In this document: in pieces, positions 1 through 64,000 of the stretch
How positions within the stretch are numbered: position 1 is the stretch's first letter
Layout of the letters: every line of letters starts with the position of its first letter
NCBI GenBank assembly: GCA_937873155.1
Contig: CALMVZ010000026.1
Location: forward strand, 248,001 to 312,000
From: an uncultured Bacteroidota bacterium
GTDB taxonomy: Bacteria > Bacteroidota > Bacteroidia > B-17B0 > Aurantibacillaceae
DNA length: 64,000 bases
Direction: 5' to 3'
Made by a program: the position numbers and the translations under genes
The notes under the pieces: model-generated
Told to the model about the DNA's origin: nothing
Seen by the model: the letters and a program-made list of their open reading frames with translations, nothing else
The model's database searches: none

Positions 1-17
1 CGCCTATTAAAATCAGA

Positions 18-395
18 ACCCCGAAGGGGTGATATTCGCGCCATAATCATTTCACCCCTTCGGGGTTTGCATTGCACAAATTGTTATTTTGTTCTATAAT
101 CATTTCACCCCTTCGGGGTTTGTAATGCACAAATTATTATTTTGTTCTATAATCATACCATCCCACCGGGATTTTAATCACATTTTTATTCCGATCACCA
201 AAACATCATCCGTTTGTTCCTCATCCTGTTCGGGTCATTGGAAGAATATTCCCACAACATTCATAATCCCGAAGGGATGACATTTTTATAGAAAACATAT
301 CAGAACAAATGTAACCCTGAAAGGGTGACATTCACATATTTCATCCCTTCGGAGTTTTCTTTGCACAGGTCCTCTTGTTCTATAATTATCACATT
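18..395. repeat. Cluster of short palindromic repeats with 53-nt repeat units
   Basis: This gene-free stretch holds many variants of a CCCCTTCGGGG-type palindrome. Two adjacent, almost identical units of 53 nt lie at 43-95 and 96-148 (ATAATCATTTCACCCC..., then a GCACAAATT spacer and TTTTGTTCT). A diverged third copy is at about 333-381, and looser palindromes lie near 18-33, 153-175, 268-284 and 311-330. Such intergenic palindromes are common in Bacteroidota. There are no unique spacers, so it is not CRISPR. I see no protein-coding gene here. Confidence 0.7.
170..250 (-). pseudogene. Decayed copy of the 3' end of the adjacent SpoIIE-phosphatase gene
   Basis: Positions 183-219 match 411-447, the C-terminal coding end of the neighbouring phosphatase gene, over 37 nt without a mismatch. 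Similarity continues with mismatches to about 250. Read on the minus strand, the copy has lost one base relative to the intact gene (near 226-232), so the frame of the conserved tail (QTDDVLVIGIK in the intact protein) is broken. It is therefore a gene remnant embedded among palindromic repeats, either from an unequal duplication or from the tail of a lost paralogue. Confidence 0.6.
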
Positions 396-1617
396 ACTTC
401 GGGATTAATATTTTTATTCCGATCACCAAAACATCATCCGTTTGTTCTTCATCCTGTTTCCAGTTATTGAACGAATATTCTAAAAAAGCCTCCTGCTCAT
501 TTATTTCCATTTCTGAAGCTGTTCTGATAAGTTCCTTAAAATTCACTTTGTTCAACTTTTTATTATTCTCCCCTCCGAATTGGTCAACATAACCATCGGT
601 ATACAAATAAATGTGATCGCCTTTTTGCAATTGAACAATTGTTGTATCAAACACCTTATTAACACCTGAATAAAACCCAAGCGGATACCTGCTGCCTCTT
701 AATTCATTTATCCCTCCAGCATTTGCAACAATGATCGACCGAAATGCACCCGAAAATTTTAACTCATTAGTTGTTTTATTGATCTGTATCAAGCCAACAT
801 CCATACCATCATTAAACGGTTCGTTCGAATTCTTCGAAAATGATTTTTCCAGTTCTTCATCCAAAGCTTGCAAGATCAATCCGGGTTCGGAGATCTTTTT
901 ATTTAAGAACACTTCCTTGAAAGCAGAATTCGCCACCATGCTCATCATCGCACCCGGAACACCATGACCGGTGCAATCCACAGCAGCTGCATATTTGAAA
1001 TTCGCATCTTCATAAAACCAATAGTAATCACCGCTTACTATATCTTTTGGTCTGTATAATAAGAACGATTCCTCAAAAACCTGTTTGATGCTTTCAGAAG
1101 TTTGCAAAATTGACTCTTGTATCCGTTTAGCATAAACGATACTTGAAGTGATATCTTTATTCTGTTCAGTTAATTTTTCATTTTGTTCAATTAACTTCCG
1201 TTCACTGTTCTTTTTTTCAGTGATGTCGTAACCAATGCCAATTAACTGCTCGTCGTTTAAGTACGACACACTCCATCGTACCCATTTCTGTCCGCCATAG
1301 GAAGTTTTGAGTACATGCTCAAATGTTTGTGTACTTGTATTTCCATTCCTGAACAGGTTCAACAATTTTCGTTTCACTTCAATACCTTCCGGTTTCGAGA
1401 AACGTGTGGCTTCCCACCAATTGTTACCTAATAGCTCATCAGGTTTATAGCCTAATAAGTTTTGCGCAGCCTTACTGACATAATCAGCACTTCCATCGTT
1501 GTTTACTACAACGATCAAAGCATTTAATTTGTCCAGGATCTGCTCCTGTATGTCAAGAGTTACCATGTGAATGGATTTTAGAGGTTTTACAATAAGATTA
1601 AAAGAAAAAAGAGGCAA
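394..1617 (-). CDS. PAS domain-containing SpoIIE-family (PP2C-type) serine phosphatase
   Basis: Predicted cytoplasmic signalling phosphatase of the RsbU/SpoIIE type. Residues about 25-135 form a PAS sensor domain ending in the usual DITEKK linker. A short coiled coil follows (about 138-165), then the phosphatase domain to the C-terminus. Metal-binding signatures are visible: RPKDIVSGDYYW, DCTGHGVPGAMMSM and YTDGYVDQFGG. There is no membrane segment. An alternative ATG at 1566 (residue 18) starts just before the PAS domain and may be the real start; no ribosome-binding site decides. A promoter box lies at 1709-1716. The substrate is presumably an anti-sigma-factor antagonist or similar phosphoprotein, but none is encoded nearby. 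The family assignment is secure; the signal and target are unknown. Confidence 0.92.
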   Translation of the reverse strand: MPLFSFNLIVKPLKSIHMVTLDIQEQILDKLNALIVVVNNDGSADYVSKAAQNLLGYKPDELLGNNWWEATRFSKPEGIEVKRKLLNLFRNGNTSTQTFEHVLKTSYGGQKWVRWSVSYLNDEQLIGIGYDITEKKNSERKLIEQNEKLTEQNKDITSSIVYAKRIQESILQTSESIKQVFEESFLLYRPKDIVSGDYYWFYEDANFKYAAAVDCTGHGVPGAMMSMVANSAFKEVFLNKKISEPGLILQALDEELEKSFSKNSNEPFNDGMDVGLIQINKTTNELKFSGAFRSIIVANAGGINELRGSRYPLGFYSGVNKVFDTTIVQLQKGDHIYLYTDGYVDQFGGENNKKLNKVNFKELIRTASEMEINEQEAFLEYSFNNWKQDEEQTDDVLVIGIKILIPK

Positions 1618-1708
1618 TAATTAACACATACGATACGAAGGGCGATTGATAAATCGCAACGTATTGCTCAGAATAATAATATTTGTGTTAAATGTCATTT
1701 TGTGGGAA

Positions 1709-1738
1709 CAAATGTAGAAGTTTTTTAATGAATGCAAA
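1709..1738 (-). promoter_or_regulatory. Bacteroidota-type promoter of the PAS-SpoIIE gene
   Basis: On the minus strand, TTTG (1738-1735) is followed after 18 nt by TACATTTG (1716-1709). This matches the phylum consensus TTTG-N19/20-TAnnTTTG. It predicts an mRNA leader of roughly 90-140 nt, depending on which ATG of the gene is used. Confidence 0.6.
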
Positions 1739-1778
1739 AATTATTTTGAATTCCTTAATGAAACAGAGCTCAACTGTT

Positions 1779-1869
1779 AGGGCTAAAGCCCATAAATCTT
1801 GATTTGCATATTAACCCCGGACTTAAGTCCGGGGTTAGTTGATATGAAATACAGACGGGCTTTAGCCCT
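1779..1869. repeat. Nested palindromic intergenic element
   Basis: A perfect 24-nt palindrome at 1813-1836 (centre GGACTTAAGTCC) is flanked by an inverted pair: AGGGCTAAAGCCC at 1779-1791 and GGGCTTTAGCCCT at 1857-1869. Each outer arm is itself nearly palindromic, so the region can form either one long cruciform or three small hairpins. It fills most of the gap between the two flanking minus-strand genes. It is probably a REP/MITE-like repeat and could act as a transcription barrier downstream of the peptidase gene. Confidence 0.65.
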
Positions 1870-1908
1870 GACTTCGTAAAGTGATCTTGCTTCAGAAATT
1901 CCTGAAAG

Positions 1909-3846
1909 CTACTTCAAAAGCTTCTCACGGAGGAATTGCACCACAGCCCACTGCTGGTAATCCACATTCGTCTTCTTTTTGAAACCGTGGCCTTCGTCTT
2001 TCGCCAATAAATACCAGACATCACCTTTCTGGTCACGCATCTTTTGTTTCATTTGTTCGGCTTCGTTAACCGGGACGCGTGGATCGTTCAGGCCCTGGAT
2101 AATGAATAATGGTTTTGTGATCTTTTGTACATTGTTAGCAGGAGAGATCTTCACCAAAAATTCTTTCATTTTAGGATCGCGCTCATCGCCGTATTCAACA
2201 CGACGGAGATCTTTCCGGTAGTCTTCCGTTTTTTCCAGGAAGGTGATGAAGTTACTGATCCCAACTACATCGATCCCGCATTTTAATTTGTCATTGAAAT
2301 TAGTAAGAGAAGCCAGTACCATATAACCACCATACGATCCGCCATAAACACAAATGCGCGAAGCATCCAGTTCAGGCTGTTTCGCGATCCAATCAATTAA
2401 AGCTCCAATATCTTTTACAGATTCTTCTCTATTAAAACCATTATCCATTTTCAGATAAGATTTTCCATAACCGGATGAACCGCGAACATTGGGAGCGATC
2501 ACTGCAACACCAACTTCATTATTCAAAAATGAAATGAACGAACTGAAGAATGGTTGGTACTGACTTTCAGGCCCGCCATGAATTTGTATTACCACCGGTA
2601 ATTTTTGTCCTGGTTTGATGGCCGGTTTATAATAGAAAGCCGGAATCTTCCGTTGTTTGTCGCCCTCCTTATCAAACGTCTCATAATGAATTAAGGTGGG
2701 AATCGTAAAATTAGAAGTGTTTAATCCGCCAACTTCACTAAAGGTCCACCGTAATACTTTCTTGGTTTCCGTGTTATAAGTGAAGAGGTCACTCGGCGTT
2801 TGCGCTGAGGTTATTGTAACAACGATATCTTTAGTTACAGGATTGAATTTCGCTTCCTGAATGATACCAACAGGTAATCCTTCAACCGGTGCGAATTTTT
2901 TAGTAGCACCATCTAATAAATATAGTTTACTGATGCCATTCTCATTTGCTGTGAAGAGGAACTTAGTTCTGGCTTTGTTATTGGAAAGGCCCGAAATATC
3001 CCAGGGAATGGAAGAGGAGATAACAGTAAATTTTTTTGTTGCAAGATCATAATATTTTAAAGTAAGGAATTCAGAGCCCTGATCATTTACTACAAAAAAA
3101 CCTTTGCCGTCAGCCGACCAATGTGCACCACCGTAAGCTATCTCTTCGTCAGAGGCATTAACGGCTTCGAGTTTATTATTCTTAAGATCTAAAGTAAATA
3201 GCTTAGAGTTGGTTGAAGAAATGTATTTAGATAAGATCAAAGTATTATCATCCGGCGACCAATCCCTAACACTCCACGAACCGCCTTCCTGTAAAACAAG
3301 TTTTGCTTCTTTAGGAGAATCAACGCTGCTGATATAAATATCATAATCCTTCCCGTTTCTCCTGGTGCTTACAGTTGCAAATTGTTTTCCGCTGTTAGAA
3401 AAGAAAGGCAAAGTATTTTGTGTGCGGCCTCCGTCGGAGATCAGTTCATATTGCCCGGTACTGATATCAAATAAATACTGCTGAGAGAATTCATTTCCGC
3501 CGACATCTTTCAAAAAAACAAATTTATCGTTTCCATTAGGCATGAATCTGGCTGAAGATACAGGCTCTTTGAAAAAGGTAATTTGTTTTCTATCGCCACC
3601 CGGATGATCAAGTAAATGTAATTGAGGGGTATCTCCAAATCGGGTGAACATTAAGATCTTTTTCCCGTCAGGGGTCCAATCCACAAATCCGGCACCACGG
3701 GTATTCTGGTACTGGTTCATTTTTTCCATTAAAGCAGAAGGTATCTCAGGTATACCTTCACATACCAGGTTCCCAATTTCTTTTTTTTCTTGAGCTGTAG
3801 CATAAGTGAATAATGCAATAGCGACGAATACTAATGAATGTTTCAT
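1909..3846 (-). CDS. Secreted S9-family serine peptidase (prolyl oligopeptidase/dipeptidyl peptidase-like)
   Basis: Predicted exported peptidase with the alpha/beta-hydrolase fold of family S9. An N-terminal signal peptide (hydrophobic FVAIALFTYATAQ) is followed by a WD40/TolB-like beta-propeller region (about 50-380) and a C-terminal catalytic domain (about 400-645). The triad can be placed as Ser504 (GGSYGGY), Asp588 (GLNDPRVP) and His620 (DEGHGF). The length of 645 aa is normal for the family. There is no T9SS tail, so periplasmic location is most likely. It is monocistronic, with a promoter box at 3864-3871 just upstream of the ATG. Likely role: oligopeptide degradation. Exact specificity cannot be read from the sequence. 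Confidence 0.93.
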   Translation of the reverse strand: MKHSLVFVAIALFTYATAQEKKEIGNLVCEGIPEIPSALMEKMNQYQNTRGAGFVDWTPDGKKILMFTRFGDTPQLHLLDHPGGDRKQITFFKEPVSSARFMPNGNDKFVFLKDVGGNEFSQQYLFDISTGQYELISDGGRTQNTLPFFSNSGKQFATVSTRRNGKDYDIYISSVDSPKEAKLVLQEGGSWSVRDWSPDDNTLILSKYISSTNSKLFTLDLKNNKLEAVNASDEEIAYGGAHWSADGKGFFVVNDQGSEFLTLKYYDLATKKFTVISSSIPWDISGLSNNKARTKFLFTANENGISKLYLLDGATKKFAPVEGLPVGIIQEAKFNPVTKDIVVTITSAQTPSDLFTYNTETKKVLRWTFSEVGGLNTSNFTIPTLIHYETFDKEGDKQRKIPAFYYKPAIKPGQKLPVVIQIHGGPESQYQPFFSSFISFLNNEVGVAVIAPNVRGSSGYGKSYLKMDNGFNREESVKDIGALIDWIAKQPELDASRICVYGGSYGGYMVLASLTNFNDKLKCGIDVVGISNFITFLEKTEDYRKDLRRVEYGDERDPKMKEFLVKISPANNVQKITKPLFIIQGLNDPRVPVNEAEQMKQKMRDQKGDVWYLLAKDEGHGFKKKTNVDYQQWAVVQFLREKLLK

Positions 3847-3863
3847 GTTGGATTGGCTTTAAC

Positions 3864-3893
3864 CAAATGTAATAAAATGAATATTAAATGCAA
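3864..3893 (-). promoter_or_regulatory. Promoter of the S9 peptidase gene
   Basis: On the minus strand, CTTG (ending at 3891) is followed by a 19-nt spacer and TACATTTG (3871-3864). The box ends 17 nt before the ATG at 3846. It is a good match to the Bacteroidota TTTG/TAnnTTTG consensus. Confidence 0.6.
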
Positions 3894-3929
3894 GTTTTAA
3901 GTCGATATGTTTTATTCAGAGGATTGTAT

Positions 3930-4120
3930 TCCCTTCTCCCTTTGGGAGAAGGTGTCAGCCCTTGGCTGACGGATGAGGGTGTATGATGAAGCGGTTCAAC
4001 CGTATACGCATTCTGTTTCAAAACTAACTCTTCGGTGAAATTCACTCCGTTGCATCAACATGTCTTTTCAAACCCTCACCCGTCCGCAAGCGGACACCAT
4101 CTCTCAAAGAGAGAGGGTAG
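3930..4120. repeat. Inverted pair of a ~50-nt two-hairpin repeat
   Basis: Copy 1 (3930-3981, plus strand) has hairpin CCTTCTCCC/GGGAGAAGG (3932-3952), then GTCAGCC/GGCTGAC (3954-3970), then GATGAGGGTG. Copy 2 lies in opposite orientation at 4073-4120 with the same architecture: TCTCTC/GAGAGA (4100-4114), GTCCGC/GCGGAC (4082-4095) and flanking CCCTCACC. Relatives occur at 36793-36842 (complete) and 34676-34705 (partial). The pair encloses about 90 nt of unique DNA, which resembles a non-autonomous mobile element. Confidence 0.65.
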
Positions 4121-4144
4121 ATTACCGGATAAAATTTTAAGTAC

Positions 4145-4152
4145 TACCTTTG
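4145..4152 (+). promoter_or_regulatory. -7 promoter box of the truncated hemoglobin gene
   Basis: TACCTTTG matches TAnnTTTG and ends 7 nt before the ATG at 4160, predicting a leader of only a few nucleotides. I see no clear -33 TTTG. Confidence 0.5.
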
Positions 4153-4159
4153 AAGCACA

Positions 4160-4531
4160 ATGCAAAAGCCCGACATACGCAACAGGGAAGACATCGAACT
4201 ATTAGTTCGGAATTTTTACGATTCGTTATTAAAGAATGAAAGTATAAAACCCGTATTTGATAATTTAAATTTTGAAGCGCATATTCCGCATATAGTTTCT
4301 TTTTGGTCGTTTGTATTGCTGGATGAGGCAGGATATAATACTAATGTTTTCGATAAACATGTTAATCTCCCTGTAAAAGAAGAACATTTCGATATCTGGT
4401 TAGAGCACTTTGAAAAAACTATTAACGATCTGTTTGAAGGAGAAAAAGCAGAGCTCGCCAAACTCCGCGCACAAACAATTGCTTTTACTTTTAAAGTTAA
4501 GCTGAAACAGATGGGGAAGTTGAAAGAATAA
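4160..4531 (+). CDS. Group III truncated hemoglobin
   Basis: Small heme protein (123 aa) of the 2-on-2 hemoglobin superfamily, group III (cyanoglobin/Ctb-like), expected to bind O2 or NO in the cytoplasm. Diagnostic features are HIPHIVSFWSFVLL (E/F region, residues 41-54), the EEHFDIWLEHF segment carrying the likely proximal His76, and a candidate B10 Tyr20 in the first helix. The length is typical. It stands alone, with its own promoter box and repeat-rich flanks on both sides. The physiological role (NO detoxification, oxygen handling or redox signalling) cannot be decided from this context. Confidence 0.88.
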   Translation: MQKPDIRNREDIELLVRNFYDSLLKNESIKPVFDNLNFEAHIPHIVSFWSFVLLDEAGYNTNVFDKHVNLPVKEEHFDIWLEHFEKTINDLFEGEKAELAKLRAQTIAFTFKVKLKQMGKLKE

Positions 4532-4545
4532 TAGAACATTGGAAC

Positions 4546-4563
4546 TCCCGATAGCTATCGGGA
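4546..4563. repeat. 18-nt perfect palindrome, copy 1
   Basis: TCCCGATAGCTATCGGGA is a perfect palindrome just after the hemoglobin stop codon. An identical copy sits at 6084-6101. The surrounding gene-free stretch 4532-4890 otherwise contains only the folE-side terminator at 4633-4667 and unremarkable AT-rich sequence. Confidence 0.6.
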
Positions 4564-4632
4564 TGAATGGAGAATAGCGAACCATTTACTTCAAACTTCA
4601 AATGTTCGCTTGTTCAAGTGTTCTATTGTTCA

Positions 4633-4667
4633 AAAAATAAAAACGGGAAGGCCCATTCCTTCCCGTT
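4633..4667 (-). terminator. Rho-independent terminator downstream of folE
   Basis: A 10-bp stem AACGGGAAGG (4642-4651)/CCTTCCCGTT (4658-4667) has a 6-nt loop. Read on the minus strand it is followed by TTTTATTTTTTG, a good U tract. On the plus strand no T run follows, so it serves the minus-strand queD-folE transcript, about 220 nt after the folE stop codon. Confidence 0.7.
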
Positions 4668-4890
4668 GATCCCCTTGTTCCTCACATTATATATTTCATT
4701 GCAACAAGATTCCTGACGGATATCTCCGCGTGATCGTAGTTCAACGAAATAGATCTTTTTATTTTCTTAAACCTAAATCCTGATTCAAAATTACATCAGA
4801 TCTTAAATCTTACAGTTGCTTTTCGGTAAAATAGGAAGTTCGTTGGCTGATCTGCCAAAGAAATGGGGATAAAGAATTTGAAATAAGATC

Positions 4891-5517
4891 TTAGTGCAAC
4901 ACTGAACTGATCAAACTAATGAATTCTTTTCGCGTAGGATCTTTTAAAAACTCACCGGTAAACGCAGAAGTTGTAGTTACACTGTTTTGTTTTTGCACAC
5001 CACGCATTTGCATGCATAGGTGGGAACATTCCATAACAACAGCGACACCTAACGGATTCAAAGTGTTTTGTATACAATCGCGTATCTCATTCGTTAAACG
5101 CTCCTGAACTTGTAAACGTCTTGCAAAAGCATCAACCACACGGGGTAATTTACTTAAACCCACAATATGTCCGTTCGGGATATAAGCGATATGAACTTTT
5201 CCAAAGAATGGCAATAAATGATGCTCGCATAAACTGTATACTTCAATGTCTTTTACGATCACCATCTGACTGTAATCTTCCTTGAACATGGCAGAGCGTA
5301 AAATTTCAGCAGGATTCAGGTCATAGCCTTGCGTTAAGAATTGCATAGCCTTTGCCGCGCGTACAGGCGTTTTTATCAAACCATCGCGTGTTTGGTCTTC
5401 ACCGACATCACTGATGATATTTTTGTACATGCTTGAGATCGAGTCAACCAATTTCTCGTTGTATTGATCTATCTTTTTGTACCCGCTTTCGTCTAATTCA
5501 AATTCTTCGTTTAACAT
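4891..5517 (-). CDS. folE: GTP cyclohydrolase I
   Basis: Catalyses GTP to 7,8-dihydroneopterin triphosphate, the entry step to folate, tetrahydrobiopterin and (via QueD) queuosine. The 208-aa length is typical. The zinc site is visible as Cys97 and His100 ([12 protein letters not shown]) and Cys168 ([10 protein letters not shown]), with the same spacing as in E. coli FolE. The start ATG overlaps the stop of the upstream PTPS/QueD gene by 1 nt (TAATG), so the two are translationally coupled and co-transcribed. Expression is presumably driven from the box at 5938-5945 and ends at the terminator near 4640. Confidence 0.97.
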
Positions 5518-5933
5518 TACTTACCTCCAAAATATTCTACGTAATTATTTTCTGTTTCGCACACCTTTACACAATGTAATTCAGCGCCCATTTGTTTGAT
5601 CTTTGGCATCAAGATGTCCCAAATAAAAATAGCCATATTTTCGGTCGATGGCAATATATTGGTCAATCCCGGCACATCCATATTCAGGTTCTTATGGTCT
5701 AATAGCTCAGTCACATCACTTTTTATTAGGTCGCCAAGATCCTTTAAATTCACCACAAAACCGGTGTCTTTATTCACTTCGCCTTTAACGGTCACATATA
5801 ATTCGTAATTATGACCATGCCAGTTCTTATTGGCACATTTCCCGAAAACTTCAAGGTTTTTAGCTTCGTCCCACTTAGGATTATGCAGTTTATGGGCCGC
5901 ATTAAAATGTTCTTTACGGGTTATATAGATCAT
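5517..5933 (-). CDS. 6-pyruvoyl/6-carboxy-tetrahydropterin synthase family protein
   Basis: Converts dihydroneopterin triphosphate, the FolE product, to either 6-carboxy- or 6-pyruvoyl-tetrahydropterin. Zinc ligands are His14 (NAAHKLH), His39 and His41 (WHGHNY); the catalytic Cys is Cys33 (GKC). Spacing from Cys to the HGH motif is five residues (CANKNWHGH), which resembles eukaryotic-type PTPS (CNNPNGHGH) more than the shorter CxxxHGH of many bacterial QueD proteins. The 138-aa length fits. It is first in the operon with folE. QueD (queuosine) and PTPS (biopterin) are both possible; no queC/queE or sepiapterin reductase gene lies nearby. Confidence 0.9.
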
Positions 5934-5937
5934 GCTG

Positions 5938-5945
5938 CAAATTTA
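5938..5945 (-). promoter_or_regulatory. -7 promoter box of the PTPS/QueD-folE operon
   Basis: TAAATTTG on the minus strand ends exactly 4 nt before the ATG at 5933. This places the predicted transcription start at the start codon (leaderless mRNA). No clear -33 element is seen. Confidence 0.5.
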
Positions 5946-6041
5946 GCGTTTTTTTCGCTTCATTTTCGTTCTATTTTGCGGCTTAATGGAACGGCTTCGG
6001 AGCAACATCATCCTTCAATTAACTTTGCGTTATCTGGTGAA

Positions 6042-6426
6042 TTTCTTCCAGTCACTTTTTTCCTTGATGAAAAAAGTAACCAATCCCGATAGCTATCGGG
6101 ACAAGAAAATCCGATTCCCCGCACGGCCTACCCGCCTAGCGCGGATTTTCGTGTCAGCGCTCGTTCTTCCAAATTATCTTTGGTCAATTGTGAGAAGAAA
6201 TAGATTTTTTATTCTAAATGTGATTCCTGTCAGTGATAGCGGTGAGGCTGAAGCAAGTATTGTATTTGAGCGTCTACGCTTCAGCCTCATCCGTGGTTTT
6301 GCGCAAGAGTTTTTTAGTATCTTTTATTCCCCCTTACCAATTAGGACGAACAGAAGTCGTTTGCGTAAAAATCACCTTCAGGAATCACGAGGTTTTTGGA
6401 TACTTTTTGCCGGCACAAAAAGTATC
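6042..6426. repeat. Gene-free block of hairpins between the folE and mqnB operons
   Basis: The 622-nt gap 5934-6555 has no convincing gene. It contains a hairpin with ACTTTTTT/AAAAAAGT arms near 6053-6077, the second copy of the 18-nt palindrome (6084-6101), a 12-bp inverted repeat TGAGGCTGAAGC (6243-6254)/GCTTCAGCCTCA (6278-6289), and an 11-bp stem GATACTTTTTG (6399-6409)/CAAAAAGTATC (6416-6426). The two AAAAAGT-type hairpins bracket the block, which is consistent with a non-autonomous repeat element. An open frame of 157 codons here reads like translated repeat and is not called. Confidence 0.5.
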
Positions 6427-6543
6427 TGGAAGAAATTAAATTTGGAAGACAGCCGCTAAACTAAACAGGAAATCCTTTAAGATACCTTCCATTGGCCCTG
6501 AAAATAGAATGATGATCCGAGTATAAGTATATCGTATAATCCT

Positions 6544-6551
6544 TAACTTTG
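6544..6551 (+). promoter_or_regulatory. -7 promoter box of mqnB-mqnD
   Basis: TAACTTTG matches TAnnTTTG and ends exactly 4 nt before the ATG at 6556, predicting a leaderless transcript. Confidence 0.5.
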
Positions 6552-6555
6552 CCCT

Positions 6556-7218
6556 ATGCCTAAAGTATTAATAGTAGCAGCCACCCCTCAGGAAATAGAA
6601 CCATTTTTAAATAGGTTCAAGATAGAACCGACTTCAAATGTTGGTTTTTTTGTAAGCAGTGTCAATCCTCATTTAGCGGTTTTAATTACCGGTGTGGGCA
6701 TGGTGAATACCGCCTATTACATGGGGCGATATTTTTTAAGCGCATTTAATTTTACGATCAACGCAGGTATTTGCGGTTCATTCAATAAGAACATAAAGAT
6801 CGGTGAAGTTGTGAATGTAGTTGAAGATTCTATTGCAGAAATGGGTGCACAGGATGGCGATGATTTTATAAAGTATCCGGATCTGAATTTAGGCGGGACT
6901 AATAATTACATAAGCCGTTCGTTCGAAACAATTGAAGGGTTTGAGAAACTGAAAAAAGTAAAAGGCATTACTGTTAATTCGGTTCACGGAAATGATGAGA
7001 GTATTCAAAATGTCTTAAAATTGTTTTCGCCGGATGTAGAAAGCATGGAAGGCGCTGGTTTTTTAAGAGGCTGCGAACATTTGCCCGGCAATTGTTTTCA
7101 GATCCGTGCTGTTTCTAATTATGTAGAAAAGCGCGATAAAAACAAATGGAATATTCCTTTGGCTGTAAGTAATCTTAACGAATTTCTCATAAAAGTAGTG
7201 GAGGATCTGAATAAATGA
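6556..7218 (+). CDS. mqnB: Futalosine hydrolase
   Basis: Nucleoside phosphorylase-fold enzyme that removes hypoxanthine from futalosine to give dehypoxanthine futalosine in the alternative menaquinone pathway. The protein (220 aa) shows the family landmarks: GVGMVNTAYYMG near residue 50, NAGICGSFN, and VESMEGAGFLRG with the purine-binding Glu, followed by an R-V-SNYVEKRD segment. Its last codons overlap the ATG of mqnD by 4 nt, which supports the pathway assignment over other nucleosidases such as MTA/SAH hydrolase. Confidence 0.92.
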   Translation: MPKVLIVAATPQEIEPFLNRFKIEPTSNVGFFVSSVNPHLAVLITGVGMVNTAYYMGRYFLSAFNFTINAGICGSFNKNIKIGEVVNVVEDSIAEMGAQDGDDFIKYPDLNLGGTNNYISRSFETIEGFEKLKKVKGITVNSVHGNDESIQNVLKLFSPDVESMEGAGFLRGCEHLPGNCFQIRAVSNYVEKRDKNKWNIPLAVSNLNEFLIKVVEDLNK

Positions 7219-8078
7219 AGCTGACACTTGGTTTTTCTCCTTGTCCGAATGATTGTTTTATTTTCGATGCAATGGTGCATGGGAAAATAGACACTGAAGG
7301 TTTGGAGTTTGATGTAGTGATGGAAGATGTTGAAGCGTTAAACCAAAGAGCTTTCAAAAAGGAATTAGACATTACGAAATTGAGTTTTCATGCATTTTTG
7401 TACGTACAGGAAAATTATATTCTACTAAAAAGCGGGAGTGCATTGGGTTTTAACTGCGGCCCGTTATTAGTTGGTAGTTCAGAGTTCGTAGTTCGTAGAT
7501 TACAGGAAGATATCTCCGAACTGCGAACAACCAACTGCGAACTAAAAATAGCGATCCCCGGAAAGAACACAACTGCTAATTTTTTACTCTCTCTCGCTTA
7601 TCCGGAGATGAAAAACAAGACCGAAGTATTATTCAGTGAAATTGAACAAGGGGTACTCGATGGAAAATACGATGCCGGATTGATCATTCATGAAAGCAGG
7701 TTCACTTATGAACAAAAAGGATTAAAGAAGATAATGGACCTGGGTGAGTTTTGGGAAAGTTTGATCCACGCGCCTATTCCGTTAGGAGGAATTGTAGCAA
7801 GAAGGAGTTTTGATAATGAGCTTCATCAAAGGATCAACCGCATCATTAAAAAAAGTGTTGAATATGCTTATGCTAATACAAGTGACGTGATGCCTTACGT
7901 TAAACAACACGCCCAGGAAATGAGCGAAGAGGTAATGAAAAAGCATATTGATCTTTATGTGAATCAATATTCCCTTGATCTCGGTGCAACCGGTACTAAA
8001 GCTATTGAACTCTTATTTAGTAAAGCCCTGAAGACGGGATTGATCAAAAACACAGTGCAGCCAATGATTATCCAATAA
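7215..8078 (+). CDS. mqnD: 1,4-dihydroxy-6-naphthoate synthase
   Basis: MqnD converts cyclic dehypoxanthine futalosine to 1,4-dihydroxy-6-naphthoate in the futalosine route to menaquinone. The N-terminal LGFSPCPNDCFIFDAMV and the central KIAIPGKNTTANFLLSLAYP segments are diagnostic of this periplasmic-binding-protein-like family. Translation is coupled to mqnB (4-nt overlap). Oddity: about 25 residues (85-111, GSSEFVVRR...ELRTTNCELK) are encoded by an imperfect palindromic repeat sitting between GPLLV and KIAIPG, where family members normally have only a few residues. The frame is intact, so the enzyme is probably functional with a surface loop insertion. mqnA and mqnC are not in the window. 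Confidence 0.92.
   Translation: MKLTLGFSPCPNDCFIFDAMVHGKIDTEGLEFDVVMEDVEALNQRAFKKELDITKLSFHAFLYVQENYILLKSGSALGFNCGPLLVGSSEFVVRRLQEDISELRTTNCELKIAIPGKNTTANFLLSLAYPEMKNKTEVLFSEIEQGVLDGKYDAGLIIHESRFTYEQKGLKKIMDLGEFWESLIHAPIPLGGIVARRSFDNELHQRINRIIKKSVEYAYANTSDVMPYVKQHAQEMSEEVMKKHIDLYVNQYSLDLGATGTKAIELLFSKALKTGLIKNTVQPMIIQ
7467..7545. repeat. Palindromic element inside the mqnD reading frame
   Basis: The left arm (7467-7495; TTAGTTGGTAGTTC..., TTCGTAGTTCG) and right arm (7517-7545; CGAACTGCGAAC..., GCGAACTAA) form a long imperfect inverted repeat around a ~20-nt centre. The same GTTCGTAGTTCGTAG core occurs inside hemL at 30091-30118. The length and phase keep the mqnD frame open. Confidence 0.65.
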
Positions 8079-8220
8079 GCTTTGTATCCTTTGTGAAAAA
8101 TCCTAGCGGCCTTTGTGGTTAATTACGGTTACTTTATTTTAACAGGTCATGTTGCATTGGAATCCATCCCCCGGACTTTACCACAAAGAACACATAGAAT
8201 CTGCAAAGAGCACAAAGAAA
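8079..8220. repeat. Inverted pair of CTTTGTG-rich repeats
   Basis: The gap between mqnD and pth carries a ~48-nt element with repeated CTTTGTG heptamers (about 8080-8127, ending CCTTTGTGGTTAA) and a second copy in opposite orientation (about 8172-8220; ACCACAAAGAACAC...GCACAAAGAAA). I see no gene here. The arrangement resembles the CTTTGTG-type intergenic repeats common in Bacteroidota. Confidence 0.5.
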
Positions 8221-8228
8221 ATTTATAC

Positions 8229-8236
8229 TAACTTTG
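8229..8236 (+). promoter_or_regulatory. -7 promoter box of pth; fixes the start codon
   Basis: TAACTTTG ends 9 nt before the ATG at 8246. An in-frame ATG-like start at 8234 would lie inside this box, so translation must begin at 8246. Confidence 0.5.
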
Positions 8237-8245
8237 TATTTAGAT

Positions 8246-8812
8246 ATGTCAAAATTTTTAATAGCGGGATTAGGAAATATTGGTGATGAATACGCCGGTA
8301 CCCGACATAATATTGGTTTTGATGTACTGGATCACATGGCAAAAGAAGCCGGGGTGAAATTCACTTCAGGAAGATTAGCCGATGTTGCTGAAATGAAATA
8401 CAAAGGCAAAACGCTTATTCTTGTAAAACCAACAACCTATATGAATTTAAGCGGAAAGGCGATCAATTATTGGTTACAAGCCGAAAAAATTGCGGTTGAG
8501 AATTTAATGGTGGTGGTTGATGAGTTAGCTCTTCCATTGGGAAAAGTGAGAATTGGTCCGAAAGGAAGTGATGGAGGACACAACGGTTTAAAAAATATCC
8601 AGGAAACATTGAACACTACGAATTACCCCCGCTTGCGTTTCGGAATTGGTAATGAATTCGGAAAAGGTTACCAGGTGGATTATGTCCTGGGAAAATGGAG
8701 TGATGAAGAACAAAAGATACTTTCCGGCCGAATTAAATTAGCGGCCGATGCTGTAAAAGCATTTGCCTTCGCCGGTTTGCAGAATAGCATGAATACTTAT
8801 AACCCAAAATGA
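8246..8812 (+). CDS. pth: Peptidyl-tRNA hydrolase
   Basis: Releases peptides from peptidyl-tRNA dropped off ribosomes; an essential housekeeping enzyme of 188 aa. Visible motifs are the GLGNIGDEYAGTRHNIGF start with catalytic His21, KPTTYMNLSGKA, and GSDGGHNGLKN. I place the start at 8246 (MSKFLIAGLGN) because the family begins directly with this strand and because the promoter box at 8229-8236 overlaps the longer alternative. The stop codon overlaps the following hydrolase gene by 4 nt (ATGA). Confidence 0.97.
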   Translation: MSKFLIAGLGNIGDEYAGTRHNIGFDVLDHMAKEAGVKFTSGRLADVAEMKYKGKTLILVKPTTYMNLSGKAINYWLQAEKIAVENLMVVVDELALPLGKVRIGPKGSDGGHNGLKNIQETLNTTNYPRLRFGIGNEFGKGYQVDYVLGKWSDEEQKILSGRIKLAADAVKAFAFAGLQNSMNTYNPK

Positions 8813-9888
8813 TGTTCTTTAAAAAATATTTCCCCGCACTCGTTTTTCTTTTTTTATTTACCGGTCTTCATTCTCAATCCGGCGGTTATACATTTTGTGA
8901 TTGGGAAGACATAAAATTCGATCCTGATTATAAACCGAAAGAAACGGATACCACTATTGTGTTCGTAAGCACCCGTCATTATTTTCCCGGAAAGGTAGAA
9001 TTCCTGGATTACGAGTTTGATACCACGCACACGCTTCATTATTTCAATATGTATTTCAATAGGAATAAATGGATCTGTGTTCCAAAAAAAACTATTGAAG
9101 AAGCGTTTGAGAACACCGTAAAAAGTAACGATATTCTTGTATATGTTGAAGGAATGGGAAAGACATTCCCCTCTAATTTAGACAGAGCTACGCGTGTTAC
9201 AAGGTTATACGGGGTAACAACTGTGATGTTCGATTGGCCAACTTATAGTCCTTTTATGAGCGGAGGTAAAAATTACAAAGTAGCCCGGATGCAAAGTGTT
9301 GAAGTTTCACGTTCGCTGGGAAAATTATTCAGTGATCTTGACCGGTTAAGAACTTCGGGAGTGACAGGATACGTTAAAATGTCGTTAGTGTTACACAGTC
9401 TGGGTAACCGTTTGATCAAAGACGCTGTAAAACGAAAACACATCGGGGTAAATGGAAAATTATTCGATAACATCATTTTGAATGCGCCATGCGTAAGTAA
9501 AAGAGGGCATAAGAAATGGATGGAAAGTATGAAGATCCAGAGAGAAATCTATATCACACGAAATAACCATGACAAGACCCTTGTGCTCGCAGGAATTGTA
9601 GCTTTGTCCAAGCAAATGGGCAGGCATTTTGGTCTTCGGAAAGCGGAAAATGCGACGTATATCAATTTCAGTAAAGTATTGAAGCGGGAGCATAATTATT
9701 TTTTAATGACCAATGTTTTGAGGGCGCATCCTGATATCAAGTTGCTATATGATGACCTTTTTCATGGGAGAAATGTGTCATTCGATGATCCGGCAAAATT
9801 CAAAAAACGGAATAAAGGCAAGCTGATCATTCTTAGGGAACCACATGTTTCGCAGGATGGTGATATTGGTATCAGTATCGGTAAATAA
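8809..9888 (+). CDS. Exported alpha/beta hydrolase-like protein (DUF900-like)
   Basis: A protein of 359 aa with an N-terminal signal peptide (PALVFLFLFTGLHSQS). A central alpha/beta-hydrolase-type segment has a nucleophile-elbow motif LVLHSLGNRLI (about 190-200), as in the DUF900 family. The region before it (GVTTVMFDWPTYSP) fits a beta-strand and loop of the same fold. Catalytic Asp/His partners cannot be assigned with certainty; REHNYF near residue 290 is a candidate for the His. It is translationally coupled to pth (4-nt overlap), a link that is probably incidental. Substrate unknown. Confidence 0.7.
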   Translation: MMFFKKYFPALVFLFLFTGLHSQSGGYTFCDWEDIKFDPDYKPKETDTTIVFVSTRHYFPGKVEFLDYEFDTTHTLHYFNMYFNRNKWICVPKKTIEEAFENTVKSNDILVYVEGMGKTFPSNLDRATRVTRLYGVTTVMFDWPTYSPFMSGGKNYKVARMQSVEVSRSLGKLFSDLDRLRTSGVTGYVKMSLVLHSLGNRLIKDAVKRKHIGVNGKLFDNIILNAPCVSKRGHKKWMESMKIQREIYITRNNHDKTLVLAGIVALSKQMGRHFGLRKAENATYINFSKVLKREHNYFLMTNVLRAHPDIKLLYDDLFHGRNVSFDDPAKFKKRNKGKLIILREPHVSQDGDIGISIGK

Positions 9889-9932
9889 TTCAGATTTTAC
9901 GATTTTCTGTTAAATCGCTATCTTTACCTGCT

Positions 9933-12900
9933 ATGCAGAAATGGCCCTGGTTAGTTTATCTTTTCTTCAGTAAACGAAAGCTTATTTTCACTTTTTTAGT
10001 GATCGGACTTTGTGGTGTATTGGGCTATTACGCGAGTAAGATCAAACTGGAAGAAGATATTACACGTTTTGTTCCTAAGGATAAGAATTCAGCATCTATC
10101 AACAGTATACTTGAGAATTTAAAATCGAAAGATAAGCTTGTTATTCATCTCACCTCTTTATCGGGTGATAATACTGAAAAATTAGTTGAGAAAGCGGACT
10201 CTGTTTATTCGGCTCTGCAAACTATACCAAAGGAATTGTATACTGATCTTACTTACAGAATATCGGATAACACCATGCAGAGTGTTTACGAGATCTTTTA
10301 CAATAATCTTCCTTTCTTCCTGGGCCCTTATGATTACATGAGGATGAAAAATTTAGTTACAGCTGATAGTATTCAATATGCTTTGAGAAAAGATTATGAA
10401 GCTTTGATGAGTCCTTCAGGAATTGTGCTCTCCCGGTATATTAAGCGGGACCCGTTGAACATTGTTCCAATGGCGCTGAAGAAAATGGAGAGTATTAAGA
10501 TCGATGAGAATTTTGAGACTTATAACGGCACTATTGTCACAAAAGACCATAAGCATTTGTTAATGTTCATTACACCTGCTTTTGCAGCAAATGAAACTAC
10601 AAAGAATAAAGCTTTAATCGACTTTGTAAAAAGCACTTCTAAAAAATTAAGTACCGAAGAAATTAAAATTGAACCTTTCGGAGCCTGCATGGTCTCTTTA
10701 GGAAATGCGGAACAATTGCGAAAGGATACTTTCCTGACCACAACAATAACCATAATCTGTATCGCTTTACTGATAGGGTTTTATTTCAAGAACATTTTAC
10801 CGATCGTTTTCATTTTCCTTCCTGTTGTTTTCGGGATGATCTTCTCACTGGCCATGTTATTCCTTTTCAAAGGAATTGTATCTGCTATTGCAGTCGCTGC
10901 AGGTGCGGCTGTTCTGGGAGTGGCAATAAATTATAGCCTGCACTTTTTTACACATTACAAACATGTACGCGATGTAAAAGAAACTATTTCAGATCTCACA
11001 GTACCGATGCTGATCGGATGTACAACAACCGTCGGAGCATTTTTCGGATTGGTTTTTACCAAGAGCGAAGCTTTACATGATTTCGGGCAATTTGCAGCAT
11101 TTAGTTTGATCGGCGCTCTTTTGTTCTCAATATTTGTCTTGCCCCAACTATTAAAATTTTCATTCCGCAAGCAAACTATAGAAACAGAACGTGAAGAGAC
11201 ATTTTTGGATCGTTTGGTATCTTATCGTTTGGATAAGAACAAGATCGTTGTTGTTTCTTCATTGGTAATTACGATCACGCTTTGTTTTTTCGCATCCAAT
11301 GTTGGTTTTGAAACTGACATGAACAAAATCAGTTTCATGGATGAAGAAACACGTTTAGCGGAAAAGCATTTAGATGAAATCAATAATTTCGCGGCACGTT
11401 CGGTGTATGTTTTCGCAACGGGAAGCACATTGGAAGAAGCCCTGGAATTGAATGAAAAGATATATTCTCAATTAATAGAACAATCCGGCATTGGTAATGT
11501 GAAAAAAATAAATTCTATCAGTGCTTTGTTCCCTTCCGAAAAAATGCAAAAAGAACAATTAGCAATTTGGAACGGGATTGTTAAGCCATCTGTAAAAGAT
11601 AGTTTACAAAAAAGGATCGTAAGGTACGGGGCGGAATTAAAATTCAAACCGGACGCTTTTGCTTCTTTCTTTGAGTTGTTAAATAAGAATTACTCGGGAA
11701 TTGATAAGGCTGATCGTGACACATTACGTAAAATACTTTTAAAAGATTGGACAGCCAATGTGAATGGTAAACCCAGTATTGTCACACATGTAAAAGTGGA
11801 TGCTGATAAACGGGATCGGATCTATCACATGTTTGCCGATAACGAAAACATTGTTGTATTTGATAAGCAGCATTTAACTTCTCAATTCGTTGATGTGATC
11901 AGCTCAGATTTCTCCACTATTCTCTGGATCACTTCCATCCTTGTTTTTGGTTTCATGCTTGTTTCTCACGGACGGATCGAAATGGCAGTGATCAATTTTT
12001 TGCCGATGTTCATTTCATGGTTATGGATCCTTGGTTTCATGGGGATCTTCGGAATTAAATTCAATGTGATCAACATCATCATCTCCACTTTTATTTTTGG
12101 ATTAGGGGATGATTATTCCATTTTTATCATGGATGGATTAACAAATGAGTATAAATATGGAAAGAAAAACTTAGGAAGCTACAAGACATCCATTTTGCTT
12201 TCTGCTCTGACAACAATTATCGGAATAGGAGTAATGATCTTCGCCAAACATCCCGCTCTTCAATCTATCGCTGTGATCGCAATTTTAGGAATGTTCTGTG
12301 TAGTGTTCGTTTCATTTATAGTTCAGCCTTTGATCTTTAACTGGATGGTCTTAAACCGGAAGTATCGCGGTCTGCAGCCTTACACAGCAAAATATTTATT
12401 GATCACAATTATCGGGTTCATTGCTTTTGTAATTTGTTCTTTACTTCTCACTATAATTGGTTTGTTGATCATTGTATTGTATCCTGCAGGAAAAAAGAAA
12501 AAGAAGCTGGCATTCCATTACGTGATAGCCTATGCATTCAGATTTTTCCTGGCTGCTTTCTTTAACGTAAAGAAAAGGATCGTGAACGAACATAAAGAAG
12601 ACTTTTCGAAACCCGCGCTTATCATAGCGAATCATCAATCGCACATTGATCTTGCTTTAACTTTGCAACTGCATCCGAAGATAATAGTATTCACAAATGA
12701 TTGGGTGTACAACAATTTTTTTTATGGTTGGATCGTCAAGATGGCAGATTATTATCCGGCGTCCCAGGGTGCTGAAAATGCCTTTCCAAAATTGGAAGCA
12801 TTGATCGCAGATGGCTATTCCATTTTAATTTTTCCGGAAGGAACAAGAAGTATAACTGGAGATATAGGCCGGTTTCATAAAGGCGCATTCTTAGCCGCTG

Positions 12901-13775
12901 AAAAATTAGGTTTAGATATTTTACCTGTATTGATCCACGGTGCAGGCGATGCGGTAACAAAGAATGACTTTCATTTTAAAGATGGAGCTTTAACTGTTAA
13001 ATATTTACCAAGAATAAAACACGGCGAAACAAAATTCGGAGCAACCTACCAGGAAAGAACAAAAGCCATTTGTCGTTACATGCGTGATGAATATGAAATA
13101 ATGCGTGATGAATTTGAGCCAACAAAATACTGGCGTTCTAAACTGATAAACAATTACATCTATAAGGGCCCGCTGATAGAATGGTATTGCAGGGTAAAAA
13201 CAGCCATGGAAGGCAATTATGCTTTATTTGAAAGCCTGATGCCGAAAAAAGGAAAGATAGTTGATGTAGGCTGTGGTTACGGTTTTCTCCCTTACATGTT
13301 ATTATTTAAAAGCAGGCACCGTGAGATCTTAGGTTTGGATTATGATGAAGAAAAGATAGAGGTGGCTCAGAATTGCGCTAGTAAACGTTCGAATATAAAT
13401 TTCGAAGCAGCTGATGCTACAACCTATGAATTTCCAAACGCGGACGGTTTTATCATTAGCGATGTATTACATTATTTAAAGCCGGATCAGCAGGTTCAAG
13501 TGATCGAGAACCTCGCGAGAAAAATAAATAAGAAGGGAGTTCTTGTGATCCGCGATGCAGATGCCGACAAAAAAGCAAGACAGGCAGGAACAGCTTACAC
13601 GGAATTTATTAGTACTACAGTTTCCGGGTTCAATAAAACAGACGAGTCGGGCTTGCATTTTGTCAGCGGAAAACTGATTAAGGATACGCTTGCGAAATTC
13701 CCTAATTTGGTTGTAGAAACCTTAGATACTACAAAGCTGACTTCCAACATAATTTACGTGGTGAGGAACCCGTAA
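9933..13775 (+). CDS. Three-part fusion: MMPL/RND transporter - lysophospholipid acyltransferase - SAM methyltransferase
   Basis: A single 1280-codon frame. Residues 1-800 form an RND/MMPL-type inner-membrane exporter: TM1 near 15-35, large periplasmic loops about 40-255 and 450-650, and TM bundles about 262-410 and 655-800. Two further hydrophobic stretches follow to about 875. A PlsC-type acyltransferase domain comes next, with the HX4D motif at His901-Asp906 (NHQSHID) and FPEGTRS at 967-973. The last ~190 residues are a class I methyltransferase with VDVGCGYG at 1110-1117. I recall this architecture from annotations of Bacteroidota aryl-polyene/flexirubin gene clusters. It plausibly acylates, methylates and exports a lipid-linked product. 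A weak box TATCTTTA lies at 9919-9926. It may serve the pigment-like operon at 53-57 kb, but that is inference. Confidence 0.9.
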   Translation: MQKWPWLVYLFFSKRKLIFTFLVIGLCGVLGYYASKIKLEEDITRFVPKDKNSASINSILENLKSKDKLVIHLTSLSGDNTEKLVEKADSVYSALQTIPKELYTDLTYRISDNTMQSVYEIFYNNLPFFLGPYDYMRMKNLVTADSIQYALRKDYEALMSPSGIVLSRYIKRDPLNIVPMALKKMESIKIDENFETYNGTIVTKDHKHLLMFITPAFAANETTKNKALIDFVKSTSKKLSTEEIKIEPFGACMVSLGNAEQLRKDTFLTTTITIICIALLIGFYFKNILPIVFIFLPVVFGMIFSLAMLFLFKGIVSAIAVAAGAAVLGVAINYSLHFFTHYKHVRDVKETISDLTVPMLIGCTTTVGAFFGLVFTKSEALHDFGQFAAFSLIGALLFSIFVLPQLLKFSFRKQTIETEREETFLDRLVSYRLDKNKIVVVSSLVITITLCFFASNVGFETDMNKISFMDEETRLAEKHLDEINNFAARSVYVFATGSTLEEALELNEKIYSQLIEQSGIGNVKKINSISALFPSEKMQKEQLAIWNGIVKPSVKDSLQKRIVRYGAELKFKPDAFASFFELLNKNYSGIDKADRDTLRKILLKDWTANVNGKPSIVTHVKVDADKRDRIYHMFADNENIVVFDKQHLTSQFVDVISSDFSTILWITSILVFGFMLVSHGRIEMAVINFLPMFISWLWILGFMGIFGIKFNVINIIISTFIFGLGDDYSIFIMDGLTNEYKYGKKNLGSYKTSILLSALTTIIGIGVMIFAKHPALQSIAVIAILGMFCVVFVSFIVQPLIFNWMVLNRKYRGLQPYTAKYLLITIIGFIAFVICSLLLTIIGLLIIVLYPAGKKKKKLAFHYVIAYAFRFFLAAFFNVKKRIVNEHKEDFSKPALIIANHQSHIDLALTLQLHPKIIVFTNDWVYNNFFYGWIVKMADYYPASQGAENAFPKLEALIADGYSILIFPEGTRSITGDIGRFHKGAFLAAEKLGLDILPVLIHGAGDAVTKNDFHFKDGALTVKYLPRIKHGETKFGATYQERTKAICRYMRDEYEIMRDEFEPTKYWRSKLINNYIYKGPLIEWYCRVKTAMEGNYALFESLMPKKGKIVDVGCGYGFLPYMLLFKSRHREILGLDYDEEKIEVAQNCASKRSNINFEAADATTYEFPNADGFIISDVLHYLKPDQQVQVIENLARKINKKGVLVIRDADADKKARQAGTAYTEFISTTVSGFNKTDESGLHFVSGKLIKDTLAKFPNLVVETLDTTKLTSNIIYVVRNP

Positions 13776-13849
13776 TCGGTTAATAATTTCCCCTTTTATT
13801 TCCCAATAAAATTGCCTTAATTTAAGATTTGTAATCTATTGGTAAAATT

Positions 13850-14941
13850 ATGGCAAAAACTAAGTCTTTATTGAACGACAGGTCTTTAAAATTCTTAAAG
13901 GAATATTTGAATAACGCTTCACCTACAGGATTTGAAGCGTCCGGGCAAAAACTGTGGTTGAATTACATAAAACCATATATCGATGAACATTTCGTGGATA
14001 CCTATGGAACTGTTGTAGGAGTTATTAATCCTAAAGCTCCGTATAAGGTGGTGATCGAGGCACATGCTGATGAGATCAGCTGGTTCGTTCATTATATCAC
14101 AAAAGATGGGTTTATTTATTTACGCAGAAACGGGGGAAGTGATCACCAGATAGCCCCTTCCAAACGCGTTAATATTCATACAGAAAAAGGAATTGTGAAA
14201 GGTGTTTTCGGCTGGCCTGCTATTCACGTTCGCGATGCTTCAAAGGAAGAAGCTCCAAGTTTGAAAAATATTTTCTTAGATATTGGTTGTAATTCTGATA
14301 AAGAAGTTGCTGCATTAGGAGTTCATGTAGGTTGTGTGATCACTTACGAAGATGAGTTGATGGAATTGAACAACCGTTATTACACCGGCCGTGCATTAGA
14401 TAACCGAATCGGTGGTTTCATGATCGCAGAAGTAGCGAGAATGCTGAAAGAGAAAAAGGACAAATTACCGTTTGGATTATACATTGTGAATGCTGTCCAG
14501 GAAGAAGTTGGATTGAATGGTGCCCAAATGATCGCGAGAAAAATAAATCCGGATGTTGCTATTGTTACTGATGTTTGTCATTGCACACAGTCGCCAATGA
14601 TGAACAAGATCACAAGCGGCGACCAGGCTTGCGGAAAGGGCCCTGTTCTAAGCTATGCACCGGCGGTACAAAATAATTTATTGAAATTGGTCATTGAAAC
14701 CGCTAAGAAAAATAAGATCGCATTTCAGCGACAGGCTGCTTCGCGTGCAACCGGAACGGATACCGATGCTTTTGCTTATAGCACAGATGGAATTGCTTCA
14801 GTTCTGATTTCGTTGCCGTTGCGTTATATGCATACAACTGTTGAGAGCGTACACAAACAAGATGTGGAAGATGTGATCAAATTAATGTATCACTCCCTTA
14901 AGGCAATTAAGAATAATCACGATTTCCGTTACCTTAAATAA
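13850..14941 (+). CDS. M42-family metallopeptidase (glutamyl aminopeptidase-like)
   Basis: Dinuclear-metal aminopeptidase of family M42 (363 aa, normal length), cytoplasmic, likely forming the tetrahedral oligomers known for the family. Metal-binding and catalytic segments are visible: EAHADEISW (His72), RALDNRIGG, the QEEVGLNGA glutamates, TDVCHCTQSP, and the C-terminal RYMHTTVESV. It cleaves N-terminal residues from short peptides. It sits alone, 13 nt upstream of the GH3 gene in the same direction, so co-transcription with the GH3-lysE run is possible. Confidence 0.93.
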   Translation: MAKTKSLLNDRSLKFLKEYLNNASPTGFEASGQKLWLNYIKPYIDEHFVDTYGTVVGVINPKAPYKVVIEAHADEISWFVHYITKDGFIYLRRNGGSDHQIAPSKRVNIHTEKGIVKGVFGWPAIHVRDASKEEAPSLKNIFLDIGCNSDKEVAALGVHVGCVITYEDELMELNNRYYTGRALDNRIGGFMIAEVARMLKEKKDKLPFGLYIVNAVQEEVGLNGAQMIARKINPDVAIVTDVCHCTQSPMMNKITSGDQACGKGPVLSYAPAVQNNLLKLVIETAKKNKIAFQRQAASRATGTDTDAFAYSTDGIASVLISLPLRYMHTTVESVHKQDVEDVIKLMYHSLKAIKNNHDFRYLK

Positions 14942-14954
14942 TTCGTAATTCTAA

Positions 14955-16487
14955 ATGGCGATACTTGGTTCTATAATTAAACGTGCAATTGATCTGAGGG
15001 GAAGGATTCCACAAAGAAGAAGTACGTATAAACGTCAGATAAAGGAGTTGCGGAAACTATTGTTAAAGGCACAAAATACTGCATTCGGACAGGAATACCA
15101 GTTCGATAAAATGTTATTGGAGGCCGATCCTATTTCTGCTTTTCAAAAGACTGTTCCTGTTTTTGACTACCAAAGCATGTACGATAAATGGTGGAAGCGT
15201 TCTTTGAATGGGGAAGCATATATAACCTGGCCGGGCACAATAAAATATTTTGCCTTAAGTTCAGGAACATCAGAACAAGCGAGCAAGCATATTCCTGTAA
15301 CTAAGGAAATGATCAAATCCATCCAGCGCGGAACGCTGAAACAAATTCTCTCTACAGTACATTATGATCTGCCGAAGGAAATTTACGAGAAGCGCATTTT
15401 AATGGTAGGAGGCAGCACGAATTTAAATTTCAATGGTAAGTACTATTCAGGAGATTTGAGCGGTATCACTACGGGAACACAACCGAAGTGGTTCCAGAAT
15501 TTCACTTTACCGGGAAAGCAGATCAGGAATATTTCTAATTGGGAAGACAAGCTGCATGATATTGTTGTAAATGCAAAGAGTTGGGATGTTGGTTTTATTT
15601 GCGGGGTGCCTGCATGGATCCAGATCCTGTTTGAACGTATCATCAAACATTATAATGTAAAAACGGTTCATGATGTATGGCCTAACCTGAGAATATTTGT
15701 TCATGGCGGAGTAGCAATTACACCGTACAAATCAAGTTTGGAAAAATTAACTGCATTCCCTCTTATCTATTGTGATACCTATATGGCCTCTGAAGGTTTC
15801 TTTGCATACCAGGAAAGACCAAACGAAGAGCAGGGAATGAAATTGTTGTACGATAATAAAGTATTCTTCGAATTCATCCCTTTCACTGAAGAATTTTTTG
15901 ATAATGATGGTAATTTAAAAAGTGCGCATCCGTCTGTTTTAGATATCAGTGAAGTGAAATTGGACCAGGAATATGTTATTGTTATTACCAATTGTGCCGG
16001 AGCATGGAGATATATTGTTGGGGATACGATCAGATTTACAGACCTGCGCCGTTGTGAGATCATTGTAACAGGCCGCACGAAACACTTCTTAAGTATGTGT
16101 GGCGAGCACCTGTCGGTAGATAATATGAATCGTGCAATTAAATTAACTGCTGATGAATTAGGGATAGAGATCAATGAATTTTGCGTGGCGGGCGTTCCAT
16201 ATGAAAACCTGTTTGCCCACCATTGGTATGTAGGAGTAGATAAAATGGTGGATGAAAAAATACTGAGAGAGAAGATCGATAAACATTTGAAAGAGTTGAA
16301 TGATGATTATAAAGTAGAAAGAACTGCAGCTCTTAAAGAAATTATAATTACTGCTTTACCTGATGAAACGTTCCTCGGATTTTTAGCATCAAAAAATAAA
16401 TTAGGCTCACAGCATAAATTTCCCCGTGTCGTTAAAGGAAAGATCTACGATGAATGGTTAGCGTTTTTAGAGAATAACAAGAACTAG
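14955..16487 (+). CDS. GH3 auxin-responsive promoter family acyl-adenylating enzyme
   Basis: A 510-aa member of the GH3 family within the ANL adenylate-forming superfamily; plant relatives conjugate amino acids to hormone carboxylates through acyl-adenylates. Visible motifs are the P-loop-like ALSSGTSEQASKHIPVT (about residues 96-112), YMASEGFFA (about 276-284) and YIVGDTIRF near 355. GH3 homologues are widespread in Bacteroidota but their substrates are unknown. Four tightly packed genes follow. The start follows the M42 stop by 13 nt. Confidence 0.92.
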   Translation: MAILGSIIKRAIDLRGRIPQRRSTYKRQIKELRKLLLKAQNTAFGQEYQFDKMLLEADPISAFQKTVPVFDYQSMYDKWWKRSLNGEAYITWPGTIKYFALSSGTSEQASKHIPVTKEMIKSIQRGTLKQILSTVHYDLPKEIYEKRILMVGGSTNLNFNGKYYSGDLSGITTGTQPKWFQNFTLPGKQIRNISNWEDKLHDIVVNAKSWDVGFICGVPAWIQILFERIIKHYNVKTVHDVWPNLRIFVHGGVAITPYKSSLEKLTAFPLIYCDTYMASEGFFAYQERPNEEQGMKLLYDNKVFFEFIPFTEEFFDNDGNLKSAHPSVLDISEVKLDQEYVIVITNCAGAWRYIVGDTIRFTDLRRCEIIVTGRTKHFLSMCGEHLSVDNMNRAIKLTADELGIEINEFCVAGVPYENLFAHHWYVGVDKMVDEKILREKIDKHLKELNDDYKVERTAALKEIIITALPDETFLGFLASKNKLGSQHKFPRVVKGKIYDEWLAFLENNKN

Positions 16488-17123
16488 TTGATATTAAGTT
16501 TAATATATTCTACTATAATAATTGTGTTGCTGCTCACATTTTCTTTTGGGCCGGCTTTTTTCGCATTGATCAATACAGGTATAAAGCATGATTATAAACA
16601 CGGTGCTGTACTTGCAGGCGGAGTTGTATTAAGTGATCTGTTCGTTTGCCTGATCGTGATCTTCAGTGTCCATTTCGGAGCTATTAATTTTTTGCAGGAT
16701 GAGAAGAACCAACGCTTTGCAGGTATTGTTGCAGGAATAATTCTATGCGTGTTCGGTGCATTTCATTACAGGAAACCAATAAAGAGGTCTGAAGAAAATA
16801 TCGAGATCAAAGCACCTTCTGATATAAAACTCCTGTTAAAAGGTTTTTTCCTTAATCTTTTTAATCCGGCAGTCTGGTTCCTGTGGTTAGGGAATGTGAC
16901 CGGTGTTGGTAAATCATTTAATTACTCAGTTGTAAAAATGATCATTTATTTTTCTATTGTACTGGGATTGGTCTTTACAGTAGAATTATTCAAAATATTC
17001 CTGGCCGGGAAGATCAAAAAATTCCTTACCGACAAGACCATGCATTTAATAAACATAATTACAGGCACTTTATTAATTATTTTTGGTGTAGTATTGATCT
17101 ATAATCACTTTTTTCACGAATGA
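16488..17123 (+). CDS. LysE/RhtB-family exporter
   Basis: Inner-membrane protein of 211 aa with about six hydrophobic segments, matching the LysE-type amino-acid exporter superfamily. Key segments are the N-terminal LLTFSFGPAFFALINTGIKHDYKHG, where GP is typical, and FFLNLFNPAVWFLWLGNV. Translation most likely starts at a TTG directly adjacent to the GH3 stop codon (TAG-TTG), as no ATG fits the first helix. It ends in a 4-nt overlap with the DUF493 gene. Substrate unknown. Confidence 0.85.
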   Translation: MILSLIYSTIIIVLLLTFSFGPAFFALINTGIKHDYKHGAVLAGGVVLSDLFVCLIVIFSVHFGAINFLQDEKNQRFAGIVAGIILCVFGAFHYRKPIKRSEENIEIKAPSDIKLLLKGFFLNLFNPAVWFLWLGNVTGVGKSFNYSVVKMIIYFSIVLGLVFTVELFKIFLAGKIKKFLTDKTMHLINIITGTLLIIFGVVLIYNHFFHE

Positions 17124-17392
17124 GCGAAGACAAATTTACGGAGCTAAGAAAAAAACTGGACGAAACCCAAACGTACCCTACGGTGTATATGTTCAAATTC
17201 ATAATGGATGCAGAACACCGTAAAATTGCATTGATTGAAAATCTGTTCAGCGAAAATGCGGAGATCTATACAAAAGAAAGCGATAAAGGAAAATACATCA
17301 GTATCACGATTAAAGAAGTGATGATGAGCACTGATGAGATCATTACTATTTATAAGAAGGCTTCTGAAATAAAAGGTGTAATGCAGTTGTAA
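17120..17392 (+). CDS. DUF493 (YbeD-like) protein
   Basis: A small 90-aa cytoplasmic protein of the DUF493/YbeD family with an ACT-like ferredoxin fold. The pattern YPTVYMFKFIM..., then SKGKYISITIKEVM-type strands and STDEIITIYKKASEIKGVMQL, fits the family. The ORF overlaps both neighbours (4 nt with lysE, 1 nt TAATG with the epimerase), so it belongs to the same operon. Molecular role unknown; E. coli YbeD sits near lipoate genes, but no such context occurs here. Confidence 0.85.
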   Translation: MSEDKFTELRKKLDETQTYPTVYMFKFIMDAEHRKIALIENLFSENAEIYTKESDKGKYISITIKEVMMSTDEIITIYKKASEIKGVMQL

Positions 17393-18249
17393 TGAGCGTT
17401 CATTCCATTTCAAATGATAAAATTTCTATTACCGTTAATTCTTTAGGGGCGGAGTTAACCTCCCTCAAAAGTGATGGTAAGGAATTTGTATGGCAGTCTG
17501 ATAAAGCAGTTTGGGCCCGTTATGCGCCTGTTCTGTTTCCTATCGTGGGAAAACTGAAGAATGATCATTTTGTTCATGATAATTCAACTTACAGTCTTTT
17601 ACAACATGGCTTTGCGCGTGATACTGATTTCACTTTAACCGGACAAGCAAAAAACAGCCTTGAATTTGAGCTGGCTGCTGATGAGAATACATTAAAGATC
17701 TATCCGTTTCATTTTTCTTTACGAATCGCATATGAACTGAATGAAAATACACTCACTATTAAATATAAGGTCTATAATCCCGATAGCAAAAACTTGTTGT
17801 TCAGTATTGGAGCACACCCGGGGTTTAGTTGCAAAAGTCTGAATGAGTGTTATTTGGAATTTGAGAACAAGAATGAATTGGTTGCAGAAAAATTGGTGGA
17901 TGGTTTGTTAAATGGTGATACCTACATGGTAAAATTGGACAGTGGCTGTTTACAATTGAATACAAACCTTTTCGATAATGACGCTTTAGTATTCAAGAAC
18001 TCTCAAGTGGAAAAAGTAGCACTTTGTTCTAAAGCTTCAGGATTGAGACTAATTATGCATTGCAGGAACTGGCCTTATTTCGGGATCTGGTCAAAGAAAG
18101 GTTCAGATGCTTTTGTTTGCCTTGAGCCATGGTATGGCATTGCTGATCCGGTAAAAGCTTCCGGTAAATTAGCCGGTAAAGAAGGTATCATAAACCTTGA
18201 GCCCTATAAAACTTTCGAGGCGGAATTCAGTCTTGAAATAGGAATCTAA
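17392..18249 (+). CDS. Aldose 1-epimerase family protein
   Basis: A 285-aa galactose mutarotase-fold protein that interconverts sugar anomers. Typical segments are GAELTSLKSDGKEFVWQ near the N-terminus, APVLFPIVGKLKND, LLQHGFARD with a catalytic His candidate, IGAHPGFSC with the second His, and FVCLEPWYGIAD with the Glu. It closes the GH3-lysE-DUF493 run with a 1-nt overlap. The sugar substrate is not evident; the family includes both GalM-like and YeaD-like enzymes. Confidence 0.9.
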   Translation: MSVHSISNDKISITVNSLGAELTSLKSDGKEFVWQSDKAVWARYAPVLFPIVGKLKNDHFVHDNSTYSLLQHGFARDTDFTLTGQAKNSLEFELAADENTLKIYPFHFSLRIAYELNENTLTIKYKVYNPDSKNLLFSIGAHPGFSCKSLNECYLEFENKNELVAEKLVDGLLNGDTYMVKLDSGCLQLNTNLFDNDALVFKNSQVEKVALCSKASGLRLIMHCRNWPYFGIWSKKGSDAFVCLEPWYGIADPVKASGKLAGKEGIINLEPYKTFEAEFSLEIGI

Positions 18250-18366
18250 GAAACTAAAAGGTTTAGATTTTATTAAATGAATTTAGACTTTTTTGTTCCA
18301 AAAAATACTGTACTTTTAATGTAGTATTCCAATCCGTGTACTTAAGCCCTAAGTTTACTGTTCTGA

Positions 18367-18374
18367 TAAATTTG
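18367..18374 (+). promoter_or_regulatory. -7 promoter box of the V4R histidine kinase gene
   Basis: TAAATTTG matches TAnnTTTG and ends 9 nt before the ATG at 18384. It supports that ATG over the in-frame TTG at 18381. Confidence 0.5.
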
Positions 18375-18383
18375 TAATGATTG

Positions 18384-19823
18384 ATGAAAAGCGATAAGGC
18401 GAAAATATCGAAATTAAAAGCTGAGATCAAAAGCTTAAGGGAAGAGAACAAGGCACTCAAAAAGACTTCAGTAAATAAAGACTCAAAACCCAAGGTAAAG
18501 TCGCCGGCACCTTTTGCTCAAATATTTAAGAAAGCTGAAGAAACTGTCGGGAATTATTTCAATGGTCTTAAATTCTCGCCATCAAAAGGAACAATTGAGA
18601 TCAACGAAGAACGTTATGTATTAGTTCGGGCTTCAGCTTTATCATACGACTTTTTAAATTCCTTTATCCAATTGTATGGTGATCGCGGTGAAGATGAAGC
18701 GATCAATATTGCTAAAAATATTTTATTCGACATTGCGCACGTTATTGGCCTGGAAGATGCACGGAACTTCCACAAGAAAATGAAATTGAAAGATCCGATC
18801 AGCAAACTATCGGCAGGGCCAATCCACTTTGCTTATTCCGGTTGGGCATTCGTTGATATTTTACCGGAGAGTAAACCGAGCCCGGATGAGAATTACTACT
18901 TAAAATACAAACACCCTTTTTCTTTTGAAGCAGACAGTTGGTTACGTGCCGGAAAAAAATCGAAGGTGCCGGTTTGTATCATGAATTCAGGTTATTCGAG
19001 CGGTTGGTGCGAGGAAAGTTTTGGGATCCCCTTGACTGCAGTCGAGATCTCTTGCCGTGCCAAAGGTGATAAGCATTGTATGTTTATCATGGCACCTCCT
19101 AATAAGATCGGCCAATATTTAAAACTGGATAAGAAAAAACACGCTGACCTTTCTGTTACAATTCCGTCATTCCTGGAGCGAAAAAATATTGAAGAGAAAA
19201 TAAAAGCGTCTCTTACCGAAAAAGAGGTTTTAGTAAAAGAGGTTCATCACCGTGTTAAAAATAACCTGCAGATCGTTTCCAGTTTATTGAGTTTGCAGGC
19301 TGATAGTATTAATGATAAGCAAGCACGTGATAAATATTTGGAAAGTATCAGCCGTATAAAAACAATGGCGATCATTCACGAGCAATTGTACCGCGCGAAG
19401 AACCTTTCAAAGATCAATGCAGAGGAATATTTCTCAGAATTGGTAAGATTTATTTCTGAAACTTATAACGTAAATAAAAAGGTAAGAGTAAATTTGAAAA
19501 TAAAGGTCAAGGATAAATTAATTGATATCGATACAGCTATTCCTTGCGGGATCATCATCAACGAATTATTATCGAATGCTTTTAAATATGCCTTTCCTGA
19601 CAACAGGGCGGGCGAGATAAATGTTGAACTCCGTTCAGTTGTGAATCCAAATCACAAATGCAGGCTGATCGTTTCTGACAATGGAGTTGGTATAAAAGGG
19701 AAGATCAATTTTAAAAATCCTGAGACCCTGGGATTACAGCTTATCAATTCACTAGCTGAGCAACTGGATGCTAAATTAGACGTGAAGCGCGATAAAGGAA
19801 CTTGTTTTACGATCTTCTTTTAA
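18384..19823 (+). CDS. Sensor histidine kinase with XylR_N and V4R ligand-binding domains
   Basis: A soluble 479-aa kinase. Residues 1-30 are a charged coiled coil. A XylR_N-like domain (about 60-190) and a V4R (4-vinyl reductase) domain follow, the latter ending in YSSGWCEESFG...EISCRAKGDKHC (about 205-235) with conserved Cys/His. The kinase part has a HisKA_2-type dimerisation/phosphoacceptor segment (VKEVHHRVKNNLQIVSSLL, about 285-303) and an HATPase domain (NELLSNAFKYAFPD, VSDNGVGIKG, TLGLQLI). There is no transmembrane segment. XylR_N-V4R modules bind aromatic or other small molecules in XylR/DmpR regulators, so a diffusible ligand is likely. No response regulator is adjacent. Its stop abuts that of the convergent gene. 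Confidence 0.88.
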   Translation: MKSDKAKISKLKAEIKSLREENKALKKTSVNKDSKPKVKSPAPFAQIFKKAEETVGNYFNGLKFSPSKGTIEINEERYVLVRASALSYDFLNSFIQLYGDRGEDEAINIAKNILFDIAHVIGLEDARNFHKKMKLKDPISKLSAGPIHFAYSGWAFVDILPESKPSPDENYYLKYKHPFSFEADSWLRAGKKSKVPVCIMNSGYSSGWCEESFGIPLTAVEISCRAKGDKHCMFIMAPPNKIGQYLKLDKKKHADLSVTIPSFLERKNIEEKIKASLTEKEVLVKEVHHRVKNNLQIVSSLLSLQADSINDKQARDKYLESISRIKTMAIIHEQLYRAKNLSKINAEEYFSELVRFISETYNVNKKVRVNLKIKVKDKLIDIDTAIPCGIIINELLSNAFKYAFPDNRAGEINVELRSVVNPNHKCRLIVSDNGVGIKGKINFKNPETLGLQLINSLAEQLDAKLDVKRDKGTCFTIFF

Positions 19824-21302
19824 CTATTCCACGAGATTTTTTACAGGGGTACAAACACCATTCTCACAAACGTAACATTTCAATCTGTCGTTAAAGATGT
19901 AAGGTTTGTAAATAGATTTTCCTAAAAGCATCCTTAAACATTCCTGTACCCCTTCAATTATGCTTGGGTGAGGATGCATCATTTCGGCTAATTCGCGTAT
20001 CCCCTGATTGGTATGAATTAAATAAGCAACACCTTGAATAGAACTGCTGGCATGTTCTCCGACAACACGCATTCCTAAAATGCGCATGCCACTATCGTTT
20101 GTAACTATAATTTTAAAGAAGCCTTTTGTTTTTCTCATGGCAATAGCACGGGCGTTGATGCTGTAATCCAGTTTCACAACTTTATGAGGAATGTTTTTTG
20201 ATGCCAGTTCCTGTTCACTCATGCCAACTGCAGCCACTTCAGGATTTAAGAACATGATCGTAGAAATATTTTTGTAAGTGAGCGGTTTAATGGTAGGACC
20301 AAACATTCTTACAACAGCATGTCTTGCTTCGCGTTCGCCAACATTCACTAAAGCAATTTCAGTGGTTGCATCACCTGCAACATATATATTGCTGATATTA
20401 GTTTGAGTATCGTCATCCCAAATACTGCCGCGTTCATTTAGTTTTACACCAACGTTTTCCAGTCCCATATTCTCAACGTTCGCAACACGGCCAATAGACA
20501 CTAAAGCTTTCTCTACATTGATAACCTCTTTTCTTCCGTCCTTATATTCTAATTCGTACTCGACTTCTTTTCCTTTAATATCCATTCGCTTCAAAGAAGC
20601 GCCGCTATGAACAGTTGCACCATGTGAAATAAGACTATCTGTTACAACTTTGGCCACATCCTCATCTTCAAAAGGTAAAATTCGATCGGCCTTATCAATT
20701 AAATAAACTTTTGTCTGCCCAAGATTAGAAAATATAGTCGCAAATTCACAACCAATAACACCGGCGCCTAAAACCACAATGCTTTTCGGAATCTCTTTTA
20801 AATTTTTTATTCCATCGCTGGTGATAATTGTTTTTTCATCGACTGTAATATTATTCGGAATTCTTGGCCGGCTTCCTGTTGCAAGTAAAATATTATCAGT
20901 GGTGAATTTTTTTATTGATCCGTCATCCTTTGTAACCTGTACTGTATTTTTATCAAGAAGGAAAGCGTGTCCTTTTTCGTAATAAAATAAACGGTGCGAA
21001 GAATTTTGTAATAATTGCGAATGAACCGTCATTTGTGTTTTGCGTTCGAAGACAGCTTCATTCACTGTTCTTTCCATTTCATGGAAGTTCACCTTAAAAT
21101 CAGGGACCATTTCGCGGATAGAAGACACCTTCATAGAATACTCCCACAAAGTTTTTGAAGTAAGAACGCCATCATAAACCCCGGCACCGCCAATTTTCTT
21201 CTTTTCAATCAAAAGCACCTTTTTTCCAAAATCAACAGCACGCATTGCACCTGCATACCCGCTTGGGCCGCCACCAATAACTATAAGATCGAAATGTTCC
21301 AT
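19824..21302 (-). CDS. Dihydrolipoamide dehydrogenase-like flavoprotein lacking the redox-active disulfide
   Basis: FAD/NAD(P)-dependent pyridine nucleotide-disulfide oxidoreductase fold, 492 aa. FAD motif GGGPSGYAGAMRA is at the N-terminus, NAD(P) motif VLGAGVIGCEFA is in the middle, and SNIYVAGDAT closes the FAD domain. The C-terminal dimer interface carries HPHPSIIEGVQE (His-Glu pair). The usual CxxxxC disulfide region reads GGAGVYDGVLTSK, with no cysteine, so it cannot be a classical lipoamide dehydrogenase. Soluble transhydrogenase (SthA) also departs from the pair and is one alternative. An extra C-terminal tail has three cysteines (KCYVCENGVC). I start it at 21302 because the promoter box at 21312-21319 covers the longer start. 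Divergent from hppA. Confidence 0.88.
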   Translation of the reverse strand: MEHFDLIVIGGGPSGYAGAMRAVDFGKKVLLIEKKKIGGAGVYDGVLTSKTLWEYSMKVSSIREMVPDFKVNFHEMERTVNEAVFERKTQMTVHSQLLQNSSHRLFYYEKGHAFLLDKNTVQVTKDDGSIKKFTTDNILLATGSRPRIPNNITVDEKTIITSDGIKNLKEIPKSIVVLGAGVIGCEFATIFSNLGQTKVYLIDKADRILPFEDEDVAKVVTDSLISHGATVHSGASLKRMDIKGKEVEYELEYKDGRKEVINVEKALVSIGRVANVENMGLENVGVKLNERGSIWDDDTQTNISNIYVAGDATTEIALVNVGEREARHAVVRMFGPTIKPLTYKNISTIMFLNPEVAAVGMSEQELASKNIPHKVVKLDYSINARAIAMRKTKGFFKIIVTNDSGMRILGMRVVGEHASSSIQGVAYLIHTNQGIRELAEMMHPHPSIIEGVQECLRMLLGKSIYKPYIFNDRLKCYVCENGVCTPVKNLVE

Positions 21303-21311
21303 ACTATTTAA

Positions 21312-21319
21312 CAAAGATA
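21312..21319 (-). promoter_or_regulatory. -7 promoter box of the Lpd-like gene
   Basis: TATCTTTG on the minus strand ends 9 nt before the ATG at 21302. The longer open frame starting at 21314 begins inside this box, so 21302 is the better start. Confidence 0.5.
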
Positions 21320-21403
21320 TCGGTTCAGATCAAAAAACTAATATTTATTGTAAAATACTGAATATCAATATAATATATAATTTCAAAATTCATAGTATTT
21401 TCC

Positions 21404-21411
21404 TATTTTTG
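21404..21411 (+). promoter_or_regulatory. -7 promoter box of hppA
   Basis: TATTTTTG matches TAnnTTTG and ends 21 nt before the ATG at 21433. The alternative TTG start at 21409 overlaps the box and is excluded. Confidence 0.5.
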
Positions 21412-21432
21412 CACCCCTATATTCTATTTATT

Positions 21433-24207
21433 ATGAACGAAAATGTAATTTATTTAATTCCTGTTTTAGGAATCATCGGATTGATCGTAATGGCAATAAA
21501 ATCGGCTTGGGTTGGAAAACAAGATGCCGGTGATGCCAAAATGCAAGAATTGGCAAGCTACATTGCTGCCGGAGCTATGGCTTTCTTAAAAGCTGAGTGG
21601 AAAGTGCTAAGTATATTCGTGGTATTTGCCGCAGCTTTATTAGCATATTCAGGGACAGTGCATGAAGTTAACGGACAAGAGATCCACTCGAGCTGGATCA
21701 TTTCCATTTCCTTTATTATAGGTGCGGTATTTTCTGCAACTGCGGGATATATCGGTATGAAAGTAGCAACTAAAGCTAACGTTCGTACTACACAAGCTGC
21801 ACGTACAAGTTTAAAACAAGCATTAAAAGTTTCTTTTACAGGTGGAACGGTTATGGGCTTAGGTGTTGCCGGTTTAGCCGTATTAGGTTTAGGTGGTTTA
21901 TTCATCGCGTTCTTAGCGATCTTCGGTGATCTTGGTGAGAACACAGTAAAAACATCAATCGAAGTTTTAACAGGATTTTCTTTAGGCGCTGAATCTATCG
22001 CGTTATTTGCGCGTGTTGGTGGAGGTATATATACAAAAGCTGCTGACGTTGGTGCCGACTTAGTTGGTAAAGTTGAAGCGGGTATTCCTGAAGACGACGT
22101 TCGTAACCCTGCAACTATTGCCGATAACGTAGGTGATAACGTAGGTGACGTAGCAGGTATGGGTGCCGACTTATTTGGTTCATACGTTGCTACAATTTTA
22201 GCTACAATGGTATTAGGACAAGAAATTGTTTTGAAAGATACTTTCGGTGGCATGTCCCCGATCTTATTACCAATGGTAATTTGTGGCCTTGGCATTATAT
22301 TCTCAATCGTAGGTACATGGTTCGTTACTATTAAAGATGAAAAATCAAATGTTCAGAATGCATTGAACATGGGTAACTGGTCATCCATGATCTTAACTGT
22401 TATCGCTTCATATTTTGTTGTGAACTGGATGCTGCCTGATGGTGATATTTTCTTACGCGATACAAAATTCACTAAAACGGGTGTATTCCTTGCGATCTTA
22501 GTTGGTACTGTTGTAGGTGCTATCATGAGTATCGTTACAGAATATTATACAGCAATGGGTAAAAAACCGGTTCTTTCTATCATTCAACAATCTTCAACAG
22601 GTCATGCCACAAATATCATCGGTGGTTTATCAGTAGGTATGAAATCAACTGTTATTCCAATTCTAACTTTAGCAGGCGGTATCATGGGTTCATATTATTT
22701 TGCAGGATTATATGGTGTGGCGATCGCTGCGGCAGGTATGATGGCAACTACTGCAATGCAATTAGCAATTGATGCTTTCGGTCCGATAGCTGATAACGCA
22801 GGTGGTATCGCAGAGATGAGTCAGTTACCTCCGGAAGTTCGTGAGCGTACAGATAATTTAGATGCAGTAGGTAACACAACAGCAGCAACCGGAAAAGGTT
22901 TTGCTATCGCTTCTGCAGCTTTAACTTCATTAGCATTATTTGCAGCATTCGTTGGTATCGCAGGTATCAATGCAATTGATATTTATAAAGCACCTGTATT
23001 AGCAGGTTTATTTGTGGGAGGTATGATCCCATTCATTTTCTCAGCATTGTGTATACAGGCAGTTGGTAAAGCTGCAATGGACATGGTACAGGAAGTTCGC
23101 CGCCAGTTCCGCGAGATTCCGGGGATCATGGAATATAAAGCAAAACCCGAATACGAGAAGTGTGTTGCGATCTCTACTAAAGCTTCTATCCGCGAAATGA
23201 TGATGCCGGGTGCAATTGCTTTAATTACCCCGGTTATCGTTGGATTTATTTTCGGCCCTGAAGTATTAGGTGGCTTATTAGCAGGTGTTACTGTATCAGG
23301 TGTGTTAATGGGAATTTTCCAGTCTAACGCGGGTGGTGCATGGGATAACGCTAAAAAATCATTCGAAAAAGGTGTTTTAATTAACGGCGAGATGTTCTAT
23401 AAAAAATCGGAGCCGCACAAAGCATCAGTGACAGGTGATACAGTTGGTGATCCTTTTAAAGATACATCAGGCCCTTCAATGAATATCTTAATTAAATTAA
23501 TGTCTATCGTTTCTTTAGTTATCGCTCCATACATTAACGGTATCGGTTCATGTTCTGATGATGAGTGTTGCAAAGAAGGTGGTATGGTAACTGAAGAAGT
23601 TATTAAGTGTAACATCAACGGGCAAGAATACACTTGCACAAGCAAAGAACAATGCGACAGCATTATGAACGCTAACGTTAAAGATATTGCAGAAGTAAAA
23701 GGAAACTTTAAAGTTGACGGCGCTCACAGTTCTGTTGTATTCGCTACAAAGCACATTGTAACTTATACACGTGGTTCAATTAATGTAGACAGTGGTTTCG
23801 TTAATTTGGATGCAGCTACAGGACCTAAAGTTCTTGTTGTAATGGATATGACAACTTTGAATACACAGAACAAAATGCGTGATGAGCATTTAAGCAATGC
23901 TGATTTCTTTGATGTGGCTAAATTCAAAACAGCAGTATTTGAAGCGTCTTCAATCGAAAAGAACCCGGAGCCGGGTAAATACGCTTATACAGCTAAAGGG
24001 CAATTAACTTTACATGGTGTAACCAAGCCTCTTGATCTTAAATTCAATTACATTGGTATTTCAAATCAGGAATGGGAAGGTAAGAAAGTGGATGTTGCAG
24101 GTTTTGATGGCGAGGCCAAAATCAATACTTCTGATTTCGGAATGGGTAAAGATGGCTCTGAAGTAACCATCGAATTTACATTAGAAGCAGGACAGGATAA
24201 AAATTAA
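21433..24207 (+). CDS. hppA: Membrane-bound ion-pumping pyrophosphatase fused to a C-terminal YceI domain
   Basis: Couples pyrophosphate hydrolysis to H+ or Na+ export. Residues 1-705 are a complete M-PPase with many TM helices and the catalytic segments [39 protein letters not shown] and [19 protein letters not shown] carries Ala where K+-independent enzymes have Lys, indicating the K+-dependent subfamily. A cysteine-rich linker (706-740; CSDDECC, then three further Cys) leads into a full YceI domain (about 753-924; [34 protein letters not shown]). YceI proteins are normally separate, exported, isoprenoid-binding lipocalin-like proteins. M-PPases have their C-terminus outside, so this YceI domain would face the periplasm, as expected. 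The frame is continuous and ends at a strong terminator. Confidence 0.95.
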
Positions 24208-24225
24208 TAGTTTGTAAAATGTTTT

Positions 24226-24259
24226 AAAAAGCCTCTCGTGTGAAACGGGAGGCTTTTTT
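24226..24259 (+). terminator. Strong, bidirectional terminator after hppA
   Basis: A ten-pair stem AAAAAGCCTC (24226-24235)/GAGGCTTTTT (24249-24258), extended inward by a few more pairs, is followed by a T run ending at 24259. The A-rich left flank makes it usable in the opposite direction as well; the stop codon of the small minus-strand frame at 24258-24260 touches it. Confidence 0.85.
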
Positions 24260-24554
24260 AGTTTCTATGCATTTCCTGTTTTTGAGCATGGATGTAGTTT
24301 TGTATATCCGTAACAAGTTCTTCACCCCAAAGTTTAACGGCTGAATTGTTATGACATTGATAATAGCATTCAAGGATAAACCCATCGGCCTGTTCTTTAT
24401 TAAAAAGATACCTTTTGGCGCATGCTCCCATTATACCGCCCCTATTGATGATTCGCTCAAGTATTTGGTTTGATTCCACAGATTTAACTGCACTGATATT
24501 TAGAACAAATGTACTATAAAATATTACACTATGAAACAATATTTGGGGCAACAA
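24258..24554 (-). CDS. Possible small protein of unknown function
   Basis: Open frame of up to 98 codons, convergent with hppA and ending within the bidirectional terminator. A shorter start at MGACAKRYLFNKEQ would give about 58 aa. The C-terminal part (FNKEQADGFILECYYQCHNN...VTDIQNYIHAQKQE) looks protein-like, but the N-terminus does not. I see no promoter box upstream on the minus strand. It is not a family I recognise. It is kept because nothing else explains the 24208-24592 gap beyond the terminator; it may be spurious. Confidence 0.3.
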   Translation of the reverse strand: MLPQILFHSVIFYSTFVLNISAVKSVESNQILERIINRGGIMGACAKRYLFNKEQADGFILECYYQCHNNSAVKLWGEELVTDIQNYIHAQKQEMHRN

Positions 24555-24580
24555 TAAACGCTTCGTTATAAGCCTTCACT

Positions 24581-24588
24581 TACCTTTG
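24581..24588 (+). promoter_or_regulatory. -7 promoter box of the small HTH gene
   Basis: TACCTTTG matches TAnnTTTG and ends exactly 4 nt before the ATG at 24593, predicting a leaderless transcript. Confidence 0.5.
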
Positions 24589-24592
24589 GTTT

Positions 24593-24964
24593 ATGGCTAT
24601 CCATATTGGCAAAAAAATAAAGGAAGAGGTACAGCAAAAAGGGATTTCTGTTAGTGCTTTTGCCAAAAAGATCAATAGAAGCAGGAACGTAGTGTATGAT
24701 ATTTTTGAACGTGAAAGTATTGATACGGATTTATTGAATAAAATAAGTAAAGTTCTTAGCTGTGATTTCTTTTCTGTTTATTCATCCCAAAAAGAATATA
24801 ATACAGATGCCGTAAAAAGCTTTCATATTCATGAAAATTCCCCGGGTTATGGTAAACTAGCGGAGGACATTAAAATTCTTCAGCAGCAAAACCAGGCACT
24901 TATCAATGAAGTGGCCTATCTTAAAAAGATCATTGCTTTATTAGAAAACAAGAAGAAAAAGTAA
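24593..24964 (+). CDS. Small XRE-type helix-turn-helix protein with C-terminal coiled coil
   Basis: A 123-aa protein. Residues about 5-62 form a Cro/C1-like HTH (IKEEVQQKGISVSAFAKKINRSRNVVYDIFE...LLNKISKVLSCDFF). A short linker is followed by a leucine-rich coiled coil (about 90-120, ending in a lysine-rich tail), which probably dimerises it. Proteins of this layout are common in Bacteroidota as small regulators. It lies 69 nt upstream of, and in the same direction as, the TPR-SpoIIE gene, so it may regulate it, but this is inference from position only. Confidence 0.75.
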   Translation: MAIHIGKKIKEEVQQKGISVSAFAKKINRSRNVVYDIFERESIDTDLLNKISKVLSCDFFSVYSSQKEYNTDAVKSFHIHENSPGYGKLAEDIKILQQQNQALINEVAYLKKIIALLENKKKK

Positions 24965-25033
24965 TTCAGGTATTTTATAGCTGTTTACACCTTTAAGTAT
25001 TAATTTATAGGGCAAATCAGTATATTTAGGTGA

Positions 25034-27088
25034 GTGAATATCTTCCAAAAAATAATTCTTCTTTTGTGGCTAACTGTTTCTTCGGTTTGTTATTCCCAAA
25101 TTAATATACTTGCAGACGACCTGTATTATAACGGCAAAAGAATGGATTCGCTTGAAAGACGGTCAAAGCTTTCAGGGATCAAAAATGCAGTAAAGACAAT
25201 TGAAGATAAATATTTCTATAAACTCTCAGAAGCAGCCGTTTTAAATACCGAAAACAATTTCAAAGAGTCGGTCGCTCTTTACTATGAAGCTATTAATATA
25301 GCCGAAGAATTAAAGAATGATAGTTTGAAAGGTGTTGCCTTTGGAAAACTGGGGGCAACTTATCTTACAAAGGATATTCTTCCGAAAGCACTTATTAATA
25401 TTAACCAGGCCATCAAGTTCATGCCGGAACACAACACGGATTCTAACTACGTAAATCTTCACGTCAAAAAAGCGATCATCTTTTCTTACCTGAGTTTAAC
25501 AAAGGATTACAGAAACACGTCAGGTTGGCTTCTAAGTGCCGCAACGAAGCAACCCAGCCGTATTCTTGAAGGTAATATTTATAATATTGTTGGAAATTGT
25601 TTCCTTGAGTTGAACCAACCTGATTCGGCGATCTATTATTTTGAAAAAAGCAGGGTCTTAAGAGAACGGATACAAAATCTGCAATGGATTGGGCAATCTT
25701 ACAATAATATCGGTACGGCTTATTTTAATCAAAATAAATTCACGCCGGCTTTGAAATATTTTGAGCAAGGCCTGATGTGGCGATTGAAAGGGAAAGCTGG
25801 TTTTGGCGGGGTGATCGAATCTTATGTTAACATTGGAAAAACGTATTACAAATTAAAGAATAATTCGCTCGCTGAAAGTTATCTGAATAAATCATTTGCT
25901 TTAGCGGATAGCGTCGGACATTTAAAACTCAAATATCTTTCGGCCCAGTTTTTAAAAGATATTTATAAAGAAAAGGGGGATCTTAAAAGGGCCATGGACT
26001 ACCAGGATCTGTATTACGCAGCGAATGATAGTATGTATAGTGGAAAAAAGAAAGATGAGCTGGCGAATTTAGCGCTCGACTTTGATACAGATCAAAAATT
26101 AAGACAGGATAGTACCAAGCGTGTACAGGCTGAACTTGCCTTCCTGTTTGAACAGGAAAAACACGAAGCAATTTCTAAGCGGACAACCATCATTATCGCT
26201 TTGCTGGCTTTATTTTTAACAGTGGTAGCTTTCTTTGCCTATTCTTTCTTTAAAAGCAATAAGGAAAAACAGAAGCAAAATGAGCTGATAACCAGTCAGC
26301 ATAATTTGCTTCAACAAAAACAAATAGAGATAAATGATAGTATCAATTACGCCAAAAATATTCAAAACGCCTTGTTACCGTCAGCAGGAATCTTCAAAGA
26401 AAAATGTAAAGAGCATTTTATTTTATTTCAGCCTAAGGATGTTGTAAGTGGTGATTTTTACTGGGCTTCTGAGGTAAAAGAGGATAAGAACGACCTGTTC
26501 ATATACATAACAGCTGATTGCACAGGTCATGGTGTGCCGGGTGCTTTTATGAGTCTGATTTCGATCTCATTTTTAAATGAGATCATTAATGAAGAGAAGA
26601 TCGTTGATCCTGCTGAGATACTAAATACATTAAGAAGAAGGATTATTCAAACCCTTAGCCAAAAAGAAAGTGGTCATCGCCAGGACGGATTGGATTGCGT
26701 GGTTTGCGTATTGGACAGAAAGGCTAATAAATTGAGTTATGCCGGCGCTAACAATAAATTATATCTCTCAAGAGCTGAAACTTTAACAGAATATAAGACA
26801 GATAAGATGCCTGTTGGTAAAAGCCCTCACGAGAATACGCTTTTCACAAAAAGTGTTTTACAGTTAAAAGAGAAGGATATAATTTATACTTTTACCGACG
26901 GCTATCCGGATCAATTCGGCGGGCCGACGAATAAAAAGTTGAAAGCAAAGAACGTTCAGAAAAAAATTGCTTCGATAGTACATAGGCCCTTAACTGAACA
27001 GAAGAGTGAACTGGAAAGGTTCTTTGAAGAATGGAAAGGGCCTTACGAACAGATCGATGACGTTACATTTATTGCAATAAAACTATAA
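25034..27088 (+). CDS. TPR-domain SpoIIE-family (PP2C-type) phosphatase
   Basis: A 684-aa membrane-anchored signalling phosphatase. A signal sequence (ILLLWLTVSSVCYSQ) is followed by a periplasmic TPR array (about 60-330), one TM helix (TTIIIALLALFLTVVAFFAYSFF, about 384-406), a coiled coil, and a cytoplasmic SpoIIE domain (about 440-684). The domain has FQPKDVVSGDFYW, ADCTGHGVPGAFMS and FTDGYPDQFGG. It is thus built to pass a periplasmic signal to a cytoplasmic phosphatase. The start is a GTG; a weak box TATATTTA is at 25021-25028. It is closely related in its phosphatase part to the PAS-SpoIIE protein at the left end of the window. Target unknown. Confidence 0.93.
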   Translation: MNIFQKIILLLWLTVSSVCYSQINILADDLYYNGKRMDSLERRSKLSGIKNAVKTIEDKYFYKLSEAAVLNTENNFKESVALYYEAINIAEELKNDSLKGVAFGKLGATYLTKDILPKALININQAIKFMPEHNTDSNYVNLHVKKAIIFSYLSLTKDYRNTSGWLLSAATKQPSRILEGNIYNIVGNCFLELNQPDSAIYYFEKSRVLRERIQNLQWIGQSYNNIGTAYFNQNKFTPALKYFEQGLMWRLKGKAGFGGVIESYVNIGKTYYKLKNNSLAESYLNKSFALADSVGHLKLKYLSAQFLKDIYKEKGDLKRAMDYQDLYYAANDSMYSGKKKDELANLALDFDTDQKLRQDSTKRVQAELAFLFEQEKHEAISKRTTIIIALLALFLTVVAFFAYSFFKSNKEKQKQNELITSQHNLLQQKQIEINDSINYAKNIQNALLPSAGIFKEKCKEHFILFQPKDVVSGDFYWASEVKEDKNDLFIYITADCTGHGVPGAFMSLISISFLNEIINEEKIVDPAEILNTLRRRIIQTLSQKESGHRQDGLDCVVCVLDRKANKLSYAGANNKLYLSRAETLTEYKTDKMPVGKSPHENTLFTKSVLQLKEKDIIYTFTDGYPDQFGGPTNKKLKAKNVQKKIASIVHRPLTEQKSELERFFEEWKGPYEQIDDVTFIAIKL

Positions 27089-27089
27089 A

Positions 27090-27545
27090 ATGGATAAAGC
27101 AAAGTTTTTAAAAGAAGATTACATCCAGCTCCTTAAGAAATTAAAGGGTAATGAGAAAGGTAATTTCGGGAAGTTATCGCCGCAGGGAATGATAGAACAC
27201 ATGAGCGATAGTTTCGGAAATGCTTACGGAAGAATTCATCAACCGTTGCATACCAAGGAAGAAATGGTTCCTCGTTTCCGTGATTTTGCTTTAAGCGATA
27301 AACCATTTAAAGAAAATACACCAAATGCTTATATGAGCGAACAGCCGGATCCTTTACGTCATGCAAGCATTCCGGCCGCAATTGCTGAATTGGAAGGGGA
27401 AATAAAAGCATTCTTCGATTTTTATAATTCAAATCCGGGTACAAAAAAATTGAATCCTTTCTTCGGTGAGTTTAGTTATGAAGACTGGTTACATTTATTA
27501 CACAAGCACGCTAGTCATCATTTGAAACAGTTTAATTTAATATAA
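27090..27545 (+). CDS. DUF1569 (DinB-like) protein
   Basis: A 151-aa protein matching DUF1569, a branch of the DinB/YfiT four-helix-bundle superfamily. Candidate metal-binding histidines are in MIEHMSD (about residues 35-41) and HKHASHHLKQF near the C-terminus, with the family signature NPFFGEFSYEDWLHLLHKH. DinB-like proteins often act as metal-dependent thiol transferases or hydrolases, but no substrate is evident. It starts 1 nt after the phosphatase stop codon, so both are likely on one transcript. Confidence 0.82.
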   Translation: MDKAKFLKEDYIQLLKKLKGNEKGNFGKLSPQGMIEHMSDSFGNAYGRIHQPLHTKEEMVPRFRDFALSDKPFKENTPNAYMSEQPDPLRHASIPAAIAELEGEIKAFFDFYNSNPGTKKLNPFFGEFSYEDWLHLLHKHASHHLKQFNLI

Positions 27546-27557
27546 AACCAAGAGTCC

Positions 27558-27603
27558 TGCTGACCAAAGTCAGCATCTCTTTTAGATTCCGCCAAAGGCG
27601 GAA
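27558..27603. repeat. Two-hairpin intergenic repeat
   Basis: Two perfect stems, TGCTGAC (27558-27564)/GTCAGCA (27569-27575) and TTCCGCC (27587-27593)/GGCGGAA (27597-27603), fill the gap before rlmB. There is no following T run, so it looks like a REP-type element rather than a terminator. Confidence 0.5.
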
Positions 27604-27618
27604 TGACGGAAAGCAAAC

Positions 27619-28359
27619 ATGGAGAACAACGATACATTAATATTCGGTATGCGGGCGGTGATCGAAGCTATTGAAGCGGATAAAGCCATTGATAAAATTC
27701 TTCTTCAAAAAGGGTTATCTAACGAATTATATAATCAATTACGTAAAGCTTTAGCAGGAAAAGATATTCCTTTTCAATTTGTCCCACCCGAAAAATTAAA
27801 ACGTTTAACCGATAACAAAAATCACCAGGGGGTTGTTGCTTACATTGCAGAAGTTGTTTATTCTGATACTGAAGAGTTATTAGCGCGTGTATTTGAAAAA
27901 GGAAAAACCCCTCTTGTTCTAATATTGGATCGTATCACCGATGTGCGCAATTTCGGAGCTATCGCCAGAAGTGCAGAGTGTGCAGGCGTTGATTTTATTA
28001 TTATTCCAAGTCGTGGTGCCGCTCAAATTAACGGAGATGCCATTAAAACAAGTGCCGGGGCTTTACATCGTTTACCGGTTTGCAGGGAAGAGAATTTAAA
28101 AACTACAATTGAGTATTTAAAAGAATACGGATTACAAATTGTGGCTTGTCACGAAAAAACCGAAACTTCAGTTTACCAGGCAGACTTCAAAAAACCTACT
28201 GCCATCATTATGGGAAGCGAAGAGAACGGCATCAGCGGTGAGTATATTAAACGCAGTGATGTCCAGGTGAAAATTCCTATGTCGGGCAATATCGCTTCAT
28301 TAAATGTTTCTGTGGCAACGGGAATTGTTTTGTTTGAAGTAGTTCATCAACGTATGTAA
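27619..28359 (+). CDS. rlmB: 23S rRNA (guanosine-2'-O-)-methyltransferase, TrmH/RlmB family
   Basis: SPOUT-class methyltransferase (246 aa) predicted to 2'-O-methylate a guanosine in 23S rRNA. The N-terminal L30e-like substrate-binding domain (about 5-75) is followed by the knotted catalytic domain with LDRITDVRNFGAIARSAECAG, the IIMGSEENGIS motif and IPMSGNIASLNVSVATGIVLFE. All three TrmH-family motifs are intact. It is followed after 1 nt by the UbiA-like gene. Confidence 0.94.
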   Translation: MENNDTLIFGMRAVIEAIEADKAIDKILLQKGLSNELYNQLRKALAGKDIPFQFVPPEKLKRLTDNKNHQGVVAYIAEVVYSDTEELLARVFEKGKTPLVLILDRITDVRNFGAIARSAECAGVDFIIIPSRGAAQINGDAIKTSAGALHRLPVCREENLKTTIEYLKEYGLQIVACHEKTETSVYQADFKKPTAIIMGSEENGISGEYIKRSDVQVKIPMSGNIASLNVSVATGIVLFEVVHQRM

Positions 28360-28360
28360 T

Positions 28361-29218
28361 TTGGTATTCGCGCGAAAAATAGCAAAGGATCTTCTCGACT
28401 TTATAGGGTACTCCAATTTATTCCTGGCTTTAGCCGTTTTCTGTTCAACTATACAGGGCGGGTTTATTTTTAAAGAAGCGGCTGACCCGTCTGTTTCTTT
28501 TTCACTCTTAAATTTCGTAGCCGCATTTTGTTTATATAACCTTCAAAGGATATTTCAAAGTTCTATGCCAACAACCGATACTCGTTTAGTATGGTACAGG
28601 CGGAATAAAAAATGGATCTTTACGATAGGTATTCTGATAGCGATTGGTTTCACAGAAACAGCCTGGAATATTTTTATCACCTATAAGCAAGGGATCTTTG
28701 TGTATTGTATTTGTGCTTTGTTGAGCCTATTTTATTTTTTACCACCGCTTAATTTAAGGAGGATCGCCGGGATAAAACAATTTTATATCGCTTTGATCTG
28801 GGTTTTGGTTTGTATAGTAATTCCATTCATGTTCGAGGAAGAACATTTTACCGGAGCTATGTATTTTAAAAAAGACCAGATCTTATATATCATTTCTCAA
28901 TTTTGTTTTATAGCGGCTCTTTGTATTCCTTTTGATATCCGTGATATTAATAAAGACAGGGAAGAAGGAACAAAGTCCTTGCCGGTTATTCTTGGAATAA
29001 AACAAAGCAAACTCATCGCTATGGTGTTGATGGTATTTTATTTTGTGATCGCATTTTTTATCGAGACACAGAACTTGCTTTTGGTACGCGGAATTATTTT
29101 ACCGGTGACTATAGGAGCAATTTATTTCTCAGAACCAAAACGCCATAGGTATTACACCATTTACTTCGTGGAGGGAATAATTATACTTCAGACTATTTTG
29201 TTGGCGTATTTATTGTAA
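28361..29218 (+). CDS. UbiA-like polytopic membrane protein with only one Asp-rich motif
   Basis: A 285-aa protein with about eight hydrophobic segments. FDIRDINKDREEGTKSLPVILG (about 194-215) matches the second aspartate-rich motif of UbiA prenyltransferases. The position of the first motif (NxxxDxxxD) reads LYNLQRIFQSS, which lacks the aspartates needed to bind Mg-diphosphate, so classical prenyl transfer is doubtful. Translation probably starts at a TTG 1 nt after the rlmB stop; no ATG is available near the first helix. It could be a divergent UbiA-superfamily enzyme or a non-catalytic relative. Function unknown. Confidence 0.7.
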   Translation: MVFARKIAKDLLDFIGYSNLFLALAVFCSTIQGGFIFKEAADPSVSFSLLNFVAAFCLYNLQRIFQSSMPTTDTRLVWYRRNKKWIFTIGILIAIGFTETAWNIFITYKQGIFVYCICALLSLFYFLPPLNLRRIAGIKQFYIALIWVLVCIVIPFMFEEEHFTGAMYFKKDQILYIISQFCFIAALCIPFDIRDINKDREEGTKSLPVILGIKQSKLIAMVLMVFYFVIAFFIETQNLLLVRGIILPVTIGAIYFSEPKRHRYYTIYFVEGIIILQTILLAYLL

Positions 29219-29229
29219 ATTTAATTAGA

Positions 29230-29856
29230 ATGGAAATTCAAAAAGAACAAGTATCAACAGCTGTTCAACACATTGATACTATTATAGCAGATATTCAACA
29301 GCATATTGACAAGGAACAAGATTTTGTCGGATTCATTTTAGTTGCTTTAGGAGTAGAGTTTATTGGTAGTTTTTTCGATTCAAAGGAATTCGATGAGTAT
29401 GGGCAATCAGAAAATCGATTTAAAAACGGCATGAGACTATTTAAAGAAGATTGGTATAAAACTAGATTAGATTGGATGTTTAAAGAGTTTCGAGGACCGT
29501 TAATTCATCAATATAGAACGGGAGATAAAATATTGTTAACTTCTTACTGCAAAAATAAAACTTCATTAAAGGAGCATTTTGTTGTTAAAGAAGGGAAAAC
29601 AGTGTTTGTCTTGGAAAGATTATTTGAGGGCTTTAAGGAAGCTTCAGATAGCTTTAAAAATCTAGCAAGAAAGCAAAACAGTCTTGATATGAAAAAAGTA
29701 AACCAAAATTATATTGGTATTCGTATTATTACTACAACAAATTCGGAACAAACTCATTCATATTCCGTGTCAGGAACTACAGAAACACCTCGAGATATTA
29801 AAAACCTTGATTTATATACATATCAACCTTCTAAAAAAGGAAGGAAGAAAAAGTAA
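29230..29856 (+). CDS. Hypothetical protein
   Basis: A 208-aa protein I do not recognise. It is predicted cytoplasmic, helical in the first half (VSTAVQHIDTIIADIQQHIDKEQDF...), with charged and aromatic-rich segments (LFKEDWYKTRLDWMFKEFRGPLIHQYR) and a Lys-rich tail ending KKGRKKK. No signal peptide or TM helix is certain; FVGFILVALGVEFIGSFF at 32-49 is hydrophobic but could be a buried helix. It starts 11 nt after the UbiA-like gene and converges on hemL. A weak box TAAATTTA precedes it. Confidence 0.7.
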   Translation: MEIQKEQVSTAVQHIDTIIADIQQHIDKEQDFVGFILVALGVEFIGSFFDSKEFDEYGQSENRFKNGMRLFKEDWYKTRLDWMFKEFRGPLIHQYRTGDKILLTSYCKNKTSLKEHFVVKEGKTVFVLERLFEGFKEASDSFKNLARKQNSLDMKKVNQNYIGIRIITTTNSEQTHSYSVSGTTETPRDIKNLDLYTYQPSKKGRKKK

Positions 29857-29861
29857 TGTAC

Positions 29862-31130
29862 TTATAAAACCTCTTTGAATACCTTAATAGTCTGCTCAAT
29901 ATCCACATCCGTATGCGCCTCACTCATAAATCCAACTTCATAGCCTGAAGGACCTAAGTAAATGCCTTTTTCTAAAAGAGGATGATACAGGTCGCGGAAA
30001 TATTTCATGCTGTCTCCATCAATCTCTTCTGCACTTTGGATTTTTTCTTGTTCAGTGAACGCGATCCAAAAAATGGAGCCAATGGAAAATAGTTGGAAGT
30101 TCGTAGTTCGTAGTGCGGAGAGACCCTTAACGAGTTTTTGAGTTTTAGTTTCTAAGTTTTTATAGAAATTTGGTTTCAAACATTCTGACAATTGCGCAAT
30201 ACCTGCACTCATCGCAACGGGATTGCCACTTAATGTTCCTGCCTGATAAACTCCGCCTTCAGGAGAAATATTCTTCATGATCTCTTTGCCGGATGCATAG
30301 CAACCAACAGGAAATCCACCGCCGATAATTTTTCCATAAGTAATAATATCCGGTTTAATATTATAATGACCCGCAGCACCTGTGAACCCAATTCGGAAGC
30401 CGCTGATCACTTCATCAAAAATTAAAAGCGTGCCGTTCTTCGTGCAAATATCCCTTAGGAATTGTAGGTACTCTTTGTCTTGTAGCAACAAACCATTGTT
30501 CGCAGGAATCGGTTCAATAATGATACAAGCAATTTGATTGTTGAATTGAGAGAAGGCTTCTTCTACCGCTTTTTTATTATTCAACGAAACAACAATAGTT
30601 TCATTCACAAAACTCTCAGGTACACCTGCTGAAGACGTATTTCCAAATGTCACTAATCCCGAACCGGCCTTTACTAATAAAGAATCACTATGCCCGTGAT
30701 AGCAACCTTCAAATTTTAAAATTTTATTTCTTCCTGTAAATCCACGAGCTAAACGGATCGCACTCATCACAGCTTCAGTTCCGCTGCTTACAAATCGAAT
30801 TTTTTCAATAAAAGGATTGTTACTTACAATTAATTCTGCCAATTCATTTTCCAAACGGGTAGGGGCACCAAAAGAGGTTCCGTTACGCATGGTCTTATCA
30901 ACGGCATTCAAAACATTCTCATTAGCATGCCCTAAAATAAGCGGTCCCCAACTGCAGCAATAGTCGATGTATTCGTTTCCGTCCGCATCCCAAATATGCG
31001 AGCCTTTACCTTTATCAATGAATAAAGGGGTACCGCCAACGCTCCTGAAGGCCCTTACAGGTGAATTCACACCTCCGGGAAAGAAGTTCTTTGCTTTTTC
31101 GAATAATTGGGTAGAGTTCTTATTGTTCAT
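29862..31130 (-). CDS. hemL: Glutamate-1-semialdehyde 2,1-aminomutase
   Basis: PLP enzyme of the C5 pathway that makes 5-aminolevulinate for heme. Its 422 aa show FFPGGVNSPVRAF at the N-terminus, SSGTEAVMSAIRLARG, YHGHSD, FDEVISGFR and the PLP lysine in ITYGKIIGGGFPVG. Oddity: the segment GLSALRTTNFQLFSIGSIF is partly encoded by the same repeat core (30091-30118) found inside mqnD, replacing rather than lengthening the normal linker there. The start is supported by a promoter box ending 4 nt upstream. It is divergent from kynU, with 66 nt between start codons. Confidence 0.95.
   Translation of the reverse strand: MNNKNSTQLFEKAKNFFPGGVNSPVRAFRSVGGTPLFIDKGKGSHIWDADGNEYIDYCCSWGPLILGHANENVLNAVDKTMRNGTSFGAPTRLENELAELIVSNNPFIEKIRFVSSGTEAVMSAIRLARGFTGRNKILKFEGCYHGHSDSLLVKAGSGLVTFGNTSSAGVPESFVNETIVVSLNNKKAVEEAFSQFNNQIACIIIEPIPANNGLLLQDKEYLQFLRDICTKNGTLLIFDEVISGFRIGFTGAAGHYNIKPDIITYGKIIGGGFPVGCYASGKEIMKNISPEGGVYQAGTLSGNPVAMSAGIAQLSECLKPNFYKNLETKTQKLVKGLSALRTTNFQLFSIGSIFWIAFTEQEKIQSAEEIDGDSMKYFRDLYHPLLEKGIYLGPSGYEVGFMSEAHTDVDIEQTIKVFKEVL
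30091..30118. repeat. Half-palindrome repeat core inside hemL
   Basis: AGTTGGAAGTTCGTAGTTCG, continuing TAGTGCGG, is nearly the same as the left arm of the palindromic element in mqnD (7469-7498). On the coding strand it gives the peptide LRTTNFQL, compared with LRTTNCEL in MqnD. Only one arm is recognisable here. Confidence 0.55.
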
Positions 31131-31134
31131 AGGT

Positions 31135-31142
31135 CAAATTTA
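31135..31142 (-). promoter_or_regulatory. -7 promoter box of hemL
   Basis: TAAATTTG on the minus strand ends exactly 4 nt before the ATG at 31130, predicting a leaderless transcript. It lies 12 nt from the divergent kynU box, so the two promoters may compete. Confidence 0.5.
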
Positions 31143-31154
31143 GGGGTAAAAGTA

Positions 31155-31162
31155 TATATTTG
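31155..31162 (+). promoter_or_regulatory. -7 promoter box of kynU
   Basis: TATATTTG ends 34 nt before the kynU ATG at 31197. This shows that the upstream in-frame extension (from 31107) is not translated. Confidence 0.5.
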
Positions 31163-31196
31163 TCCTGTAAGAATAAAGCCTTTTTATCCTCTAAAA

Positions 31197-32459
31197 ATGA
31201 ACTTTCAAAATACCCCCGAATTCGCGAAACAATGCGACGCGAATGATAAGTTAAAAGCATTCCGTTCTAAATTCCATATGCCTCAACATAATGGAAAAGA
31301 TATGGTCTATTTTACAGGAAATTCACTGGGCTTACAGCCAAAAACAACAAAGTCTTTTATAGAGCAGGAACTTAACGATTGGGCTAAATTCGGAGTAGAA
31401 GGACACTTCATGGCTAAAAACCCCTGGATGCCATATCACGAATTCTTAACAGAGAACATGGCAAAGATTGTTGGAGCCTTACCTGAAGAAACCGTGATGA
31501 TGAACCAACTCACCGTTAATCTTCATTTATTAATGGTGTCCTTTTATCGTCCCACAAAGCAACGTTATAAAATTTTGTGTGAAGCAAAAGCGTTTCCGAG
31601 CGATCAGTATGCTTTGCAATCCCAAATAAAATTTCACGGATTAAAGATCGAAGATGCTTTAATTGAAATTGAACCAAGAAAAGGAGAATATACGATACGT
31701 CACGAAGATATTTATGAAGCGATAGAAAAGAATAAAAATTCCCTGGCTTTGATCATGATCGGCGGCGTGAATTATTTCAGCGGCCAGGTTTTCGATATGA
31801 AAAAAATTGTTGAGGCAGGACATAAAGCAGGAGCAATCGTTGGTTTTGATTTAGCACACGGCGCAGGAAATTTAAAATTACAATTGCACGATTGGAATGT
31901 GGATTTCGCTTGCTGGTGCAGTTATAAATATTTGAATAGTGGTCCTGGAAGTGTTGCCGGTGCCTTCGTTCATCAAAAACATTTAAAGAATACTGATTTA
32001 CCAATGTTCGCAGGTTGGTGGGGACATGATAAGAAAACCCGTTTCCTAATGGATAAAACATTTATTCCGATGGAAACAGCAGAACGTTGGCAAATGAGTA
32101 ACGCGCCTGTATTTTCAATGGCAGCATGCAGGGCAAGTTTGGAAATTTATGCAGAGGCGGGAATGGATGCCTTGGTTGAAAAAAGTAAAGTATTAACTGC
32201 GTATTTAGAATTTATAATTGAAGAGATCAACAAACAAAAGAATAATTGCCTGCAAATAATCACACCAAAAGAAAATCGTGGTTGTCAGATCTCAATTGTC
32301 GCGAATGGTTACGGCAAGTCACTTTATAATAAATTAATGGAAAACGGCGTAATACCGGACTGGCGCGAACCCAACGTAATCCGCTGCGCACCTGTGCCTT
32401 TATATAACTCTTTTGAGGATGTTTACAGGTTTGGAGAAATACTAAAGTCTTTATTATAG
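31197..32459 (+). CDS. kynU: Kynureninase
   Basis: PLP-dependent hydrolase (420 aa) that cleaves kynurenine or 3-hydroxykynurenine to (hydroxy)anthranilate plus alanine. Family segments are YFTGNSLGLQPK near the N-terminus, FDLAHGAGNLKLQLHDW and the PLP lysine in CWCSYKYLNSGPGSVAG. I start it at 31197 because the protein family begins with this segment and the promoter box lies inside the longer frame. In Bacteroidota, KynU often serves NAD synthesis from tryptophan through quinolinate; no kmo or haao gene is in the window. It lies about 2.3 kb upstream of the trp operon. Converges on the phoD-like gene with a 3-nt gap. Confidence 0.93.
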   Translation: MNFQNTPEFAKQCDANDKLKAFRSKFHMPQHNGKDMVYFTGNSLGLQPKTTKSFIEQELNDWAKFGVEGHFMAKNPWMPYHEFLTENMAKIVGALPEETVMMNQLTVNLHLLMVSFYRPTKQRYKILCEAKAFPSDQYALQSQIKFHGLKIEDALIEIEPRKGEYTIRHEDIYEAIEKNKNSLALIMIGGVNYFSGQVFDMKKIVEAGHKAGAIVGFDLAHGAGNLKLQLHDWNVDFACWCSYKYLNSGPGSVAGAFVHQKHLKNTDLPMFAGWWGHDKKTRFLMDKTFIPMETAERWQMSNAPVFSMAACRASLEIYAEAGMDALVEKSKVLTAYLEFIIEEINKQKNNCLQIITPKENRGCQISIVANGYGKSLYNKLMENGVIPDWREPNVIRCAPVPLYNSFEDVYRFGEILKSLL

Positions 32460-32462
32460 ATC

Positions 32463-34349
32463 TTATTGTTTTACGAATTTAACTGTTGTACTTCCTGAAG
32501 TAGTTTCGATTCTCACAAAGTAAACTCCTGCCGCAAGTCCTGATGTCTTTAAAGAATAATTATTAATGCCATCACTTGTATTTTGGAGCGTAGTACTTTC
32601 CACCTCTTTACCTTCAGCATTTATGACCTTGAATGTTACATCACCTTTTGTAATATTGAAAAGTTGTATGGTAAGCAGAGCATTTGAAGGATTCGGGAAA
32701 ACGGATAATATACCGGGCTTAAACGAAAATGGTTTTATATCTGTAGAAGTAGCAGTTCGAGGACATAATGGTGCCTTTATTCCGTAAATACTATTTCGTG
32801 GTATCGTTGCTGTGCTTGTGGTTTTCAGGAAACGTTGACCGGTGCTCACATAATATGATTTCACATGAACATAAGAGGATGTTTTAGTATCTAGTGTAGG
32901 AATGTGGAACCAATCCGATTGTGTTTTTGTTTTGTTCACATCCATGATTATATAACCATGTTGTGAAAGTTCTACCCATTTGATATGGCTGTTGGAGATC
33001 TGTAGTGCAGTCGCTCCGCCCGGAATACTTGAACCGGGAGAAGTAACGCTTGGTGTAACAAATTCAACGCCGGCAGAACCCGCTCCTGTTAAACTATTAT
33101 AAGTTGAGGTCGGCAGATCACATGCCCATGACGAATGGATATCACCGGTTACAACCACCATGTTCTGGATTCCTTTTCCTAAAACATGATTATAGATTCT
33201 ATCACGCTCCGCAGGATAACCATCCCATTGATCTCCATTTATTGCAACCCCGAAAAGTTTTACCGGTGCGATCATCACTTGTTGTCCTAAAACTTTCCAC
33301 TGACAATTTGTAGAATCAAGTTTGTTTTTCAACCATGTCATTTGGGGCCCTCCTATTAACCGGCGATTAGTATCAGCAACAACTGTACCTGTGGTGCCGG
33401 CTTGAAGATCACGGCCTGTAACCCTTGTATCCAGCATCATTAATTCAACAAGATTTCCATATTTTATATTTCTGTAGATCTGATACGGATCGGTTGTTCC
33501 GGTCTTACGAATTGGTAACCATTCAAAAAAAGCTTTTTGTGCGCACAATTTTCTATCACTCCATAATCCTTCGGTTGCTGTAGTATGGTTTCCCGCACCA
33601 TTCTTCCAGGCATCGTTCGCTAGTTCATGGTCATCATAAACAATAATGAAAGGAAACTGCTGGTGTAACCTTTGCAGATCATCATCAAGTCTGTACGATG
33701 AGTAACGCATCCTGTAATCGGCTATAGAAAGGATTTCTGTCGCAGGAGACCATTGGCGGTTAACAACAGTGTTCGGAGAATATCCTCCCGTTTCGTATTC
33801 ATAAATATAATCACCCAAAGAAAGGACGGCATCAAAATCCGAACGCTGCAATAGACTATTATAAACATTGAACCAACCGGCTTCAAAATTGGCGCAAGAA
33901 ACCAAAGCGAAACGTAAGCTGTCAATATTTCCTGAAGGGGCCGTTCTTGTGCGCCCGCGAGGAGAATAATAATTGCCGATCTTAAATTCATAATAGTAGA
34001 ATGTTCCTGCATTTAATCCGTTTGCATCTACTTTAATAGTAAAATCTTTGCTTGAGTCGGTTAATGCCACTCCTGAGTTTACCACATTGAACATGGCAGT
34101 GTCCGTTGCTATCTGCCAATTCACAGTTAATGTTTGAGTTATTTGAGCTGAGTCTGGCGTAACTCTTGTCCAGATAATTACCCTGTCGGTTAAAGGATCA
34201 CCGGAAGCCACACCATGGTAAAAAGGTTTCAGGCAAGGCTGCAAAGTAACTTTATGTTCTATCGGAACAAATGCATGTTCTTCTAGTTTAATATTCTGTG
34301 CGAGCGAAACATTTGCAAAAGTGATGAATAGTAGAATGAGTTTTTTCAT
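32463..34349 (-). CDS. PhoD-like alkaline phosphatase/phosphodiesterase with T9SS sorting domain
   Basis: Secreted metallophosphoesterase, 628 aa from the ATG at 34349, which begins a clear signal peptide (KKLILLFITFANVSLAQ). An N-terminal PhoD Fn3-like domain (FYHGVASGDPLTDRVIIWTR) is followed by the PhoD catalytic domain with SLGDYIYEY, VYDDHELANDAW and VVTGDIHSSW. The last ~80 residues are a type A T9SS tail (SVFPNPSNALLTIQL...GVYFVRIETTSGS), so it is exported across the outer membrane and probably anchored. Likely role: phosphate scavenging from phosphodiesters. No Pho-box can be judged here. Confidence 0.94.
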   Translation of the reverse strand: MKKLILLFITFANVSLAQNIKLEEHAFVPIEHKVTLQPCLKPFYHGVASGDPLTDRVIIWTRVTPDSAQITQTLTVNWQIATDTAMFNVVNSGVALTDSSKDFTIKVDANGLNAGTFYYYEFKIGNYYSPRGRTRTAPSGNIDSLRFALVSCANFEAGWFNVYNSLLQRSDFDAVLSLGDYIYEYETGGYSPNTVVNRQWSPATEILSIADYRMRYSSYRLDDDLQRLHQQFPFIIVYDDHELANDAWKNGAGNHTTATEGLWSDRKLCAQKAFFEWLPIRKTGTTDPYQIYRNIKYGNLVELMMLDTRVTGRDLQAGTTGTVVADTNRRLIGGPQMTWLKNKLDSTNCQWKVLGQQVMIAPVKLFGVAINGDQWDGYPAERDRIYNHVLGKGIQNMVVVTGDIHSSWACDLPTSTYNSLTGAGSAGVEFVTPSVTSPGSSIPGGATALQISNSHIKWVELSQHGYIIMDVNKTKTQSDWFHIPTLDTKTSSYVHVKSYYVSTGQRFLKTTSTATIPRNSIYGIKAPLCPRTATSTDIKPFSFKPGILSVFPNPSNALLTIQLFNITKGDVTFKVINAEGKEVESTTLQNTSDGINNYSLKTSGLAAGVYFVRIETTSGSTTVKFVKQ

Positions 34350-34500
34350 GGTTAAAAGGAAAGTCTGAAGTTGTCTCAAACTCTTAACTTCCGTTTTAAT
34401 TCAGGATTATGAAAACACTAAGTATCAGCGTGAACGGGTAAACTTTAACGCTGGAGTTTAATAAGTTAATGACTTTAATGTTACCGTCAGGTAAACTATT

Positions 34501-34531
34501 TTTGGAGATTTAAAAAATCTTCGTACATTTG
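34501..34531 (+). promoter_or_regulatory. Promoter of the trp-aro operon
   Basis: TTTG (34501-34504), a 19-nt spacer and TACATTTG (34524-34531) match the Bacteroidota promoter consensus exactly. The box ends 7 nt before the leader-peptide ATG, placing the transcription start at about 34535. Confidence 0.75.
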
Positions 34532-34538
34532 ACCCATA

Positions 34539-34601
34539 ATGAAAAAACAATTTGTAAATAATTCATGGTGGTGGTTCTCAACGAAGGTTGTGAACAGCTA
34601 A
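34539..34601 (+). CDS. trpL: trp operon leader peptide with three consecutive Trp codons
   Basis: A 20-codon frame (ATG AAA AAA ... TAA) encodes a peptide beginning MKKQFVNNS, then WWW at 34566-34574, then FSTKVVNS and stop. It lies directly behind the trp promoter and ahead of an antiterminator/terminator pair. Three Trp codons in a row in 20 codons, immediately upstream of trpE, is the hallmark of a regulatory leader whose translation senses charged tRNA-Trp. The frame is too short for ordinary gene callers. Confidence 0.88.
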   Translation: MKKQFVNNSWWWFSTKVVNS

Positions 34602-34662
34602 ATTATTTATAATTAGTATAGGACTTTTTGAAGCCCGCTGTTCACATAACAGCGGGCTTTTT
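34574..34662 (+). promoter_or_regulatory. Transcription attenuator of the trp-aro operon
   Basis: Segments 1:2 form a pause hairpin at 34574-34582/34587-34595 (one mismatch, loop GAAG) that starts on the last Trp codon. Segment 2 can instead pair with segment 3: GTGAACAGC (34590-34598) with GCTGTTCAC (34637-34645), a perfect 9-bp antiterminator. Segments 3:4 form the terminator: 12-bp stem 34631-34642/34648-34659 with a CACAT loop and T run 34658-34662. The alternatives are mutually exclusive. A ribosome stalled at the Trp codons covers segment 1, frees segment 2 and prevents termination. Confidence 0.88.
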
Positions 34663-34675
34663 GTTTGGCTTCAGG

Positions 34676-34705
34676 CCTCACTCCAACCCTCTTCAAAGGA
34701 GAGGG
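34676..34705. repeat. Partial copy of the two-hairpin repeat family
   Basis: GCCTCACTCCAACCCTC, then TTCAAAGGAGAGGG, is on the opposite strand a member of the same CCCTCTCC...GGGTGAGG family as 3930-4120, with the second hairpin missing. It sits between the attenuator and the trpE ATG, inside the operon leader. Confidence 0.5.
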
Positions 34706-34727
34706 AGAAAAAATAAAAATTAAAGAC

Positions 34728-36182
34728 ATGAAATTAAATACATGCATAAAAGAAATCCTTGCCGATACCAAAACACCGGTTTCGCTTTATCTTGCCTTGC
34801 GCGATAAATATGCTTCGTCTGTTCTATTAGAAAGTTCCGATTACAATTCGAAAGAAGGACATTATTCGTATATCTGTTTGAAACCGATCGCTTCTTTCTC
34901 ATTGAATAAGGGAATTATAAGTATAAAAGAAGGAAAGAAAATTGCAGAAACAGGAATTGGTTTCGATGGCCTTGAACTAATCAAACAGTTCAATGCTTTT
35001 AAAAATAGTTTTGAAGTTGAAGAAAAAAAATTTCCTTTCTGTACTTCAGGTTTGTTCGGGTATACTTCGTTTGATATTATTAAATACTCTGAAAATGAAA
35101 GCTTAAGTACAAACTCAAAAGAAGCCGGGATTCCTGAATTGTTCTATCAGTTCTTCAGCATTATTTTAGTGTTCAATCATCATAATAATTCCCTGCATAT
35201 TATATCTCACGCAAAAAGCGCAACCGAGAGTGTTAAACAATTGAGCAATGTTGAAGAAGAAATTGAATCACATATCCCATCTTTTCCTTTTTGTACGGTC
35301 GGACAAGAAGAAGCTAATATAGAGAATAAAGAATTTAAGGACCTGGTTACTAAAGCTAAGCAACACTGTAAATTAGGAGATGTTTTTCAATTAGTTTTAT
35401 CCAGAAGATTCAAAACCAAGTTCAAAGGCGATGATTTTAATGTATATCGCGCTTTAAAGAATATTAATCCTTCACCGTATTTATTTTATTTCGATATGGG
35501 TGATTTTAGATTGTTCGGTTCTTCTCCTGAAGCACAATTGATCGTTAAGAATAATGTCGCAGAAATTCATCCTATAGCAGGAACTTACAGAAGAAGTGGT
35601 AATGATGCAGAAGATCTGCAAAAAGCAAATGCCCTGACAAAAGATGTAAAAGAAAATTCAGAACACGTTATGTTAGTTGATCTGGCAAGAAATGATCTCA
35701 GCAAGTATTGCGATAAAGTAGCAGTGACTTCTTTTAAAGAGTTACAATTGTATTCTCATGTGATCCATTTGGTAAGTAACGTTAAAGGGCAATTAAAAAA
35801 AGGAATTGATAGTTTTGAAACTTTACTCGGGACTTTTCCGGCAGGAACTTTATCAGGCGCTCCTAAATACAAAGCTTTGCAACTTATTAACGAATATGAA
35901 CCAGCTGCCAGGGAATTTTATGGCGGATGTGTAGGTTTTATTGGTCTGAATAATTATATCAATCACGCGATAATGATCCGCACTTTTTTAAGCAAAAACA
36001 ATACATTGTTTTACCAGGCAGGAGCGGGAATTGTCATCTCATCAGATGAGGAAAGTGAGTTGCAGGAGATCAATAATAAGGTCACTGCATTAAGAAAAGC
36101 AATAGTTAATGCGCAAAAATTTAATAATATTGCAGAAGCAAATACCGAAGCTCCTGTTTTGGAAAGGGAGATTGCATCATGA
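34728..36182 (+). CDS. trpE: Anthranilate synthase component I
   Basis: Converts chorismate plus NH3 (from TrpG) to anthranilate, the first committed step of tryptophan synthesis. It has 484 aa from the ATG at 34728, chosen because the upstream in-frame extension is repeat sequence. The feedback-inhibition element LLES is at residues 33-36 (VLLESSDY). The catalytic half shows FGSSPEAQLIVK, HPIAGTYRRSG, ENSEHVMLVDLARND and the TLSGAPKYKALQLI motif. The 3' end overlaps trpG by 4 nt. Expression is predicted to be controlled by the attenuator just upstream. Confidence 0.97.
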   Translation: MKLNTCIKEILADTKTPVSLYLALRDKYASSVLLESSDYNSKEGHYSYICLKPIASFSLNKGIISIKEGKKIAETGIGFDGLELIKQFNAFKNSFEVEEKKFPFCTSGLFGYTSFDIIKYSENESLSTNSKEAGIPELFYQFFSIILVFNHHNNSLHIISHAKSATESVKQLSNVEEEIESHIPSFPFCTVGQEEANIENKEFKDLVTKAKQHCKLGDVFQLVLSRRFKTKFKGDDFNVYRALKNINPSPYLFYFDMGDFRLFGSSPEAQLIVKNNVAEIHPIAGTYRRSGNDAEDLQKANALTKDVKENSEHVMLVDLARNDLSKYCDKVAVTSFKELQLYSHVIHLVSNVKGQLKKGIDSFETLLGTFPAGTLSGAPKYKALQLINEYEPAAREFYGGCVGFIGLNNYINHAIMIRTFLSKNNTLFYQAGAGIVISSDEESELQEINNKVTALRKAIVNAQKFNNIAEANTEAPVLEREIAS

Positions 36183-36751
36183 AAAAATTATTGATAGTAG
36201 ATAATTACGACAGTTTTACTTATAACCTGGTCCATTTGGTAGAAAAGGTAAGCGAAATTTCATTTGATGTAGTTCGGAACGATAAAATTTCTATTGAGGG
36301 AATAAGTAAATATGATAAGATCCTTTTATCTCCGGGTCCGGGTTTACCAAAAGATGCGGGCATAATGCCTGAACTCCTTAAAAAATATTCTTCTTCAAAA
36401 TCTATTCTTGGCGTTTGTTTAGGTATGCAAGCCATTGGTGAAGCCTTCAATTCCAAGTTGAAAAATCTCGATACTGTTTTTCATGGTTTGGCAACCCCTA
36501 TTGATATTACTCAGGATGATCTTATTTTCGAGGGTTGTCCAAAACAATTCAATGTTGGCCGCTATCATTCGTGGGTAGTGGATCAAAATGGTTTAAGTTC
36601 TGATCTTGTTGTTACGGCTATTGATGAAAATGATAATATCATGGCGCTAAAACATAAAACTTTAGATGTTCGTGGCGTTCAGTTCCATCCCGAATCTATT
36701 CTTTCAGAGCACGGCGAAACTATCATACGCAACTGGCTTAAAGCCTGGTAA
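36179..36751 (+). CDS. trpG: Anthranilate synthase component II (glutamine amidotransferase)
   Basis: Class I amidotransferase, 190 aa, that supplies ammonia to TrpE. The triad is visible: Cys80 in GVCLGMQA, His170 and Glu172 in VQFHPES. The N-terminal IVDNYDSFTYNLVH and LSPGPG motifs are typical. It may also serve p-aminobenzoate synthesis, as dual-use TrpG/PabA proteins do. It overlaps trpE by 4 nt. The following 107-nt gap holds a palindromic repeat. Confidence 0.96.
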   Translation: MKKLLIVDNYDSFTYNLVHLVEKVSEISFDVVRNDKISIEGISKYDKILLSPGPGLPKDAGIMPELLKKYSSSKSILGVCLGMQAIGEAFNSKLKNLDTVFHGLATPIDITQDDLIFEGCPKQFNVGRYHSWVVDQNGLSSDLVVTAIDENDNIMALKHKTLDVRGVQFHPESILSEHGETIIRNWLKAW

Positions 36752-36792
36752 AGATTACTTTCTCCAAAATCAAATTAGTACTTACGAATTAA

Positions 36793-36842
36793 CCTTCTCC
36801 TTGAGGAGAAGATGTCGCAGATTAAGCTGCGACAAATGAGGT
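36793..36842. repeat. Two-hairpin repeat between trpG and trpD
   Basis: Stems CTTCTCC (36794-36800)/GGAGAAG (36805-36811) and GTCGCAG (36814-36820)/CTGCGAC (36827-36833), followed by AAATGAGGT, match the repeat family at 3930-4120. It is the only large gap within the trp-aro operon; no T run follows, so read-through is expected. Confidence 0.6.
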
Positions 36843-36858
36843 CTTAAAAAAGGTCAAA

Positions 36859-37848
36859 ATGAAAATACTATTAGAAAAATTAAGCACACACGCTAAGCTC
36901 TCAGAAAAAGAAGCTTACGAATTTATAGTTGGAATAAGCGAAGAACGTTTCAATACTACACAATTAGTAGCAGCGATGTCGTTTTTAATTAAGCGACCTG
37001 TATCAGTTGAAGAATTAACGGGATTCAAAAATGCTCTGTTAGATCTGAGCATAGAAGTTCAACTCGACAAAGATGCAATTGATGTTTGCGGAACCGGTGG
37101 TGATCAGAAAAATACGTTTAATATTTCTACTCTCTCAGCAATCGTATTAGCAGCTTCGGGAGTACCTGTTGCGAAGCATGGTAATCACGGAGCGAGTTCT
37201 GTTTCCGGTTCTTCCGATATTTTAAAATATTTAGGATATCAATTTAAAACAACTTCGAATGAATTGAATGATGAATTAAAGAAATACAACATGTGTTTTA
37301 TTCATGCGCCATTGTTTCATCCTACTTTGAAACGCGTTGCGACTCAACGAAAAGAATTAGGTATTCGTACGTTCTTTAATCTATTAGGCCCACTGGTAAA
37401 TCCGGCAAGAGTAAAACATAAGTACGTCGGTGTTTACAACAAGGAAGTAGGTCGTTTGTATAGTTATGTTTTACAGAATGAGAATTCTAATTACAACATT
37501 GTGCATTCTTTAGATGGATATGATGAAATAAGTCTGACCGGGGCATTTAAGACAATTGGTAATGAAGTTGAAAAAGTCCACGAGCCTGTTGACCTGGAAT
37601 TTGAAACTCTTTTGGAAAAGGAATTGTATGGCGGAAAAACGATTGAAGAAGCGGGCAGAATATTCCTGAATGTTCTCAATAATAAAGCCACAAAAGCCCA
37701 GGCAAATGTTGTGATAGTGAATAGTGCGTTCGCTATGCAAACTTACTTTCCAGGCAGATCTATCCACGAATGTATTTCGGAATGTGAAGAAACTATAGTA
37801 TCAAAAAAAGCAAGTCAATTATTTAAAAACCTTATAACTGAAAATTAA
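36859..37848 (+). CDS. trpD: Anthranilate phosphoribosyltransferase
   Basis: Transfers phosphoribosyl from PRPP to anthranilate. Its 329 aa are close to the usual length. Active-site segments are VCGTGGDQKNTFNIST (PRPP-binding glycine loop, about residues 75-90), KHGNHGASSVSGSSD and FNLLGPLVNPA. It is separated from trpG by a repeat and followed 1 nt later by trpC. Confidence 0.96.
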   Translation: MKILLEKLSTHAKLSEKEAYEFIVGISEERFNTTQLVAAMSFLIKRPVSVEELTGFKNALLDLSIEVQLDKDAIDVCGTGGDQKNTFNISTLSAIVLAASGVPVAKHGNHGASSVSGSSDILKYLGYQFKTTSNELNDELKKYNMCFIHAPLFHPTLKRVATQRKELGIRTFFNLLGPLVNPARVKHKYVGVYNKEVGRLYSYVLQNENSNYNIVHSLDGYDEISLTGAFKTIGNEVEKVHEPVDLEFETLLEKELYGGKTIEEAGRIFLNVLNNKATKAQANVVIVNSAFAMQTYFPGRSIHECISECEETIVSKKASQLFKNLITEN

Positions 37849-37849
37849 G

Positions 37850-38665
37850 ATGAACACGCTGGACAAAATTCTATCAAACAAAAAAATGGAAGTTGATGAA
37901 AGGAAATCACTTTATCCGATCCCTTTATTGAAGAGATCAGTTTATTGCAATTCACAAACTGTTTCTTTGGCGAAATACCTTAAAAGAGACGACAAGAATG
38001 GAATTATTGCTGAGATAAAACGGCATTCTCCTTCACAGGGATATTTGAATAAGTACTTGAACGTTGAACGTACTTCTGTTGGTTATATGCAGGCCGGAGC
38101 AAGCGCTTTGTCCGTCTTGACGGATGCTGAATTCTTTAAAGGGACTTCCGAAGATCTGTCAACAGCAAGAAAATTTAATTTCTGTCCGATACTTAGAAAA
38201 GATTTTATAATTGATGAATACCAGATCGAAGAGTCAAGATCGATTGGGGCAGATGCCATTTTATTGATCGCCGCGGTTTTAAGTAAAGGTGAAATAGAGA
38301 AATTTACAGAACTGGCACATTCTTTAGGCCTGGAAGTATTATTAGAAATTCATGGTGAGGAAGAATTAGAAAAAATTTATGATAGAGTTGATATAGTTGG
38401 GGTCAATAATAGAAATTTGAAAACATTACAGATCGATATTAATACTTCATTCCGATTATCGGAACTAATTCCATCTAAATTCCTTAAAGTATCAGAAAGC
38501 GGGATTGAAGATCCTGAAACGATACAAAGACTAAGAGAAGTTGGATATGGTGGATTTTTGATCGGCTCTCATTTTATGAAACATCCACGGCCGGAATATG
38601 CCTGTAAAGATTTTATTGACATTTTGAACAAAACAAGAAAGGACCTGGTGGATTATGAAAATTAA
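37850..38665 (+). CDS. trpC: Indole-3-glycerol phosphate synthase
   Basis: TIM-barrel enzyme (271 aa) that closes the indole ring from the TrpF product. Signature segments are IIAEIKRHSPSQG with the catalytic Lys, ALSVLTDAEFFKG, PILRKDFIIDEYQI, VGVNNRNLKT and VSESGIEDPE. It overlaps trpF by 11 nt, so the two are coupled but not fused as in E. coli. Confidence 0.96.
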   Translation: MNTLDKILSNKKMEVDERKSLYPIPLLKRSVYCNSQTVSLAKYLKRDDKNGIIAEIKRHSPSQGYLNKYLNVERTSVGYMQAGASALSVLTDAEFFKGTSEDLSTARKFNFCPILRKDFIIDEYQIEESRSIGADAILLIAAVLSKGEIEKFTELAHSLGLEVLLEIHGEEELEKIYDRVDIVGVNNRNLKTLQIDINTSFRLSELIPSKFLKVSESGIEDPETIQRLREVGYGGFLIGSHFMKHPRPEYACKDFIDILNKTRKDLVDYEN

Positions 38666-39260
38666 AGTGTGTGGTTTAAGGAATTACGAGAATATTTCAA
38701 ATGTGATCATTGCAGGAGCGGATCATGTTGGTTTTATTTTTTATAAGCATTCGCCAAGGTATTTTGACGAGGCATTGACTTTTGATGAGATGAGAACTAT
38801 CAAAGCAAAGAAAGTAGGCGTTTTTGTAAATGAAAGTTCTTATTCGGTTTTGGATAAAGTTGCCCATTATGATCTTGACCTTGTTCAATTACATGGGAAC
38901 GAATCTCCGGAGTATTGTGAAGAGCTTGGTAAGTATGTCGAGACAATAAAAGCTTTTGGAATTAGTCAAGATTTTGATTTTGGGGTTCTTTCAAATTACA
39001 AAGTAGATTATTTTTTGTTTGATACTGCAACTTCTCTGCATGGAGGAAGCGGAAGAAAGTTTGATCACAGCCTGCTTCAAAAGTATGACCTGAACATTCC
39101 TTTCTTTATAAGTGGCGGGATTTCCTTGGAACACAGTCAAAGCATCAAACAATTAAGTATTAAGCAATTAGTAGGAGTGGACCTTAATTCGAAATTCGAA
39201 AGTTATCCAGGAATGAAAGAAGCTTCTAAAATAAAACAATTCATAAAGCAATTACAATGA
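38655..39260 (+). CDS. trpF: Phosphoribosylanthranilate isomerase
   Basis: Amadori rearrangement of phosphoribosylanthranilate. The 201-aa TIM barrel has the KVCGLR start with the catalytic Cys, [27 protein letters not shown] and the C-terminal SGGIS phosphate-binding loop. It overlaps trpC by 11 nt and trpB by 4 nt. Confidence 0.95.
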
Positions 39261-40462
39261 AAAAGTATAATGTATCAGAGCAAGGTTATTATGGTTCTTT
39301 TGGCGGAGCTTACGTTCCGGAGATCTTATTCAATAATGTTGAGGAGTTGAAAAATTCTTATTTAAAAGTAATTCAGACTGAAAAATTCCAAAATGAATTT
39401 CAGGGACTATTAAGGGATTATGTTGGACGTCCAACTCCTTTATTTCATGCCAAGAATTTGTCGGAGCAATTCAACACAACTATTTTTCTGAAAAGAGAAG
39501 ATCTTAATCATACCGGTGCGCATAAGATAAATAATGCTATTGGACAGATTCTTCTTGCAAAGGAGTTAGGAAAAACAAGGATCATTGCCGAAACAGGGGC
39601 AGGGCAGCATGGGGTTGCAGCCGCTACAGTTTGTGCACTGATGGGAATGAAGTGTGTTGTTTATATGGGGGAGACTGATATTGTCCGTCAGGCGCCGAAT
39701 GTGGCAAGAATGAAAATGTTGGGAGCAACTGTTGTTCCGGTTCTGTCAGGCAACAAAACGCTTAAAGATGCTACCAATGAAGCGATCCGGGATTGGATCA
39801 ATAACCCCGAGAGTACCTATTATTTGATCGGTTCTGTGGTTGGTCCGCATCCTTATCCTGATATGGTTGCCGGGTTTCAGTCTGTGATCAGTAAGGAAAT
39901 AAAAGCACAATTAAAAACCGCTTTAGGAAAAGAAAACCCCGATTATGTTGTAGCTTGCGTTGGTGGTGGAAGTAATGCGGCGGGAGCATTTTATCATTTT
40001 CTGTACAACGAAGATGTAAAACTCATCGGAGTTGAAGCGGCGGGAAAAGGAATTCACTCAGGACATACGGCCGCAACGCTTTCAGTTGGAAGTGCGGGAA
40101 TTATTCACGGAAGTAAAACTATTTTGATGCAAAATGAAGATGGACAAATAACTGAGCCCTATAGTATTTCCGCGGGATTGGATTATCCCGGAATTGGGCC
40201 GGTTCATGCTTACCTGAATGAAGTGAGAAGAGCGGATTATATTTCAGTAACTGATGTTGAAGCTTTAGAAGCGGCAATAGATCTCACTAAAAAAGAGGGG
40301 ATCATTCCTGCACTCGAAAGCGCACATGCTTTGGCAGCATTAGGAAAATTAAAATTTAAAAAGAATGAAGTCGTGATCTTAAATTTATCAGGAAGAGGGG
40401 ATAAAGATCTTGAAACATATACTAACTATTTAAACAAAATTAATTATGCAAAACAGAATTGA
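39257..40462 (+). CDS. trpB: Tryptophan synthase beta subunit
   Basis: PLP enzyme that condenses indole with serine. Its 401 aa correspond to the standard TrpB1 type that pairs with TrpA. The PLP lysine is Lys90 ([13 protein letters not shown]). GAGQHGVA, the phosphate-binding GGGSNAAG and the C-terminal NLSGRGDKD are all intact. It overlaps trpF by 4 nt and trpA by 17 nt. Confidence 0.97.
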
Positions 40463-41237
40463 CGCATTATTTGCCAGGAAAAAACAGGATATTCTTTCTA
40501 TATTTTTCACGGCAGGCTTCCCTAATTTAAAGGATACGGGTTTGATACTTGAATCATTGGAAGAGTCGGAAGCTGATCTTGTTGAAATCGGTATTCCGTT
40601 TTCTGATCCTTTAGGCGATGGGCCGGTGATCCAGGATAGCAGTTTGGTCGCTTTAAAAAATGGAATGAATTTGAATTTGCTCTTTCAGCAATTAAAGGAC
40701 ATGAGAGTAACTGTACAAAAACCTGTTTTGTTAATGGGATATTTAAATTCTGTGATGCAGTTCGGAATAGAAAAATTCTACCGGCAATGTGCAGCTGTTG
40801 GAGTAGATGGTATTATTCTACCGGATCTTCCATTAGAGGAATTCAAGATGTATCACCAAAGAATTACAGAAGAACTAAATATTAAAGTAGTTTTTTTAGT
40901 AAGCGTGGATACAAAGCCGGAACGGATAAAGCAATTGGATGAAGCTAGTGGAGGATTCCTGTATTTGCTGTCATCTAATTCCACTACAGGTGGCGTTAAA
41001 GGAATTCCCGAACAATTCCACTCAAAAGTTTCTGTAGTGAAAAATTCTGTCACTAAAAACCCGTTACTTATTGGTTTTGGGATCAAAGGACAAAAAGAAT
41101 ATTCTCAAGCCTGCGAAATAGCTAATGGTGCGGTCATTGGTTCGGCATTTATTGAATTGCTGACAAGATCCCACAACTTCAGAAAAGATATAGCCGGGTT
41201 CACTTCAATAGTTAAAACTAAACTGATAAAGTCATGA
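40446..41237 (+). CDS. trpA: Tryptophan synthase alpha subunit
   Basis: Cleaves indole-3-glycerol phosphate to indole for TrpB. A 263-aa TIM barrel with catalytic Glu47 and Asp58 in [16 protein letters not shown], followed by [14 protein letters not shown] and [12 protein letters not shown]. The frame overlaps trpB (17 nt) and the DAHP synthase gene (4 nt). Confidence 0.97.
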
Positions 41238-42235
41238 TCATTCAACTTGAAAAAAATGCAGGGACAAGCTCCTTAGATGAAATTAAGAGTGCGTTAGGAA
41301 AATATAAGTATACCGCTAATCCTGTTACAACGCAATTCGAGAATTATTTGGTTTGCATTGGTAAAACGGAATTTGATATCCGTGAGATCGGTCATCTGAA
41401 AGGTGTAAAGGACGTACATCGTGTTTCTGATAATTATAAATTAGTCAGTAATAAATGGAAAACAAAGAATACACAGATCGATCTGGGGGATAATGTTATT
41501 ATCGGAGATGGTTCAACAGCTTTAATGGCCGGGCCATGTTCAGTTGAAAGTGAAGAGCAAATGGAAAGCATCACCAGTCATCTCATCAAAAATAATATAA
41601 GGATCATGCGTGGCGGTGTTTATAAGCCGCGTAGCTCACCATATGCTTTCCGTGGATTAGGAATTGACGGATTAAAAATGATGCACTCGTTTTGTAAACC
41701 AAATGGAATTAAAATCATCACTGAGGTTATGCAGGTTTCCCAAATTGAGGAAATGTATCCTTATGTGGATGTTTTCCAGGTGGGAGCACGTAATTCTCAA
41801 AATTTTAATTTATTAGATGCTTTAGGGGAATTGGATAAATCAGTTTTGATAAAAAGGGGAGTTAGTGGTACGATAGAGGAACTTTTATATTCAGCCGAGT
41901 ATGTTTTCAGTAAAGGAAATGAACGTTTAATGTTATGTGAGCGTGGTATCAGAACTTTTGAGACGATCTATCGGAATACGTTCGATATTAATGCCATTCA
42001 GGTCCTAAAAGACAAGACCCATTTGCCTGTTATTGCAGATCCGTCACACGGGGTTGGGATCAGGGACCATGTATCTAAACTCGCTTTAGCTTCTGTTGTA
42101 GCCGGGGCAGACGGGATAATTTATGAAGTACATGAGAAACCGGAAGAAGCTTTATCGGATGGTCAGCAAACCCTTAATTTTATGGAATCTGACCTGTTAA
42201 TACAAAAACTGAATAAACTTTCGGCATTTGTATAA
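41234..42235 (+). CDS. aroF: 3-deoxy-7-phosphoheptulonate (DAHP) synthase, type I-beta
   Basis: First step of the shikimate pathway (PEP plus erythrose 4-phosphate). Its 333 aa consist of an N-terminal ferredoxin-like domain (about 1-70), as in regulated type I-beta enzymes, and a KDO8PS-like barrel with MAGPCSVESEEQ, RGGVYKPRSSPYAF, EVMQ, QVGARNSQNF, LIKRG and IADPSHGVGIR. Its position as the eighth gene of the trp operon (4-nt overlap with trpA) makes shikimate entry subject to the trp attenuator. The gene symbol follows common Bacteroidota/Bacillus usage. Confidence 0.93.
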   Translation: MIIQLEKNAGTSSLDEIKSALGKYKYTANPVTTQFENYLVCIGKTEFDIREIGHLKGVKDVHRVSDNYKLVSNKWKTKNTQIDLGDNVIIGDGSTALMAGPCSVESEEQMESITSHLIKNNIRIMRGGVYKPRSSPYAFRGLGIDGLKMMHSFCKPNGIKIITEVMQVSQIEEMYPYVDVFQVGARNSQNFNLLDALGELDKSVLIKRGVSGTIEELLYSAEYVFSKGNERLMLCERGIRTFETIYRNTFDINAIQVLKDKTHLPVIADPSHGVGIRDHVSKLALASVVAGADGIIYEVHEKPEEALSDGQQTLNFMESDLLIQKLNKLSAFV

Positions 42236-42253
42236 TTTCTTTATTTTTAAAAC

Positions 42254-43306
42254 ATGATCAGATCGCTGGGTTATACTATCTATACAGGTAAAACGGTTTT
42301 CAAGGACCTGAATTCATTTCTTAAAAAGCAAAACTACAGCGGCTATTTTATTTTGTGTGATGAGAACACTTTAAAGCATTGCCTGCCAACTTTAATCACA
42401 CAGTGTAAAGAATTGAAGAATGCTGAGATCTTTGAAATTGAAAGTGGTGAGAGTTCAAAAAGTTTGCAGCTTTGTTCTCAATTATGGGAAGCGCTTTTGA
42501 GTTATAATGCAGATAAAAATGCTTTGATCATAAATTTGGGAGGCGGAGTGATCTCTGATCTTGGAGGTTTTATCGCTTCGGTTTATAAAAGAGGTATTGA
42601 TTTTATAAATATCCCTACATCGGTATTGGCAATGGCAGATGCAAGCGTTGGTGGAAAAACAGGAATTGATTTTGCGGGATTGAAAAATACAATAGGAACT
42701 ATTACCCAGCCAAAAGGTGTTTTTGTTTATCCTCCTTTTCTGGAAACACTTCCGGCAAGACATATTGCGAATGGTATGGCGGAAGTTTACAAAATGGCCC
42801 TGATATCAGATAAAGTTCTATGGAAGAAACTAAAACCGGAGAAGAATTTTAATCAGGCATCTGTTATTAAAAGTATAGAGCATAAGAATAATATTGTTAA
42901 GAAGGATCCATACGATAAAGGTGTACGAAAGTCTTTGAATTTTGGACACACTATTGGTCATGCAATTGAATCCGTTCTGTTAGCTAGCGGAATTGATGTT
43001 TTGCATGGAGAAGCGGTTGTGATCGGAATGATCTGTGAGGCAAAGCTATCGTTTGATAAAAAGTTAATATCGAAAGCTGAGTGCTCCGAAATAATTCAAA
43101 TCCTTTCTCAGAAGTTCCCGCTGGTGCCTTTGCCTGCTCTTTTATTTGGTGAAATAATAAAGGCAACGATCAATGATAAGAAGAATAATAAACTTCAGAT
43201 CAGATGCACTTTGTTGAACCGGATCGGTAAATATAAAATTGATGTCACTGTTAGCCCTGACCAGATACTTGATTCTTTAGAATATTACAACTCTCTAAAC
43301 GCATGA
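42254..43306 (+). CDS. aroB: 3-dehydroquinate synthase
   Basis: NAD-dependent cyclisation of DAHP to 3-dehydroquinate; 350 aa. Family segments are NLGGGVISDLGGFIAS, INIPTSVLAMADASVGGKTGID, NGMAEVYKMALI and NFGHTIGHAIE with zinc-binding His residues. It lies 18 nt after the DAHP synthase gene and overlaps aroA by 4 nt. Confidence 0.95.
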   Translation: MIRSLGYTIYTGKTVFKDLNSFLKKQNYSGYFILCDENTLKHCLPTLITQCKELKNAEIFEIESGESSKSLQLCSQLWEALLSYNADKNALIINLGGGVISDLGGFIASVYKRGIDFINIPTSVLAMADASVGGKTGIDFAGLKNTIGTITQPKGVFVYPPFLETLPARHIANGMAEVYKMALISDKVLWKKLKPEKNFNQASVIKSIEHKNNIVKKDPYDKGVRKSLNFGHTIGHAIESVLLASGIDVLHGEAVVIGMICEAKLSFDKKLISKAECSEIIQILSQKFPLVPLPALLFGEIIKATINDKKNNKLQIRCTLLNRIGKYKIDVTVSPDQILDSLEYYNSLNA

Positions 43307-44535
43307 TGCAGATCTCACCTCCAACAGGAAGTATACAAACAGAGGTCGAACTACCAGGTTCGAAAAGCATCAGTAACCGTTTGTTAATGATCCGTGCAAT
43401 TTCAGGATTGCCGATTCATTTTAAAAATTTATCGGATTCTGAAGACACGATCTTATTAGCAAAAGCACTTGGACAAGTTCAGGGAAAAAAAAGCGGAACA
43501 GTAAATATCAATCACGCCGGAACCGACATGCGCTTTTTAACTGCGCATCTTTCAATTAAAGAAGGTGAGTGGGTCATAACAGGTTCTGAACGGATGAAGC
43601 AGCGTCCGATCTCTGAATTAGTGAATGCGCTTGTGGCGCTTGGCGCTGATATAACATATATAGAAAAACAAGGTTTTCCTCCTCTGAAAATAAATGGAAA
43701 AAAACTCCATGGAGGGAGAATAGAAATTGATGGGAGTATCAGCAGTCAGTTCATTTCCGCATTAATGTTAGTAGCTCCGGCTTTAGGAGAAGAACTCGAA
43801 ATAATTTTGAAAGGAAATATAGTTTCGCTTCCTTATATAAAAATGACTAGTGAATTACTTAAACTTTTTGGCGTGTACGTTTCATTCAATGGAAAAAGGA
43901 TTACTGTTACTCCCGCACCTTTCAGCATGTTGAATGATCAGTTCCTGGTTGAATCAGATTGGTCAGCCGCTTCGTATTGGTTCAACCTCGTTGCATTGAC
44001 TAATAATTCTGAGATCGAATTAAAATATCTTGATAAAGTGAGTCTGCAAGCTGACTCGATTTTGCCTGAGATTTATAACAAGCTGGGAGTAAGAACTGAA
44101 TTCGTTGAGAAAGGAGTTTGTTTAAGAAGCAAACAAAGTACTGTTGAAGAATTTGAATATGATTTTACAAATTGTCCGGATATTGCACAAACAATTGCTG
44201 TTACTTGTTTTGGGTTGGGAATAAAAGCACATTTAACAGGACTTCAAACTTTAAAAATAAAAGAAACTGACCGGATCATTGCTCTTAAAACAGAATTAGA
44301 AAAACTTGGCGCAAGTGTTGAAGCAACTGAAAATTCATTAAAGATAGTTTCGCCTGTTAATTATAACATAAACCAACCAGCAATATTGACATACAACGAT
44401 CATCGTATGGCTATGAGCTTTGCTCCGCTTGCAATAAAATTCCCTCAAATTAAATTACAAAACCCTGAGGTTGTAGATAAATCTTATCCGGCTTTCTGGG
44501 ACGATCTTCAGCAGGCAGGTTTTAGTGTAGATTAA
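43303..44535 (+). CDS. aroA: 3-phosphoshikimate 1-carboxyvinyltransferase (EPSP synthase)
   Basis: Penultimate shikimate step, adding the enolpyruvyl group from PEP. It has 410 aa. PGSKSISNRLLMIRA is at the N-terminus, then AGTDMRFLTA (Phe where most enzymes have Pro after MR), ISSQFISALM and LKIKETDRI. These pieces place it in a shorter, divergent EPSP synthase branch that I associate with Bacteroidota. It is the last gene of the trp-aro operon and converges with the iron-permease-like gene 1 nt away; no hairpin terminator is visible between them. Confidence 0.93.
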   Translation: MMQISPPTGSIQTEVELPGSKSISNRLLMIRAISGLPIHFKNLSDSEDTILLAKALGQVQGKKSGTVNINHAGTDMRFLTAHLSIKEGEWVITGSERMKQRPISELVNALVALGADITYIEKQGFPPLKINGKKLHGGRIEIDGSISSQFISALMLVAPALGEELEIILKGNIVSLPYIKMTSELLKLFGVYVSFNGKRITVTPAPFSMLNDQFLVESDWSAASYWFNLVALTNNSEIELKYLDKVSLQADSILPEIYNKLGVRTEFVEKGVCLRSKQSTVEEFEYDFTNCPDIAQTIAVTCFGLGIKAHLTGLQTLKIKETDRIIALKTELEKLGASVEATENSLKIVSPVNYNINQPAILTYNDHRMAMSFAPLAIKFPQIKLQNPEVVDKSYPAFWDDLQQAGFSVD

Positions 44536-44536
44536 A

Positions 44537-44983
44537 TTATTTTTTAGTGTATTTGGTCTTATGAAGCTCCCGGGCTTCTTCAATAGAATGTGAAACAGAT
44601 AGATCCCTTTCTTTTTTGGCCATCTCATTAAGGTGAACGTAATATTTATGAAGTGTTTCCAATTCTTTTTCATTGAGATTTTCTGCATCAACAAGACGGT
44701 TACTCGGACCTTTTAATGAAGCGATCAGTTCATTTAATTTTAAATGGACAGCTTTCGAATCTTTATTTTGCGCCCGTTGTATCAGAAAAACCATTAGAAA
44801 AGTTATAATGGTTGTTCCGGTATTGATGACCAATTGCCAGGTGTCAGAAAAATTAAATATAGGTCCTGTTATGATCCACGCAAGAATTACAAATATGGAA
44901 ATTATAAAGGCAGTAGTAGATCCGGCGAACTCTGTACAATAACGGGAGATCTTCTCAAAGAATTCAGTCTTCTTTTTTTTCAT
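44537..44983 (-). CDS. Low-affinity iron permease family membrane protein
   Basis: A 148-aa protein from the ATG at 44983 (MKKKKTEFFEKISRYCTEF). It has two TM helices (TAFIISIFVILAWIITGPIF and WQLVINTGTTIITFLMVFLIQ) followed by a cytoplasmic helical tail (LKLNELIASLKGPSNRLVDAEN), which matches the family named after yeast Fet4. The short bacterial versions may not transport iron. I reject the longer start at 45049 because a terminator for the upstream gene lies at 45001-45027, inside that extension. Confidence 0.85.
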   Translation of the reverse strand: MKKKKTEFFEKISRYCTEFAGSTTAFIISIFVILAWIITGPIFNFSDTWQLVINTGTTIITFLMVFLIQRAQNKDSKAVHLKLNELIASLKGPSNRLVDAENLNEKELETLHKYYVHLNEMAKKERDLSVSHSIEEARELHKTKYTKK

Positions 44984-45000
44984 GAGAGCAAGATAACAAA

Positions 45001-45027
45001 AAACCCCCCGGAAGATCCGGAGGGTTT
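45001..45027 (-). terminator. Terminator after the large protease gene
   Basis: A hairpin of twelve-nucleotide arms with one mismatch and an AGA loop lies in a CCCCCCGG/CCGGAGGG context. Read on the minus strand it is followed by TTTTTTG. It begins 19 nt after the stop codon of the 1734-codon gene. Confidence 0.75.
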
Positions 45028-45045
45028 GAATGATGTAAGATACGT

Positions 45046-48000
45046 TCAATCTTTAATTATCTGGGATTTATATAACTGCATACTGTTTTTTGTAATTCGT
45101 ATATGATAAATACCATCCGAATGTTCAGCCATATTTACTTTTATTTTGTTATCTGTTATAATTTGTTTTCTGATCAGTTGCCCGGTGTTATTGTAAATTT
45201 CCAAATATACGTTCTCTGATAACTGAGCTGTTGTAATAGTGAATTCACCATTGTTAGGATTTGGATAAACCGCAAACGTTTCATCTGCAGAATTAACAGT
45301 TGTAATTCCGGTACAAGGGGATACTGATTGTGTAATTACAGAGGAGCTTGAACATCCTGCAGCATTTGTTCCGTTAACAGTATAGTTTGTTGTAACGGTT
45401 GGACTAACACTAATGCTTATACTATTAGAACCGGTACTCCATGAATAAGTAGTTGATGAACCGCTTGCTGTCAGGGTTACACTTTGTCCGACACATATAA
45501 GGGATGAAGAACCCGAAACACTAATACTTGGACCGCTGATTACTGAAATAGTAACTGTTCTTGTATTACTACAGCTTCCGTTACTTCCGGTGACAGTATA
45601 AGTTGCAGTAACGGAAGGAGAGACACTAATACCACTTGTGACAGCACCTGTACTCCAGCTATAAGTTGAAGCACCGCTTGCCGTTAAATTAGAAGTGTTT
45701 CCTGAACAAATTATACTTGGTGTTGCAATCACAGTTACGGTAGGTGTTGTATTAACAGTTAACGAAATTGTTTTTGTGTCCGTACAGCTACCATTTGAAC
45801 CTATTACTGTATAATTTGTTGTTGCGGTTGGTGTAACTACTATTACTGCAGTTGTAGCGCCTGTATTCCATGAATATGTTGGAGCGCCGCTTGCAGTGAT
45901 CGTTGCGCTACTTCCGGAACATATTACTGATGAAGTTGTACTAACAGAAACACCGGGAGTTGCAATAGTATTTACAGATACTGTTCTTGTGACCGAACAT
46001 CCTGCGGCATTTGATCCGGTAACGGTATAAATTGTAGTTGTGATTGGTGTAACTGCAATAACACTTGTTGTCGCTGCTGTACTCCAACTATAAGTTGTGG
46101 CACCTGATGCTGTTAATGTAGAAGTGCTTCCCGTACAAACTAAAGTTGGGCTCGCAACTACATTGACAGTTGGATTCGAATTTACAATTAGTGTTACTGT
46201 CTGAGATCCTGAGCAGCTTCCTGTGGTTCCGATCACAGTATAAGTAGTAGTTGTGGTTGGAGAAACAATTATCGAAGATGTTGTTCCGCCGGTATTCCAT
46301 GAATAAGTAGTTGCTCCGCTTGCACTGATAGTGGCTGTTGCGCCGCTGCAAATTGCACTTTGAGATGCAGCTGCTGTAACAACAGGGGATCCTGACGTAA
46401 TGGTTACAGATTGCGCAGCTTTACAACCATTTCCGTTTGTAAATGTTGCGGTATAAACCCCGGGAACAGTTGTTGTGATCGCAGATGATGTAGCACCTGT
46501 GCTCCATGAATAAGTGAATGGTCCCGGAGGTCCGGATCCGTTTGCTGTTAATGTACTTGCGTTGCCTGTACAAATTACCAATGGATTAGCTGTAACAGTT
46601 ATAACAGGAGCTGCCTGAACATTTATAGTGATCGTTCTTGTTCCTGTACATCCGCCCCCATTAGAACCTGTTAAGGTATATGTTGTGTTAACGGTTGGTG
46701 AAACCACAACTGAAGTAGTCGTCATGCCACCCGGCATCCACGTATAGTTTGTAGCTCCGCTTCCTGTTAAAGTAGCTGAAGTTCCCGCACATATCGGAGA
46801 TCCGCTTGAGGTGATAGTAACGCTTGGAGCAGCATTCACAGTTACAGATAGTGTTGTTGTATTTGAACAGGTTGCGTTTGATCCGGTCACAGTATAAGTT
46901 GTAGTTACAGTCGGACTAACATTAATTCCGGAAGTTGTTGCACCCGTACTCCAACTATAAGTGGAAGCGCCGGAAGCATTAAGTGAAGTGGTTCCTCCTG
47001 CACAGATCGCAGTAGGACTTGCAACAACATTAATTGTAGGAGTGGTGTTAACCGTTAGCTGAACAGTTTGTGTCGCGGTACATCCTGAACCTGTTGCACC
47101 TGTTACAGTATAAATTGTTGTGATGGATGGAGAAACAACTATAACAGAAGTTGTGGCACTGGTGTTCCAGGTATAAGTTAAGGCACCATTCGCGGTCAAT
47201 GTAGATGATCCGCCGGTACAAATTGAGGTTGGACTTGATACAACACTAACGACCGGCGGAGACATGATAAATACACCAACTGTTCTTGTAGCACTGCATC
47301 CAAAACTATTTGTTCCTGTTACTGTGTAAGACGTTGCGATGGTTGGACTCACAACAGTTGTTACACTTGTTGATCCCGTGCTCCATGAATACGTTGCAGC
47401 ACCACCGGCAGTTAATGTAGAGCTTTGTCCTGCACACATAATACTTGGATTTGCTACAGCAGTTACTGTCGGGTTTGGATTCACAGTAATAGAAATTGTG
47501 TTTGAACCGGTACAACTTCCGCTCGTTCCGTTTACTGTATAATTTGTAGTTGTAGTAGGAGAAACTACAATTGAAGACGTGGTTGGTCCGGTATTCCATG
47601 TGTAAGTTGCCGCACCACTTGCTGTAAGGGTTACTGAACCACCTGCGCAAACTGATGTTGGTGTTGCGGCAATATTAATTGTTAAGCCTGCTGCTGCATT
47701 TAGTGAATAAGAAAGAGAACCACTGCATCCGTTGCCATTTGTAACACTTGCCGTATATACTCCTGTAGTGCTGCCTGTGATCGCTGCTGAAGTTGCGCCT
47801 GTAGACCATGAATAAGTGAATGGGCCGGGTCCTGAACCGGATGCTGTTAATGTAGCAGTACTGCCGGGACAGATTGTTAATGGATTAGAGGAAATTGTAA
47901 CGGTAGGTAAAGGATTCACTACAACTTGGGTGGTTCTTGTTGAACTACAACCCGACGCGTTAGAACCTGTAAGAGTATAAATGGTAGTTGCTGTGGGGGA

Positions 48001-50250
48001 AACTGCAATACTTGAAGTGTTTATACTTCCCGGCATCCAGGTATAATTCGTTGCACCGCTTCCAAAGAATGTTGTTGAATTCCCAATACAAACAGTAGCA
48101 GATGGCGGATTAATATTTACCGTTGGCGTTGTACTAATAGTTATTGAAACAGTTCCGGTATTCGAACAAGTTCCATTAGCTCCGGTAACGGTATATGTTG
48201 TATTTGCTGTTGGAGTTACTACAATTGTTGCTCCTGTCAACGAACCGGGCATCCATGTGTAAGTTGCAGCACCGCTCACCGTAAGTGTTGAGCTTCCGCC
48301 TGAGCAAAGGATTGCAGGATTGGCAACAGCAGTAACAGTAGGAGTGGTATTGACCGTTACCTGTACAGTTCGGGTTGATGTACACCCGGCCGCATTTGCT
48401 CCTGTTAAAGTATAAGTAGTGGTTATAGCCGGACTAACGACAACAGCAGCCGTTGTCATTCCGCCTGGTGTCCATGTATAATTCACAGCACCGCTTCCTG
48501 TTAAAGTTGTAGAGTTACCTGAACAAATAGTTGCACTTGTTGGTGTGATATTAACAGTTGGATTTGCAGAAACGCCAATTGAAATAGTTCTTGTTCCAAT
48601 ACAAGTTCCGTTAGCTCCTGTTACTGTATAAGTTGTTGCTACAGTCGGCGAAACTATTATTGAAGATGTTGTTGGTCCTGTATTCCATGAATAAGTTGCA
48701 GCGCCTGTTGCAATCAGGGTTACAGAATTTCCCGCGCACATAATGGTTGGTGTAGCTGTGATCGTAACAACAGGCACAGCATTTACAGTAATTGTTTTTA
48801 TAATCGGAGTACTATTCCCGCCGCCATTAGATGCGATCAATGTGATCGAATAAATTCCCGCTGCTGTATAAGTAACTGTAGGACTTTGTAAAGTAGATGT
48901 TGAAGGAGAGCCTCCTGTCATAGTATACGACCACGCTCCCGGACTTCCTGTTGACATATCAGTGATGGTTGCAGTTTGTCCGGCGCAAATTGGATTTGGT
49001 ACAATTGTAAAGTTTGCGGTTGGCGCAGGTACAGAACATAATCCGTGTGTTCCTAATTGATTTCTGTACGGACTGTTCATCATTGCTGTTTGTAAGCGTG
49101 TACGTTGATCGTTAGTGAACATGTACATAGCAAGATCGTCTGTATAATCCATAAAATTCATGAACATTTCCCCGTTAGGAGCATTACTCGGAGGCCCGGC
49201 ACAACTACCGGATTTCAAAGGATAAGCAGGATTCCCGAAATTACTTGAAGATGCCGGAGGCGTATCATTACAATAATCAGTTAAGCATGTTCCATCACCC
49301 CAAATATGCCTTAAACCTACCCAATGTCCGATCTCATGTGTGCAGGTACGTCCTTTATCATAAGGGGCTGCATATGCACCTCCCGGGAAAATAGTACTCG
49401 AACCAAATGCTGCTGACCACGACCAAAATCCATCTGTTGTTGCAGTACCGACACCGCCCGGAATTCCTGTTAATCCACTCAGAGGAGGAAATGTTGCGTA
49501 ACCTAATAAACCAACAGCCGCATTTTGATCACTCACCCAAATATTCATGTATTTTCTAACATTCCAGATTGTGTTAGGTTTGATGTAGCCATTTATAAAT
49601 CCCTGGAGTTTTCCAGGAGTATTATAAACTGCATTGGCAGGATTCTTCGATGTAAAAGTTCCTGTTAAAGCAGGCAGAGTATTATAATTTACCCTGTGGA
49701 TACCCGGTTCTGTAAGTGTATTTCCTAAACTATCCTGTAAAGCCAGACAAAATGTAACACCTGTATTTGCAATTTTAATCCTGGCAAGAGCATCTTTGCT
49801 GGCTGCAGAAACGATAGTATTGGTTGCCCATGTTGTAAATGCTGTTGCAGGATAATTGCCAACGTTTTGTCCTACACCGGCAAAGTCATCATTAAGAACC
49901 TGGATCTGGGAGTTCAATTGTCCTTGCGCCAGATTTGGGAATGTTCCTACAGCTTGCCCGCCATGAATTACATGAATGATAACAGGAATTGTATAAACCG
50001 CCTGGGTACTGTTACCGCTTCCTTGCTTAGCCGATTCAGTTATTTCCGGATTGGCAGCTAAAAATTCAGCTACTTTCTTCTGTAATAGTTCTTCCCATTG
50101 TTGCGAAGGAATGTCTGTACCACATGTTCTCTGCGGCGGCCCTTGAATGAAAGTTGGTGTTTGTTTCGGATTATTTTGCGAAGTAAGATCAACAAACGAA
50201 AACAGCCCGCATAAAATGAGAACTTTTAAGAGTAGATTTTTTACTTTCAT
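45046..50250 (-). CDS. Giant secreted pappalysin-like (M43) metalloprotease with Ig-like repeats and T9SS tail
   Basis: A 1734-aa exported protein. A signal peptide is followed by a metallopeptidase domain (about 70-410) with zinc motif HEIGHWVGLRH and Met-turn region MNFMDYTDD, typical of the pappalysin (PAPP-A/M43B) family. A PKD domain covers about 415-485. About 16 Ig/PKD-like modules of ~72 aa follow (about 490-1648), each with a CxGxSxTLTASGA, TYSWSTG and YTVTGSN core. The C-terminus is a type A T9SS domain (FAVYPNPNNGEFTI...GIYHIRITKNSM). Likely a cell-surface or released protease with a long stalk or adhesive region. A weak box TAAATTTA lies at 50268-50275. Confidence 0.95.
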   Translation of the reverse strand: MKVKNLLLKVLILCGLFSFVDLTSQNNPKQTPTFIQGPPQRTCGTDIPSQQWEELLQKKVAEFLAANPEITESAKQGSGNSTQAVYTIPVIIHVIHGGQAVGTFPNLAQGQLNSQIQVLNDDFAGVGQNVGNYPATAFTTWATNTIVSAASKDALARIKIANTGVTFCLALQDSLGNTLTEPGIHRVNYNTLPALTGTFTSKNPANAVYNTPGKLQGFINGYIKPNTIWNVRKYMNIWVSDQNAAVGLLGYATFPPLSGLTGIPGGVGTATTDGFWSWSAAFGSSTIFPGGAYAAPYDKGRTCTHEIGHWVGLRHIWGDGTCLTDYCNDTPPASSSNFGNPAYPLKSGSCAGPPSNAPNGEMFMNFMDYTDDLAMYMFTNDQRTRLQTAMMNSPYRNQLGTHGLCSVPAPTANFTIVPNPICAGQTATITDMSTGSPGAWSYTMTGGSPSTSTLQSPTVTYTAAGIYSITLIASNGGGNSTPIIKTITVNAVPVVTITATPTIMCAGNSVTLIATGAATYSWNTGPTTSSIIVSPTVATTYTVTGANGTCIGTRTISIGVSANPTVNITPTSATICSGNSTTLTGSGAVNYTWTPGGMTTAAVVVSPAITTTYTLTGANAAGCTSTRTVQVTVNTTPTVTAVANPAILCSGGSSTLTVSGAATYTWMPGSLTGATIVVTPTANTTYTVTGANGTCSNTGTVSITISTTPTVNINPPSATVCIGNSTTFFGSGATNYTWMPGSINTSSIAVSPTATTIYTLTGSNASGCSSTRTTQVVVNPLPTVTISSNPLTICPGSTATLTASGSGPGPFTYSWSTGATSAAITGSTTGVYTASVTNGNGCSGSLSYSLNAAAGLTINIAATPTSVCAGGSVTLTASGAATYTWNTGPTTSSIVVSPTTTTNYTVNGTSGSCTGSNTISITVNPNPTVTAVANPSIMCAGQSSTLTAGGAATYSWSTGSTSVTTVVSPTIATSYTVTGTNSFGCSATRTVGVFIMSPPVVSVVSSPTSICTGGSSTLTANGALTYTWNTSATTSVIVVSPSITTIYTVTGATGSGCTATQTVQLTVNTTPTINVVASPTAICAGGTTSLNASGASTYSWSTGATTSGINVSPTVTTTYTVTGSNATCSNTTTLSVTVNAAPSVTITSSGSPICAGTSATLTGSGATNYTWMPGGMTTTSVVVSPTVNTTYTLTGSNGGGCTGTRTITINVQAAPVITVTANPLVICTGNASTLTANGSGPPGPFTYSWSTGATSSAITTTVPGVYTATFTNGNGCKAAQSVTITSGSPVVTAAASQSAICSGATATISASGATTYSWNTGGTTSSIIVSPTTTTTYTVIGTTGSCSGSQTVTLIVNSNPTVNVVASPTLVCTGSTSTLTASGATTYSWSTAATTSVIAVTPITTTIYTVTGSNAAGCSVTRTVSVNTIATPGVSVSTTSSVICSGSSATITASGAPTYSWNTGATTAVIVVTPTATTNYTVIGSNGSCTDTKTISLTVNTTPTVTVIATPSIICSGNTSNLTASGASTYSWSTGAVTSGISVSPSVTATYTVTGSNGSCSNTRTVTISVISGPSISVSGSSSLICVGQSVTLTASGSSTTYSWSTGSNSISISVSPTVTTNYTVNGTNAAGCSSSSVITQSVSPCTGITTVNSADETFAVYPNPNNGEFTITTAQLSENVYLEIYNNTGQLIRKQIITDNKIKVNMAEHSDGIYHIRITKNSMQLYKSQIIKD
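45307..48777 (-). repeat. About 16 tandem Ig-like coding repeats (~216 nt each)
   Basis: The tandem modules of the protease gene span about 3.5 kb. Modules 5 and 11 are a special longer type (SGPGPFTYSWSTGATS..., GVYTA, NGNGC) about 1.3 kb apart (around 47800 and 46500). The modules before (4, 10: ATNYTWMPG) and after (6, 12: TTSSI.VSPTTTT) also match in pairs, indicating a six-module higher-order repeat. Confidence 0.8.
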
Positions 50251-50387
50251 GCATTGAGTTATTTAAATAAATTTAGTGAATATGGGTTTCAGTTCAAATA
50301 CCCTCGTAAGGGTTTTCGACCAAGTTCAATAGATTTCGACCAATAAAAAACGCCTCTAAAAGGTCAATCACCCTCTGGAAAACCTGA

Positions 50388-50419
50388 TTTGATAAAGGGG
50401 ATGTTAAATTGTACATTTG
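50388..50419 (+). promoter_or_regulatory. Promoter of tatC
   Basis: TTTG (50388-50391), a 20-nt spacer and TACATTTG (50412-50419) lie 12 nt before the ATG at 50432. Confidence 0.65.
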
Positions 50420-50431
50420 TTACCGCTTTAG

Positions 50432-51274
50432 ATGGCTCTTATAGAAGAAGAAAATATTACAGAAACCAAACCAAAAGAAATGTCTTTTTTGCAACATCTT
50501 GAAGAGTTGCGTTGGCATTTGGTTAGAAGCGCAGCTGTTATAGTTGTGTTGGCCATTGTTATTTTTTGCTTGCCGGGAATTTTTGTTGATAAGATCTTCT
50601 TAGGTCCTCTTTATCCGGATTTCATTTCCTATAAAGCTTTTTGCGCAATGGGACAAAAGATCGGAGTAGGGGATGTAATGTGTATGAATGTTAAACCGGT
50701 TAAACTGCAAACGCTTGCTATTTCAGAACAGTTCTTTACACACATGTGGTTTGCTTTTTTCGGGGGATTGATCTTAGGATTTCCGTTCTTATTGTGGGAG
50801 TTATGGAAATTTGTTCGCCCTGCTTTAAAGGATAAAGAGATCGGACCTGTAAAGATCTTCATTGTTATTGCTTCAACTTTATTTTTAATTGGAATTGGTT
50901 TTGGTTATTTTATTTTGTTCCCGATGTCCTACAATTTCCTGAGCAATTATCAGATGTCGGATAGCGGATTGATCCAGACAAATCAAACCTTAGACGATTA
51001 TTCTTCTTTTATTACTACAATGACGCTGGTATCCGGAATTATTTTTGAATTGCCTGTTTTAATTTATTTCCTGACAAGAATGACTCTTGTTACACCGCAA
51101 TTCCTCCGTAAATTCAGAAAACACGCGGTGGTTGTAATATTGATAGTTGCAGCAGTTGTGACGCCAAGTCCGGATGTTACTTCACAGATGTTAGTGGCAG
51201 TTCCAATGTATTTCCTTTATGAGATAAGTATCTTCGTTTCTAAGTACGTAGTGAAAAAATATAAATTAGCTTAA
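50432..51274 (+). CDS. tatC: Sec-independent (Tat) translocase subunit TatC
   Basis: The polytopic core of the twin-arginine translocase that binds RR signal peptides. A 280-aa protein with six hydrophobic segments, the N-terminal FLQHLEELRWHLVRS motif with conserved Glu, FGGLILGFPFLLWELWKFVRPAL, and SGIIFELPVLIYFL. tatA is not adjacent. A two-nucleotide gap separates it from the AhpD-like gene, so the pair is likely co-transcribed from the promoter at 50388-50419. Confidence 0.96.
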   Translation: MALIEEENITETKPKEMSFLQHLEELRWHLVRSAAVIVVLAIVIFCLPGIFVDKIFLGPLYPDFISYKAFCAMGQKIGVGDVMCMNVKPVKLQTLAISEQFFTHMWFAFFGGLILGFPFLLWELWKFVRPALKDKEIGPVKIFIVIASTLFLIGIGFGYFILFPMSYNFLSNYQMSDSGLIQTNQTLDDYSSFITTMTLVSGIIFELPVLIYFLTRMTLVTPQFLRKFRKHAVVVILIVAAVVTPSPDVTSQMLVAVPMYFLYEISIFVSKYVVKKYKLA

Positions 51275-51276
51275 CA

Positions 51277-51621
51277 ATGAGTGACCAGGTAAAAGAATTC
51301 AATGAGTATCGTTCTAAAATGAATGATGTTCTAATGAGTAAAGACAATTTAGTATTAAAACGCCTTTTTAATTTAGATACGAATACTTACGCTGCAGGTG
51401 CTTTGGATGTTAAGACCAAGGAAATGTTAGGATTAGTTGCGAGTATGGTTTTGCGTTGTGATGATTGTATAAAATATCATTTAGGAAAATGTAAGGAAGA
51501 AAAATGTACTACTGAAGAAGTGTACGAGATATTTGCTGTTGCAAATATTGTTGGTGGTACAATTGTGATCCCACATACACGGCGGGCTGCTGAGTATTGG
51601 GAAGAATTAAATAAGAGCTAA
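51277..51621 (+). CDS. Carboxymuconolactone decarboxylase/AhpD-like protein
   Basis: A small 114-aa all-helical protein with the AhpD-type redox motif RCDDCIKYHLGKC (CxxC plus His) at about residues 67-79, as in peroxidase-reductant proteins of the CMD superfamily. It lies 2 nt after tatC. Its function is probably a thiol-disulfide or peroxide-related role rather than aromatic decarboxylation. It overlaps the convergent membrane-protein gene by 15 nt. Confidence 0.87.
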   Translation: MSDQVKEFNEYRSKMNDVLMSKDNLVLKRLFNLDTNTYAAGALDVKTKEMLGLVASMVLRCDDCIKYHLGKCKEEKCTTEEVYEIFAVANIVGGTIVIPHTRRAAEYWEELNKS

Positions 51622-52593
51622 ATTCATCAAGAATAATAAGGCGCCGCTTGCCAATAAGAGGAATAAAAGCGTGTTCGCAATTTTCAACTGTTTTATATTG
51701 TAGAAATAATCACTGAGCAATACACTGATCGGTATAACTGATGCGATCAAGGGAAAATAGGAGTTGTTGTTCTTCGAGAAAAAATTAACGATCGATAATA
51801 ATAATAACCAATACATGAGGCCCAGATTTTTCTGGGTCTTTATTTTTCCACCCAATCCTTTTGTAAAATGTTTTCCTGCACCTAATAGGAGTAAGATCAG
51901 TAAGCCAATGAATAACGGATAAAAATATTCTGACAGCAAAGGTTTTTGGAAATTAGTAAAGAGATTCAAAATATAACCCGGGAAATCTGTAAAAGGAATA
52001 TTGATCAAATAGCCGATACAGAAATACACAAAAACAGGAGCTAACAATCCTAAAATGGTCACAAACCATTCGCGCCAATTGAAAGCTCTTAAAATAAGCA
52101 AGGCAATAAAATAGAACAGAACAAAAAAAGCGTAATTCACATAAAAGAAAGTGGCAATGGAAGTGTATAATGCGCCGTTAAAGATCTTTGAAAGAACGTG
52201 TTCTTCACGGTAAGTATCTGTAACTGAAATAAGCGATAATAAAATAAAAACATTGGCAACCATTGAAGGATGAAGAAGCGAATGGTTAAGCGTAATAGCC
52301 CCGAAAAAAACATACAGGAATGAAGGAATGTAATTCGACTTTTCCACCACTTCCTGCCTGATCGTATACACTGAAATCAGAACTGCTCCAATTCCAAAAC
52401 ATAAAATGTTTATCAACGTAATGGCGAAGGCACCTGTCACATTCTTTTGTAACCGGTAATATAGAATGTTGTCGTAATTAACTGGATGTGAATCTGTTGT
52501 GGAAAATAAGGAAAGTGTGATAAAAACAATAAAAAACAGGATAATTACGGGCAGAGCCGTTGTTAATCCCTTTTTTAAAACACCAATTACCAC
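51607..52593 (-). CDS. DUF6427-like polytopic membrane protein
   Basis: A 328-aa protein with about nine or ten hydrophobic segments spread over its length (for example PVIILFFIVFITLSLF near the N-terminus and YPLFIGLLILLLLGAG). It resembles the DUF6427 family of Bacteroidota, which I recall next to a small DUF6341 protein; a candidate for the latter is divergent from it here. No catalytic motif is evident and its role is unknown. Its 3' end overlaps the AhpD-like gene tail to tail. Confidence 0.65.
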   Translation of the reverse strand: MVIGVLKKGLTTALPVIILFFIVFITLSLFSTTDSHPVNYDNILYYRLQKNVTGAFAITLINILCFGIGAVLISVYTIRQEVVEKSNYIPSFLYVFFGAITLNHSLLHPSMVANVFILLSLISVTDTYREEHVLSKIFNGALYTSIATFFYVNYAFFVLFYFIALLILRAFNWREWFVTILGLLAPVFVYFCIGYLINIPFTDFPGYILNLFTNFQKPLLSEYFYPLFIGLLILLLLGAGKHFTKGLGGKIKTQKNLGLMYWLLLLSIVNFFSKNNNSYFPLIASVIPISVLLSDYFYNIKQLKIANTLLFLLLASGALLFLMNLALI

Positions 52594-52618
52594 AGTTTTT
52601 TAGTTTTCTTATTATTTC

Positions 52619-52626
52619 TATATTTG
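52619..52626 (+). promoter_or_regulatory. -7 promoter box ahead of the small membrane-protein gene
   Basis: TATATTTG matches TAnnTTTG. It lies 114 nt before the ATG at 52741, so unlike most boxes in this window it implies a long 5' leader. Confidence 0.5.
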
Positions 52627-52645
52627 TAGGGTAAACTTACAAAAT

Positions 52646-52740
52646 AAACGCATATGAAATGAGCTTCCGTTAGCTCTTCAATGACAACGGAAAGTTTTTA
52701 GCGAATTCCATATGACAACTAACTAAAAAAACAAACGCAT
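52646..52740 (+). promoter_or_regulatory. Structured leader with mini-ORFs and hairpin plus T run
   Basis: The leader contains ATG AAA TGA (52654-52662) within AAACGCATATGAAA. The same 14 nt recur at the true start (about 52735-52748). Two competing hairpins follow: GAGCT/AGCTC around TCCGTT (52661-52676), and TTCCGTT (52665-52671)/AACGGAA (52686-52692), the second followed by GTTTTTAG. Further mini-ORFs lie at 52681-52701 and 52712-52726. The layout suggests attenuation or a duplicated initiation region, but the stem is short. Confidence 0.35.
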
Positions 52741-52941
52741 ATGAAACTTTTAATGATCACCTGGACAGACGTTTTTGAAGCAACCGGAGATTTTTTTTAC
52801 TGGATCTTTAAATGCATGCGTGCTTTAGGACAAGGTCCAAATATTATTATGGGCGCTTTAATTATCATTGGATTAGCTTATTGGTCGTTCAAGATCATTT
52901 CTCAAAATAAAAAAGCAGCACAGAACGGTACTTACAAATAG
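52741..52941 (+). CDS. Small single-pass membrane protein (DUF6341-like)
   Basis: A 66-aa protein. An amphipathic N-terminal part (TWTDVFEATGDFFYWIFKCMRALG) is followed by one TM helix (NIIMGALIIIGLAYWSFKII) and a short basic tail. The pattern resembles the small DUF6341 proteins of Bacteroidota found with DUF6427. It has its own promoter and structured leader and ends at a bidirectional terminator. Function unknown. Confidence 0.65.
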   Translation: MKLLMITWTDVFEATGDFFYWIFKCMRALGQGPNIIMGALIIIGLAYWSFKIISQNKKAAQNGTYK

Positions 52942-52961
52942 TACATACGTTTTCTGATAAA

Positions 52962-53001
52962 AAAAACCCTGAAGCAGAACAAGTACGCTTCAGGGTTTTT
53001 T
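52962..53001. terminator. Bidirectional terminator between convergent genes
   Basis: The stem AACCCTGAAGC (ending 52975)/GCTTCAGGGTT (from 52987) has an 11-nt loop, with A run on the left and T run on the right. It serves both the small membrane-protein gene (plus) and the BtrH-like operon (minus), whose last stop codon is at 53020. Confidence 0.85.
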
Positions 53002-53019
53002 ATTTAATGCGATTAAAGT

Positions 53020-54042
53020 TTAATATTTCAGATCCAGTTTCAGTAATCTTTTGAATGCTTCTTTCTCGATAGAAGAAATTTGGTTCAGCATATCAGCACA
53101 TTCTTCGTAATATTTTTGTTCATCTAATCTTCCTTTGTAGATGCGTCCCATCTGAACTGCACTCGTTCTCCAAAGATCTCCCGCTTTTGTAAATTCATCG
53201 GAGATGGAAATTAGTTTGTCTTCTTTTAAAATGGCCGCGCCTTGTTCTAAGAACGCTGCATAAATAAAACGGAAACCGCCACCGCCTGTTCCGATCTCTT
53301 CCTGCATCCTAACAATTTGTCCTAAATACAATGCCGCTTTTTTAGCGCCTAATTTTTCCCGCCATTTACGGATATGTTTGGCAGTGAAATTAATTCCTGA
53401 AACACCGGCAATCGGTCCCGGCACATGCAACATATCTCTTGAATTACGTTTAATTCCTTTTACAACCGCTCTGCGAATGGTTTCTTCATTCACACTTTTA
53501 ATATTCTCGGGAAAATAAATATGTCCGTTAGGAGCAAAAGGTCCTTTAGCAAAACGAACTTTCATCATGTCTTCTTCAGAAAGCTTTGTTACTTTTTCCA
53601 TTACCGGATCACTGATGAGGTAATCATTTCCTTCTTTTCCGTACACAATTAAATTGTGTGCATTAAAATGGAAACGGTATTCAGGCGGGAAATACGGTAA
53701 ATTGAAAACACCAACCTGGCAGCCAACCGGCACCCCTTCTTTTATTTTTTGTTCTAAGAATGCTTTAGCTTTTTCTTCGTTACCGAATTTTTTTCTTGTA
53801 ACGCTTAACCCTAATAATTTACTCGCCCTGCTGAAGATCCATCCCGGCATACTGCGGTACGAAACAGCAGGACCGCCATTGATCATTAAGAACGGAATGT
53901 GAATGTAAAATAATCCGGATCCTATGCCGAATACCAATGGTTCGGAAATAAAATCCATGCCGTGATATTTCAGTAAGCTGGTTGCAACGCCGTTCTCACA
54001 GTGTGCAGATTGGTGGTGTTTGAATTCGTTTGGCATTATCAT
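53020..54042 (-). CDS. BtrH N-terminal domain-like protein (possible acyl/aminoacyl transferase)
   Basis: A 340-aa protein. The N-terminal 170 residues match the BtrH_N pattern (papain-like cysteine fold): HCENG with Cys15, the RFHFNAHNLIVYG segment with a His, and LISDPV with an Asp form a plausible triad. In butirosin synthesis, BtrH transfers an acyl chain from an acyl carrier protein to the antibiotic. The C-terminal half is helical. A second ATG is at codon 3. Last gene of a tight four-gene operon with KAS III and a halogenase-like flavoprotein, so an acyl-transfer role in lipid or pigment synthesis is likely but inferred. Confidence 0.82.
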   Translation of the reverse strand: MIMPNEFKHHQSAHCENGVATSLLKYHGMDFISEPLVFGIGSGLFYIHIPFLMINGGPAVSYRSMPGWIFSRASKLLGLSVTRKKFGNEEKAKAFLEQKIKEGVPVGCQVGVFNLPYFPPEYRFHFNAHNLIVYGKEGNDYLISDPVMEKVTKLSEEDMMKVRFAKGPFAPNGHIYFPENIKSVNEETIRRAVVKGIKRNSRDMLHVPGPIAGVSGINFTAKHIRKWREKLGAKKAALYLGQIVRMQEEIGTGGGGFRFIYAAFLEQGAAILKEDKLISISDEFTKAGDLWRTSAVQMGRIYKGRLDEQKYYEECADMLNQISSIEKEAFKRLLKLDLKY

Positions 54043-54053
54043 TTCGTCTGGCT

Positions 54054-54458
54054 CTATACATCGCCCTTAAAGTTCTTTAGTTCATCAACACTAATGCCAA
54101 ATGCTTTAGCGTATATATTTAATTTTTTTTCGCTGAGGTTTTTGAAGACAGATGGTTTCATGTGACGTTTAATAGTAAATCCCCAAAACCCTGTGTACCC
54201 TGAAAGAACAGGAATATCCATTAGTTTTAACTCCATGAAATAAGCTACCGGGCTTTTCTCTCCGTTCTTTACTGCAAGGGCGGCTTCTTTAACGCGTTCA
54301 TTAATGTCATCCCAGGCATTGTCAAGCGCTTCTTTTTTTACATCCCATCCTGTACTAAGGTCAGTAGTATATTTTCCATCAGAATTTTTTACATACATCA
54401 ATTCTCGTGTAACTTTTTCTAATGCAGATTTATCTTGAGGGACTTCTTCCTTTTTCAT
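54054..54458 (-). CDS. Conserved-looking 134-aa protein of unknown function in a pigment-like operon
   Basis: I do not recognise this family. It is a predicted soluble, mostly helical protein rich in Lys/Glu, with a central aromatic/glycine stretch (VLSGYTGFWGFTIKRHMKPSVF, split here as VLSGYTGFWG and FTIKRHMKPS) and a C-terminal helix pair (LSEKKLNIYAKAFGI, VDELKNF). No signal peptide or TM helix. The ATG directly abuts the KAS III stop (TAA-ATG), and BtrH follows after 11 nt. Such coupling suggests it works with these enzymes, perhaps as a carrier, chaperone or cyclase partner. No Ser-containing acyl-carrier motif (DSL) is present. Confidence 0.85.
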   Translation of the reverse strand: MKKEEVPQDKSALEKVTRELMYVKNSDGKYTTDLSTGWDVKKEALDNAWDDINERVKEAALAVKNGEKSPVAYFMELKLMDIPVLSGYTGFWGFTIKRHMKPSVFKNLSEKKLNIYAKAFGISVDELKNFKGDV

Positions 54459-55595
54459 TTAGCAAACAGTCAACAAACAATATGAATAAGTGAAACGGGC
54501 ACTTTCAGGAACCATCAATAAGATCTTTTGCCCTTTTTTCAGTTTACCGGAGTTCATTAATTCTTCCAACATAATAAAAATAGAACCTGAACCAATATTA
54601 CCTACAGAAGAAAGATTCGTGAACCATTTTTCCTGTGGTATCTGTATATTATACTTTACAATTTCTTCGGCAATTTTTTGTCTGAAGAATTCAGAAGATA
54701 AATGCGGTAAGAAATAATCGATAGTTGTGATATCGAATTCTTTTTTCAGTAAAATTTCTTTCAGATACTTTGTTCCGGTAGGAACGATCTCTTTGCCAAG
54801 TAATTTCACATCTTGCTTAAAAGCGAAAATAGATTTACGTAACCACTCTACTGAAGAATATTCTTTCCAGCCCTTGGTTATTCCATCATCTGTTTTATCG
54901 GCGCCTGCATACATGCAAGTTTCTAATTGATTAGCGAAAGATTTTATTTCCAACCATTCAATTTTTAAGGAAACTCCATTTTCACGTGGGTTCTTTTCCA
55001 ATAATAAAGCTCCTGCACCGTCAGATAACATCCAGCGTAAAAAATCTTTTTCAAAAGCAATGATCGGATTTTTATCCATCTCTGCTAAACGCTCGGTTTC
55101 TTTTTCGAAATGTTCTGCGCGCATCAACGAAGATAATTTTTCTGACCCTGTACAAACTGCATTATTCGTGCTTCCTGCAATAATGGAATTGTAACCGTAT
55201 TTCAAAGCCTGCATGCTCGCGCAACAAGCCCCTGCAGTTGAAACCAGTTCAACCGGGCCGCACTTCAATTCCCCATGAACCATAACAGTGTGTGACGGTA
55301 ATAAATTATCAGGCGATGTTGTTCCGCAAGCCAATAATTCGATATCGCTTTGTTTAAAGCCGTTATCAGTCAGCTTTTCGATCGCAAGAGCGGTCATCTT
55401 TGCATTGGAGTGTGTTGATTTCCCGGTTTTATCAATTGAATAGTAACGTGTTTTTATTCCGTTACTGCGTAAGGTCAAACTTTTTCCTTTTGAAGGTAAT
55501 CCGTCGATCATTCCTAAGTAGGATTCCATTTCATCATTGGAGATGGGATTGTTCGGTAAGAACTTCGCGGCTTTTGTTATGTATACTGAAGACAT
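54459..55595 (-). CDS. Beta-ketoacyl-ACP synthase III family protein (DarB-like?)
   Basis: Thiolase-fold condensing enzyme, 378 aa. The catalytic Cys is in STAGACCASMQAL (about residue 120), the His in YFLPHLSSEF (about 300), and the Asn in SSVGNIGSGS near 340, giving the Cys-His-Asn triad of KAS III. The WMLSDGAGALLLEK segment is typical. The protein is longer than housekeeping FabH (~320 aa), as in DarB-type enzymes that make dialkylresorcinols. It starts 16 nt after the flavoprotein gene and abuts the 134-aa gene. A DarA partner is not in the window. Confidence 0.9.
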   Translation of the reverse strand: MSSVYITKAAKFLPNNPISNDEMESYLGMIDGLPSKGKSLTLRSNGIKTRYYSIDKTGKSTHSNAKMTALAIEKLTDNGFKQSDIELLACGTTSPDNLLPSHTVMVHGELKCGPVELVSTAGACCASMQALKYGYNSIIAGSTNNAVCTGSEKLSSLMRAEHFEKETERLAEMDKNPIIAFEKDFLRWMLSDGAGALLLEKNPRENGVSLKIEWLEIKSFANQLETCMYAGADKTDDGITKGWKEYSSVEWLRKSIFAFKQDVKLLGKEIVPTGTKYLKEILLKKEFDITTIDYFLPHLSSEFFRQKIAEEIVKYNIQIPQEKWFTNLSSVGNIGSGSIFIMLEELMNSGKLKKGQKILLMVPESARFTYSYCLLTVC

Positions 55596-55611
55596 ATTTT
55601 AAAGTACAAAA

Positions 55612-57327
55612 TTAAACTGTTGCTTGTTGTTTTTTATGCGGATGCATCCCTTTGGGATAGAACCACATTGTGCTGATGTCTTTTATTATAGCATCATCCA
55701 CGCCTATCGCATCGGCACTTGTTGTATCGGTTGAATTATCACTTAAATTAATGGTGTAAGGATTTACCTTCATGTCAGAAGGTGTTCCTTTTACATGGGA
55801 ACTTACATGCCTGAAGATCTCAGCTGCTGCTTTTTCAAGTATTGTTAAATTCTCAGAAATTTTTGCAACTAATTTTTCAGGACTTCCTTGTTGTATATCT
55901 ATTCCTTGCTGAAATTTTCTTAAGAATTCAAGATCAAAAGGATCAATGTACCTGTCAGAGAAAATTTCGGTATCGTAAGGTTTCCACTGAACGAAGAAAT
56001 TCTGCATCTGAACATGAAGTTTTGTAAATTTTCTTCCTAAACCTTTTTCAGACGCAAACAGTTCTTTCAATAATTTCAGGTCTGTGAATGCATTATTTGT
56101 GAATAACAAAGCGAGCACCGACCAATACACAGCCCAATCCCAGAAAATTTTCACTACCATTATTTGTGTTGATCCCATTAATTGGTATTTGTGTTGGTAG
56201 ATATGCGTCCAGCTTTCGAATAATGATAAATGTGTTTGTTCGTAAACCTTCGCTCTCACAGCGATATCTTCCCCGGCCAGATCGCGCAAGATAAGATCCG
56301 ATAACCAGGTATTGTTCATCGAAATGAAGTCTGTGCCGGGAGAGTAGAAAGGATCTAAGAAAGGTCCTGATTCTCCTGTTGTGCCCCAGCGTTCAGTTGC
56401 ATCATATACTCGTTGTGTGTTGTGTCCGTAATGTTTAAGAATTAAAAAATCAAGTAAGCCGCCATCTTCTCCGAAAGGTTTTACTTTTTCGTAACAAAGC
56501 GGTTCGTGTTTTTTCAGCCACTCCAATGCTTTCGGGTATTGATTGATGGTATCGAACGGATGTAGTTTTTGATCAGCTACAATTCCTAAACTTGTATTCT
56601 TGGAACCTAATGGAATAACCCAGAACCAATAACCTGCATCCATGAAATGGACAGTACTTAAGTAACGTAATTTTGGTTTTAATTTCGTTTTCCATTCTTT
56701 GTTGTCGCTCCAATCATCAATATCAACAACACCTTTCACGCGCCACCACACCGCATTTACATCATGGTCCCAATCCTTTTTAAAACCGAATTTATGTTTC
56801 AGGACATTGCCACGGCCTGAAGCGTCTGCTGCCCATTTACCATTTGCTTTGTGTTCTGTTTTATTCGCAACATAAATTACTTCATTCTCGCCGTTCAGGA
56901 AAGTAATATCTTTTACGCGGGCGCCTAAAACAACATCACAACCTGATTCAATTGAGCGGCGCATTAATTCATTTTCCAGGGTACCACGATCTAATTGATG
57001 GCTTGGCACCGGTAATTTTTCACGCGGGCCTAATTCAACACGGGATGAAATATTTTCTTTGGTATTATTTTTAAAGAAGAAGCGGAGGCCATGTTTTGGT
57101 AATTCGTGTTCTTCTAAATAGCCTTTTAAATTTAAAACTTCACGTAAGTAATGGCTTCCTAACTCAACAGTTGATTCTCCAACTTTATGGGCAGCTGTAG
57201 CAGCCTTTGCTTCCCTTTTTTCTAAAACTAAAATTGAGATATCCGGCTTGTGTTTTTTAAGCTGAAGAGACAGGGTTAGCCCGGCAAGGCCTCCTCCTAA
57301 AATGATCACATCATATTTCTTTTGCAT
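55612..57327 (-). CDS. FAD-dependent oxidoreductase of the tryptophan-halogenase-like superfamily
   Basis: A 571-aa flavoprotein. The N-terminal FAD motif is GGGLAGLTLSLQL, followed by KVGESTVELG (about 47-56), where halogenases have a GE(A/S)T-type segment. The flavin-binding DASGRG is near 170 and LDPFYSPGTDF near 335. It also contains WFWVIP (234-239), a match to the WxWxIP signature of flavin-dependent halogenases. Halogenation is therefore possible, but many relatives with this fold are hydroxylases or dehydrogenases. First gene of the operon with KAS III and BtrH. Flexirubin-type pigments of some Bacteroidota are chlorinated, which would fit. Confidence 0.88.
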   Translation of the reverse strand: MQKKYDVIILGGGLAGLTLSLQLKKHKPDISILVLEKREAKAATAAHKVGESTVELGSHYLREVLNLKGYLEEHELPKHGLRFFFKNNTKENISSRVELGPREKLPVPSHQLDRGTLENELMRRSIESGCDVVLGARVKDITFLNGENEVIYVANKTEHKANGKWAADASGRGNVLKHKFGFKKDWDHDVNAVWWRVKGVVDIDDWSDNKEWKTKLKPKLRYLSTVHFMDAGYWFWVIPLGSKNTSLGIVADQKLHPFDTINQYPKALEWLKKHEPLCYEKVKPFGEDGGLLDFLILKHYGHNTQRVYDATERWGTTGESGPFLDPFYSPGTDFISMNNTWLSDLILRDLAGEDIAVRAKVYEQTHLSLFESWTHIYQHKYQLMGSTQIMVVKIFWDWAVYWSVLALLFTNNAFTDLKLLKELFASEKGLGRKFTKLHVQMQNFFVQWKPYDTEIFSDRYIDPFDLEFLRKFQQGIDIQQGSPEKLVAKISENLTILEKAAAEIFRHVSSHVKGTPSDMKVNPYTINLSDNSTDTTSADAIGVDDAIIKDISTMWFYPKGMHPHKKQQATV

Positions 57328-57714
57328 AGAGCCGGGATGAAAAATATTGAAGGATTAAAAGTAGTAAATAATAAGCGAAAAACCCCCGAAAATTGAGAGT
57401 TTTAGTGGTACCGGGCGGTGAACCGCTAACAAATATAACGAACATATAAGGCTAATCCTCAACTTTATTAACGTTTCAGAACAAGAGACATAATTAATTG
57501 ACAATAAAACCTACCTAAAAACAATGAGCCTAAATAGTTAAATTGATAGAACTTTCTCTGATTTGGAAGCAGGTTAATAGTTTTTAATATGTTCGGTAAA
57601 TGAACTAAAAAAAACCAGAGAGTTGCACAGCCGCCTTAAACCTGACCTAATATGGAAGATATAAAGCTGGCGGCTGAAAATGTTTCTAAATTTATTGAGT
57701 TTTTTTAAAGTTGT
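57328..57714. other. 387-nt intergenic region upstream of the pigment-like operon
   Basis: No gene is seen. On the minus strand a weak box TATTTTTC lies about 10-20 nt before the flavoprotein ATG. A 12-nt hairpin-like GCGGT/ACCGC is near 57415-57427. A longer inverted repeat CAGCCGCC (57628-57635)/GGCGGCTG (57669-57676) with a 33-nt loop lies 40-90 nt after the esterase stop; a T run follows it at a distance on the minus strand, so it may help termination. Confidence 0.4.
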
Positions 57715-58530
57715 TCATTCTAAGTCATTTACGAACTTTAATGCATTATATAAAGCAATATGATAAATTGTTTCATGTTTCATATCACCATAATACTTGA
57801 ATCCCGTTTTCAGCTTTGCTTTGTCTATAGCTTGCAATTTTTTAAATAATGCTTTTGCATCCCTTACCATCACATCTCCTTCTTTACCTACAGAAATATG
57901 AATGTTAAGTTTTGATAGGTTGGAAAAATCGGGTTTAAATTTTAGAAGTGATTCGTTATCCCACCACAAGCTAGGGCTTACAATAAGGTAGTTATTAAAC
58001 AAATGAGGCTTTTTGAAAAGTATTTCGGTAACTAACAAACCGCCAAGAGACTGGCCGATGATTGTTTTATTTGTTGTGGTTTTAAAGTTTGCAATAACGA
58101 AGGGCTGTAATTCGTTTTCGATAAAGGAAATGAATTTTTCGGATGACCCGGTAGTAGGGAAATCTTGTTTGTCTTTTGCAACTGTTGTTGGGTAAGTGAA
58201 ATCACGTCTTCTATCAATGTTAGCAATACCGATAACAATACCAGGTTTTGCTTGATTAATCCAAGGGAAGCTTAAATATTGTATTAAACCAGCAACATGA
58301 ATAAAGTCTTCATCTTTACTGCCATCGAGTAAATAGGTAACAGGATATTTAATTGTGTCTTTTGGATCATAACCTGCGGGTAGGTACACATTGATTATTC
58401 GCTTTTCATTGAGAACTTTTGAATGGATAGTGTCGATAACGCCAATTAAAAAACCGGCTTTAGTAGTTTGTGCATACGAATGCATTTGAGACGCAAAGGA
58501 TAAAATTATAAGGGTGACTAATTTTTTCAT
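57715..58530 (-). CDS. Exported esterase (Esterase D/Fes-like, PF00756-type)
   Basis: Alpha/beta hydrolase of 271 aa with a signal peptide (KKLVTLIILSFASQMHSYAQ). An N-terminal strand region reads NVYLPAGYDPKDTIKYPVTYLLDGS. The nucleophile elbow GQSLGGLLV (Ser about residue 160) and a C-terminal His in GDMKHETIYH complete the visible part of the triad. Relatives hydrolyse siderophore, feruloyl or other esters; the substrate here is not evident. Read from the same strand as its neighbours, 31 nt after the APC permease gene stop. Confidence 0.87.
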   Translation of the reverse strand: MKKLVTLIILSFASQMHSYAQTTKAGFLIGVIDTIHSKVLNEKRIINVYLPAGYDPKDTIKYPVTYLLDGSKDEDFIHVAGLIQYLSFPWINQAKPGIVIGIANIDRRRDFTYPTTVAKDKQDFPTTGSSEKFISFIENELQPFVIANFKTTTNKTIIGQSLGGLLVTEILFKKPHLFNNYLIVSPSLWWDNESLLKFKPDFSNLSKLNIHISVGKEGDVMVRDAKALFKKLQAIDKAKLKTGFKYYGDMKHETIYHIALYNALKFVNDLE

Positions 58531-58561
58531 TTTCTGTTTCTATAAAGGATACATGCTTGAA

Positions 58562-60031
58562 TTAATTGTTGTTTAATTTACTGTTCTTTTTACTGTAGAA
58601 GAAATAAATTAATAAGCCAAGGATCAACCAAACACCTAATCTGAGCCAGTTAGCCCAACCAAGACCATAAATCATTGCCAGGCACACTAAAATGCCTGCA
58701 ATTGGAACATAAGGTACAAATGGCGTTTTGAATTCTCGTTTTAAATCAGGTTCTTTTTTGCGAAGTACAATTACTGAAATGCTTACAAGGATGAAGGCGA
58801 ATAATGTTCCTATGCTAGTCATATCGCCAACTACGTTACCCGGAACGAAAGCAGCAAATAGACCTACGATTACAAGGATAGCTAAGTTTGCTTTGTAGGG
58901 TGTTTTGAATTTGGGATGTAAATCGCCAAATATTTTTGGTAATAAACCATCTTTACCCATTATGTAAAACACCCGGGATTGACCTAATAACAAAGCAAGG
59001 ATTACAGATGAGAAACCCGCAAGGATAGCAACTGTAACGAACTGAGCTAACCAATTGTAACCATGCATGTATTTACTGATTGCAAAAGCAACTGACGCTT
59101 CTTTACCGCCTGTACGAAAATCTTCAACTGTTGCTACACCTGATAAAACATGACCGAATAATACATAGAGAATAGTACAGAAAGCTAAAGTACCAAGGAT
59201 GCCGATAGGCATTGTTCTTTTAGGATTAATTGTTTCTTGTGCGGCTGTGCTAACTGCATCGAAACCAATGAAAGCAAAAAAGACTGTACCTGCTGCGGCT
59301 AATATACCTGTGATGCCACCAAAGCTATGTGAGATCCCATGCTCATCTGTATAAGTTGAAGCAGCAGGAATGTAAGGTATATGATTTGAGGGATTGATAA
59401 AGCCCCAGCCAATAGCAATAATAAAAATGACAATACTAACTTTAATAATAACAATGATGCCATTGACAAAAGTAGATTCCTGTGTTCCTTTAATCAGCAA
59501 TAGTGTAATTACTGCAACGATAAACAATGCCGGCAAATTAATGATACCATGTTCGCCGGTAGTTGAAATTTGAAAAGGTGAATGCGATAAGGCATAAGGT
59601 ATTGGATTTGTGTGAAGCACATTTACAAGCATGCTATTTAAATATTCGCTCCAACTAACTGCAACTGTGGCAGCACCTACAGCATACTCTAAAATAAGAT
59701 CCCAGCCAATAATCCATGCTAACAATTCGCCCATTGTAGCATAGGTATAAGTGTATGCACTACCTGAAATAGGGAGGGAGGAAGCCAGTTCGGCATAACA
59801 AAAACCACATAAAGCGCATCCTAAAGCTGCAATTAAAAAACCAATTGTAACGGAAGAGCCGGCATTGTTTGCAATGGCGGTCCCTGTACTGACGAATAAT
59901 CCGGAACCTATAACTGCACCAATGCCTAGGGCAATGAGTGTCCAAACGCCGATTGTTCTTTTTAATCCTTTTCCCGATTCTTTAGTCTCTTCGAGAATTA
60001 AGGCTAATGGTTTTCTTTTCCAGATAGACAT
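58562..60031 (-). CDS. APC-family amino acid permease
   Basis: A 489-aa inner-membrane transporter with about 12 to 14 TM helices. The N-terminal GVWTLIALGIGAVIGSGLFVSTG carries the unwound-helix GAVIGSG motif of APC transporters. The central FFAFIGFDAVSTAAQETINPKRTMPIGI motif is characteristic of cationic amino acid transporter-like members. Substrate probably an amino acid, most likely cationic, by similarity of these motifs to the CAT branch. It lies 9 nt downstream of the thioesterase gene stop. Confidence 0.92.
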   Translation of the reverse strand: MSIWKRKPLALILEETKESGKGLKRTIGVWTLIALGIGAVIGSGLFVSTGTAIANNAGSSVTIGFLIAALGCALCGFCYAELASSLPISGSAYTYTYATMGELLAWIIGWDLILEYAVGAATVAVSWSEYLNSMLVNVLHTNPIPYALSHSPFQISTTGEHGIINLPALFIVAVITLLLIKGTQESTFVNGIIVIIKVSIVIFIIAIGWGFINPSNHIPYIPAASTYTDEHGISHSFGGITGILAAAGTVFFAFIGFDAVSTAAQETINPKRTMPIGILGTLAFCTILYVLFGHVLSGVATVEDFRTGGKEASVAFAISKYMHGYNWLAQFVTVAILAGFSSVILALLLGQSRVFYIMGKDGLLPKIFGDLHPKFKTPYKANLAILVIVGLFAAFVPGNVVGDMTSIGTLFAFILVSISVIVLRKKEPDLKREFKTPFVPYVPIAGILVCLAMIYGLGWANWLRLGVWLILGLLIYFFYSKKNSKLNNN

Positions 60032-60040
60032 AATTAGATT

Positions 60041-60544
60041 TTATTTAGCAGATTTGTTACTGTTTTGTTTAAGTTCAATTATAATTTGCGTGATTCTATC
60101 CTGAATTGAAGAATTAGCCCCTGCTTCTTCAAGTACTAATGATTTTGCCCATTCAATAAACTCTTGTGGGTGTTGTTCTTTTCGGCCTGTTTTAAGATTA
60201 ATGAATGTAAGTTTAGACCTTAGTATTGCTTTGAGATGCGATTTTGCTTCGTTCATCATTAACACTTCTACATAGAGTGTTTCATTGTCTGCATTTAATA
60301 AAGATGATTGAATGCTTACGTTTTCCTCAAAGAAAGCAGGTTTTAGATATTGAATTTCGTGATAGCTGATTACCCAACCGAGGTTGTTTTTGTAATAGCT
60401 ATTATAATCGAAATTATAAACGTCCTTTAAATGATCTTGTCGTGCACTAATCATATAATCTAAATAGCGGGCATTATTGAGATGCCCGAACATATCGCAA
60501 TCGTGAAAGCGAATGTTATAATTGGATGAAGGTGTTTTGTTCAT
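60041..60544 (-). CDS. Acyl-CoA thioesterase, hot-dog fold (4HBT-like)
   Basis: A 167-aa cytoplasmic thioesterase of the 4-hydroxybenzoyl-CoA thioesterase/FadM type. The signature RFHDCDMFGHLNNARYLDYM (catalytic Asp region) is near the N-terminus. I start at the ATG at 60544, since the family begins close to this motif and this removes a 30-nt overlap with the GNAT gene. It lies between a GNAT acetyltransferase and an APC permease on one strand. Substrate unknown; aryl- or medium-chain acyl-CoA are the usual ones. Confidence 0.88.
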   Translation of the reverse strand: MNKTPSSNYNIRFHDCDMFGHLNNARYLDYMISARQDHLKDVYNFDYNSYYKNNLGWVISYHEIQYLKPAFFEENVSIQSSLLNADNETLYVEVLMMNEAKSHLKAILRSKLTFINLKTGRKEQHPQEFIEWAKSLVLEEAGANSSIQDRITQIIIELKQNSNKSAK

Positions 60545-60546
60545 GT

Positions 60547-61068
60547 TTATTGTTTTAAATATTTTACCATGTACCACGCGTCAACATATTTTCCATTGAT
60601 GATTAAATCTTTTTCGAGTAATCCCCCTGATTTTTGAAAACCAAGTTTCTCGTAAAATTCAATTAGTGAAATATGCGAAACGATTGATGAAAGTTGTAAC
60701 TGTTCGATACCTTGAATAGGTTCAATATTTTTTATGAGTTCATTCACTAGCAACTTTGCTAAGCCTTGGCCACGATATGCAGGTTTGACATAAAGCGAAT
60801 GCAATGAAGCTCTGTGGCGTGCCTTAGTGCGTTGGTCTCTTTTGAACTTAACAAAGCCTACTAATTCGTTTGCCTCATTGAATGCGCCTAAAGTAAAAGC
60901 TTCGGGCGGATTGCCCCATTTTTCAATTTCACTTTGGTAATGGAGCGTGGTTTTATTCTCCTGGTCTTCGCAACTATCACTGAAAGCAAAAGGAGATTCC
61001 ATAAGGCTATATTTCCTTAGTACTGAGTAACTCATCACATCATCATTATTTAAAAACCTGATTGTCAT
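60547..61068 (-). CDS. GNAT-family N-acetyltransferase
   Basis: A 173-aa acetyl-CoA-dependent acetyltransferase. The acetyl-CoA-binding segment LHSLYVKPAYRGQGLAKLLV (motif A with RGQGLA) is intact, and the C-terminal IEFYEKLGFQKSG is typical of motif B. Target unknown. The start codon overlaps the preceding DUF1572 gene stop by 1 nt, so they are coupled. Confidence 0.9.
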   Translation of the reverse strand: MTIRFLNNDDVMSYSVLRKYSLMESPFAFSDSCEDQENKTTLHYQSEIEKWGNPPEAFTLGAFNEANELVGFVKFKRDQRTKARHRASLHSLYVKPAYRGQGLAKLLVNELIKNIEPIQGIEQLQLSSIVSHISLIEFYEKLGFQKSGGLLEKDLIINGKYVDAWYMVKYLKQ

Positions 61069-61646
61069 TAAGCGTTATTATTTTTGTCTTTTAAGAATTC
61101 ATCCGTAAAATGTGTTCTGTTTTTTTCTTTAGAGAATTTTTCTGCATTGAATGCGTTTGAATTGCCGCGAGGAATAGAAAGTGATTGCCATTTTTCATTA
61201 AGAATCATTTTGCCTATAAATACAATTTGCCCGACATGGTAAGGATAATGTGCCAATTGGCGATTGATTGCTTCTAAGACTGTATGCCCTTGGTTACGGA
61301 TGTAAATGATCTTTTCTAAATCATCTTCTTTCAGGCTTTTTAATGTATCAAGAAAACATTTCCAACCTGCTTCCCAAAGCTTTATAACGTCTTCCTTTGT
61401 AGTTAAATCATTTTCAAATTCGGCGTCACGGTTACGCCATCTCTTTTCGCCGTCAGTGGTAAGGAAATCCGTCCAGCGAGAAAGCATATTGCCATGCAAG
61501 TGTTTTACATTAATAGCAATGCTATTACTTTCTTGATTGTATTGCCAAAATAATTTATCATCTGGCAATTGAGCGATTGTTTTGTCGCCTAACAATTTGT
61601 AGTATTCAAACTGTTTTGTAACGCTGTTTAAATAATCTGTTTTCAT
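61068..61646 (-). CDS. DUF1572 family (DinB-like) protein
   Basis: A 192-aa helical-bundle protein matching DUF1572. Candidate metal ligands are in NVKHLHGNMLSRWTDFL (about 46-62) and RQLAHYPYHVGQIVFIGKM (about 130-148), the typical His pattern of DinB-related thiol transferases. Likely a metal-dependent enzyme acting with a low-molecular-weight thiol, but this is family inference. It lies 18 nt after the DinB gene stop. Confidence 0.87.
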   Translation of the reverse strand: MKTDYLNSVTKQFEYYKLLGDKTIAQLPDDKLFWQYNQESNSIAINVKHLHGNMLSRWTDFLTTDGEKRWRNRDAEFENDLTTKEDVIKLWEAGWKCFLDTLKSLKEDDLEKIIYIRNQGHTVLEAINRQLAHYPYHVGQIVFIGKMILNEKWQSLSIPRGNSNAFNAEKFSKEKNRTHFTDEFLKDKNNNA

Positions 61647-61664
61647 AATCTTAATATTTAAAAA

Positions 61665-62189
61665 TTATTGTTTAAGAATACGCATGTATTGAATCCAGGG
61701 GCCAACATCTTCTTTGTAGTGCTTTGCCATTACACGGGCGATTTGTGATATATGATCCAAATCGTGAACAGCCCATGTAGAGATTAATTGAGATAGGTTA
61801 ACAGAACCGAATTCGGGATGTATAGCTGTTTTTGCAAGCTGTTCATTTGTGATGTTTAATGTTCTCAATTTTGTGATGCTTAAAAAACGGATCTTTATAA
61901 ATTCATCTAATAATTGATTAGTGGTTTTTCCTTTGCTTTTTTCCAGTTGTGCAAACCTATCAAGCGGCTCAAATTTTCTAACTACAGAATCGGAAAGCAC
62001 AATTTGGATGCGTGGAATCCAGTTTTCTTCATCGCAATGAATTAAATGACCAATGACATCATAGGGCGACCATGTTTCTCCACCTTCATTTTTTTGTGTC
62101 CACTCTTCATTTAAATTGTGCAATAGAGCGTGTAAAGTGTGAGGTGTTCGTTCAAGAATTTGAATAGTATGTTCGATTGAATTTTGCAT
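61665..62189 (-). CDS. DinB-family protein
   Basis: A 174-aa DinB/YfiT-like four-helix bundle. Metal-binding histidines are suggested by GHLIHCDEENW (about 48-58) and AVHDLDHISQIARV (about 140-153). Despite the name, it has no link to DNA polymerase IV; relatives are damage-inducible or thiol-dependent enzymes. It lies 6 nt downstream of the thiolase gene and 18 nt upstream of the DUF1572 gene, giving a pair of related folds. Confidence 0.88.
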   Translation of the reverse strand: MQNSIEHTIQILERTPHTLHALLHNLNEEWTQKNEGGETWSPYDVIGHLIHCDEENWIPRIQIVLSDSVVRKFEPLDRFAQLEKSKGKTTNQLLDEFIKIRFLSITKLRTLNITNEQLAKTAIHPEFGSVNLSQLISTWAVHDLDHISQIARVMAKHYKEDVGPWIQYMRILKQ

Positions 62190-62195
62190 GATTAC

Positions 62196-63371
62196 TTAAT
62201 TTATATTTTGAATAATAACAGCAGAGGCACCGCCACCACCGTTGCAAATTGCAGCAAGGCCATATTTGCCGCCTTCTTGATTTAAAACAGAAGTAAGTGT
62301 ACACATGATGCGTGCACCGGAAGCACCTAATGGATGCCCCATCGCAACTGCACCGCCATAAATATTTACTTTGTTTGTATTAAGTCCAAGTATTTTTTGA
62401 TTGGCTATAACAACAGCTGCATAGGCTTCATTGATTTCAAAGAAATCAATATCATTTAAAGTAAGATTCGCCATACGCAAAGCTTTTTTAATTGCTTCGG
62501 CAGGAGCGATGGTAAACCACTCAGGGGCTAAAGCTGTATCGGCATAAGCAATAATTTTTGCAATTGGTTTAAGGTTGTGTTTTTCAACGGCTTCTTTTGA
62601 GGCTAGGATTAATGCGGCTGCACCATCATTTAAATTACTTGCGTTTGCTGCGGTAATAGTACCATCAGCTTGAAACGTAGGTTTGAGTTTGGAAACTTTT
62701 TCAGGAATAATTTTGGAAACATCTTCATCACTGTCGAGAATAAATTCACCTATCCTTTGAGGAACTCTAAAGGGAATGATTTCGTTTCTGAATTTACCTG
62801 CTTTAGTTGCATTGGCTGCTTTTTCATATGACTGTAATGCGAAAGCATCTTGTTCTTCACGAGAGATGTTGTATTTCTTAACACACATTTCAGCTGCATT
62901 GCCCATGTGAAAACCATTGTACACATCCGTAAGACCGTCCTTTAAAAGGCCATCAATAAAAGTTTCGTTGCCTAATTTTGTTTGCTTGCGGAGCATAGCG
63001 TAATGCGGAGCGTTGCTCATGCTTTCCATGCCACCTGCAACTGCAATGTTTTCTAAACCTAATTGGATTTGTTGCGCACCGATTATTGCTGCTTTCATTC
63101 CTGCAGCACAAACTTTATTTATGGTTGTGCAATCGACCTCATCCGGAATACCTGCAAATTTAGATGCCTGACGTGCGGGTGACTGACCAAGATTTGCGGA
63201 CAAGACATTGCCCATGTAAACGGAATCAATATGAGCAGGATTAAGACCTATTAAATGATAAGCGTTGCGAATAGCGAATGAACCCAATTCCGTTGCACTT
63301 GCGCCCGAGAGATTGCCTAAAAAGCTACCTATCGGTGTGCGTTTGGCTGATACGATAAATACTTCTTTCAT
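62196..63371 (-). CDS. Acetyl-CoA C-acetyltransferase (thiolase)
   Basis: A 391-aa thiolase. The nucleophilic Cys88 is in KVCAAGMKA, the His in GHPLGASGAR, and the second Cys in ICNGGGGASA. All three catalytic blocks are intact. It is typical of the biosynthetic/degradative acetoacetyl-CoA thiolases used in beta-oxidation end steps, ketone metabolism or mevalonate supply. It is translationally close to an upstream membrane protein (4-nt gap) and downstream DinB gene. Physiological direction cannot be read from context. Confidence 0.95.
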   Translation of the reverse strand: MKEVFIVSAKRTPIGSFLGNLSGASATELGSFAIRNAYHLIGLNPAHIDSVYMGNVLSANLGQSPARQASKFAGIPDEVDCTTINKVCAAGMKAAIIGAQQIQLGLENIAVAGGMESMSNAPHYAMLRKQTKLGNETFIDGLLKDGLTDVYNGFHMGNAAEMCVKKYNISREEQDAFALQSYEKAANATKAGKFRNEIIPFRVPQRIGEFILDSDEDVSKIIPEKVSKLKPTFQADGTITAANASNLNDGAAALILASKEAVEKHNLKPIAKIIAYADTALAPEWFTIAPAEAIKKALRMANLTLNDIDFFEINEAYAAVVIANQKILGLNTNKVNIYGGAVAMGHPLGASGARIMCTLTSVLNQEGGKYGLAAICNGGGGASAVIIQNIN

Positions 63372-63375
63372 ATTT

Positions 63376-63891
63376 TTAGTTTGTAATTAGTAGCTTGTTT
63401 ATTTTAATAATGAAACGCCAGTGAATGATCCAAAGAACTATACCCAATGCACCTGCCATTTGACCGGCAATGTTTGGTACAAAGGATAATATTTGCGCAA
63501 TGCTCCAACCCATGCCGGTTATCATTCCAAAATCTTTTATGCCAGATAATTTGTTATTGTGTTTCGCTTCTTCTTCCAATGAATTGGAAATATTTATCAT
63601 GATGAAGAAGTCTTCAATGAAATTGAAAGGCATTAGAAACATATACCAAACAGATTTTGGTGTTGCTTTTCGGTTTTGTGGTGCTATAAGTGTTAAGCAC
63701 TTTTGCAATGCTTGGCAGTAATAAGCAATGGCAACGAAAAATGTAATAATCAAAATGGCTATACCAACAACTCCAATGGATGAAATTGTTTCGAGTGCCC
63801 CTGATTTATCAGAAGAGTTTAAATAAGGAAGAATTGCACAAAGCAAAATGATTATTGAAAGTGAAAGTTTTATGATTTTGTTCATTCCCAT
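63376..63891 (-). CDS. Hypothetical polytopic membrane protein
   Basis: A 171-aa protein with about four hydrophobic segments: an N-terminal one (LSLSIIILLCAILPYL), GVVGIAILIITFFVAIAYY, MFLMPFNFIEDFFIMINI and GMGWSIAQILSFVPNI...GIVLWIIHW. Not a family I recognise with confidence. It is adjacent to thiolase (4-nt gap) in an operon-like run, but no function follows from this. Confidence 0.75.
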   Translation of the reverse strand: MGMNKIIKLSLSIIILLCAILPYLNSSDKSGALETISSIGVVGIAILIITFFVAIAYYCQALQKCLTLIAPQNRKATPKSVWYMFLMPFNFIEDFFIMINISNSLEEEAKHNNKLSGIKDFGMITGMGWSIAQILSFVPNIAGQMAGALGIVLWIIHWRFIIKINKLLITN

Positions 63892-63901
63892 TATTTTTAA
63901 A

Positions 63902-64000
63902 TTAAATACTCAATTGTTTTACTTGTTCTTCTTTTAAACCTATGATAGGAGGTGTTTCAACATTCAGCAGATTGAGGTAAATGCACAAAGCCCCACGATG
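63902..64000 (-). CDS. C-terminal end of a gene running off the window
   Basis: A minus-strand open frame enters from the right edge and ends at a TAA at 63902-63904. The visible 32 residues read HRGALCIYLNLLNVETPPII, then GLKEEQVKQLSI. It lies 10 nt upstream of the membrane-protein gene, so it continues the same operon-like run. The fragment is too short for a family call. Confidence 0.6.
   Translation of the reverse strand, partial: HRGALCIYLNLLNVETPPIIGLKEEQVKQLSI

Follow-up and report, generated by a model that had tools for sequence, protein, structure and literature searches.

Putative tryptophan-responsive leader-peptide attenuator ahead of a trp-aro operon in a Bacteroidota bacterium

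The window analyzed here is a 64-kb stretch of DNA from a Bacteroidota genome, and all coordinates refer to positions within it. As the earlier note had proposed, it harbors a trp-aro operon; Pfam domains confirm ten genes in the order trpE-G-D-C-F-B-A-aroF-aroB-aroA, all in one direction.

34728–36182, plus strand: trpE, anthranilate synthase component I (PF00425, PF04715)
36179–36751, plus strand: trpG, glutamine amidotransferase component (PF00117)
36859–37848, plus strand: trpD, anthranilate phosphoribosyltransferase (PF00591)
37850–38665, plus strand: trpC, indole-3-glycerol phosphate synthase (PF00218)
38655–39260, plus strand: trpF, phosphoribosylanthranilate isomerase (PF00697)
39257–40462, plus strand: trpB, tryptophan synthase beta (PF00291)
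40446–41237, plus strand: trpA, tryptophan synthase alpha (PF00290)
41234–42235, plus strand: aroF-type DAHP synthase (PF00793)
42254–43306, plus strand: aroB, 3-dehydroquinate synthase (PF01761, PF24621)
43303–44535, plus strand: aroA, EPSP synthase (PF00275)

The closest named TrpE proteins are about 50 to 53% identical to that of the window. The order of the trp genes is the same in all eight relatives compared, and aroF follows trpA in seven of them, the exception (L206) being a contig that ends soon after trpA; aroB-aroA come next in five. Elsewhere in the same genome, which is rated 100% complete, there is a second DAHP synthase of 373 amino acids, the C-terminal part of which reads like a chorismate mutase from its sequence. 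Searches of this genome for IlvD, prephenate dehydratase, and the C-terminal domain of prephenate dehydrogenase gave no match and, given these absences, the organism may depend on an outside supply of several amino acids. Keeping shikimate genes under the control of a Trp switch may be sensible if Trp is a main product of the pathway. Upstream, at 31197–32459, lies a gene that resembles kynureninase by its sequence and would have a role in Trp breakdown; in members of the genus (L201, L202) such a gene immediately precedes the trp leader, and in the window a minus-strand ORF (32463–34379) stands between the two.

The DNA immediately ahead of trpE carries the following elements.

34501–34504, plus strand: −33 element TTTG (within TTTTTGG), assigned by comparison with the consensus of the Bacteroidota sigma-ABfr type promoter
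34524–34531, plus strand: −7 box TACATTTG, a perfect Bacteroidota box; predicted transcription start at about 34536
34539–34601, plus strand: leader ORF (trpL) of 20 codons, MKKQFVNNSWWWFSTKVVNS followed by a stop codon; near-leaderless by prediction and conserved in 22 family members
34552–34612, plus strand: 1:2 hairpin, with an outer A+U stem (34552–34563 with 34601–34612) and an inner stem (34569–34582 with 34587–34600); matches the stem of RF01692
34566–34574, plus strand: three adjacent Trp codons (TGG TGG TGG), the proposed sensing codons
34589–34598, plus strand: region 2, TGTGAACAGC, the last codons of the leader ORF and the 5' side of the antiterminator
34630–34662, plus strand: intrinsic terminator (3:4), with a 5-nt loop and a T run to 34662
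34637–34646, plus strand: region 3, GCTGTTCACA, the 3' side of the antiterminator, overlapping the 5' arm and loop of the terminator

The 20-codon leader ORF with its three adjacent TGG codons is present as had been described. Trp accounts for only 11 of 3,232 codons (0.34%) across the ten operon genes, and the expectation for three Trp in a row within a 20-codon ORF is about 7e-7. On both strands of the window, the trp leader is the only short ORF with adjacent Trp codons (WW) that is followed by a G+C-rich terminator.

The consensus for sigma-ABfr is TTTG at −33 and TAnnTTTG at −7 (PMC7366714), and in the leader the TTTG element lies 19 nt upstream of the −7 box. Since the −7 box of mapped Flavobacterium psychrophilum promoters sits at −12 to −5 (PMC9723704), transcription of the trp leader is predicted to start at about 34536, leaving a 5'UTR of about 3 nt. 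A sigma-70 promoter scan found nothing at the leader, since this phylum relies on a different promoter. Thus, the consensus promoter proposed earlier exists, as a Bacteroidota −7 box with TTTG and not as a sigma-70 sequence.

The hairpins were largely as expected from the earlier note, with corrections to their extent. The pause hairpin, which had been placed on the last Trp codon, in fact starts at the second, and an A+U-rich outer stem that had been missed encloses the Trp codons. The antiterminator pairs perfectly over 10 bp (34589–34598 with 34637–34646) rather than 9, and the terminator, put at 12 bp from 34631, has 13 pairs counting one G-U (34630–34642 with 34648–34660). There is no other terminator-like site between 34000 and 35000. 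The leader fold is more stable than that of shuffled sequences (z = −5.5; 0 of 200 shuffles equally stable). In predicted folds, the unmasked leader forms 1:2 plus 3:4 (−41.0 kcal/mol), RNA free from 34612 forms the terminator alone (−21.7), and RNA free from 34586, before arm 4 is made, pairs regions 2 and 3 (−15.9). Once arm 4 has been made, the terminator is still the more stable fold at equilibrium even with region 2 free; therefore, the switch would be kinetic and dependent on timing, as in E. coli. Between the terminator and trpE, at 34687–34705, there is also a palindrome, CCCTCTTCAAAGGAGAGGG, with similar sequences before hisG and in the relative L022. It was considered as a dispersed repeat and rejected as such, a related exact pattern occurring just once elsewhere in the genome.

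Judging by its sequence, this arrangement most probably constitutes a classical, ribosome-mediated transcription attenuator through which charged tRNA-Trp would control trpEGDCFBA-aroF-aroB-aroA, a reading to which we assign a probability of roughly 93%. Its parts, their conservation and their covariation were observed directly, and from them we infer a start site, ribosome loading, pausing and a response to Trp that would operate as follows. With transcription starting about 3 nt ahead of the leader AUG, the ribosome would load on a nearly bare 5' end. The last Trp codon ends at 34574, region 2 occupies 34589–34598 and the stop codon begins at 34599; given the standard footprint, a ribosome paused on one of the three Trp codons, whichever it is, would leave region 2 free, and one standing at the stop codon would cover it. 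When Trp-tRNA is ample, the ribosome would pass the three Trp codons, reach the stop codon and cover region 2, so that the terminator forms and transcription ends at about 34662. When it is scarce, the ribosome would wait on a Trp codon with its front edge reaching only about 34584 to 34586, and region 2, left free, would pair with region 3 before the 3' arm of the terminator is made, allowing RNA polymerase to enter trpE. Without translation, the 1:2 hairpin would hide region 2 and the terminator would form.

If such a switch is at work, its parts may be expected in relatives. A true trpE was found in 23 of 61 family genomes, the remaining matches being weak and pabB-like, and in 22 the upstream DNA could be checked; the 38 genomes lacking the gene may represent Trp auxotrophs, though several of them are incomplete. 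All 22 checkable members have a WW or WWW leader and a terminator before trpE, and in 20 of them region 2 ends exactly at the leader stop codon. L021 has a divergent leader with a weak antiterminator of 5 bp. L024 carries entirely different arm sequences that are still perfectly paired (CACAGCAGGT with ACCTGCTGTG), with region 2 inside a longer ORF. In an alignment of 20 family leaders, three terminator pairs are changed on both sides, and 16 cells of the 1:2 hairpin are changed likewise; the covariation score of the terminator was reached by 0 of 500 shuffles, and the result for the hairpin also by 0 of 500. The antiterminator varies little among these leaders (92.6% paired, changes mostly G-U) and did not beat the shuffles. 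As the antiterminator varies too little within the family, pairing of regions 2 and 3 was evaluated across the phylum by swapping partners between genomes. In 66 leaders whose terminator arms are distinct, duplicates having been removed, the segment running from the Trp codons to the terminator was paired with the arm; native duplexes averaged −11.97 kcal/mol, and those with swapped partners −9.26 kcal/mol (z = −8.6, a statistic that ignores kinship; 0 of 20,000 permutations as good). An attenuator of the E. coli trpL type, as first proposed, is hence supported by Trp codons kept in every relative and by stems that covary: 1:2 and 3:4 within the family, and 2:3 phylum-wide though not above shuffles within the family.

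The same arrangement extends well beyond the family. Seventy-nine trpE loci of named genomes were drawn from the 80 best TrpE matches, a sample that favors the query's side of the phylum; they span Flavobacteriaceae, Cyclobacteriaceae, Spirosomataceae, Hymenobacteraceae, Chitinophagaceae, Sphingobacteriaceae, Marinilabiliaceae, Prolixibacteraceae and others. A short WW leader ORF precedes trpE at 75 of them, and spaced Trp codons were found at two more (WHWHH in L114 and WLW in L166), for a total of 77; L150 and L170 have no Trp leader. A strict terminator test was passed by 65 of the 75 WW leaders. The 750 shuffles produced 16 WW ORFs, none of them together with a strict terminator. In the sampled Bacteroidota, leader-peptide attenuation thus shows as nearly universal for trpE, far beyond what the Rfam model detects. 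Moreover, a classical attenuator works only if a ribosome follows RNA polymerase closely, and the spread of such attenuators makes transcription-translation coupling in the phylum directly testable.

These observations also bear on other explanations of the locus. The best of them, itself improbable, holds that the terminator is constitutive or a processing site, that the product is a small peptide or small RNA, as with rnTrpL and peTrpL of Sinorhizobium meliloti, and that Trp sensing is secondary or absent. Termination would indeed yield an RNA of about 125 nt with a coding region, and the S. meliloti products, from a trpL that is leaderless too, act in trans (PMC7298713). However, peptide sequences diverge freely across the phylum, whereas the Trp run is retained along with region 2 and the terminator, and a peptide function would need no match between region 2 and the terminator. 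The two functions could coexist at the trp leader. Still less probable is an element that senses a ligand or protein (Trp riboswitch, T-box, or TRAP-like) and uses the terminator, the ORF being incidental. Elements of these types do control trp operons in Firmicutes; yet an Rfam search of the 64-kb window at curated cut-offs gave no match to a T-box or any other family, there is no conserved noncoding core, and what is conserved is the ORF with its start codon, Trp codons and stop position. T-box, riboswitch and TRAP-like explanations were dropped for want of a supporting match. Finally, many weak hairpins arise by chance in A+T-rich intergenic DNA, but conservation in relatives, with the arrangement before trpE in 22 of 22 family members and 77 of 79 named loci and in none of the 750 shuffles, already excludes a chance origin.

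Ribosome-mediated attenuation, the reading we prefer, has clear relatives among known systems. The E. coli trpL leader (RF00513, Trp_leader) is similar in its ORF with adjacent Trp codons, in its 1:2, 2:3 and 3:4 pairings and in a terminator of the form AGCCCGC...GCGGGCTTTTT. The window leader scores 34.9 bits against this model (E = 1.1e-5), below the cut-off of 41, which is passed by one of 20 family leaders (L006, 42.4). It differs from the E. coli leader, which has two Trp codons, in having three, in placing region 2 in the last codons of the ORF so that it ends at the stop codon, in the lack of a Shine-Dalgarno leader, in its predicted 5'UTR of about 3 nt and in an additional outer A+U stem that encloses the Trp codons. 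A flavobacterial form is described by the Rfam family RF01692, Bacteroid-trp (Weinberg et al. 2010, PMC2864571), which shares with the window leader the phylum, the position before trpE, the AUGAAAAAA start, the Trp codons and the large 1:2 hairpin. By contrast, the window leader reaches 30.0 bits where the cut-off is 49, all 20 family leaders fall short of it, and the 131-position model ends ahead of the terminator on the window leader. In 297 phylum genomes, RF01692 gave 30 matches, 28 of them in one family (f5) and one each in two others (f12 and f4). A model built from the window's family alone gave 53 matches in these genomes at a permissive threshold; among them were 19 of the 30 RF01692 loci, just upstream of trpE.

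For F. psychrophilum, a 2019 paper interpreted Bacteroid-trp as an attenuator like that of E. coli (PMC6414381), and a 2021 transcript map of this species reported strong signs of attenuation by leader peptides ahead of amino acid operons (PMC9723704). The F. psychrophilum leaders resemble ours in phylum and proposed mechanism and in structured 5' elements, including one before hisG; they differ in belonging to another family and in their evidence, a transcript map and fold prediction in one species. With RF01692 known since 2010 and these later papers, the suggestion that attenuation would be unexpected in Bacteroidota, where attention was said to be on other regulation, does not hold. In S. 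meliloti, the trpL RNA begins with the leader AUG itself, so that a leaderless, ribosome-dependent Trp attenuator has a precedent (PMC7298713), though in another phylum and with another promoter, and the 3- to 6-nt 5'UTR of the window's family is a promoter-based prediction. Overall, the trp leader switch is well supported and largely known in kind, its type being already catalogued. Novelty is modest and lies in a lineage below both Rfam cut-offs, which annotation pipelines overlook, in near-universality for trpE in the phylum and in a leader ORF 3 to 6 nt past the predicted start.

The nearly leaderless start of the leader peptide, put at about 4 nt by the earlier note, agrees with promoter position in the family. 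The gap between −7 box and ATG is 7 to 10 nt in 20 of 21 scorable family leaders, predicting, from the promoter, 5'UTRs of 3 to 6 nt; L021 is the exception, its nearest box match lying 22 nt from the ATG, and L004 was left out since it starts too near its contig end. Among 74 leaders of named genomes, 52 have a perfect −7 box within 45 nt (versus 3% in shuffles), and 28 have a spacing that implies a 5'UTR below 10 nt (versus 1%). Near-leaderless starts as a universal trait were rejected: of 68 named leaders with a recognizable −7 box, 31 have a predicted 5'UTR below 10 nt, and many of the others cluster around 11 to 16 nt. Genome-wide, only about 3.7% of Bacteroides thetaiotaomicron 5'UTRs are shorter than 10 nt (PMC7366714), and leaderless mRNAs make up 5.5% in F. 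psychrophilum (PMC9723704).

A similar start may apply to histidine leaders. The window's own genome carries, before hisG, a His-codon leader (MKNYSQTHHHHTYSNKVSVGEFCVL) with a terminator (G000:C27; L209, reverse complement, about 1135–1290). Similar His leaders occur in most family relatives with hisG, usually 4 to 10 nt past the −7 box and in some cases 14 to 19. A leader ORF 3 to 6 nt past the predicted transcription start appears, then, to be a layout of the family, shared with most of its his leaders and rare genome-wide in the phylum. A broader proposal, tentative and rather doubtful at present, concerns trp and his attenuators throughout Bacteroidota, a phylum lacking Shine-Dalgarno initiation. 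Leader ORFs that are leaderless or nearly so would have evolved there as a common design of these attenuators, allowing a ribosome to load once the RNA emerges and to stay coupled to RNA polymerase. If true, the phylum would depend on tight coupling at trp and his operons through an initiation route otherwise rare there, and such short 5'UTRs pose the question of how ribosomes start on these leaders without Shine-Dalgarno sequences. Some leaders mix Trp and His codons (WHWHH in L114, from Carboxylicivirga, about 2797–2860) or have His directly following the Trp run (WWWH), L166 and several others being among these cases; they possibly sense more than one tRNA.
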